The translations under genes were made by a program, and so were the position numbers. From Betaproteobacteria bacterium (GTDB taxonomy: Bacteria > Pseudomonadota > Gammaproteobacteria > Burkholderiales > SHXO01): a stretch of DNA of 38,995 bases. The DNA is taken from positions 1 to 38,995 of the forward strand of contig SHXO01000018.1 in NCBI GenBank assembly GCA_009693245.1, in the 5' to 3' direction. Of this stretch, positions 1 through 38,995 are shown piece by piece. A model generated the notes under the pieces. It did not search any database. It was not told the DNA's origin and was given only the letters and a program-made list of their open reading frames with translations. Within the stretch, counting starts at the first letter, position 1, and each line of letters begins with the position of its first letter.

Positions 1-138
1 TTTCGCGTCGCGGCCGAGCCTGGCGGTGCCGCGGCCCTGGCGGGATTCTTGTCCGGCCGCGCGGGCCTTGAATCCGGTGCGCGCGCCGCTGTCATTGTCT
101 GTGGCGGCAATGTAGATCCCGCGACGCTGGCTGGGTGA
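1..138 (+). CDS. Threonine/serine dehydratase-like PLP enzyme, C-terminal end only
   Basis: Frame 1 is open from the window edge to a TGA at 136-138 and gives 45 residues. The stretch AAEPGGAAALAGFL followed by VIVCGGNVDP is the typical end of the catalytic domain of fold-type II PLP enzymes such as threonine ammonia-lyase (IlvA/TdcB) and serine racemase, where the glycine-rich loop and the GGN(V/I)DP motif lie near the cofactor phosphate and the end of the barrel. The protein stops soon after this motif, so it would lack the ACT-type regulatory domain of biosynthetic IlvA; this favours a TdcB- or racemase-like enzyme. The start lies outside the window. The substrate cannot be decided from this fragment. 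Confidence 0.62.
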   Translation, partial: FRVAAEPGGAAALAGFLSGRAGLESGARAAVIVCGGNVDPATLAG

Positions 139-206
139 TCGCGGCGAGGGGTGATTTTCATGAGATAGAATGCCCGCCACCTTCCAATAGGTGAGCGTGA
201 CATTCC

Positions 207-240
207 CCGAATCCTCACCCCTCCCGAATCCTCGCCCCTC
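207..240. repeat. Tandem 17-bp direct repeat just before the glycosyltransferase start
   Basis: CCGAATCCTCACCCCTC (207-223) is followed at once by CCGAATCCTCGCCCCTC (224-240), with one mismatch. The repeats end 3 bases before the ATG at 244 and fill the place where a Shine-Dalgarno site would be. They are pyrimidine-rich on the sense strand, so neither copy can pair with the 16S rRNA tail. Confidence 0.85.
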
Positions 241-243
241 TAC

Positions 244-1950
244 ATGCAAACCGATAATGTCGTGGCTTCCACGCAAGCCATCGATCCTCTTTATGCGCCC
301 TCCGCGGATAACGTGCGCGCTTTTGACCGCGAATGGCTGTTATTGCTGGCGCTGATCGCGCTGGTGTGGTTCGGCGCTCTGGGTTACCGCCCCCTTGCCG
401 AGCCCGACGAGGGCCGCTATGCCGAAATTCCCAGGGAGATGGTGGTGAGCGGGGATTACGTGACGCCGCGCTTGAACGGCATCAAGTATTTCGAGAAACC
501 CGCTTTCCAATACTGGATGACGGCGGCGTCCTACAAAGCCTTCGGAGTCAACGAATGGGCGGCTCGCCTGTGGCCGGCATTGACTGGTTTTTTGGGAGCG
601 CTCATGGTTTGGTGGGTGACTCGCCAGTGGCTCGGCGAGAAGGGCGCGGCGGCCGCCGCGCTGTTCGTCCTCAGCAGCCCTTATTACGCATTTTTTTCGC
701 AGGTGCTGTCGCTGGACATAGGCGTTACTTTTTTCATCAGTGCGGGCATGTTGTTCTTCATGCGCGCCCAATGCGCACCGAACGAATCGCGCGAAGAGCG
801 GTTCTCCATGCTCATGGCTTGGGCCAGCCTAGCTCTTGCCGTGCTGAGCAAGGGTTTGATCGGCATCGTGCTACCGGCCTTGGTGGTGGGGGCGTATGTA
901 GTCATGGAGAGAAACATCGCGGTGCTACGGCGCATGCACTGGCTGGCTGGACTGGCGGTGTTCTCTGTAATCGTATTGCCATGGTTTTTTCTGGTATCCC
1001 AGCGCAACCCAGAGTTTCCGGAGTTCTTTTTCATCCACGAACATTTCGCGCGCTACACCTCGAACATTCATCACAAAGCCGAGCCCTTCTGGTATTTTTT
1101 TCCGATACTGCTTATTGGGGCGTTGCCCTGGACATGGCTCGCCATAGAAGGGGTGGGAGAAGGGTGGCGAAAGGCCACGCCTGCGGGCGCATTGCGCGTG
1201 GAGCGCTTCCTCATTCTATGGGCCGCTTGCGTCGTGGGTTTCTTCAGCATATCCGGCTCCAAACTTCCGGGTTACGTCTTGCCAGCCGTCGCGCCTCTCG
1301 CGATTCTTGCCGCGCAGCGTGCCATGAGCCTGTCCGCGCGGGGAATTCTGGTCCGGGTCATTCCGGGCGCGGTGCTCCTGGCAGTGTTGCTATTCGCGGG
1401 CACCGAGCTGATGGAGTTCGCCCAGGAGGATTCCGTATCTTTCAAGTACTTCGCGCACTACGCTAATTGGATGGAAGTCTCCGCCATCGCGATCCTCGCC
1501 GTGTCGGCCATGACGGCCTTGATCGCACCGCGCACGCGCATGCTGGGCATCTTGTGTATGACGACGTTATTGGGGGTGCACGCCTGTGTGTTGGGATTCG
1601 ATAGCCTGTCGCCTTTACGCTCCGCTCATCACATGGCGGGCTTGGTGCGCTCGCATATGCGGCCCGGAACCGTCGTATTCGAGGTCGGGCGTTACGATCA
1701 AAGCCTTCCGTTCTACCTCGAAAGCACCGTCACGCTGGCGGAGGTGGGGGGCGAATTGGAGTTCGGCATCAAACAAGAGCCCCATCGCATGCTTGCGACA
1801 CCCGAAGCATTCGAAAGCGCGTGGCAGGCAGCTCACTCGGCTATTGCTGTCATGGATCCGGCGAGCTACGAGAAGTATTTGGCGCGAGGGTTGGCGGCGG
1901 AGATTATCGCTCGCGATCCAAAGCGCGTCGTGGTCCTCAAGCCGCGATAA
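244..1950 (+). CDS. ArnT/PMT-family (GT39-like) membrane glycosyltransferase
   Basis: A 568-residue polytopic inner-membrane protein of the ArnT/dolichyl-phosphate-mannose mannosyltransferase superfamily. These enzymes move a sugar from a polyprenyl-phosphate donor onto lipid A, protein or another periplasmic acceptor. After a hydrophilic N-terminus of about 30 residues comes the first membrane helix, then the first periplasmic loop with PDEGRYAEIPREM (about 54-66) holding the acidic pair expected at the active site, and YFEKPAFQYW (about 82-91). Ten or more hydrophobic segments follow, and a soluble tail of about 120 residues. The length is close to ArnT (about 550). No L-Ara4N synthesis genes are nearby, so the sugar and acceptor are unknown and I give no symbol. 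The ATG at 244 has no Shine-Dalgarno site; a GTG at 313 (codon 24) would keep the first helix and is a possible alternative. It converges on the next gene with 6 bases between them. Confidence 0.82.
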   Translation: MQTDNVVASTQAIDPLYAPSADNVRAFDREWLLLLALIALVWFGALGYRPLAEPDEGRYAEIPREMVVSGDYVTPRLNGIKYFEKPAFQYWMTAASYKAFGVNEWAARLWPALTGFLGALMVWWVTRQWLGEKGAAAAALFVLSSPYYAFFSQVLSLDIGVTFFISAGMLFFMRAQCAPNESREERFSMLMAWASLALAVLSKGLIGIVLPALVVGAYVVMERNIAVLRRMHWLAGLAVFSVIVLPWFFLVSQRNPEFPEFFFIHEHFARYTSNIHHKAEPFWYFFPILLIGALPWTWLAIEGVGEGWRKATPAGALRVERFLILWAACVVGFFSISGSKLPGYVLPAVAPLAILAAQRAMSLSARGILVRVIPGAVLLAVLLFAGTELMEFAQEDSVSFKYFAHYANWMEVSAIAILAVSAMTALIAPRTRMLGILCMTTLLGVHACVLGFDSLSPLRSAHHMAGLVRSHMRPGTVVFEVGRYDQSLPFYLESTVTLAEVGGELEFGIKQEPHRMLATPEAFESAWQAAHSAIAVMDPASYEKYLARGLAAEIIARDPKRVVVLKPR

Positions 1951-1956
1951 GACCTT

Positions 1957-2946
1957 TTACTCCGGCTTGATGCCGGCGGATTTGACCAGCTTGCCCCACA
2001 GCTCGATCTCGGAGCGCAGATGCGAGGCGAGCTTCTCGGGCGGGCCGCCCACGACCTCCACACCCTGGGCATTGAACCGCACCTGAATATCTTTCGACGC
2101 CAGCATGCGGTTGATCTCCGCATTGAGCTGCGCGACGATGGGCTTGGGGGTTTTTGCTGGCACCATGACGCCAAACCATACGGAGACATCGAATCCCGGC
2201 ACGCTTTCCGCGATGCTCGGCACCTCGGGCAGCGTGCCGGAGCGCCTCGCTGCACTCACCCCCAACGCGCGCAGCCTTCCTGCCTTGATGTGGGGCAGCA
2301 CGTTTGGAATGTTGTCGAGCGCTACACTCACTTGCCCGCCCATGACATCCGTGAGCGCCGGGGCGCTGCCTTTGTACGGTACGTGCGTAAGGCCGATGCC
2401 CGCCATGCGTTTGAGCATTTCCATGGCGAGGTGAGTTGAAGAGCCGTTGCCTCCGGAGGCGTAATTGATCTGGTCTGGTTTTGCCTTCGCCAGGGCGATC
2501 AGATCCTTGACGGATGCGGCCGGAAACGAGGTATTGGCGACTAACGCGTTGGCGGTCTGGGCCGCGAAAATGACGGGGGCCAGATCGTGCAACGTGTCGA
2601 AGGGAAGCATGCTGAAAAGGGAGACGTTGACAGCCGTGGCAAAGGAGGCGATTAGCAACGTGTGGCCATCGGGCGGAGCCTTCGCCACCAAGTCCGTGGC
2701 GATGATCGTGCTGCCGCCGGGACGGTTTTCGACGACAGTGGGTCTGCCCCATGCCTTGTTTAGGTGGTGAGCCAGGGCGCGGGCAAATTGATCGTTGAAC
2801 GCGCCGGCTGGATACGGGACGATGATGCGAATGGTCTTGCTGGGGTAGGGTTCGGCAAAACCTGTCCTGCCACAGAGAACACCGAGGACACAGAGGAACA
2901 CAGAAACGTTTAACCTAGTCCAGAGGTGTGACTTTTCCGGCAACAT
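1957..2946 (-). CDS. TctC/Bug-family tripartite tricarboxylate transporter substrate-binding protein
   Basis: A 329-residue periplasmic binding protein of the Bug/TctC family, which captures carboxylates or related small ligands for TctAB-type transporters. The mature part opens with YPSKTIRIIVPYPAGAFND, the family hallmark in which backbone atoms of the first loop bind the carboxylate. VVENRPGGSTIIA (about 76-88) and YKGSAPALTDVMGGQV (about 192-207) are also typical. No tctA or tctB is present, which is usual for the large orphan Bug sets of Burkholderiales. Its place after an enolase-superfamily enzyme suggests an acid-sugar or organic-acid ligand, but that is inference. The signal peptide region (LNVSVFLCVLGVLCGRTGFA) is encoded by a 9-nt-period repeat described separately. 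The ATG at 2946 has no visible ribosome-binding site, so the start is uncertain. Confidence 0.85.
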   Translation of the reverse strand: MLPEKSHLWTRLNVSVFLCVLGVLCGRTGFAEPYPSKTIRIIVPYPAGAFNDQFARALAHHLNKAWGRPTVVENRPGGSTIIATDLVAKAPPDGHTLLIASFATAVNVSLFSMLPFDTLHDLAPVIFAAQTANALVANTSFPAASVKDLIALAKAKPDQINYASGGNGSSTHLAMEMLKRMAGIGLTHVPYKGSAPALTDVMGGQVSVALDNIPNVLPHIKAGRLRALGVSAARRSGTLPEVPSIAESVPGFDVSVWFGVMVPAKTPKPIVAQLNAEINRMLASKDIQVRFNAQGVEVVGGPPEKLASHLRSEIELWGKLVKSAGIKPE

Positions 2947-3009
2947 GACACTAGTCGCGAATCAAAGGCAGAGCATGGTTTGTAATTTCTCTGTGCCCTC
3001 TGTGGCTCA
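2869..3009. repeat. Inverted pair of CACAGAG-type 9-nt-period repeats
   Basis: Copy 1 (2869-2906, + strand) reads as about four 9-nt units: CACAGAGAA, CACCGAGGA, CACAGAGGA, ACACAGAAA. Copy 2 (2986-3009) is the same motif on the opposite strand, with units CACAGAGGG and CACAGAGAA preceded by TTGAGC. The two copies face each other across about 80 bp and share the core GCCACAGAG. Copy 1 lies inside the N-terminal coding part of the TctC-type gene; copy 2 abuts the stop codon of the hydratase-like gene. From memory, similar CACAGAG strings are common between genes in many proteobacterial genomes, but I cannot search for them here. Confidence 0.75.
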
Positions 3010-3774
3010 AGACTTTTTCTTCCTTGCCTCGAAGAAGCGTTTCATCGCCTCTTGCGGTTCGCCACTCGCGTAAGCCTCTTTTTGATATTCCTTGGCCGCC
3101 ACCAGCGCGGCGTCGAACCCCGGTTGGGTAATTTCTCGGAAACGGCGCTTGGTCAAACGCATGGCCGTTTTGCCTAGCGCGGATAACGAAGTGGCCAGAT
3201 CCAGGGCTTTGCTCAACACCTCGCCGCGCGCCACCACGTGGTTCACCAGCCCAAGCTCGTAGGCGCGCTGTCCCGAGATGAGATCGCCGGTGATGGACAA
3301 CTCGATGTTGTGCGACATGCCCAGATGCAGTGTCATCAAGTAGGAACCCACGATGCTGGCGAGCCCCGCTTTGATCTCGGGTTGCCCGATCTTCGCCTCC
3401 GCATGAGTTACTCGTAAATCGCTCACCAAGCCGATCTGGTAACCCGCGCCCGCGGCCACGCCGTTGATGGCCGCGACGCATGGCTTATCCAGCGCGCGAA
3501 CCGATTGGTACATGGCATGCTGGCGCTCCAGCCAGCGCGACACTTCGTCACCCTGATACTGCATCGATTCGGCGAGATCTTGCCCCGCGCAAAACGCGCG
3601 CTCGCCGGCGCCCGTGATAACGATGGCCCTTACGGAATCGTCGGCATTAAGTGCACCCATGGCTTCGATGAGCGCCATGCGCATTTCGTGATTGACGGCA
3701 TTGAGCGCCTCGGGCCGGTTCAGGGTGACGATCGCGGTGGTGCCCGAGCGCTCGGTGAGTACGGCGCTAGACAT
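3007..3774 (-). CDS. Enoyl-CoA hydratase/isomerase (crotonase) family protein
   Basis: A 255-residue crotonase-fold protein acting on an acyl-CoA thioester in the cytoplasm. The oxyanion-hole segments are clear: RAFCAGQDLAE (about 59-69) and NGVAAGAGYQIG (about 104-115), then KIGQPEIKAGL (about 128-138). Of the two glutamates of classical hydratases, the one in QPEI is kept (Glu133), but the one in the usual G-C-E-L position is Gln113. Simple hydratase activity is therefore doubtful, and an isomerase, hydrolase, lyase or epimerase role is possible. The start at 3774 (MSSAVL) is chosen because family homology begins there; ATG 3786 adds four residues. It overlaps the end of the upstream enolase-like gene by 8 bases, so the two are probably one operon. 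A basic tail (RKKKS) ends the protein. Confidence 0.85.
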   Translation of the reverse strand: MSSAVLTERSGTTAIVTLNRPEALNAVNHEMRMALIEAMGALNADDSVRAIVITGAGERAFCAGQDLAESMQYQGDEVSRWLERQHAMYQSVRALDKPCVAAINGVAAGAGYQIGLVSDLRVTHAEAKIGQPEIKAGLASIVGSYLMTLHLGMSHNIELSITGDLISGQRAYELGLVNHVVARGEVLSKALDLATSLSALGKTAMRLTKRRFREITQPGFDAALVAAKEYQKEAYASGEPQEAMKRFFEARKKKS

Positions 3775-4927
3775 AAGCAGGCCCATCTATCACGGGATGG
3801 GCGGCGAGAAAGCTCTCGTCCAATTCCAGTCCCAAACCTGGTTTTTCCAATGGCCGCACGCAGCCATCCTTGCCCACCGAGTAAGGCGTGCTCACCATCT
3901 TGTCTCGGAACAAATTGTTCTTCGACACATCGCCCTCGAAGTACCCGGCGTTGTCGATGGCGCACAGGAAGTGAATGGCTGCCGCCATGTTGAGCCCGGT
4001 CATGGAGGTGTGCGGATGAATCTTGAGCTTCCATGCCGAAGCGAGATGCGCGATGCGCATGCATTCGGTGATGCCTCCGCTCTTGGAAAGATCGGGTTGC
4101 AAGACGGTGATGTAGCCATCGTCCAGCACGCGCGTGAACTCGAAACGCGTGTAATGATTTTCTCCCGACGCCAGCGGCGTGCGTCCGCAGAGCGAGGCGA
4201 GGCGGTAACTCTCGTAGTCGTGGGGCGGGAAGGGCTCCTCCAGCCATCCCACGCCGTTGGCGTCCAGTCCCGGCATCGCCTCGCGCGCATCGGCGACGGT
4301 GTAACCGGTGTTGGCATCGGTGAGGATGCCGATGCTTTCTCCCAGCGCTTTGCGCACCGCCGACACACGCTGCAAATCGCGTTTTGGAGTATCGCCAATT
4401 CGAAGCTTGATGGCTTTGTATCCCGCTTCGATGTGGGGCATTGCCTCGGCGAGCAACGCGGCCGGTTCCTGGTAACCCAACGACACGCCACCGGCGTAGG
4501 CAGGCACCGGTTTCGATGTGCCGCCGAGCAATTTGTAGAGCGGTAGTCCGGTAGCCTTGCCGCGAATATCCCAAATCGCCATGTCGATGCCAGACATGGC
4601 GAGGCAGGTGCCGGCACCCATGCCGTGACTACCCAGTTGCTTGACGTAAATTTTGTTCCAGATGCCGGTGACGTCGTGGGCATCCATGCCCACCACCAGC
4701 CCGCGCAATGTCGTGTTGACGAGATTCGCCACCGCGCCCGGGCAGCGCCCGTGATGGGATTCTCCCCAACCCACGAGCCCGCCTTCGGTGGTGACCTTGA
4801 CGATGACGGCGTCGCGCTTGACCGCCCGGCCGATGCCGAGCGTTACGCTGTCCTCGGGCCGTACGGGAAACGATGTGGGGTATCCAACTACATCTCGTAT
4901 GCGCATGTCGTTTGAGCCGTTAGCCAT
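3767..4927 (-). CDS. Mandelate racemase/muconate lactonizing enzyme family (enolase superfamily)
   Basis: A 386-residue enolase-superfamily enzyme that abstracts a proton next to a carboxylate, with Mg2+ bound at the end of a TIM barrel. Visible residues: KLRIG (Lys174-x-Arg176 in the KxK position), the metal ligands Asp204 (TDANTGYT), Glu230 or Glu231 (WLEEPF) and Glu256 (ASGENH), and His306 in HPHTSMTG, which suits the second catalytic base of the mandelate racemase subgroup. WDIRGKATGLPLYKLLGG (about 119-136) is also characteristic. The start at 4927 is well supported by GAGGAG a few bases upstream; the frame stays open to 5068 but that part has no family similarity. Substrate is unknown: acid-sugar dehydratase or racemase are both possible. 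It is followed by an overlapping crotonase gene and a TctC-type gene, which suggests uptake and breakdown of a carboxylate. Confidence 0.88.
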   Translation of the reverse strand: MANGSNDMRIRDVVGYPTSFPVRPEDSVTLGIGRAVKRDAVIVKVTTEGGLVGWGESHHGRCPGAVANLVNTTLRGLVVGMDAHDVTGIWNKIYVKQLGSHGMGAGTCLAMSGIDMAIWDIRGKATGLPLYKLLGGTSKPVPAYAGGVSLGYQEPAALLAEAMPHIEAGYKAIKLRIGDTPKRDLQRVSAVRKALGESIGILTDANTGYTVADAREAMPGLDANGVGWLEEPFPPHDYESYRLASLCGRTPLASGENHYTRFEFTRVLDDGYITVLQPDLSKSGGITECMRIAHLASAWKLKIHPHTSMTGLNMAAAIHFLCAIDNAGYFEGDVSKNNLFRDKMVSTPYSVGKDGCVRPLEKPGLGLELDESFLAAHPVIDGPAYV

Positions 4928-5025
4928 GGGTCTCCTCGTAGGGTAATTGTCGTGAGGGGAAATATAACGCTTGGATGGCAATTGGTCCATGTGCGGCTTC
5001 GCCTGGCGGATCTTTGCCCAAGTTC

Positions 5026-5328
5026 TTATCGAAGCCCGCACTTCGAAACGACGGTTGCGCAGCTCCAAGGCCGCAGGCGTTCGAAGTCACATACCGGCAC
5101 CGCGTCACGAAAATCTTCGTAGGTGCCGACGCCGGAAAATCCATACTCCAGGCCAAAGGTGGTGGATCTGTTTGCGCGCAAGATGCCGCGTAGCACCTTA
5201 TCCTGCGTTGCTTGCGGATCGCGGGCCTGCGCGCGCAATCTCCTGGCGCCCACGAACCACTGAATTCGCAAGTACGCTTTGAGTGCGGCGTCCAAGATTA
5301 GTCGCTTGGCCGACATGATAGCGTACAT
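5026..5328 (-). pseudogene. N-terminal remnant of a GH3-family (auxin-responsive promoter-like) acyl-adenylate enzyme
   Basis: The 100-residue reading begins MYAIMSAKRL and carries the start of a GH3 domain: DPQATQDKVLRGILRANRST, TFGLEYGF, YEDFRDAVPV and DFERLRPW (about 38-88). GH3 proteins are acyl-adenylate-forming enzymes of about 500 or more residues; some bacterial ones occur beside lipid genes. Similarity stops at Trp88 (about position 5065), followed by 12 unrelated residues and a stop. None of the other minus-strand frames down to 4928 continues the domain, so about 450 residues including the ATP and substrate sites are missing. This looks like a deletion that joined the 5' end of a GH3 gene to the leader of the enolase-like gene. 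It starts 7 bases after the desaturase stop, as in an operon. Confidence 0.7.
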
Positions 5329-5334
5329 CGAATC

Positions 5335-6612
5335 TTATCGAAACGGTGCCGCCATCTGGCGCAAGAAGCCGGTGGGATAGGCATCGTCCAGAATCCCAAT
5401 CTTGTCCACGGCCTGCCGCTTCGGCAGGTACCAGGTTCCGAAGACCAAGTCCCAAATCAAGGTTGTGCTGGAGAAGTTGCACTGCGCGGTTTTGGGATCG
5501 CGCGCATGATGCCAGCGGTGCGTCTCGGCGCTGCCCACGAAGTAGTTCAACCATCCGTAGCGCAGCCGGATATTGCTGTGCTGGTAAAAACCGTTCACCG
5601 CGTACACGAGAAAATAGCCTGCCAGTACCTCGGGTGCAACACCCAAGAGCAAGAACGGGAGCGTATCCGCCGAGAAGTGCAGAACCTTCTAGATCGGATG
5701 GAACCGGCTGGTATTCATCGAATAGAGTAAGCGCGGCGAGTGGTGGACTTCGTGCAGACGCCACAACGCGGGAAAGTGGTGGCAGGCACGATGCACCCAA
5801 TAGCGCATCAGGTCCACGACCAGGATCATGAGGAGCGTCTGCGCCGCCCAATGCCAATCGTGCGGCCAGAAAGCGGGCCTGTGCGTGTGCGATGCAAGAA
5901 ACAACACGACACCCATGGTGAGCAACTTGGGCAATGCCACCTGCACGAGTGCGATGTACAGTGCATCGGCTTGAACGTGGCCGCGGTTGGGATGCCAGTC
6001 CTCGCGCTCGGGAAACCAGCGTTCCAAGATGAGAATCCAGACCGCGTTGGCGATGATGGTTACATACAGGGCAATCGAAAGCGCAACCACATGCGCCCGC
6101 AGTACCGCGAACAAGGCAAAGGCGCAGGAAACAGAGAAGGGATAGATGACGTAGTGCGACCACTGCGTATCTTCTCGATGACCGGGAGCTTTTTCCGCGT
6201 AGCATAGAGCCATCGTCCAAACGAAGCTCGCCAGCACCAAGTGAAAGAATGCGGGAATCCAGGCCGTAAACCACGGCAGCGCGTTCGGATACAAGGCACT
6301 GGCGAGTATTCTCAGCACGCTTCCAGAGAAATAGACAGCGGCGAATCCGTGTAGGAACTTGGCGGCCATGGGTCGGCGCGCAAGCACACCTTTTCCCACA
6401 CGCCAAGCCGCGCTCGTCATAAGCAACAGAATAACGAGTTGGACGCCCAGAAGCACCGCATAGGGCAGGTTACTTCCTTGAAAGTTTTCGAATGGCGGCA
6501 AGGCAGCCAGGGGAAACCAGCGCTGGCTAGCTTGGCCCGCGACGCGCAGCGAGAATAACGCGGTGAGAAACCAAAGTACCGTGGCATACCAGGAAGAGTT
6601 CCGCCCGTTCAT
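5335..6612 (-). pseudogene. Sterol desaturase/fatty acid hydroxylase family gene interrupted by an in-frame amber codon
   Basis: Read through one TAG at 5689-5691 (codon 308), this frame encodes 425 positions of a polytopic membrane di-iron oxygenase. The first 200 or so residues hold several membrane helices. The catalytic part has VHRACHH and LHEVHH before the stop and HRWHHA after it, the three histidine clusters that bind the iron pair. The sequence across the stop is RFHPI-stop-KVLHFSADTLPF, in a place where relatives normally read FHP(I/L)E, so one substitution (for example GAG to TAG) explains it. The shortened 307-residue product would lack the last histidine cluster and should be inactive. 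Intact genes here also end in TAG, so recoding is unlikely. It leads the minus-strand block with the GH3 remnant directly after it. Confidence 0.8.
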
Positions 6613-6671
6613 CTCAAAAGTATCGCGTCACGCATCTCGGAAATACCGCGCCAGGGATGGGCCGGTGGGCG

Positions 6672-7199
6672 CTAATTGGACTTTACCTGTGGCGGCAGTA
6701 ACTCCAAACCGACCACCCGGTAGGAAGGTTTGTAGGCTTCCCGGTATTCCTTGGAGTGGCGCACCGCGGGGTATCCGTGCTCGGCGATCTCCTCGAAGAA
6801 AGTGACGACCTCAGCGCGCTTGAAGGGCAGGATGCCTTCCGATGCCAAGTCACCGGTGCAGGCGCAAAACTTGGCTAGCCTCTCCGGGGCAGGTGGATAA
6901 TTCATCGCCGTCTGCACGACGGCCATGGCCAGGGACTGGATGTCGTGTTTTCCTGCCGCATAGGGCCGAAGATGCACACGTACCAACCGGCCGTCGGGAG
7001 AAATCGGCTCCCATAGCGGTTCGGACGGCCCTTGCACGTCCAGGAGTTCGCTTTCCAGACGGCGGATAACTTCCTCGGGATTGCTAACGGCATGACTATT
7101 ACCGAGCGCAGCTTGGTGCAGCAGCTTATAGACATCCAGTAGCTGCATGCGCGGGTACCTTGCCATGTGTTTTGCGATCAATTGTCCGGAGAATTTCAC
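6672..7199 (-). CDS. Conserved-looking protein of unknown function
   Basis: A 175-residue soluble protein starting at a GTG at 7199, which is chosen because GGAGGAGAGG lies 4 to 14 bases upstream; the longer frame to 7307 has no such signal and reads as noise. I do not recognise a family. It has no signal peptide or membrane segment. It opens with a helical part (QLLDVYKLLHQAALGNSHAV, about 20-39), followed by an arginine- and acid-rich centre with a GRLVRVHLRPYAAGKHD segment, a possible short cysteine motif CACTG, and a C-terminal part rich in aromatic and charged residues (YREAYKPSYRVV) that ends in ELLPPQVKSN. It lies 59 bases upstream of the desaturase pseudogene on the same strand, and divergently from birA. 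It ends with TAG. Confidence 0.6.
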   Translation of the reverse strand: MKFSGQLIAKHMARYPRMQLLDVYKLLHQAALGNSHAVSNPEEVIRRLESELLDVQGPSEPLWEPISPDGRLVRVHLRPYAAGKHDIQSLAMAVVQTAMNYPPAPERLAKFCACTGDLASEGILPFKRAEVVTFFEEIAEHGYPAVRHSKEYREAYKPSYRVVGLELLPPQVKSN

Positions 7200-7232
7200 T
7201 CGCGCCTCTCCTCCACGATTTTGGCGGGATAA

Positions 7233-7259
7233 GTTATAGCACTTTATGCGCCGCGGCAA
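7233..7259 (-). promoter_or_regulatory. Possible sigma-70 promoter for the unknown protein
   Basis: On the minus strand TTGCCG (7259-7254) and TATAAC (7238-7233) are separated by 15 bp. This would put the transcript start about 25 bases before the GTG at 7199. The spacer is short and the -35 box is weak, so this is only a candidate. Confidence 0.3.
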
Positions 7260-7428
7260 TGTTGATTTGTAGGTTGAGCAGCTCGTTCGATTACAAGTAA
7301 AGACCACTTTCTTCGAACACGGTACCCCGGAGGCACGCTCATTTAATTCGGTGGCAGTCTGGCCCGCGCCCGCGGGCTACTCTGCTCTGCTAAAATACTA
7401 GCATGCGCGCGGCAGGCCTCGGATAACA

Positions 7429-8436
7429 ATGAAAACCATGAACACGATGTTTCGCGTGTTGCGCAGTCTTCCCGCCGGGGAGTTACGCACCGCGGACCAA
7501 CTTTCCCAGGAACTCGGCATCACGCGCCAAGACGTAACACAGACCGTGGACGAGGCACGAGAATATGGCGTGGATATTCAGGCCCGCCAGGGCGGTGGCT
7601 ATGTAATCTCGGGCGGTATCGATTGGCTGGGTGTGCGCGAAACGCAACAGGCCATGGGAGATTGCGCCGCACGCTACCAAATCAGGATTCTCGATGCGGC
7701 GATATCGACCAACGATGAGGTGCTGGCCGAAGCGGTGAATCCGCCAGGCCGGCTGGTCGTTGCGGCGGAACTGCAATGCGGAGGGCGCGGGAGGCTGGGC
7801 CGCAGGTGGAATTCGGGGTTGGGAAACTCGCTGACGTTCTCCATTCTTTACCGCTTTTCCAAGCGAGGCGCCGCGCTTTCGGCATCCAGTCTCGTAGTGG
7901 GGGTTGCGCTGATGCGAGCTCTTAATGAATTGGGTGTGCGCGGCGCCCTGTTGAAATGGCCCAACGACTTGATCACGCCCGCCGGCAAGCTGGGCGGTGT
8001 GCTGATCGAAACCCATGGCGGCGGTGTGAGCGCCTTGCCTGCCATCGTGATTGGAATAGGGTTAAACGCGCGCTTACCCGATAAATTTGAGTCCGCGATT
8101 GGCCAACCCGTTGTGGATCTATACCGCCTTGGGGTTCGCGCCCCGCGCAGCACCATACTCGGTGTATGCTTACGCCATGTTGAGGAAACGATGGCGCGGT
8201 TCGAGGCGCAGGGATTCGAGAACCTGAGAAAGGAATGGACCGCGCATGCGGCGTATATTGGCCAGCCCGTTGTGTTGGCCCATGCTCATGGCGAAACACA
8301 GGCCGGCGTGATGGCGGGAATTTCTGAAGATGGAGCCTTGGTATTGGCGGCGGAAAATGGCCATCGGAAAATTTATTCCGGGGACATGAGCATGCGGCCG
8401 GCACAATCACCGCACAGTGGCTCGGCGCCATCGTGA
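7429..8436 (+). CDS. birA: Biotin--[acetyl-CoA-carboxylase] ligase, bifunctional repressor type
   Basis: A 335-residue protein that makes biotinyl-AMP and attaches biotin to the carrier protein of acetyl-CoA carboxylase. Residues 1-65 form a winged-helix domain (ELRTADQLSQELGITRQDV), as in repressor-type BirA. The catalytic domain shows GRGRLGRRW (119-127), the adenylate-binding loop, then KWPNDL (176-181) with the lysine that contacts biotin, and GVLIET. A small C-terminal SH3-like domain ends the protein. ATGs lie at 7429, 7438 and 7447 and no clear ribosome-binding site separates them, so the start may be a few residues later. The stop overlaps the start of coaX in GTGA, which suggests coupled translation. 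No biotin synthesis genes are present, so whether it acts as a repressor here cannot be told. Confidence 0.93.
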   Translation: MKTMNTMFRVLRSLPAGELRTADQLSQELGITRQDVTQTVDEAREYGVDIQARQGGGYVISGGIDWLGVRETQQAMGDCAARYQIRILDAAISTNDEVLAEAVNPPGRLVVAAELQCGGRGRLGRRWNSGLGNSLTFSILYRFSKRGAALSASSLVVGVALMRALNELGVRGALLKWPNDLITPAGKLGGVLIETHGGGVSALPAIVIGIGLNARLPDKFESAIGQPVVDLYRLGVRAPRSTILGVCLRHVEETMARFEAQGFENLRKEWTAHAAYIGQPVVLAHAHGETQAGVMAGISEDGALVLAAENGHRKIYSGDMSMRPAQSPHSGSAPS

Positions 8437-9164
8437 CCATACTGGCTATCGATGTGGGCAACAGCCGCATTAAATGGGGTTTCCACCATCAAGGCGAATG
8501 GCTGTCCATGGGTGCTTTGCCAAGAGCGGATTCCGCCCGGCTGGCGAGCGTGTGGGCGGACAGCCCGGCTCCGCACCGGGTGGTGGGTTGCAATGTCGCC
8601 GGCGAGGAGGCTGGGCAGGAAATCGGTCATGCCGTGGCGGCGCGAGGGTGCCGCGTGGAGTGGATCGTGAGCAGGGAGCGCCAGTGCAGCGTGGTCAACC
8701 GGTACGAAGAACCCAGCCAATTGGGTGCCGACCGTTGGGCCGCTCTCATCGGGGCGCGTAAACGAGTGACGGGCGGGTGTGTTGTGTTGAGTGCTGGCAC
8801 AGCCGTGACCATAGACGCCATGAACGCCAAGGGCGAGTTCTTGGGAGGAGTCATTCTTCCGAATCCCGCGATCATGGCCGAAGCCCTGGAAAGGCATACA
8901 GCAGCACTCAAACGCCAACCGGGAAAATTTCACTTGCTTCCCACCAATACGGCGGATGCGATCGCCACGGGTGCGTACCTTGCCGCGGGCGGTGCCCTGA
9001 ACCGAATCGAGCAGGCTCTGCGTGCCTTGGGCGAAGCGAGCTGCGAGATCATCATGACTGGCGGGGGCGCCGCGGATCTCCAACCTACGCTGGATAGAAA
9101 CGTAAAGCTGATTCCAAATCTCGTACTGGAAGGTCTGGCGGTCGCGGCGTCCCAGCAAGATTGA
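8433..9164 (+). CDS. coaX: Type III pantothenate kinase
   Basis: A 243-residue ASKHA-fold kinase that phosphorylates pantothenate, the first step of coenzyme A synthesis. The phosphate loop is IDVGNSRIKWG (6-16). GADRW (98-102) is the conserved G-x-D-R segment for pantothenate and metal, and SAGTAVTIDAM (120-130) is the second phosphate/adenosine motif, followed by GEFLGGVILPN. The length fits the bacterial family (240-260). It starts with GTG at 8433 inside the birA stop (GTGA). The pairing of birA and coaX is common in betaproteobacteria, so translational coupling is expected. A SPOR-domain gene follows after 2 bases. Nothing looks damaged. Confidence 0.93.
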   Translation: MTILAIDVGNSRIKWGFHHQGEWLSMGALPRADSARLASVWADSPAPHRVVGCNVAGEEAGQEIGHAVAARGCRVEWIVSRERQCSVVNRYEEPSQLGADRWAALIGARKRVTGGCVVLSAGTAVTIDAMNAKGEFLGGVILPNPAIMAEALERHTAALKRQPGKFHLLPTNTADAIATGAYLAAGGALNRIEQALRALGEASCEIIMTGGGAADLQPTLDRNVKLIPNLVLEGLAVAASQQD

Positions 9165-9166
9165 GC

Positions 9167-9814
9167 ATGCGCGCCGCGGTTCTGGTTTTCCTCATCTTCA
9201 ATCTTGCGTTGGCTGTCTTGCTCAAGTTCGGAGGCGCGATGACGCCAAGCAAGCCCGCGGCCGAGACACTCAACGCGCACAAGATTGAGATTGTTTCCTC
9301 GTCCGGCACCTAGATCGCGCGCGTTCCCTGCATGGAACTGGGCCCCTTTAACGGCGAAGAAGTGCTATCCGTGCGCCGGATGCTGGATGAGAGGTCCTTG
9401 AGAAGCCATATGTCCAGCCTGGAGATGCCGCTTCCCGCCCAATGGTGGGTATACATCGCGCCATTCAGTTCCTACGCCGGTGCCATGCAGCAAGCCAAGC
9501 GGCTCCAGAAAATGGGGATCAATGGATACCCGCTGTTCGATGAGAATAGCCCGTGGAAGCACGCCATCTCGTTCGGAGTATTCAAATCCGAAGAAGCGGC
9601 GCTAAGGTTGCTCGAGGAGATGAAGCGCAAGGGTATCGAGGGCGCGCGAGCGGAAATACGAAGCGTCACCCGCACCTTGTTCTACATGCGGGAAGCGAGC
9701 GCCGAGCGCGTTTCACAACTCGCGCGAATCAAAGCCCAGTTCGCCGGCGCCAGTCTCAGGCAGGTGAGTTGCCCCAGTTCCAGGAGCCTCGTGCCGGGGC
9801 CGGCGGACGAGTGA
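9167..9814 (+). pseudogene. SPOR-domain membrane protein split by an in-frame amber codon
   Basis: Starting at ATG 9167, two bases after coaX, the frame encodes a single N-terminal membrane helix (VLVFLIFNLALAVLLKF, residues 5-21) and a linker, then meets TAG at 9311-9313 (codon 49). The same frame continues to 9814 with PCMELGPF and a SPOR domain (WWVYIAPFSSYAGAMQQAKR onward, roughly residues 98-168). SPOR domains bind denuded septal peptidoglycan, and small membrane-anchored SPOR proteins after coaX are usual in betaproteobacteria. An internal ATG at 9332 has no ribosome-binding site and would give a SPOR domain without an anchor. One substitution such as CAG to TAG would restore the full 215-residue protein. 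It ends 13 bases from the convergent EF-G-like gene, with no terminator visible between them. Confidence 0.75.
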
Positions 9815-9827
9815 ACCCTTGCGCAAA

Positions 9828-11857
9828 TCAGTCGTCGTGCGCGGCCGGTTTGTACTGCGATGCCAATTGCGCTTGAATGTTAGGAGGCGCGGCATCGTAA
9901 TGGCTAAATTCCAAGGTATAGGACCCTTGGCCTCCGGTTAGCGATTTCAAGCGGGACTGGAAATTATCCAGTTCGGCTAGCGGCGCGCGCGCCGAGACTT
10001 TCATCAAGCCGTTGCTGCCGGCGTCATTGCCGCTGACTTGCCCGCGTTTGCCGGAAAGCTCGCCCGCGATGTCGCCCATGGTATTGGGCGGGGCGTAGAC
10101 GTCGATGCTGACGATGGGTTCGAGCACAACGGGCCTGGCCTTGCTCATGGCATCGAGAAAGGCCTTTTTGCCGGCGGCCACGAAGGCTACTTCCTTGGAA
10201 TCCACGGCGTGATATTTGCCGTCGTAGACGATGACACGCACGTCTTGCACGGGATGACCGGAGACGGGTCCCGCTTCAAGAGCCTGGCGCACGCCCTTTT
10301 CCACCGCGGGAAGATATTGTCCGGGGATGGTGCCGCCATGAATGTCGTCCACGAACTCGAAACCGCTGCCACGGGGAAGGGGCTCGATGCGTAGAAACAC
10401 CTCACCGAACTGCCCGGCGCCGCCCGTTTGCTTTTTATGGCGGTGGTGCCCTTCCGCCTTCGCGCTGATGGTTTCAATATAGGGGATACGCGGCGGATGG
10501 GTGGTGAGGGTGAGCTGGTAATTCTTTTCCATTTTTTCCAGCACCCGGCGAAGGTGTAGTTCGCCCAGCCCGCGAATCACGGTTTCGTGCGCGGTGGCGC
10601 TGCGCTCCACGCGCAGGCTCGGATCCTCCGCTTCCAATTTGTGCAGCACATCCATCAGTTTTCCCTCGTCGCCGCGCTTTTGGGGTTCCACGGCGAGGCC
10701 GAATACGGGCGCGGGAAACTGCAACGGCCGGATATGGATGTGGTCATCTTCCGGGGCGTCGTGCAGGACGTCACCGAAGTGCAGGTCATCGATCTTGGCC
10801 ACGGCGCAGATGTCGCCCGGAACAGCCTGATCCACCTCGATATGTTGTTTACCTTGTAAGCGGTATAGGTGCCCAATCTTGAACGGCTTGCGCGCGTCGC
10901 CCGCGAATAGCTGGGACCCCGTGCGTACCGTGCCTTGCTCCACCCGGAATACGCCGAGCTTGCCGATGAAAGGATCGATCTCCACCTTGAATACGTGCGC
11001 CAGCACATGCTTGCTGGCGTCTGGATCGGCCTGGAGCGGGTGAGCTTGCGCGCCCTCGCCCTTGATGAACATGGGTGGATTTGCCTCCGCGGGGTTGGGC
11101 ATGAGGCGGACAAGGATATCCAGTAGTAGATCCAAGCCGGCACCCGTTCGCGCCGAGACGAAGCACACCGGAACGAGGTGGCCCTCGCGTAGCGCTTTCT
11201 CGAAGGGCGCGTGCAACTGCTCCGAAGTGACATGGCCTTGGTCGAGGTAAACGGACATCAGTTCCTCGTCCACTTCCACGACCTGATCGACCAGAGCCGT
11301 GTGGGCTTGTTCGACGGACATCAACTCCGATGTCTCGGAGGGATCGAAGAAACAATCCACCGCCTTCTTGCCACCCTCCGCGGGCAAATTGACGGGCAAG
11401 CATTCCTTTCCATAAGCTTCTTGGATTCTCGCCAGGACTTGCTTCAGATCCACGTTGTCGGCGTCGATCTTGTTGACTATGATGAGGCGGCACAGGTTGC
11501 GCTCCCCTGCCCATTGCATCATGCGTCTGGATAGAAGTTCGGGACCATTCTGCGCGTTGATGACCGCGGCGGACAGCGCGGGGAGTGATTGTCCCAGAAA
11601 ATCCAGGTACCCCGGCGTGTCGATAAGATGAATGAGGGTATTTTGGTGGATCGTGTGCGCAAGGGCGAGTTTCAGGGAGTGCCCGTGGGTCTTTTCCATC
11701 GGGTCGTAATCGCACACGGTGCTGCCTTTCTCCACCGCGCCCGCGCTGGCAATGGCCTTGCTGCGTACCAAGATCTGTTCGATGAGGGTGGTTTTACCCG
11801 CGCCCCCTGGCCGACCATCGCAATGGTACGGATGTGCTCGCTCTGGAACTGCCACAT
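9828..11857 (-). CDS. EF-G-like GTPase (FusA2-type), with a one-base frameshift in the P-loop
   Basis: The natural start is the ATG at 11857, with GGAGGAGAG just upstream and the reading MWQFQSEHIRTIAMVGQG. Five G's on the minus strand (C's at 11803-11807) then throw it out of frame; a sixth would give VGQGGAGKTTL and 676 residues. The next frame, open from 11921 to 9828, carries the remainder: P-loop end GGAGKTT, IDTPGYLDF (G3), NKIDAD (G4), then EF-G domains II to V. It belongs to the EF-G-like group annotated as elongation factor G-like protein, distinct from the main fusA, and its role in translation is unclear. It is the last gene of the minus-strand block, 153 bases after the ABC transporter. 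The lesion may be real or a homopolymer sequencing error; without correction the P-loop lysine frame has no proper start. Confidence 0.82.
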
Positions 11858-11899
11858 GGTTCTCTCCTCCCAGATATGGCATGAACGAAAGCTTAGAAC

Positions 11900-11942
11900 C
11901 TGTAGCGAGCCTCCAGTTCAAGAAGCGAGGGGCTCGCTACAG
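11900..11942. repeat. 12-bp perfect inverted repeat between the ABC transporter and EF-G-like genes
   Basis: CTGTAGCGAGCC (11900-11911) and GGCTCGCTACAG (11931-11942) are exact reverse complements separated by 19 bases. No T-run follows on either strand, so it is not a standard intrinsic terminator. It may be a REP-like palindrome, an RNA stabiliser or an attenuator in the leader of the EF-G-like gene. Confidence 0.8.
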
Positions 11943-12010
11943 AATCCGTGCGGCCAGTATAGGACTGGGCAGGAGCAGGAGCAACCGGGACGTGCGCAAT
12001 GGCAGTCCCT

Positions 12011-13753
12011 TCACGCGGGATTGAGAATGAGGCGGCTGACATTGGAATCGCCGGGCCGAAGCTCAACCACTCTGGAGTGAAAGCGCGCCAGGTCCGCACG
12101 GTGTCCGATGCTGACGATGGCAGTGCTTGAAAGGCGCTGGATCAGTATTTGGTACATCTCTTCTTGGCTGGCATCGTCGAGGCTGGCGGTTGCCTCGTCC
12201 AAGAACAACCAGCGCGGTTTCTGCAAAATCGCACGCGCGATGGCGATGCGCTGCTGTTCTCCCCCTGAGAGCCGCATGCTCCAGGAGCGCTCCTCGTCCA
12301 AACGTTCGCTCAAATGGGGCAATCCCACGTCAGCCAAGGCGGTACGCAAAACCTCGTCGGGAAATGTGCCGGGAGACGATGGATAGGAAAGGGCGAGCCG
12401 CAAGCTGCCCAAGGGAAAGTATGGCCGTTGCGGAACGAAGAGGACGTCGAAATTCTCCGGCACATTGACTTGCCCTTGCCCAAAGGGCCAGATGCCCGCG
12501 ATGCTACGAAATAGCGTGCTCTTGCCGCAGCCGGTGGGGCCCTTGATGAGTAATTTTTCCGATGGTCTGATGGTGAAGGCCGGCGCGGCGACGATGGGAG
12601 ATCCCTCTGGCAGCCGGATGTCGAGATCCTTGAGAACGACATCCTTTTCCATACCCACTAGCACTTGCGGGCCCTGGGCTGTGGCCGATTCCCACTGCGC
12701 CTGGGCAAGGGACCGCCGGAAACCCACGATGCGATTGCTGGTTGCTTTCCACGTGGCAAGACCATCGAAGGCGTTGACGAACCAAGAGAGCGACCCTTTT
12801 ACCTGGCCGAAGGTGTTCGCGATTTGCATGAGGCCGCCCAGCTCGAAGGCGCCCGAGAAATAACGCGGAGCGGCCACCAGGTAGGGAAACGGCACGGCAA
12901 GTTGGACATACCCGTATTGCCACCATCCCACCAGCTTTTGCCGCTTCATCATCATCAACCAGTTCTTGACCACACTGCTAAAGCGCAGGTCGAACTGCTC
13001 TAACTCATGCTTCTCGCCCCGGTATAGGGCGACGCCTTCCGTGTTTTCGCGGAATCGCGCTAGACTGAAGCGGTAGTCGGCCTCATAACGCTGCTGGTCA
13101 TTGGTGATGGTTACTAGCGGGCGGCCCACCTTGAGGATCAACCAACTTCCAATCCCCGAGTAGATCAGCGCAACCCACACCATGTAGCCCGGGATGCTGA
13201 TGTCCAATCCTCCCACGGAGAACTCCAGGGGGCCCGACTGGTTCCATAACAAGCCCACGAAGGTGACGAAGGTCACCACGGCGCTTAGTAAACCCAGCGA
13301 GAGATTGAGCGTGCTCGAAACGAAAATTTTGAGGTCTTCGGCAATCCTTTGGTCGGGGTTGTCGTTTTGCTGGTCCTTTAATTGGAGCCGGTAGTAGGCG
13401 CGGTTGCCTAGCCAATCGCCCGTGACGGTGGTGGTAAGCCAAGTGCGCCAACGAATCTGCAGCAGCTGGGTAAGGTAGGTCGCGTACACAGTCATGATGA
13501 TCCACACGATGGCCAACACCATGAACCAGCCCATCTCCTTGAAGAAATCGTTTTTCGCCTTGTGTTGGAGCGCGTTGTAGAAGCGGTTGTACCAGTCGTT
13601 GAACAGTACTTCGACATAGACCAGAGCCAGCGTAAGCGCCAGTACGGAAACGAGCAATGCCCAAGCGGCTTTCTTCTGTTCTGACTTCCAAAAGGGTCCG
13701 ATGAGTCTCCACACATCGCGGCCAAAGGAAGAGGGTGGCTTGGAACTGGACAT
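12011..13753 (-). CDS. SbmA/YddA-type ABC transporter, fused permease and ATPase
   Basis: A 580-residue half transporter with an N-terminal SbmA/BacA-like membrane domain and a C-terminal ATPase; the homodimer would be the working unit. Membrane helices occupy roughly residues 30-60, 75-100, 150-175, 190-215 and 275-300. EVLFNDWYNRFYNALQ (about 48-63) is a strong family motif. The ATPase has Walker A GPTGCGKST (405-413), signature LSGGEQQ (495-501) and Walker B WLFLDEATAS (515-524). SbmA takes in peptides; the fused YddA and BclA-type relatives move peptides, cobalamin or unknown lipids, so the substrate is open. The start at 13753 is chosen because AGGAG lies 8 to 9 bases upstream; an in-frame GTG at 13771 is less likely. 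It follows rfaE2 by 48 bases. Confidence 0.88.
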   Translation of the reverse strand: MSSSKPPSSFGRDVWRLIGPFWKSEQKKAAWALLVSVLALTLALVYVEVLFNDWYNRFYNALQHKAKNDFFKEMGWFMVLAIVWIIMTVYATYLTQLLQIRWRTWLTTTVTGDWLGNRAYYRLQLKDQQNDNPDQRIAEDLKIFVSSTLNLSLGLLSAVVTFVTFVGLLWNQSGPLEFSVGGLDISIPGYMVWVALIYSGIGSWLILKVGRPLVTITNDQQRYEADYRFSLARFRENTEGVALYRGEKHELEQFDLRFSSVVKNWLMMMKRQKLVGWWQYGYVQLAVPFPYLVAAPRYFSGAFELGGLMQIANTFGQVKGSLSWFVNAFDGLATWKATSNRIVGFRRSLAQAQWESATAQGPQVLVGMEKDVVLKDLDIRLPEGSPIVAAPAFTIRPSEKLLIKGPTGCGKSTLFRSIAGIWPFGQGQVNVPENFDVLFVPQRPYFPLGSLRLALSYPSSPGTFPDEVLRTALADVGLPHLSERLDEERSWSMRLSGGEQQRIAIARAILQKPRWLFLDEATASLDDASQEEMYQILIQRLSSTAIVSIGHRADLARFHSRVVELRPGDSNVSRLILNPA

Positions 13754-13801
13754 GCGGGTTTCTCCTGGCACGGCTTCGCCGGTGAGCGAAGCGGCCTTTT
13801 C

Positions 13802-14290
13802 TTAAGATGACCGAATCTGCTTGACCAAACGCGTGGTCGAACGGTCGTGGATGAATGGGATGGAGTGTACGCGGCCGCCCCAGGAGAGCACCTCGCGCGC
13901 GCCAACGATGCTCTCCACTGGCCAATCGCCGCCTTTGACCAGAATTTGCGGCTGGCACAGGAGAATCAGCTTGAGGGGCGTGTCATCGTCGAAGGAGGTC
14001 ACGACGCTGGCGCATTCCAATGCCGCAATCACCGCCATGCGGTCTTCAAGAGTGTTGATCGGGCGGTCTTCGCCTTTGCCAAGACGGCGCACGGATTCAT
14101 CGCTGTTTAGCGCGACAACGAGGCTCGCGCCCAATGCCCGAGCCTGCGCGAGATAGGTGACGTGACCCCGGTGCAAGATATCGAAACAGCCGTTGGTGAA
14201 TACGATGGGCTTGGGCAAATTCTGGCAGCGTTGCGCAAGGCTCGCGGCCGCGGCGATTTTTCCCTCGAATGGCGGTGGGCTAGAGGCCAT
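13802..14290 (-). CDS. rfaE2: D-glycero-beta-D-manno-heptose 1-phosphate adenylyltransferase
   Basis: A 162-residue cytidylyltransferase-fold enzyme that joins AMP to heptose 1-phosphate, giving ADP-heptose for the LPS inner core. It matches the C-terminal half of E. coli HldE, so in this organism the kinase half must be a separate gene. Motifs: [14 protein letters not shown] with HxGH at 40-43, DRMAVIAAL (about 83-91), and [14 protein letters not shown] (about 118-131). The frame stays open to 14329, but ATG 14290 gives the family length and overlaps the stop of the MerR gene by 11 bases. GmhA, an earlier enzyme of the same pathway, is encoded 2 kb upstream on the same strand. Nothing looks damaged. 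Confidence 0.92.
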
Positions 14291-15203
14291 GGCTTGAGCG
14301 CCACTTTTGCAGCAACGCGGGGACGTCATTCATGTCGTGGAAGAATTCCACGCCTTGCACGAGCTTCTTCGTTCGTGCGCCGTTATTGCCGGTGGCCCAC
14401 ATGGCAATGCCACGCGGCATGAGGGAACGTAATTCCGACAAACCGCAGATGACATCCTGGCTAAAGGAGCCAAATGCCATGCCCACGATAGCCGCGTCGT
14501 GAGCCGCCGCCGCGCGTGCTATTTCCCTGCACGGCGTTTCTGGCCCGAGAGCAAGGCATATGGCCCCTTCCACGCAGCATAGCGCTTCCATGATGAGCAG
14601 CGCGCGAAATTCGCCGGTGAACGTCGCTAGCAGAACACGCGGTGCGCTCCCCTCATGCTGAATGGAATGAATGGCGCTGCGTAAGACGCCCTGAATATGC
14701 TCCGCGTAGAAATGTTCCTCGAATAATCGTAGATCGCCCCGCATCCAGCTACCGCGGACATGTTCATCGAGGGGCACGACAGTATCGAGCACGAAATGCT
14801 TCAACCCTTGGCGCATGAGCGCTTGCGCGAGCTGGCGGCGAAACTCGGCCACGTTGTGATCGCGTAATAGTTCGATGAAAATCGGCAGATCCTCTCTCCC
14901 ATCGTCCAGGGGCGTATTTCGAGGGCTAAGGGATTCAAGCGCGCCGAGGTCCAGGGAGATGATTTTGCCGGGCCGAAGGCCGCGCTCCATCAAGCGGCGG
15001 ATGAGGCGCAGTTTTTCCACCTGCTCGGCAGGGTAGATTCGCTCGCCATTGGCATCTCGTCCAGGCTGGGGGAAACCGTAGCGCCTTTCCCAAATGCGCA
15101 GCGTGTCCTTCGATAGGCCGGTTTCCCTCTCGGCGGCACCAATGCCTACCGCCTCGGTTGGGCCAGGGGCGAGCGGTATGGAAAGTTGTGATGTACGGGA
15201 CAA
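14280..15203 (-). CDS. MerR-family regulator with a CarH/LitR-like sensory domain that lacks the B12-ligating His
   Basis: A 307-residue transcription factor. Residues 20-65 are a MerR winged helix ([19 protein letters not shown]), the version found in MlrA, CarA and CarH. The second part resembles the cobalamin-binding module of CarH/LitR. A helical bundle carries W153-x9-E163-H164, exactly the W-x9-EH motif that packs against adenosylcobalamin. The Rossmann-like part follows, but where CarH has E-x-H-x-x-G it reads GEFRALL (Arg200 in the His place, Leu203 in the Gly place), and the residue after Trp153 is Met rather than His. B12 binding through His is therefore unlikely and another signal is plausible. 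The only possible start in this frame is TTG at 15203, since a TAG precedes it, and there is no clear ribosome-binding site. It overlaps rfaE2. Confidence 0.83.
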
Positions 15204-15255
15204 CTACTAGAGGAAGGCGAATCGCACGGCCATTAGTTTATCCCTGGCCAAGACC

Positions 15256-15833
15256 TTAGTCGACGTACTCGAAGACTCGCACTACTTTCAGTACGCCGGA
15301 TGTCCCGCGTGCGATTTCCGAGGCCATGTCGGCTTCGCGATGGGTGACCAATCCCATCAAGTACACGACGTTGTTTTCCGTCACGACTTTTATGTGTGTT
15401 GCCGAGAGGTCTTTCGTCACCACCAAGCGGCTCTTAACCTTGCTGGTCGTGTAAGTGTCGTTAGCCCGAGCGCTCATGGCGCTGGCGCCCGCCACGGCGG
15501 TTTCATTCTGCACGCTGCGAACGTTTTCGATACCTTTGACTATGTCCGCCAGGGCCGACTTGACCTCTTCGCTGGGAACTTCCCCAGTCAGGAGGACGAC
15601 GCGATTGAAACTGGTGGCGTTGACGTGAACTTGGTCGCCGTAGCGGTCCAGGATGCGGCTGCTCGTCTTGAACTCGATTCCCTGGTCCTCGACGTACACG
15701 CCACTGGTGCGCCTATCCTCGGCGAACATGTAACCCGCCGTGGCACCACCGGCCAAAATCACGGGAACACACCCCGCCAAGGCGGGCGCAAGCGCGAGAA
15801 AACTGGTCAAAATCCAACGCTGAACATATGTCA

Positions 15834-15834
<1 letters not shown>
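15256..15834 (-). CDS. Outer-membrane BON-domain lipoprotein (DolP/YraP-like)
   Basis: A 192-residue lipoprotein with a signal sequence ending in LAGC, giving a lipidated Cys22. Two BON domains follow: about 47-115 (ILDRYGDQVHVNATSFNRVV, LLTGEV) and about 125-192 (VKSRLVVTKDLSATHIKVV, VVYLMGLV), a dual-BON layout like E. coli DolP/YraP (191 residues). DolP helps keep the outer membrane intact and binds anionic phospholipid near division sites. The gene starts in the stop codon of the SIS-domain gene (TAATG), and the order lppC, yraN, SIS gene, BON gene matches the lpoA-yraN-diaA-yraP order of E. coli. Cellular role is inferred from this similarity and synteny. Confidence 0.88.
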
Positions 15835-16880
<1,046 letters not shown>

Positions 16881-16884
<4 letters not shown>

Positions 16885-17969
16885 CGGTAGGCGGTGTCGG
16901 CCAGCGCGCGTGCGATGCCGTTGTGGAAATCGGCGGGAGTGAGTTCTCTGACGAAGCGCTGGTTCTCACCGCGTAAGATGAGGCCAGTGACGCCATCGAG
17001 GGGTTCTTCGTCAATCTTGAGAAACGGATTGATGAGTTCCTGCACGATTCGGTAGGCATCTATTCCCAGGGCGAAGAAACGCTGGATTTCGAGCGAGGCG
17101 AATGGAAGTGCACGGCTGTAAGTTACCGCGGCTGCGTGATCGGGCAAGAGTAACCAGGGCATATCCAGGAACATCACGCCATCGAGCTCGAAGTTTTCCA
17201 GGGGATCGTTGCTGTTGTAGGCCAGGGATGTGGCGAACACAGGTATGGCGCCACCGATATAGGGGCGCGCAATCTTGGCGCGGCTGGAATCCAGTGCGAG
17301 GAGCACGATGTCGGCGTTGGTGGCTTGTGGCCTCTCTTTTAGTTTGGACAGCACGGCTGGATCGGCGTTATAGGCGAATTCCTCGGCTACGCTGCCCCCG
17401 CGGGCTTGCCATTCCTCCTTGAAGGCTTGCGCGATCCGGCTGGATACGGGGGTCTCCGCCGTAACGATGAATGCACGCTTGAGTCCTTTCTTGGCAGCTA
17501 CACGGGCCAGTTGCCGCGCCTCCGTATCTACCTGGAGTCCAAAAACATAAAAATGACGGGGCATGATGAGATCGCCCTCGGGAGTGTTAAGCGCTAGGGT
17601 AGGGACCTTGATCTGCCCGCCCACGGCAAGGGCGGTCACTGCACTACGGGACAGTGGCCCTATGACGGCACGGGCGCCCTCGTTGGTCGCGCGCTCATAG
17701 GCAGCCTGGATCTCCTTGGCGTCGTCACTGGTGGCGTGGACGATCACGGGTAGGCCTTGTTTATTGGCCGCCGCCGCTTGCAGGACACCTTGGCGAACGG
17801 CGTCTGCTTGTCGGCCGAGAGCCTCCGATTTAAGGGGGAGGATTACCGCCACATGGTTCTGGGAGGCTTCGTCTGTCTGCTGCGCCCCCGCATTGGGAAT
17901 GGCGAGCGCAAGCGCAGCCACGTATAGTGAGGAATTGATCTTTCGTAAGAGCTTAAATACGTGTTGCAT
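16881..17969 (-). CDS. LppC/LpoA-like penicillin-binding protein activator, short form
   Basis: A 362-residue exported protein with the type I periplasmic-binding fold of the LppC/LpoA C-terminal domain. In E. coli, LpoA is an outer-membrane lipoprotein that activates PBP1A. Here the signal sequence (SLYVAALALAIPNAGA, ending near residue 29) has no lipobox cysteine, and the N-terminal TPR domain of LpoA is absent. VAVILPLKSEALGRQADAVR, AVIGPLSRSAV and FALGIDAYRI are family-like segments. It is thus either a soluble periplasmic protein or held by the uncleaved helix, and PBP activation is inferred from synteny. GAGAG lies about 9 bases before ATG 17969. The 5' end overlaps that of the divergent rsmI by 9 bases. 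Confidence 0.82.
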
Positions 17970-18845
17970 AGCAGTTCTCTCGATAGCATTGAGGCTGGAT
18001 TATATGTACTCGCTACGCCGATAGGTAACCTGCGGGACATCACCTTGAGGGCCTTGGATGTCTTGTCCGCCGTTGATCTTATCGCCGCCGAGGACACTCG
18101 GGTGACGCGACATCTTCTATCGCACTACGGACTAAGCGCAAAGATTGTCTCTTTGCGTGAACACAACGAGGCCCGCGAAGCCGCGCGCCTCGTGACTATG
18201 ATGCAGGAAGGCAAATCCGTGGCGCTCGTTACGGATGCTGGGACGCCAGGGGTGAGCGACCCAGGCGCTGTCTTTGTTGGCAAGGCGCGCTCGGCCGGGG
18301 TGAAAGTGTGGCCGGTTCCTGGCCCGTCGGCGGCGATCTGCGCTTTGTCCGTTCTGGGATGGGAGGGTACGCAGTTTTTGTTCCACGGTTTCTTACCGAG
18401 CCAAAGGCGTGCAAGGGTGCAGGTGCTGGAAGGACTCAAGAAATTTCCCTATAAGCTGGTGTTCTACGAGTCGCCCCATAGAATCGTGGAAACGATACGC
18501 GACATGGCCGAATGCTACGGAGCTTCCCGGCAGTGCGCGGTATTCCGGGAGCTCACCAAGAAGTTCGAGGAGAGCAATTTCGCGCCGTTGCCGGAGATTC
18601 TTGCCTGGTTGGATGAGCATGAAGATCACCGGCGCGGTGAGTTCGTCCTGATAGTGGAGGGCGGGCAAGAGCAGAGCGCCCCCCGCGCCGTTTCGCCCGA
18701 GCGTGTGCTGGCCCTGCTGTGCGAAAAGCTACCAACGAAAGACGCGGTGCGCTTGGCGGCGGACATCACGGGGGGTAAACGCAACGAACTCTATGGCTTG
18801 GCATTGAAATTAAAGGGTATTACAAACGAGAACTCCAATGATTGA
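17961..18845 (+). CDS. rsmI: 16S rRNA 2'-O-ribose C1402 methyltransferase
   Basis: A 294-residue SAM-dependent enzyme of the tetrapyrrole-methylase fold that methylates the ribose of C1402 in the decoding centre; RsmH, encoded in the dcw cluster below, methylates the base of the same nucleotide. [20 protein letters not shown] (13-32) is the family signature, then [26 protein letters not shown] (about 82-95) and FYESPHRI (about 167-174). The frame allows only GTG 17961 or TTG 17964 as starts because TAA lies at 17946-17948. The start region overlaps that of the divergent LppC-like gene. The stop overlaps pyrC by 8 bases. Confidence 0.93.
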
Positions 18846-19872
18846 CCATATCACCCTGACAAGACCCGATGATTGGCATCTGCACCTGCGCGACGGCGAA
18901 CACATGCGAGCGGTGCTGCCGGACACGGCCAAACGCTTTGGCCGGGCTATCGTGATGCCCAACCTTAAGCCGCCCGTCACTACGACGCAAATGGCCCAGG
19001 CGTATCGCGAGCGCATTCTCGCTGCGTTGCCTAGAGGGGCATTCTTCCAGCCGCTCATGACCTTGTACCTCACTGACAACACCCAACCCGAAGAGATTCG
19101 CCGGGCACACGCCAGCGGGATCGTGTTTGGCGCCAAGCTCTATCCCGCGGGTGCCACGACCAACTCGGATTCTGGCGTGACACAGGCCGAGAAGTGCCGT
19201 GGCGCCCTGGAAACCATGAGCGAAGTAGGCATGCCCTTGCTGATCCATGGCGAGGTGACCGCTGCCCATGTCGATGTGTTCGACCGCGAAAGAGTTTTCT
19301 TGGAAGAAACGCTGGCAGGCTTGGTCCTAAGGTTTCCCCGGCTGAAAATGGTGCTGGAGCATGTCACCACGGAAGAGGCGGTTGCATTTGTCAGGCAAGC
19401 GCCCGCTACCGTCGCGGCGACTATTACCGCCCATCACCTGCTCATGAACCGAAACGCTCTTTTTCAGGGTGGAATCCGGCCTCATGCCTATTGCCTACCT
19501 ATCCTCAAGCGTGAAAAGCACCGGATTGCCTTGGTGAGCGCCGCGACATCCGGGGGAAAGAAGTTCTTTTTGGGAACCGATAGCGCGCCCCACGCGAGGC
19601 ATACCAAGGAAAACGATTGCGGTTGCGCGGGGCTTTATACGGCCCATGCGGGCATCGAGCTATATGCCGAAGTTTTCGATGGAGCGGGAGCCATCGAAAA
19701 TCTGGAGGCTTTCGCAAGTTTCAACGGCCCCGATTTCTACGGCCTTGAGCGCAATCGCGAGCAGATTTCGCTTTCACGAAACCGCTGGCCGGTGCCCCGG
19801 GAGATCGGCTATGGAGCCAATCGATTAGTACCTTTTCGAGCCGGGGAAACGGTTGGATGGAGTCTTTGTTAG
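18838..19872 (+). CDS. pyrC: Dihydroorotase, class II
   Basis: A 344-residue zinc amidohydrolase that closes N-carbamoyl-aspartate to dihydroorotate in pyrimidine synthesis. The metal centre is complete: His14 and His16 (DWHLHLRD), Lys100 (FGAKLYP), which is carboxylated in the family, His137 (LIHGEV), His175 (LEHVTT) and Asp248 (GTDSAPH). ATTNSDSGV is the substrate loop of E. coli-type PyrC and the length is that of E. coli (348). It starts inside rsmI, so it is probably coupled to it. In Pseudomonas, from memory, rsmI and rnpB are adjacent, so pyrC would be an extra gene at this place. The RNase P RNA begins 32 bases downstream. Confidence 0.95.
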
Positions 19873-19892
19873 GAGACTACTCACAAGGGTGT

Positions 19893-19898
19893 TAGGAT
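19893..19898 (+). promoter_or_regulatory. Possible -10 box for rnpB
   Basis: TAGGAT ends 6 bases before the predicted 5' end of RNase P RNA, which is the right distance for a -10 box. No good -35 box is visible 16-18 bp upstream, so this is a weak candidate. Confidence 0.3.
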
Positions 19899-19904
19899 CG
19901 GCGT

Positions 19905-20411
19905 GCGAAGTCGGCTGGACAGTCGCCGCGCGGTTTAGGCTGCGGGGAGGAAAGTCCGGGCTCCATAGAGCGGAATGCCGGCTAACGGCCGGACGTCGAA
20001 AGACGATGGAAAGTCCCTCCATAGGGACCGTAGGCTGTCCCAACTGCCGGAAAACACCGGAACGGGCGCGAAAGCGCTTCGCTGCGGCAGATTGGTTCAC
20101 TTACGGTGCAACAGAAAACATACCGCCCAAGCGCGTTTCCGGTGCGTGCCGGTAAGGGTGCAATGGCGCGCGACACCGTAATGTGCGCGGCGGCTGGCGC
20201 AAGCTAGCTGCGGGTAAGAGCCCACCGCGCCGCCGGTAACGGCGGCGGCATGGCAAACCCCATTCGGAGCAAGACCAAATAGGAGAGCAACGGCGTGGCT
20301 CGCGCCGCTCTCGGGTAGGTCGCTTGAGCCACCGGGTAACTTGTGGCCTAGAGGAATGACTGTCACGGGGGTCCTCTCCCGAACAGAACCCGGCTTATAG
20401 GCCGTCTTCGC
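19905..20411 (+). ncRNA. rnpB: RNase P RNA, bacterial type A, longer than usual
   Basis: The catalytic RNA that trims tRNA 5' leaders. P1 pairs GCGAAG (19905-19910) with CTTCGC (20406-20411), extended by CGGC/GCCG past a T-T mismatch. Conserved blocks follow in order: GACAGTCGCCGC (19918-19929), GGAGGAAAGTCCGGGCTCC (19945-19963), ACAGAAAACATACCGCC (about 20111-20127), GCCGGTAAGGGTG (the L15 GGT that pairs with tRNA CCA), GGGTAAGAGCCCACC, GGAGCAAGACCAAATAGG (about 20265-20282), GGTAGGTCGCTTGAGCC and CAGAACCCGGCTTATAG (20384-20400). At about 507 nt it is some 130 nt longer than E. coli M1 RNA (377). Most of the excess is an insert between a P9-like hairpin (CGTC-GAAA-GACG, 19994-20005) and the block at 20103. 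No T-run terminator is seen after P1. Confidence 0.93.
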
Positions 20412-20488
20412 ATTCTTCTCCCCCCTGGATTGATCCCGCCCGTTCGGGCCGAAGGATATATTCCTATAATTCACTTGAGAAAATCTGC

Positions 20489-20559
20489 ACAAGCGATTGA
20501 TTTGTGAATATATATAAAGTTATGCTGCATAGCAGTATAACTTTATGCTAAGCGCTTGT
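20489..20559. repeat. AT-rich 14-bp hairpin with an outer inverted repeat, upstream of the mra promoter
   Basis: ATAAAGTTATGCTG (20514-20527) and CAGTATAACTTTAT (20533-20546) pair over 14 bp with a single G-T wobble and a 5-base loop. An outer pair, ACAAGCG (20489-20495) and CGCTTGT (20553-20559), is slightly off-centre. The AT-rich content contrasts with the GC-rich surroundings. No T-run follows, so it is a poor terminator; a dimeric-regulator operator or a recombination-type site are possible. Confidence 0.85.
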
Positions 20560-20579
20560 CCTAAAAACGAAAAGGTTGG

Positions 20580-20609
20580 TTGACCCCAGGCATATTTTTC
20601 TCTTATAGT
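20580..20609 (+). promoter_or_regulatory. Predicted main promoter of the mra/dcw cluster
   Basis: TTGACC (20580-20585) and TATAGT (20604-20609) each match the sigma-70 consensus at 5 of 6 positions, with an 18-bp spacer. The expected start, near 20616, falls just before the first MraZ repeat at 20619, a fitting arrangement for autorepression. This is the best promoter I can see in the 288 bases between rnpB and mraZ. Confidence 0.65.
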
Positions 20610-20618
20610 GGCGCTAAG

Positions 20619-20651
20619 TGGGGTTAGGTGGGTTTTTGTGGGGATTTTGGG
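20619..20651 (+). promoter_or_regulatory. MraZ operator: TGGGN direct repeats
   Basis: TGGGG (20619-20623), TGGGT (20629-20633) and TGGGG (20639-20643) are spaced exactly 10 bp apart, that is TGGGN separated by 5 bases. This is the operator form known for MraZ in E. coli. A fourth TGGG (20648-20651) follows with 9-bp spacing. The repeats lie between the predicted promoter and the mraZ start, so MraZ bound here should repress the whole cluster. Confidence 0.85.
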
Positions 20652-20699
20652 CGCAATGGAAGGCAATTGGATTGATGGCTAACCAAAAAAGGAAAAAGT

Positions 20700-21143
20700 G
20701 TGTTCAGGGGCGTCACCCGGCTAACGTTGGATAGTAAGGGCCGGCTGGCCATTCCATCCAAGAGCCGCGACGTTCTCGCGGCGCAGGCGGGCGGCCGTTT
20801 ATGGGCGACTGCTGCATCGCGCTCCTGCATTCTGCTCTATCCGGAACCAGAATGGCTCGTCATCGAGGAGCGGGTGAACAGCCTTCCTTCCACCAATCCA
20901 CAAGTTGAGGCACTTCAGGACTTGCTGATCGGCAATGCACGCGAACTCGAATTGGATAGCGCCGGGCGGATTCTCGTGCCCCCAGAATTGAGGGAGTTCG
21001 TTGGGTTGGCCAAGGATGTTTCCCTCGTCGGGCGAGGAAAAAAATTTACCCTTTGGGACAGCGAAAAGTGGAAAGCCCGAATGGATGAGGCGATTTCCTG
21101 GCAACAGGGCGGTCTGGGTCCGCAGTTCGATATTTCTTTGTGA
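20700..21143 (+). CDS. mraZ: Transcriptional regulator MraZ
   Basis: A 147-residue DNA-binding protein that forms rings and represses the mra/dcw promoter. Two AbrB/SpoVT-type half domains are visible, each with its DxxGR core: LDSKGRLAIPSKSRDVL (about 10-26) and LDSAGRILVPPELREFVGL (about 84-102). It opens with FRGVTRLTLDSKGR, which fixes the start at GTG 20700, with AAAAAAGGAAAAA upstream as a weak ribosome-binding site. Its likely operator lies 49 bases before the start. The end overlaps rsmH in GTGA. Confidence 0.94.
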   Translation: MFRGVTRLTLDSKGRLAIPSKSRDVLAAQAGGRLWATAASRSCILLYPEPEWLVIEERVNSLPSTNPQVEALQDLLIGNARELELDSAGRILVPPELREFVGLAKDVSLVGRGKKFTLWDSEKWKARMDEAISWQQGGLGPQFDISL

Positions 21144-22069
21144 GGGCCGATGTTCACGAACCCGTATTGCTCGCCGAGGCCATTGAAGCGCTGGCCATTG
21201 CACCCTCGGGGATCTATCTCGATTGCACATTCGGGCGCGGGGGCCATAGCCTGGCGATTCTGTCGCGGTTGGGTAACTCTGGAAGGCTCATCGCCCTGGA
21301 TCGCGACCCGGACGCCATCGAATCTGGGGCAGCCATGACAGACGCTCGATTGACGCTCATCCATTCATCTTTTGGCGGCCTTGATGCGGCCCTGGCGGCG
21401 GCCGGGGTTAAAGACATCGATGGCGTCCTATTCGATCTGGGCGTGTCATCTCCTCAATTGAGCAACGCGGAGCGCGGAATGAGTTTTCGGCTCGATGGGC
21501 CCCTTGACATGCGCATGGATACCACGCAAGGGGCCACGGTGTCGGAATGGTTGTCAACGGTTTCGGAATCCCAACTGCACGAGGTAATCAAGGAATATGG
21601 CGAGGAACGGTTTGCTGGGAAGATTGCAAGAGCGATTGTTGCGGCTAGGTCGCGGGGACCCATCCTTTCCACCCGGGAGCTTGCCCAGATCGTGGCGTCC
21701 GCTGTCCCATCGCGCGAGCCAGGGCAGGACCCGGCGACGCGTACATTCCAAGCTCTTCGGATTTTCATCAATCAAGAGCTTGAGGAGTTATCGAGAGGTC
21801 TAGCCCAAGCGCTGGGGCGTTTGCGGATTGGAGGACGCATGGTGGCGATAAGCTTCCATTCCCTGGAAGACCGGATCGTTAAGCGTTTCTTCCAGCAAGA
21901 ATCCAAACCCGCGGGCATTCCCGACCGCTTGCCCCTTCGCGCCGGCGAGTTACCTCAGCCCAGAATGCGAACGCTGAGCCGGGCGATCCGCCCCTCAATG
22001 GCCGAGGTTGCACGTAACGTGAGATCTCGCAGCGCGGTAATGCGCGTGGCCGAAAGGATCGCGCAATGA
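21140..22069 (+). CDS. rsmH: 16S rRNA m4C1402 methyltransferase
   Basis: A 309-residue SAM-dependent methyltransferase (formerly MraW) acting on N4 of C1402 in 16S rRNA. HEPVLLAEAIEAL opens the protein, followed by the SAM site LDCTFGRGGHSLAIL (about 30-44). Later come DGVLFDLGVSSPQLSNAERG (about 94-113), FSFRLDGPLDMRMD-type residues read here as FRLDGPLDMRMD (about 115-126), TFQALRIFINQELEEL (about 204-219) and ISFHSLEDRIVKRFF (about 238-252). The start is GTG 21140 inside the mraZ stop. It modifies the same nucleotide as RsmI, encoded 3 kb upstream. The stop overlaps ftsL in ATGA. Confidence 0.95.
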   Translation: MRADVHEPVLLAEAIEALAIAPSGIYLDCTFGRGGHSLAILSRLGNSGRLIALDRDPDAIESGAAMTDARLTLIHSSFGGLDAALAAAGVKDIDGVLFDLGVSSPQLSNAERGMSFRLDGPLDMRMDTTQGATVSEWLSTVSESQLHEVIKEYGEERFAGKIARAIVAARSRGPILSTRELAQIVASAVPSREPGQDPATRTFQALRIFINQELEELSRGLAQALGRLRIGGRMVAISFHSLEDRIVKRFFQQESKPAGIPDRLPLRAGELPQPRMRTLSRAIRPSMAEVARNVRSRSAVMRVAERIAQ

Positions 22070-22344
22070 CCAAGGCCACGGCGGTGCTGCTGGTTATCCT
22101 TCTCGCAAGTGCCGCGGGTTTGGTGACCTCGCAACACCAAGCCCGAAAGCTCTACGCCGATTTGGAAAGGGAACAGCAGACCGCCAAGCAAATCGAGGTG
22201 GAGTGGGGGCAGTTGCAGATCGAGCAAAGCACATTCAGCATGCATTCGCATATCGAGAAGGTGGCGGCTTCTCGCTTGCGCATGGCTACACCTGCTACGC
22301 AGCATGTGCAGATGCTTTACTTGCCGCGGGGCGCTACGCGATGA
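22066..22344 (+). CDS. ftsL: Cell division protein FtsL
   Basis: A 92-residue bitopic membrane protein of the divisome that forms the FtsQLB complex and helps activate FtsWI. It has a very short cytoplasmic part, one membrane helix (AVLLVILLASAAGLVTS, 6-22) and a periplasmic coiled coil (about 25-65, with LYADLEREQQTAKQIEVEW) that ends in the conserved region near RLRMATPATQHVQML. Identity rests on this layout and on its place between rsmH and ftsI, since FtsL sequences vary widely. It overlaps both neighbours in ATGA. Confidence 0.9.
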   Translation: MTKATAVLLVILLASAAGLVTSQHQARKLYADLEREQQTAKQIEVEWGQLQIEQSTFSMHSHIEKVAASRLRMATPATQHVQMLYLPRGATR

Positions 22345-24068
22345 AGCCCACCGCCAATCCCGCCTTACGCTTGAAACTGCCCGTGGGCCGGGCGCGCTTC
22401 GTGGTGTGTGGAATTATGCTGGCTTTCGCGGGGCTTTGCGGGCGAGCCTTCTATCTTCAGATCATGCAGGACGAGTGGTTGCAGCAAAAAGGAGCTAGTG
22501 CCTACACCCGGGTGATCACCTTGCCTGCCCACCGCGGAATCATCACCGACCGCCACGGCGAGCCGCTTGCCGTGAGCGCTCCGGCGGAGTCGGTCTTCGT
22601 GAGCCCCTCCGATGTGAATATGGACGAAGCCCAGCAGCGCCAACTGGCCAAGCTGCTTGGCATGGATAATCGGGAAATCGGCAAGCGCCTTGCCACGCAG
22701 GACCGCGAATTCGTTTATCTCAAGCGCCGCTTGCCTCCGGAGACCGCGGCTGAAGTGGTGCGCATGAATTTGCCTGGCGTGTTCTTGAAACGAGAGTACA
22801 ACCGCTTTTATCCGGCGGGCGAGGTGAGTGCGCAGTTGCTCGGTATCAGCGATGTGGATGACCGGGGCCAGGAGGGCATGGAACTGGCGTACCAAGACTG
22901 GCTAAAGGGCGAGCCGGGAAGCCGGCATGTCATCCGCGACCGCAAGGGGCGCATCGTCGAGGACGTGGAAAAATTACGCCCGCCGCGTAACGGCCGCGAC
23001 CTTACCCTGAGCATTGACAGCAAGTTACAGTACCTGGCCTACCGCGAACTACGCGCCGCCGTGTCCAAGCACAAGGCCAAGGCCGGGGCCATCGTCGTGC
23101 TCGACGTGAAAACAGGTGAGGTGCTCGCGCTGGCCAACGTGCCCACCTTCAATCCCAACAACCGCGAAAAACTCGACCGCGACCGAACGCGCAATCGCGC
23201 GGTTACGGATTTATTCGAACCCGGTTCCACGCTCAAGCCATTCACCGTCGCGGCCGCCCTGGAGGCGGGCAGTGTCGAGCCGGAGACCCTGGTGGAAACA
23301 GGCCATGGTGTACTGCAAGTGGGAAACCGCCAAATACACGACGCGCACCCGGAAGGCTTACTCACGGTTTCCGAGGTTATCCAGAAGTCCTCCAACGTCG
23401 GCATCGCCAAGATCGCCTTTGGATTTCCAGCGGAGAAGCTCTGGGGCGTGTTATCCGGTGCCGGGTTCGGCACTTCGCCGGGAAGTGGTTTTCCCGGAGA
23501 AGCAGGCGGTTTGCTATGGCCCCATAAGAGCTGGAAACCCATCCAGCATGCGACCATTTCCTTTGGGCACGGAATTTCCGTGAGTCTCATGCAATTGGCG
23601 CGAGCCTACACTCTGTTCGCGACCGGCGGCCAGTTGCAATCCTTGCATTTGCTACGCCATGACGAAGCCGTCGCGGGCCGGCAAGTCATTTCCGCGCACA
23701 CCGCGGGCATGGTACGGCGGATGATGGAATCCGTGGTGAGCGCCGATGGGACGGCGGTGCTCGCGCGCGTGGCGGGTTACCGCGCCGCGGGCAAGACCGG
23801 GACCGCCCACAAAATCGAGAACAAAGGCTATTCGGCCCGCCGTTACGTGGCTTCCTTCGTGGGGCTGGCGCCAGTGTCGGATCCGCGCTTGATCGTGGCG
23901 GTGATGATCGATGAACCCGGTGGCCAAGTCTACTACGGCGGGCAGGTCGCGGCCCCCGTTTTTAGCGAAGTGATGGGCGCGGCCCTGCGCGCCTTGGGAG
24001 TGGCTCCGGACGAATTGCTCGCACCTGGGTTGGGTGTGCAAGCGGCGTTGCCAAGGAAAAAAGCGTGA
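22341..24068 (+). CDS. ftsI: Septal peptidoglycan transpeptidase FtsI (PBP3)
   Basis: A 575-residue class B penicillin-binding protein that crosslinks septal peptidoglycan together with FtsW. It has a short N-terminus, one membrane helix (FVVCGIMLAFAGLCGRAFYL, 20-39), a pedestal domain starting at RGIITDRHGEPLAVS (65-79), and the transpeptidase domain with S296TLK (nucleophile), S350SN and K485TGT. All three active-site motifs are intact. The frame is open from 22203, but ATG 22341 in the ftsL stop (ATGA) gives the usual N-terminus. The end overlaps murE. Confidence 0.96.
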   Translation: MKPTANPALRLKLPVGRARFVVCGIMLAFAGLCGRAFYLQIMQDEWLQQKGASAYTRVITLPAHRGIITDRHGEPLAVSAPAESVFVSPSDVNMDEAQQRQLAKLLGMDNREIGKRLATQDREFVYLKRRLPPETAAEVVRMNLPGVFLKREYNRFYPAGEVSAQLLGISDVDDRGQEGMELAYQDWLKGEPGSRHVIRDRKGRIVEDVEKLRPPRNGRDLTLSIDSKLQYLAYRELRAAVSKHKAKAGAIVVLDVKTGEVLALANVPTFNPNNREKLDRDRTRNRAVTDLFEPGSTLKPFTVAAALEAGSVEPETLVETGHGVLQVGNRQIHDAHPEGLLTVSEVIQKSSNVGIAKIAFGFPAEKLWGVLSGAGFGTSPGSGFPGEAGGLLWPHKSWKPIQHATISFGHGISVSLMQLARAYTLFATGGQLQSLHLLRHDEAVAGRQVISAHTAGMVRRMMESVVSADGTAVLARVAGYRAAGKTGTAHKIENKGYSARRYVASFVGLAPVSDPRLIVAVMIDEPGGQVYYGGQVAAPVFSEVMGAALRALGVAPDELLAPGLGVQAALPRKKA

Positions 24069-25522
24069 TGGCGCATGCCACCGTTTCACCCGGAGCACTC
24101 GCGGCGTTGGGGGCGGATCTCACGCGCATGGTGTCCGATAGCCGGCGGGTGCGCGCGGGCGACGTGTTCGTGGCGCTGCCAGGCGCGCGCCATGATCCGA
24201 GGATGGATATTCCAGGGGTGATCGCCGCGGGCGCCGCGGCGGTGATTTGGGAGCAGGAGGGATTTCGGTGGCGCGAGGAATGGCGCGTTCCCAATCTGCC
24301 TGTGCGCGGCTTGCGCAACGTGCTGGGTGAGTTAGTGTCGCAGGCCTATTCTCATCCTTCGCGGCAAATGTGGGTGGCTGGCGTGACCGGAACCAACGGC
24401 AAGACATCCTGCAGCCAATGGCTGGCGCATGTCCTCACGCAATTGGGCCGGCGCACCGCCGTGATTGGCACCTTGGGAAATGGATTTCCGGGCGAGCTGT
24501 CGCCAGCTTCCCATACCACTCCAGATGTCGTTACCTTGCACCAGTTACTGGCGGATTATCGTAGCCACGGGGCCACGAGTGTCGCCATGGAAGTATCCTC
24601 GCATGGCCTGGACCAAGGCCGGGTGGACGGTGTGCAATTCAGCGCGGCGCTCTTCACCAATCTCACACGCGATCATTTGGACTATCACGGCAGCATGGAG
24701 CGTTATGGCGCCGCCAAGGCAAGGCTCTTTGCCTGGCCCACGCTCAAACACGCGGTGGTGAACTTGGACGATGAATTTGGCGCGAACCTCGCCGCCCGCT
24801 TGAATCGCGGCGCGTTGGAGGTGATGGGTTACGGCATTGGCAGGGGAGAGATATCTGGCCACCGATTGGACTTGTCCAGCCGCGGCTTGCGCCTGGAAAT
24901 CGAAACACCCTGGGGCAAGAGCGAAATCGAAAGCCAATTGCTCGGCGGCTTCAATGCCAGCAACCTGCTAGGGGTTCTCGGGATGTTGCTGGCCGCGGGG
25001 GCCGGTCTTGCCGATGCAACAAGAACATTGTCAGCCATGCAGGCGGTGCCAGGGCGCTTGCAGATAGTTCGAGAGAGCCAAGGTCCCCTGGTGGTGGTGG
25101 ACTATGCCCACACCCCCGATGCGCTGGAGAAAGTGCTTCAGACCTTGGCGGACATAAAACCTGCCGGCGCTCGCTTGATCTGCGTGTTTGGCTGCGGCGG
25201 AAATCGCGATGCGGGTAAGCGGCCTCTCATGGGTGAGATCGCCACGCGCTTGGCGGATCTCGCCGTGGTGACCAGCGATAATCCCCGCGACGAGGAGCCC
25301 CTGAAAATCATCGAGAACATTATCGCCGGCGCCCATGGAAATTACCGGGTGGAAGCCGACCGGGCCGCCGCGATTCATCGCGCCATCGAGGAAGCCCGGC
25401 CCAACGATATCGTCCTGCTCGCTGGCAAGGGGCACGAAACCCACCAAGAAATTCGTGGCGCGCGCCTGCCGTTCGCCGACGTAGAGGTGGCGAGAGATTT
25501 TTTGCGGCGGCACCATGCTTGA
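24068..25522 (+). CDS. murE: UDP-MurNAc-tripeptide synthetase, meso-diaminopimelate type
   Basis: A 484-residue ATP-dependent ligase adding meso-DAP to UDP-MurNAc-L-Ala-D-Glu. GVTGTNGKTS (105-114) is the ATP loop, Lys218 in AAKARLF is the expected carbamylated lysine, YAHTPDAL (346-353) is a central-domain motif, and DNPR (404-407) in SDNPRDEEP is the signature for DAP rather than lysine, as expected of a Gram-negative. ATG 24068 overlaps the ftsI stop in TGATG; GTG 24065 directly before it is an alternative that adds one residue. The end overlaps murF by 8 bases. Confidence 0.96.
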   Translation: MAHATVSPGALAALGADLTRMVSDSRRVRAGDVFVALPGARHDPRMDIPGVIAAGAAAVIWEQEGFRWREEWRVPNLPVRGLRNVLGELVSQAYSHPSRQMWVAGVTGTNGKTSCSQWLAHVLTQLGRRTAVIGTLGNGFPGELSPASHTTPDVVTLHQLLADYRSHGATSVAMEVSSHGLDQGRVDGVQFSAALFTNLTRDHLDYHGSMERYGAAKARLFAWPTLKHAVVNLDDEFGANLAARLNRGALEVMGYGIGRGEISGHRLDLSSRGLRLEIETPWGKSEIESQLLGGFNASNLLGVLGMLLAAGAGLADATRTLSAMQAVPGRLQIVRESQGPLVVVDYAHTPDALEKVLQTLADIKPAGARLICVFGCGGNRDAGKRPLMGEIATRLADLAVVTSDNPRDEEPLKIIENIIAGAHGNYRVEADRAAAIHRAIEEARPNDIVLLAGKGHETHQEIRGARLPFADVEVARDFLRRHHA

Positions 25523-26894
25523 TCTCAAGGAAGCTGCTGCTGCATTGAACGGCCAGTTGCTCGGCGAGAACGCGCGCTTCGGCGGCGTGACGACCGATAG
25601 CCGCCAGATGAACGCGGGCGATCTGCTGGTCGCAATTCGTGGCGAGCGTTTCGACGGACACACCTTCGTAGCCGGTGCGTTGGACAGTGGCGCGGCGGGC
25701 GCCCTAGCCGATGCGCGAGGTGCGGCGCAAATCGAAGCGCGTCCCCTCATCGTCGTGGCCGATACGCGCTTGGCTCTGGGCCGCTTGGCCGCCCACTGGC
25801 GCGCGCGATGGCAAGGGACGCTCGTAGGGGTGACCGGGAGCAACGGCAAGACAACCGTCAAGGAAATGATCGCGGCCATCCTGCGTGCCCACGCGGGCGA
25901 GGACGCCGTGCTGGCCACGACGGGAAATCGCAACAACGACATCGGCATGCCTCTGATGCTTTTGCGCCTGCGCCCGCGGCATCGCTACGCGGTGATCGAG
26001 ATGGGGATGAATCATTTGGGCGAAATCGCTTATCTCACCGGGCTCGCGCGGCCGGGTGTGGCCCTCATCAATAATGCCGGTACTGCCCACATCGGCGAGC
26101 TAGGATCAAGGCAAGCCATCGCGCAAGCCAAGGGGGAGATATTCGAAGGTCTGGATAAGGACGGGGTGGCCATCGTCAATTCAGACGATGACTTCGCCCC
26201 GTACTGGCGCGGTCTGCTCGGCGCCCGGCGCGTGGTGGATTTCGCGTTGGATGCCAAGGCCATCGTCACGGCGAAGGTGAGCGCTTTATCCCCGGCCGTT
26301 CGAATGCAGGCCAGCATGGGCGAGCGCAATTTTCCCGTGGAGGTGCCCGCTCCGGGCCGGCACAATGCCATGAACGCGCTGGCGGCCGTGGCCGCGGCGC
26401 ACGCGCTTCAGATACCCGCCGAGGCAGTGTGCTCTGGTCTCGCGGGGGTTCAAGGAGTCAAGGGACGCTTGCAGAGCAAGCGCGGGGCATTGGGCGCCGC
26501 GATCATCGACGACACTTATAACGCCAACCCCGATTCGGTGAAGGCGGCCATTGACGTACTCGTCCAGTGCAAAGGCGAGCGTGTGTTGGTCCTGGGAGAT
26601 CTCGGTGAATTGGGTGCGCTCTCGCTGCCCTTGCACAGAGAAGTAGGGAAGGCCGCCAAATCGGCGGGGCTCGATCGCATGTACACCTTGGGAGAGGCGA
26701 GCGCGCACGCAAGCGAGGCCTACGGCCAGGGTGCGCGCCATTTTCTCGAGTTGGGCGATCTCGTGGCGGCAGTGCGCGCCGGTCTCACATCTACTACGAC
26801 GGTACTGGTGAAAGGTTCTCGCTTCATGCGTATGGAAAGAGTGGTCGAGGCTCTGGGCGAGGACACAGTGCCCGGCGCGGGAGGGCACGGCTAA
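25515..26894 (+). CDS. murF: UDP-MurNAc-tripeptide:D-Ala-D-Ala ligase
   Basis: A 459-residue Mur ligase that adds D-Ala-D-Ala, made by Ddl from the same cluster, to complete the UDP-MurNAc-pentapeptide. Residues 1-85 are the small N-terminal domain ([20 protein letters not shown]). The ATP loop is [10 protein letters not shown] (105-114). [11 protein letters not shown] (about 137-147) and [10 protein letters not shown] (about 157-166) are family motifs, and [17 protein letters not shown] (about 331-347) is in the C-terminal domain. It starts inside murE and ends in TAATG shared with mraY. Confidence 0.96.
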
Positions 26895-27979
26895 TGTTGC
26901 TATGGCTAGCGCAGTGGATGGGGCAGGACGTGCGCGCATTCAACGTGTTTCAGTACATTACCTTGCGCGCGGTGTTGGCCACGATGACGGCGTTGCTGAT
27001 TTCCTTCTTCGTGGGCCCCGCCATGATTCGCAAGCTCACCGCCTACAAGATCGGACAGTCGGTGCGTGACGATGGCCCGCAAACGCACTTGGCGAAGGCA
27101 GGTACGCCGACGATGGGGGGGGCGCTCATCTTGGTCTCCATCGGCATTACGACGCTGCTGTGGGCGGACCTGAGCAACCGATTCGTGTGGGTGGTGCTGG
27201 TCGTGATACTGGGCTTCGGCGCCATCGGCTGGGTGGATGATTATAAGAAGGTCGTGCATCGCAATCCGAAAGGGATGCCCGCGCGCTCCAAACTCTTCTG
27301 GCAATCGATGGTGGGATTCACGGCGGCGGCCTTCATCGCGTTCAGTGCCAATTTGCCGGCGCAAACGGAGTTCATCGTGCCTTTCTTCAAGCAGGTGGCC
27401 TATCCGCTGGGCGTGGTGGGTTTCATCGTCATGACTTATTTCGTCATCGTGGGGACGAGCAACGCAGTCAACCTCACCGACGGTCTGGACGGCCTCGCCA
27501 TCTTGCCCACGGTGATGGTGGGAAGCGCACTGGGCGTATTCGCCTACGTGGCGGGCAACGCCGTGTTCTCCAAGTACCTGGGATTTCCATACATCCCGGG
27601 CGCGGGCGAGCTCACAATCATATGCGCGGGCATCGCCGGCGCGGGGCTTGGCTTTCTATGGTTCAACGCTTATCCGGCGGAAGTATTCATGGGCGACGTG
27701 GGCGCGCTGGCCTTGGGTGCTGGCCTGGGTGCCATCGCGGTGATCGTTCGCCAGGAAATCGTGCTCTTCATCATGGGCGGAGTATTCGTCGCCGAGACAA
27801 TATCGGTGATGTTGCAAGTGGCGTCCTTCAAGCTGACGGGTAAACGAATGTTCCGAATGGCGCCCATTCACCACCACTACGAACTCAAGGGCTGGAAGGA
27901 AAATCAGGTGGTGGTTCGCTTCTGGATTATTTCCATGATGCTAGTGCTGGTTGGGCTCTCGACACTGAAATTGCGTTGA
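26894..27979 (+). CDS. mraY: Phospho-MurNAc-pentapeptide translocase
   Basis: A 361-residue inner-membrane enzyme with about ten helices that moves phospho-MurNAc-pentapeptide to undecaprenyl phosphate, forming lipid I. Catalytic and substrate motifs are in place: KAGTPTMGG (about 69-77), WVDDYKKV with the Asp pair (about 114-121), [13 protein letters not shown] (about 191-203), [11 protein letters not shown] (about 262-272) and the histidine-rich loop [13 protein letters not shown] (about 321-333). It overlaps murF and murD by one base each (TAATG and TGATG). Nothing is unusual. Confidence 0.97.
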
Positions 27980-29343
27980 TGGAATTGGCGGGGAAACAGA
28001 CCTTGGTTTTGGGACTGGGGATGACTGGAATGTCCATGGTGCGCTGGCTCAAGGCAGCCGGAGCGCACGTGCGCGTGGCCGATACGCGGCCGAACCCTCC
28101 CAGCGCGGAACATCTTCGGGCGCAATATCCGGACGTGAGCCTGGCATGCGGACCCTTTTCGCCGCCGTCTTTCGAGGGCGTGGATTTGCTGGCCGTGAGT
28201 CCGGGAGTGCCCGTGTCCGAGCCCCTCGTGCGCAAGTCCTCGGCGGCGGGTGTTACCGTGGTGGGAGATGTGGAGTTTTTCGCGCGGGCGCAACCTGCCA
28301 TGGCACCCGCGCCGGTGCTCGCCATTACCGGCTCCAACGGCAAGAGCACGGTCACGGAATTAGCGGGCGCCATGTGCCGTAACGCGGGACTTAACACCGT
28401 CGTCGCGGGCAACATTGGGATCCCGGTGCTCGATGCCTTGGCGCAAGCGCGAACTTCCACGCCCGGAGTTTTCGTGCTGGAACTTTCCAGCTTCCAACTG
28501 GAGACGACGGCCTCCTTGAACGCCGCCGCGGCCACCTGCCTCAATGTGAGCGAGGACCACATGGACCGTTACGACGGCATGGCGGATTACGCCGCCGCCA
28601 AGGAGCGAGTATTCCGCGGAACCGGCGTGCAAGTCATCAACCGCCAAGATCCCCTCTGCGCGAGCATGGCGCAACCTGGCCGGCAAATTTTTAGTTTCGG
28701 ATTGGATACTCCTCGCGGCCCAGGAGAGTTGGGGATTTACACGGACCAATCCGCTGCCTGGCTGGCGGAGGGAGAGCGGCGCCTGTTTCCAGTGAGCGGC
28801 ATGGGGCTCGCCGGCATGCACAATGCCGCCAATGCACTGGCCGCGCTCGCTCTGTGCCGCGGCATCGGAATTCCCTACGAACCCTTGCTTGCCACCTTGC
28901 GCCAATTCAAGGGCCTGCCCCATCGCGTCCAAAAGATCGCGGAAGTCAAAGGGGTGAGTTTCTTCGATGACTCCAAGGGGACCAACGTCGGCGCCACGGT
29001 GGCCGCGCTGTCAGGATTTACCCAGCCTACGGTGCTCATCGCCGGAGGAGATGGCAAGGGCCAGGAATTCTCGCCACTGCAGAAGCCAGTACGCGACCGC
29101 GCGCGCGCGGTCGTGTTGATCGGGCGCGATGCCGCACGTATCGAATCGGCGCTTCAAGGCAGCGGCGTTCCGCTCATGCGTGCCCTTACCATGGAAGAAG
29201 CAGTCGCGGTGGCATTCGAAGCCGCGCGTGAAGGCGACGCCGTATTGCTTTCCCCGGCCTGCGCCAGCTTCGATATGTTTCGCAACTATGAGCACCGGGC
29301 GCAGGTCTTCGCCGAAGCGGTGCGCCGCTTGGAGGCGCGGTGA
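27979..29343 (+). CDS. murD: UDP-MurNAc-L-Ala:D-Glu ligase
   Basis: A 454-residue cytoplasmic Mur ligase that adds D-glutamate. An N-terminal Rossmann part reads [20 protein letters not shown] (9-28), with VSPGVP (73-78). The ATP loop is ITGSNGKST (116-124), then [17 protein letters not shown] (about 167-174) and [10 protein letters not shown] (about 190-199), and [13 protein letters not shown] (about 330-342) in the C-terminal domain. ATG 27979 overlaps the mraY stop (TGATG); the TTG before it is unlikely to be used. The stop lies in GTGA shared with ftsW. Confidence 0.96.
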
Positions 29344-30503
29344 CGAATATATTCCGGCGCTTCTTCCGCAATGACCAAGGCGTGATAGACGAGGGCCTGT
29401 TGTGGACCGCGATTCTGCTGCTGGGCATTGGCATGGTGATGGTCTACTCCGCCTCCATCGCCATCGCCGAAGCCGCGCGCGGCACCGGATATCACCCGCA
29501 ATTTTATTTGATTCGGCAAACTTTCTTCGCCGCCATCGGGGCCTTGGCGGCCTACATGGTGTTTCAAATGCCGATGCGCTACTGGCAAAAGGCAGCACCC
29601 TATCTCTTCGTCTTCGCCGGCATGCTCCTGGTGGTGGTGCTGGTGCCTTTCATCGGCAAGGAGGTCAATGGCAGTAGGCGGTGGTTGCCCTTGGGCGTGA
29701 TCAATCTACAGCCTTCTGAATTGATGAAATTATTCGTGGTGCTCTATGCCGCCGATTACACCGTGCGCAAGGCGGCGTGGATGCACAGTTTGAGAAGAGG
29801 TTTTTTGCCGATGTTTTCGGTGATGTTCGCCGTGGGCGTACTCTTGTTATTGCAACCGGACTTCGGCGCCCTGGCTGTCATCGCTTCCATTGCCATGGGC
29901 ATATTGTTTTTGGGGGGCATGAACTGGCGCTTGTTCGCCTCGCTCTCCGTGTTCTTGGTGGCTGGCCTATTCGTCGTGGCCCTGACATCGCCCTACCGCT
30001 TGCAGCGCATGGTGGGCTTCTGGGATCCCTTCAAGGATTACTTTGGAAAGGGATACCAATTGAGCCATGCACTCATCGCCTTTGGACGCGGCGAGTGGTT
30101 GGGGGTGGGTTTGGGCGCGAGCGTGGAGAAACTGTTTTATTTGCCCGAGGCACACACGGATTTTCTGCTGGCGGTGATCGGAGAAGAACTGGGCTTCGTG
30201 GGTGTGCTGGTGGTGGTCGCACTGTTCGCCGCCATGGTGTGGCGGGCCTTCGCCATCGGCTCGCAAGCGGCGCAACTCGAACGCTATTTTTCGGCCTTGG
30301 TAGCGCAAGGCACCGCCATTTGGCTGGGGGTGCAAGCCATCATCAACATGGGCGTGAATTTGGGCGTGCTGCCCACCAAGGGATTGACGCTGCCCTTCTT
30401 GAGTTTCGGCGGGAGCGGGTTGGCCGCCAATTGCTGCGCCCTGGCCCTCGTACTGCGCGTGGATTACGAGAACCGCCAGCTCATGCGAGGCCGTTCCTCA
30501 TGA
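29340..30503 (+). CDS. ftsW: Septal peptidoglycan glycosyltransferase FtsW
   Basis: A 387-residue SEDS-family membrane protein that polymerises lipid II at the septum as partner of FtsI. About ten helices are visible. Conserved parts: [12 protein letters not shown] (about 37-48), [20 protein letters not shown] (about 107-126), [15 protein letters not shown] (about 179-186), the large periplasmic loop with [20 protein letters not shown] (about 238-257) and [19 protein letters not shown] (about 269-287), and [11 protein letters not shown] (about 353-363). It starts at GTG 29340 in the murD stop and ends in ATGA with murG. Confidence 0.96.
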
Positions 30504-31561
30504 GCCGGACCCTCCTCATCATGGCGGGAGGCACGGGCGGTCATGTGTTTCCCGCCCTGGCCGTGGCCAGCCACTTGCGAGACAAAGGCTGGCGAGTGGT
30601 ATGGCTAGGTGCCAGGACCGGCATGGAGGCAACGCTCGTCCCGCAGCATGGTTATGAAATGGCGTGTGTGCGTTTTTCCGGATTGCGCGGCAAAGGCTTC
30701 GCGAGTTTCGCGCTATTGCCGTTGAATTTATTGATTGCATTCTGGCAGTGCGCGAAGGCGATACTCCGGGTTCGTCCCAACGTGGTGCTGGGCATGGGCG
30801 GTTACGTTTCCTTCCCTGGCGCAATGATGGCCTCGTTCCTCAACCGGCCATTGGTGATTCACGAACAGAACTCCATCGCGGGACTGGCCAACCGCACACT
30901 CGCGCATGTCGCCGATCGTGTGTTGAGCGGGTTTCCCGGCGTATTGAAGAACTCGCAATGGACCGGCAATCCGGTGCGCGCCGAAATTCAATCGCTGCCG
31001 GCGCCGGAGCAGCGTTACAGGCAACGCCAAGGACCGTTGCGCATCCTGGTGGTAGGCGGCAGTCTCGGCGCCCAAGCTCTCAATGACGTGGTGCCGCGGT
31101 CATTGTCCATGATCGCGCCGGCGCAGCGCCCAGAGGTGGTTCACCAGGCGGGGAAGAAGCATATTGACGAATTGCGCGCAGCCTACAGCCGCGCGCAGGT
31201 TCACGGCGAGGCCGTGGACTTCATCGCGGACATGGCGAAGGCTTATGGCGGCTGCGATTTGGTTATCTGCCGGGCGGGCGCTCTGACTTGTGCCGAATTG
31301 GCCGCCGCCGGAGTAGCCAGCGTCCTCGTCCCGTTTCCTCATGCGGTGGACGATCACCAGACCCACAATGCGCGTTTCCTGGAGCAAGCGGGTGCCGCGA
31401 TATTGGTGCCGCAGCCTGAACTGGCGCCCAGGAAGCTGGCCGATCTGCTGATGAGTTTTAGCCGTGAGAAGCTGCTTGGCATGGCGAATCGCGCGCGCGA
31501 ATTGGCGCGCCCGCAAGCGACCCAAGACGTGGCGCAAGTATGCGAGGCGTTGGCTGCATGA
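30500..31561 (+). CDS. murG: UDP-GlcNAc:lipid I N-acetylglucosaminyltransferase
   Basis: A 353-residue GT28-family enzyme at the inner face of the membrane that adds GlcNAc to lipid I, giving lipid II. The N-terminal glycine loop is [16 protein letters not shown] (8-23). [12 protein letters not shown] (about 98-109), [12 protein letters not shown] (about 121-132), the second loop [13 protein letters not shown] (about 184-196) and the UDP-GlcNAc site [15 protein letters not shown] (about 258-272) with [13 protein letters not shown] are all as expected. ATG 30500 is in the ftsW stop; the frame is open far upstream inside ftsW, which is not real coding. It overlaps murC in ATGA. Confidence 0.96.
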
Positions 31562-32979
31562 AGCACAAGGTCAAGCATGTTCATTTCGTGGGAATCGGGG
31601 GGGCCGGCATGAGCGGCATCGCGGAGGTGCTGCTCAACTTGGGTTACCGGATCAGCGGTTCGGATCTTGGAGAGAACACCGCCACCGAGCGCTTGCGAAA
31701 AATGGGTGCCCACGTGTACCGCGGCCATGACATCGCCCATATCGAAGGCGCGGACGCGATCGTGGTGTCGTCAGCGGTAAAAAACGATAATCCAGAAGTG
31801 AGCGCCGCGCGCGCGCACCGAATTCCCGTGGTGCCGCGTGCGTTGATGCTTGCGGAACTCATGCGCTTGAAGCAGGGTGTGGCAGTGGCGGGCACCCATG
31901 GCAAGACCACCACCACCAGCTTGATCGCGAGCGTGCTGGCCGAAGGTGGCTTGGATCCCACCTTCGTTATCGGCGGAAGGCTGGAGGCGGCCGGTGCCCA
32001 CGCGCGGCTGGGCACCGGAGAATTCATCGTGGTGGAGGCGGACGAATCCGATGCCTCTTTCCTCTATCTTCAGCCTGCCTTGTCCGTGGTGACCAATATC
32101 GATGCCGATCATATGGAAACCTATGGCCATGATTTCAGCCGCCTGCGCCAAGCTTTTCTAGAATTCATCCAGCGCCTGCCATTCTATGGCGTGGCAGTCC
32201 TGTGCTTGGATGATGCAAATGTGCGTAGCCTGGTTCCGCTCATTGCCAAACCCATGGTGACTTACGGTTTGAGCGAACACGCGCAAGTGCGCGCGATCAA
32301 TATCGAGGCCCGCGGATTGTGCATGCACTTCAACGTGGAGATACGCTCCGACCGGCCGGAAGCTCCCGTCGAACAGCGCTTCCCCGTTACCCTTAACTTG
32401 CCCGGGGTGCACAACGTGCAAAATGCCCTGGCGGCCATCGCCGTCGGCGTGGAATTGGGCGTTTCGGCGGACAAGATCGCGAAGGCCCTGGCGGAGTTCA
32501 AGGGCGTGGGCCGGCGCTTCCAGCGCTACGGCGAGATCGCGCTGCCGGGTGGAGGGCACTACACCTTGGTCGACGATTACGGCCATCATCCGGTGGAAAT
32601 GGCCGCAACCTTGGCCGCGGCCCGCGGCGCTTTTCCGGGCCGCCGGTTGTTGCTGGCCTTTCAACCCCATCGTTACACGCGCACCCGGGACTGTTTCGAG
32701 GATTTCGTGAAGGTCCTTTCGACAGCCGATGCGCTGTTGCTGGCCGAAGTCTACGCGGCAGGAGAGGCGCCGATCGTGGCGGCCGATAGCCGCGCACTGG
32801 CGCGTGCGCTGCGCGTGGCGGGGAAGGTCGAACCGGTATTCGTGGAACATGTGAGCGAACTTCCCGGCGCCATCACCTCAGCCGCCCAGCCGGGCGATGT
32901 GGTGGTCATCATGGGCGCGGGATCCATCGGCGCCGTGCCAGGTCTACTGGCCAAACCCATGACGCGGGAGGCTGCATGA
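31558..32979 (+). CDS. murC: UDP-MurNAc:L-Ala ligase
   Basis: A 473-residue Mur ligase that adds the first amino acid of the stem peptide. [20 protein letters not shown] (7-26) is the UDP-binding N-terminus, [10 protein letters not shown] (111-120) the ATP loop, [10 protein letters not shown] (about 159-168) and [12 protein letters not shown] (about 178-189) the central-domain motifs, and VDDYGHHP (about 339-346) and FQPHRYTRT (about 366-374) the C-terminal ones. ATG 31558 in the murG stop is the start; the 6 codons before it in the same frame lie inside murG. It overlaps murB in ATGA. Confidence 0.97.
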
Positions 32980-33899
32980 ACATGGCGGAAATCGAACAAA
33001 TATCGGCACACGGATTGGCCGGCGATTTCCGCCTGCGCGAACCCATGCACCGCCATACCAGCTGGCGCGCGGGAGGAGCGGCGGATCGCGCTTACTTGGC
33101 CAAGGATCTTGGCGATTTGCAGCGTTTCATTCGCACCATTCCGCGCGATGAACCCGTGTACTTCGTGGGCTTGGGCAGCAACCTTCTGGTGCGTGACGGC
33201 GGGCTGCGCGGGACAGTTGTCTTCACCCATTGGGCATTGCGCGAACTCGCGCTCGATGCGCAAGATTCCGCGCTCATACACACGCAAGCCGGCGTGGCGA
33301 GCCCCAAGGTGGCGCGCTATGCCGCCTTGCACGACTTCGAGGGCGCGGAATTTCTCGCGGGTATTCCGGGTACCTTTGGCGGTGCTCTCGCCATGAATGC
33401 GGGTTGTTATGGCGCGGAAACCTGGGACGTGGTGGAGCGCGTGCTGGCTTTGGGCCGCGACGGCGAGCTGAGAGTACGGACGCGCGAGGATTTCCAGATC
33501 GGTTACCGAAGCGTTGTCCCGCGCTTTGCCACCGAGGAATGGTTCATCGCGGCATGGCTGCGGATCGCCAAGGGTAGCGGGCAGCGTTCGCGCGCCCGCA
33601 TGAAGGAGCTATTGCAGCGCCGTATCGCCTCGCAGCCCTTGGAGTTGCCCAATGCCGGGTCGGTGTTTCGCAATCCGCCTGGAGATTACGCCGCCAGTTT
33701 GATCGAATCTTGCGGATTGAAAGGACGGCGCGGCGGGGGCGCCCAGGTTTCGCGAAAGCACGCCAACTTCATCGTCAACGTGGATCGCGCCAGCGCCGCC
33801 GATATCGAAACACTAATCGAAGAGGTGCGCGAAACGGTGAAGGCTAGATACGGTGTGGAACTGGAGCGCGAAGTGAGAATCATCGGAGAGATGGCATGA
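32976..33899 (+). CDS. murB: UDP-N-acetylenolpyruvoylglucosamine reductase, short (type II-like) form
   Basis: A 307-residue FAD enzyme that reduces enolpyruvyl-UDP-GlcNAc to UDP-MurNAc. The FAD domain has [13 protein letters not shown] (about 27-39), [17 protein letters not shown] (about 64-80), [20 protein letters not shown] (about 127-146) and YRSVVPRF. The proton-donating serine is in [11 protein letters not shown] (about 224-234), and the C-terminal RKHANFIVN and glutamate region follow. The length and the NAGSVFRNP style match the shorter type II MurB of Gram-positives rather than E. coli MurB (342 residues). Start at 32976 (ATGA with murC); a second ATG lies two codons later. Confidence 0.95.
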
Positions 33900-34822
33900 C
33901 GTCCATGAGGGCCAGTGACTTTGGCAAGGTAGCGGTGCTCTTTGGCGGAAAATCCGCGGAGCGGGAAATCTCCCTGTTGTCTGGCAATGCAGTGCTGTCG
34001 GCCTTGAAAAGCGCGGGCGTGGATGCCCATGCCTTCGATCCCGCCCAGCGCGGGCTGCACGAACTGAAGGCCGAGAAATTCGAGCGAGTTTTCATCGCGC
34101 TGCATGGCCGCTACGGCGAAGATGGCACCGTGCAAGGTGCTCTCGAATTATTGGGAATTCTCTACACGGGAAGCGGCGTCATGGCCTCCGCCTTGTGCAT
34201 GGATAAAGTACGAACCAAGATGGTGTGGGTGGCCGCCGGGTTGCCGACGCCGAGCTGGGAAGTGCTGTATCCGAAGAGCGACTGGAACGCCGTGGCGAAA
34301 AAGCTCGGCCTACCCCTCATCGTGAAGCCGGCGCGCGAAGGTTCCACCATAGGCCTGACCAAGGTGACCGGCGCGGATCAATTGGAAGAAGCCTATCGTG
34401 GGGCCGCCCGCCATGATCCATTGGTGCTCGCCGAGGAGTTCGTCGAAGGCACCGAACTGACCGCCGCCTTCTTGGGCGAGCGCGCCTTGCCTCTCGTTCG
34501 CATCGAGGCGCCGCAGGGCAACTACGATTACCACAACAAATATTTCAGCGACGAGACCCGTTACCATTGCCCAAGCGGACTGCCTCCGAAGCAGGAGAAA
34601 GAAATCCAAGAAACGGTCATGCGATCTGCCCGTGTGCTGGATTGCCGGGGATGGGGGCGAGCCGATCTGATCTTGCGTGCCGATGGCAGCTACGCGCTGT
34701 TGGAAATCAACACTTCGCCGGGCATGACCGGGCACAGTTTGGTGCCCATGGCGGCGAAGGCCGTGGACATTCCCTTTGGCGAATTGGTCCTGCGAATCCT
34801 GGAACTGGCGCATGTGGGATGA
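33896..34822 (+). CDS. ddl: D-alanine--D-alanine ligase
   Basis: A 308-residue ATP-grasp enzyme that makes the D-Ala-D-Ala used by Mur[20 protein letters not shown] (about 12-30) holds the Glu of the first D-Ala site and [18 protein letters not shown] (about 65-82) is the next family motif. [15 protein letters not shown] (about 87-101), [11 protein letters not shown] (about 143-153), the ATP-grasp core and the metal site [16 protein letters not shown] (about 269-284) follow. The length is that of DdlB, the form found in dcw clusters. It overlaps murB in ATGA and ftsQ by 11 bases. Confidence 0.96.
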
Positions 34823-35513
34823 CCCCCAAAAATTAAATCGCGTTTCGAGCCTTTTGCGGCTTTTATTTGTGCTGCTCTCGTTGTGTGCTCTCGTCATCTT
34901 CGTGGTGCGCTTACCGGTCTTCCCATTGCGGGAAGTGCAAATACAAGGCGGAGTAATCCACACATCGCAAGAACAAGTTGGCGCGCTACTTCATTCGAAC
35001 TTCAGAGGGAATTTCTTTACCTTCGATCTCGGGCGGCTGCGAGATTCGTTCTTGCTCCTGCCTTGGGTGCGCTCCGCCACGGTGCGCAGGGTATGGCCGG
35101 ACCTCCTCGATGTCTACATCGAGGAGCACGACGTGCTGGCGCGCTGGGGGGCGCGCGCGCTGGTGAATTCCTTCGGAGAAATCTACGAGGCGGCAAGCGA
35201 CCGCGAACTTCCGGTGTTCTCCGGCCCGGAGGGCACCTCCGCCGAGATCACTCAGCGGTTCCACGAGTTCAACGAGGTCCTCAAGCCCCTTTCGCGGCGA
35301 GTCCAGGAAATCAAGTTAAGCGAGCGGCGCGCATGGACATTGACCCTGGACGACGGCATGGTGTTGGAGCTAGGGCGAGAAGACTACCAGGCGCGGCTTG
35401 TTCGCTTTGTGCCGGCTTACGCCCTGGCGCTTGCGAATTTAAAGGTGCCGCCGAAGCGAGCGGACTTGCGCTATCAGAATGGATTCGCCGTGCAACTCCG
35501 CAATAAGACCTAG
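34812..35513 (+). CDS. ftsQ: Cell division protein FtsQ
   Basis: A 233-residue bitopic divisome protein, partner of FtsL and FtsB. After a short cytoplasmic tail comes one membrane helix ([19 protein letters not shown], about 14-32), then the POTRA domain ([20 protein letters not shown], about 37-56; [20 protein letters not shown], about 81-100) and a beta domain ending near residue 225. ATG 34812 is chosen as it gives the short tail usual for betaproteobacterial FtsQ; ATG 34776 lies deeper inside ddl. It is the last gene in the run without intergenic bases; ftsA begins 43 bases later. It ends with TAG. Confidence 0.93.
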
Positions 35514-35556
35514 AGACAAGCGTGATTGGGAAAATCTTAATGCAGGTGCAAGCACG

Positions 35557-36786
35557 GTGAAGGAAGGCAAGAATCTCATCGTTGGGTTGGATGTCGGCAC
35601 CTCCAAGGTAGTGGCGATGGTGGCGCAGATCAAGGATGACGGGGGCTATGACGTCATCGGATTCGGCGTGAGTCATTCGCGCGGCCTAAAAAAAGGGGTT
35701 GTGGTCAACATCGAGTCCACGGTCACGGCGATTCAGCGAGCGCTGGAGGAAGCCGAGCTGATGGCCGATTGCAAGATCAAAGAGGTCTACACCGGCATCG
35801 CGGGAAGCCACATCAAGAGTTTCAATTCTCACGGCATGGTGGCTATCAAGGAGCGCGAGGTTTCGCAGTTCGACGTGGACCGTGTGGTGGAAACGGCCAA
35901 GGCCGTCAACATTCCCACGGACCATCAGATTCTCCATATCCTCACCCAGGAATTCATCATCGACGGGCAGGAGGATGTCCGCGAACCCCTGGGGATGGCT
36001 GGCGTGCGCTTGGAGGTGAAGGTGCACATCGTTACCGGCGCGGTAGCCGCGGCGCAGAACATCATGAAGTGCGTGCGCCGCTGCGGTCTCGAGGTCGAGG
36101 ACTTGATCCTCCAACCGCTGGCCTCCGCCATGGCGGTACTGTCGGAAGACGAAAAAGATCTAGGTGTTTGCCTAGTGGACATCGGCGGGGGCACGACCGA
36201 CATCGCGGTGTTTACCCAGGGCGCCATCCGGCACACGGCGGTGATTCCCATCGCCGGCGATCAAATCACCAGCGACATCGCCATGGCCTTGCGCACGCCT
36301 ACCAAGGAGGCGGAAGAAATCAAGCAGCGCCATGGTTGCGCCCTGCGCGAGATGGCCAATTCGGGGGAAATGGTCGAAGTGCCCAGCGTGGGCGACCGTG
36401 GTTCACGCCAACTGTCACGCCAGACTTTGGCCGAGGTGATCGAACCGCGCGTGGAGGAACTCTACTCCCTGGTGCAAGCCGAATTGCGCCGCAGCGGTTT
36501 CGAGGAACTGCTTTCCTCGGGAATCGTGTTGACGGGCGGAAGCGCCGCCATGCAGGGCATGGTCGAGCTGGGCGAGGAAATATTCCACATGCCGGTGCGC
36601 ATGGCGCGGCCCAATTACCAGGGCGGACTGGCCGAGGTGGTGCGCAATCCGCGCTATTCGACGGTCGTGGGTTTATTGCTATCCGGGCTTGCGCAGCACA
36701 GGCGGCAGCAGTTGGTACGCATGCACGCCGCATCCTTCCGGCACGTCTTTGACCGGATGCGGACTTGGTTTCAAGGAAATTTTTAA
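35557..36786 (+). CDS. ftsA: Cell division protein FtsA
   Basis: A 409-residue actin-like protein that tethers FtsZ to the membrane and recruits later divisome proteins. LIVGLDVGTSKVVAMVAQ (about 6-23) is the first phosphate motif. The 1C domain follows at about 80-160 with IPTDHQILHILTQEFIIDGQ (about 114-133). CLVDIGGGTTDIAVF (about 204-218) is the second phosphate motif and SGIVLTGGSAAMQGM (about 322-336) the adenosine motif. The C-terminal FDRMRTWFQGNF is an amphipathic membrane-targeting helix. GTG 35557 is chosen by comparison with relatives that begin just before KNLIVGLD; the frame is open to ATG 35479 inside ftsQ. AGGTG 8 bases upstream is a modest ribosome-binding site. Confidence 0.95.
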   Translation: MKEGKNLIVGLDVGTSKVVAMVAQIKDDGGYDVIGFGVSHSRGLKKGVVVNIESTVTAIQRALEEAELMADCKIKEVYTGIAGSHIKSFNSHGMVAIKEREVSQFDVDRVVETAKAVNIPTDHQILHILTQEFIIDGQEDVREPLGMAGVRLEVKVHIVTGAVAAAQNIMKCVRRCGLEVEDLILQPLASAMAVLSEDEKDLGVCLVDIGGGTTDIAVFTQGAIRHTAVIPIAGDQITSDIAMALRTPTKEAEEIKQRHGCALREMANSGEMVEVPSVGDRGSRQLSRQTLAEVIEPRVEELYSLVQAELRRSGFEELLSSGIVLTGGSAAMQGMVELGEEIFHMPVRMARPNYQGGLAEVVRNPRYSTVVGLLLSGLAQHRRQQLVRMHAASFRHVFDRMRTWFQGNF

Positions 36787-36836
36787 GGGCATCTTAATCG
36801 CAGCAGCGTTGTTTCTAACCACGAAAGGAGACTGGC

Positions 36837-37994
36837 ATGTTTGAATTGTTGGATTCGGAGCCTCAAGAGGCGTTGATCAAGGTGATTGGTGTTGGAGGCT
36901 GCGGCGGGAATGCCGTGGACCATATGATCGAAGCTGGGGTACAAGGGGTCGAATTCATTTGCGCGAACACTGACGCGCAGGCGCTCAAGCGCAACAAAGC
37001 CAAGACATTGCTACAACTGGGCCGAGAGGTCACAAAGGGCCTAGGCGCGGGCGCCAACCCGGAAATCGGCCGGGCCGCGGCCATGGAGGACCGCGAGCGC
37101 ATCATCGAATTGATCGAAGGCGCGGACATGCTATTTCTGACCGCAGGCATGGGCGGGGGTACAGGAACCGGGGCCGCGCCCGTGGTAGCCGAGGCCGCGC
37201 GCGAGCTGGGCATTCTGACGGTAGCGGTCGTAACCAAGCCCTTTGCCTTCGAGGGCAAGCGCCAGCGCTTGGCCAACGAAGGACTGGAGGAGCTTCAGCG
37301 CCACGTGGATTCCTTGATCATCATCCCGAACGAAAAGCTCATGCAGGTTCTGGGGGAAGACATTAGCATGCTCGATGCATTCAGGGCCGCTAACAGCGTG
37401 CTCCACGGAGCCGTGGCCGGCATAGCGGAAGTGATCAACTGCCCAGGCTTGGTGAACGTGGACTTCGCCGACGTGCGCACCGTGATGTCGGAAATGGGGA
37501 TGGCCATGATGGGATCGAGCACCGCGTGGGGCGCGGAACGAGCGCGCGCGGCCGCCCAGCAAGCGGTGGCAAGTCCATTGCTAGAAGACGTCAATCTTTC
37601 GGGCGCCAGGGGCGTGCTGGTGAACATCACCGCGAACATGAGTCTGAAGATGAAGGAAGTGCACGACGTGATGAGCGCCATTCGGGGTTTCACGGCCGAG
37701 GACGCAACGGTGATCGTTGGCACGGTGATCGACGAATCCATGGAGGACAAGCTGCGGGTCACCATGGTCGCCACGGGTTTAGGTGGCGCCGTTGGCCGGC
37801 TTCAGAGCAAACCGCTGGCTGTGGTAAAAACCGGTACCGATAACGCACTCATCGAGGTCGCGGATTTCCACGAGCCTGATGCACCTGCCCTAATTCGGCG
37901 GCGTAACGAACGGCAAGCGGCAGTTAATGCCATGCGCCAATCCGGCGTGGACGTTTTGGATATTCCCGCGTTTTTGCGAAGACAGGCGGACTGA
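36837..37994 (+). CDS. ftsZ: Cell division GTPase FtsZ
   Basis: A 385-residue tubulin homologue that forms the Z ring. The nucleotide site shows [12 protein letters not shown] (about 16-27), the tubulin signature GGGTGTG (106-112) and NVDFADV (207-213) with the catalytic aspartates Asp209 and Asp212 of the T7 loop. A short linker leads to the C-terminal peptide [14 protein letters not shown], which binds FtsA and other partners. The start at 36837 has a strong AAAGGAG 7 to 13 bases upstream, better than most starts in this cluster, in keeping with the high FtsZ level needed. The 50-base gap from ftsA shows no clear promoter. Confidence 0.97.
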
Positions 37995-38005
37995 CCAGGG
38001 AATTA

Positions 38006-38050
38006 CGTCTCCGCCGGGAGACGAATTCATGTCGCCGCGAAAAGCGGCGA
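38006..38050 (+). promoter_or_regulatory. Two tandem stem-loops in the ftsZ-lpxC intergenic region
   Basis: CGTCTCC (38006-38012) pairs with GGAGACG (38017-38023) around a 4-base loop, flanked by AATT on both sides. A second stem, TCGCCGC (38032-38038) with GCGGCGA (38044-38050), closes a GAAAA loop. No T-run follows either, so they are more likely partial terminators, RNA stability elements or a processing site that sets the lpxC level relative to ftsZ than a full terminator. Confidence 0.7.
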
Positions 38051-38077
38051 AGTACTGCTAGAGGAACCTCGAACGCG

Positions 38078-38989
38078 ATGATCAAGCAGCGTACGTTCAA
38101 GAACGTGGTGAAAGCGACCGGCGTGGGGCTGCACAGCGGCGCCAAGGTGCTCATGACGCTAAGGCCCGCGGCGGCCGATTCGGGAATCGTCTTCAGGCGC
38201 GTGGATCTGCCTAACCCGGCGGATTTGCGCGCCGAGGCTTATCGCGTGGGTGACACGCGATTGTCCACCTGCATCGAGTCCTCGGGGGTGAAGGTCGCGA
38301 CCATAGAGCATTTGATGTCCGCCATGTCTGGCTTGGGGATCGATAATGCCTACGTGGATCTGACGGCGGCGGAGGTTCCCATCATGGATGGGAGCGCGGG
38401 ACCTTTCATTTTTCTGATTCAATCGGCGGGAATCGAGGAACAACCGGCGCCCAAGAAATTTATCCGCGTTCTGCGGCGCGTGGAAGTCAAAGACGGCGAC
38501 AAGTGGGTGCGGTTAGACCCCTATGAAGGCTTCAAGATGGAGTTCAGCATCGCCTTCTCCCATCCGGCGTTCCAACAGTCCAAGCAGCGCATTTGCGTTG
38601 ACTTCTCGACGACTTCCTACATCAAAGATATCGCGAGGGCACGGACCTTTGGGTTCATGCAGGACGTGGAGACCATGCGCGCCCAAGGTCTAGGTTTGGG
38701 CGGTAGCCTGGATAATGCCGTGGTCATGGACGATTACCGCATCCTAAATGTGGATGGGCTGCGCTACGACGATGAGTTCGTCAAGCACAAGGTCTTGGAT
38801 GCCATTGGGGACCTCTACCTCCTGGGGCATCCCATCATCGGTGCATTTAGCGCCCACAAGTCTGGCCATGCCCTCAACAATAAGCTGCTGCGAGCCCTGT
38901 TGGAGACTCGTTCCGCCTGGGAGTACGTAAGCTTCGAGGATGACAAGCAAGCGCCCTCCTACGTGGCCCTGCAAAGCCAGTTTGCCTAG
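38078..38989 (+). CDS. lpxC: UDP-3-O-acyl-N-acetylglucosamine deacetylase
   Basis: A 303-residue zinc enzyme that carries out the committed step of lipid A synthesis. The zinc ligands are His78 (EHLMSAM), His237 and Asp241 (HKVLDAIGD); the general acid/base pair is Glu77 and His264 (HKSGHALNN). TGVGLHSG near the start and GSLDNAVV (209-216) are family motifs, and the length is that of E. coli (305). It lies 83 bases after ftsZ with two hairpins between, and AGAGGAAC about 10 bases before ATG 38078 serves as ribosome-binding site. Its position at the end of the dcw cluster is the same as in E. coli. It ends with TAG, 6 bases from the window edge. Confidence 0.97.
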
Positions 38990-38995
38990 TTGATC

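Follow-up and report, generated by a model that had tools for sequence, protein, structure and literature searches.

A LitR/CarH-type MerR regulator with a disrupted cobalamin motif and a conserved DNA-binding domain in a Betaproteobacteria genome

The window analyzed here, a 38,995-nucleotide stretch of a Betaproteobacteria bacterium (contig SHXO01000018.1 of assembly GCA_009693245.1), contains a gene for a MerR-type regulator lying between an rfaE2-like gene and a gene for a two-BON-domain protein (Table 1). Its frame is open over the full length, with no Shine-Dalgarno sequence evident upstream of its TTG start and no promoter match at 15100-15400. The overlap between its 3′ end and the longest rfaE2 reading spans 14280-14329, where translational coupling would be possible. 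A preliminary description of this stretch had called the product a CarH-like MerR regulator, and this identity is borne out by a match to the MerR helix-turn-helix (HTH) model in Pfam (PF13411, 53.2 bits against a cut-off of 21.6, domain present), by a phmmer alignment with the Thermus CarH/LitR protein (E 1.5e-20), and by the predicted fold of the sensor half. In that alignment, residues of the window protein stand opposite the Thermus motifs W, EH and E-x-H-x-x-G. By profile, the B12-binding_2 bundle (PF02607) scored 19.3 bits, below its cut-off of 23 (E 0.0014), the B12-binding domain (PF02310) gave no match at E 0.01 in the window protein while matching 26 of 27 aligned members, and the NCBIfam CarH equivalog NF052513 scored 93.3 bits, short of its cut-off of 400. 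The comparison of a predicted structure with CarH, which the preliminary description had suggested, was carried out on an AlphaFold2 model (mean pLDDT 89), of which residues ~100-305 superpose with VIA-align on CarH (Z about 20), on photocobilins and on the SCHIC domain of AppA, all at Z about 19-21.

Table 1 Features of the regulator locus and of the candidate target on contig 41.
Feature	Position	Strand	Remarks
CarH/LitR-type MerR regulator gene	14280..15203	minus	307 aa, TTG start
MerR HTH, residues 19-84	14952..15149	minus	32 of 33 conserved family columns intact
W153-x9-E163-H164 upper-pocket motif	14712..14747	minus	intact
Arg200 replacing the axial His	14604..14606	minus	codon CGC; relatives: 187/189 His, 2 Ser
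Ala243 and Gly245 replacing conserved Ser (S-x-S)	14469..14477	minus	
Thr271 replacing the first Gly of GG	14391..14393	minus	Gly in 185/189 relatives
Two-BON-domain gene	15256..15834	minus	context only
rfaE2-like cytidylyltransferase gene	13802..14329	minus	longest reading overlaps regulator 3′ end; context only
BON/regulator junction, 52 bp	15204..15255	strandless	relatives of same synteny: divergent light operon or photolyase gene here
Possible degenerate operator, TGTC-CCG-TACA	15192..15202	strandless	one core mismatch, overlaps TTG start, score 5.0
Apparent small-RNA gene	L151 (contig 41) 7745-8333		C/U-rich loop, terminator-like hairpin, LitR-type promoter sites

Relatives were sought in 150 and then in 399 genomes of the order, and full-length members were found in many genera; 120 of the 399 genomes, the window's own included, had a match at E ≤ 1e-45. 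Of 582 confirmed candidates, the named loci are the 80 that matched best. The residue counts started from 204 loci; collapsing sequences identical over their last 250 residues left 189 distinct ones, which still include near-identical sequences and, for a few genomes, a second copy. The window regulator is 44-51% identical to its best 20 matches, with similarity over the full length. Within the classic B12 motif, which is defined together with W-x9-EH in the accessible text of PMC9304148, it retains E198 and G272 and is altered at R200, G245 and T271. Position 200, which corresponds to the axial ligand (His177 in Thermus CarH, whose light-state upper ligand is His132, according to the available part of PMC10442372), is His in all of the distinct relatives except L093 and L240, which have Ser. 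The neighboring position 201 is Gly in 188 of the 189 (Ala in the window protein), position 243 is Ser in 180 and Ala in 3 (Ala here), position 245 is Ser in 170, Thr in 14 and Gly in 4 (Gly here), and position 271 is occasionally Ser (4 relatives) and never Thr, the residue found here. R200, A201 and T271 thus occur in none of the 189 relatives, and A243 and G245 in a few. The upper-pocket motif, which had been noted at Trp153, Glu163 and His164, is present as described, with W153 common to 188 of 189 relatives and H164 to 187; H116 is also retained.

From the reading E-x-R-x-x-L and from the Met next to the Trp, the preliminary description had concluded that the B12 ligands were lost. That loss holds and is larger than it had appeared, comprising Gly201 to Ala, Ser243/Ser245 to Ala/Gly and Gly271 to Thr besides Arg200, but two of its supposed signs are none: Leu203 is invariant across a 27-sequence alignment, and Met154 is a common family state, with His after the Trp in 0 of 189 distinct relatives. 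Orthologues with His at position 200 had been named as a sign of a point mutation. His is indeed carried by 187 of the 189, so that Arg200 is a lineage-specific change, but since the motif has also lost its Ser and Gly, this change is more than a lone point mutation; with several motif elements altered together, a point mutation or a sequencing error behind Arg200 is unlikely.

Evolutionarily, the change is unevenly spread over the protein. At columns conserved in at least 90% of 29 orthologues, the window sequence deviates most in the cobalamin domain (10 of 34), compared with 2 of 17 for the bundle and 1 of 33 for the HTH (HTH versus cobalamin domain, Fisher p 0.006), the highest cobalamin-domain count for any single one of the 29 orthologues being 4 of 35. 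A 95% cut over 190 sequences gave 7 of 17, 1 of 10 and 1 of 26, respectively (p 0.004), with the window's sensor count the highest of the 190 sequences and that of L093 (5 of 17) next. Among 137 rows with at least 42% identity, the window included, its cobalamin domain ranked first from the lowest in mean identity to the 136 others and its HTH ranked 51st, with an HTH-minus-sensor difference in identity of 0.308 compared with 0.190 +/- 0.029, followed by L240 and L093. In a FastTree tree of the same rows, the window's end branch measured 0.99 against a median of 0.25; its position in the tree was not used, as this long branch joined another long branch. L093 (8001-8882) and L240, both with Ser200, Arg instead of His164 and light-operon genes retained, pair together (support 91) inside a group of four (support 99) whose other members, L006 and L190, retain the axial His, so their His loss looks separate from that of the window. 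As these two come next after the window protein in HTH-minus-sensor identity, better retention of the HTH than of the sensor recurs where the axial ligand is lost.

In relatives, the regulator gene typically lies divergent from a set of light-operon genes named via Pfam (folE2, amine oxidase, DUF1365, CMAS, chalcone-isomerase-like, MFS, DUF3833 and SDR). In the accessible parts of the sources, the furan-fatty-acid genes of Rhodobacter resemble this set, with UfaO carrying DUF1365 (PMC7380195), and the kinds of genes induced by light in P. putida are included in it (PMC9758184). Within the stretch examined per locus, at least one of these genes was present at 90 of 100 relative loci and at least three at 79, whereas none lies within the window. 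An rfaE2 gene occurred at 43 of the 100 loci and a BON gene at 6. At four relatives (L064, L066, L079 and L103), the BON gene occupies the operon's far end, with rfaE2 following the regulator, and at L035 a photolyase gene lies between BON and the regulator. Because BON abuts the regulator in the window, at the place where the synteny of relatives puts the operon, we infer that the operon was lost between them. The control of LPS or envelope functions that the preliminary description had drawn from BON and rfaE2 is unsupported, since four relatives of the same synteny hold the light operon between BON and the regulator, and both genes are best read as inherited neighbors. Operon loss is no predictor of ligand loss and is not established as its cause: among 144 relatives, the stretch examined was without folE2, amine oxidase, DUF1365 and CMAS in 30, all of which keep the His, and L093 and L240 keep operon genes, so the two losses are untied within the family.

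From a genomic perspective, neither DUF1365 nor the photolyase FAD domain gave a match anywhere in the window's genome. The genome encodes MetH and an IcmF-like protein (a 623-aa piece was scanned, giving 927.7 bits against a cut-off of 1500), so the cobalamin cofactor is probably not missing from the cell and a whole-cell loss of B12 is unsupported as the cause. The genus was sampled through four genomes, the window's own and three others. G126 (68% complete) has both a His-bearing regulator and the light operon. In G039 (100% complete), neither a regulator match nor the light operon was found, and between its BON and rfaE2 genes (L161, about 4593-6021) lie a photolyase in two frames and an AurF-like frame, where the split photolyase could be a decaying remnant of a light island or an assembly error. 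In G084 (78% complete), likewise with neither regulator match nor light operon, BON adjoins rfaE2. The photolyase FAD domain was found in G126 and G039 and not in G084. The codon pattern for NCRFLQG, a short-LOV core, occurred once in G126 and neither in the window's genome nor in four others, a query that a diverged LOV domain would escape.

Taken together, we moderately favor the reading that this is a LitR/CarH-type regulator uncoupled from B12 that still binds DNA, with its HTH under constraint, its operon gone and few targets left. Its ancestor would have been a cobalamin-binding repressor of a light-response operon; in the window's lineage, the operon would have disappeared and, before or after that, the cobalamin half would have been stripped of the axial His and of two further B12-motif elements, with the DNA-binding half remaining constrained. 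We infer from the altered motif that the present protein does not bind AdoCbl, and it would most likely bind the family operator independently of B12, either constitutively or in response to another signal, presumably as a repressor. The main competing explanation, which we regard as possible though unlikely, is that of an orphan gene in decay, released from selection once its operon had gone and drifting towards a pseudogene. Such decay is consistent with the absence of the operon from the window and of DUF1365 from the genome, with the lack of a regulator match in two of the three other genomes of the genus, with the weak start signals and with the long end branch; both also count against the favored reading, the branch because it fits relaxed constraint too. 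Against it speak the full-length open frame and an HTH that retains 32 of 33 conserved columns alongside a sensor altered at 10 of 34, as even drift would not spare the HTH.

From the relatives, we derived the family operator as TTTGTC-N3-GACAAA. Of 80 upstream regions, 71 contained the core TGTC-N3-GACA, mostly about 40-50 and 100-120 bp upstream of the conserved Ile21 codon, and its spacing is strict, with 91 sites at 3 nucleotides and 0 to 3 each at 0-2 and 4-8. A search for operator sites near the window's promoters, as proposed earlier, yielded no good copy in the window by a matrix built from sites already containing this core (best score 7.9). The degenerate site at the regulator's own start could be a remnant autoregulatory operator, its score of 5.0 lying within chance (the top site in each of 20 shuffled windows scored 4.3 to 22.1). 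Genome-wide, the sole exact TTGTC-N3-GACAA was set aside, as it lies inside a 602-aa frame read as dnaG. One-mismatch sites numbered six in the window's own genome, with one for a control pattern, and the best of them by matrix lies on contig 41 (L151 7861, score 20.2), followed in the same intergenic region by a site at 8028 (17.2) and a weak one at 7995 (11.8).

None of 2000 dinucleotide shuffles of this 589-bp intergenic region reached a score of 17, and relatives' DNA outside the regulator (1.31 Mb, with a strand-blind mask around it) contained three sites scoring at least 17, one pair and one single. Single sites of this score should be unremarkable genome-wide, with several expected in 3 Mb, since 2 of 20 mononucleotide-shuffled windows also contained one; the close pair alone is unusual, and it was met after several patterns had been tried, among pattern matches rather than in a whole-genome matrix scan. 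The ChaN-like orthologues were rejected as a shared target of the family, since among the 21 other ChaN-like loci L180 alone carries a site of at least 17 (score 19.9). Three proteins of the genome match MerR_1, and by eye the window regulator alone is LitR-like. The contig-41 promoter is a lead, the best candidate among the few sites that may remain. Elsewhere in the genome, on contig 31 (L003), a MerR-type HTH shares a frame with what by eye resemble PAS, GGDEF and EAL domains.

On contig 41, the second and third operator-like sites overlap a TTGACA-17-TATCAT promoter (8006-8034) that seems to drive a small RNA, with C/U-rich stretches downstream followed by a terminator-like hairpin at 8233-8258. 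Promoters and terminators counted by rule (1 and 2) are near chance, given shuffle means of 0.8 and 0.9. The longest frames on the RNA strand encode 55 aa (8052-8219) and, from a TTG and running through the hairpin, 73 aa, and the transcript might encode a small peptide. A 228-nt stretch folds with a z-score of -5.6 (0 of 200 shuffles equally stable) and displays UCUCCUCCUCCUCCCCC in a loop, which could pair with Shine-Dalgarno sequences. It had no Rfam match at the gathering threshold, and of six relaxed matches, all below the curated scores, the top three are small RNAs with CUCCUCC-type stretches (RF02278, 28.0 of 50; RF02837, 20.9 of 49.5; RF02344, 20.2 of 58.8). Among 84 such motifs in the DNA examined, the one on contig 41 alone is followed by a terminator by rule, although the motifs at L130 and L113 have, by eye, hairpins with T runs that the rule missed. 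A possible link of ncS35 of B. cenocepacia with anti-Shine-Dalgarno RNAs had no counterpart in the available part of PMC5760752. We offer only as a doubtful extension the idea that the former photosensor, without its chromophore and light operon, was rewired to control a small RNA with an anti-Shine-Dalgarno-like loop through two or three family-type operators at and across the promoter of that RNA; if true, it would connect a one-time light sensor with a possible translational regulator.

Since W-x9-EH is retained, the upper pocket may still have a role, and another possibility, which we judge improbable, is that it holds a different ligand (haem, another tetrapyrrole or cobalamin bound without the His) sensed through this motif. 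W153, E163, H164 and H116 are all kept, SCHIC domains bind haem, and in the model the sensor resembles the SCHIC domain of AppA in fold (Z about 19) nearly as well as it does CarH. We set this match aside as a pointer to function, since likeness of fold shows no function; moreover, the contacts made by Ser and Gly have been lost too, and in HaAI-2E an Arg at the His177 position is described as leaving little room for AdoCbl (PMC11796333, accessible part). That the protein is still an AdoCbl light sensor, binding weakly through the upper pocket, is highly improbable despite the intact W-x9-EH and the IcmF-like protein in the genome, as the classic motif lacks its His, Ser and first Gly and no DUF1365 or photolyase match is left to regulate.

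Compared with CarH and class I LitR (Thermus CarH, PDB 5c8d and 3whp), the window protein shares the MerR HTH, the four-helix bundle with W-x9-EH and the Rossmann domain, but differs in the absence of the axial His and of the Ser and first Gly of the B12 motif, of a His after the Trp and of the light operon. CarH relatives that function without B12 are already known in CarA and class II LitR, as described in the accessible portions of PMC9304148 and PMC9758184. CarA of Myxococcus, a B12-independent paralogue of CarH, is likewise a CarH descendant acting without B12 (as proposed here for the window protein), but it keeps the B12 motif and EH without the Trp, the reverse of the present case (PMC9304148). 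Class II LitR of Pseudomonas is considered B12-free and, as here, keeps the HTH; the B12-binding_2 bundle alone is recognizable in it, a bundle that in the window protein scores below its cut-off. It controls light genes together with a short LOV protein (PMC9758184), whereas the window's genome gave no match to the LOV pattern and no light operon. HaAI-2E shares the Arg at the His177 position but is a cobalamin-domain protein with AI-2E exporter and diguanylate-cyclase domains rather than a MerR regulator (PMC11796333). L093 and L240 resemble the window in having lost the axial His with the HTH far better kept than the sensor, and differ in standing elsewhere in the tree beside His-bearing relatives, in having lost His164 and in keeping light-operon genes. 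An equal case was not found in the literature searched, which lay mostly outside subscription papers. Uncoupling from B12 in the window protein, if true, would be a further route to B12 independence, in which the other half of the B12 site has been lost, and W-x9-EH alone would be no reliable mark of a B12 photoreceptor. The intact relatives at 44-51% identity, the derived operator and the missing operon make the uncoupling of sensor and DNA binding testable.

A separate RNA element was observed in the relatives' light operon, shortly upstream of the amine-oxidase gene, where a conserved structured RNA combines an outer stem with two hairpins, a small one and one bearing a CUUCUCCUCC-type loop (L088, L096, L099, L104, L108, L111, L113, L118, L129, L130, L229 and L272; also L119 and L124). 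For the four loci tested, Rfam gave no match to it up to E 1, and homology of the contig-41 RNA to this operon hairpin is unsupported, as the model built from it (R1) had no match there at E 0.1. Across 12 sequences, 18 of 25 pairs were changed on both sides, compared with a mean of 9.2 in shuffles (0 of 500 as high), the structure used for this count being derived from the same alignment. Over 199 sources, R1 recovered the 12 sequences from which it was built and two Polynucleobacter loci at the same position.
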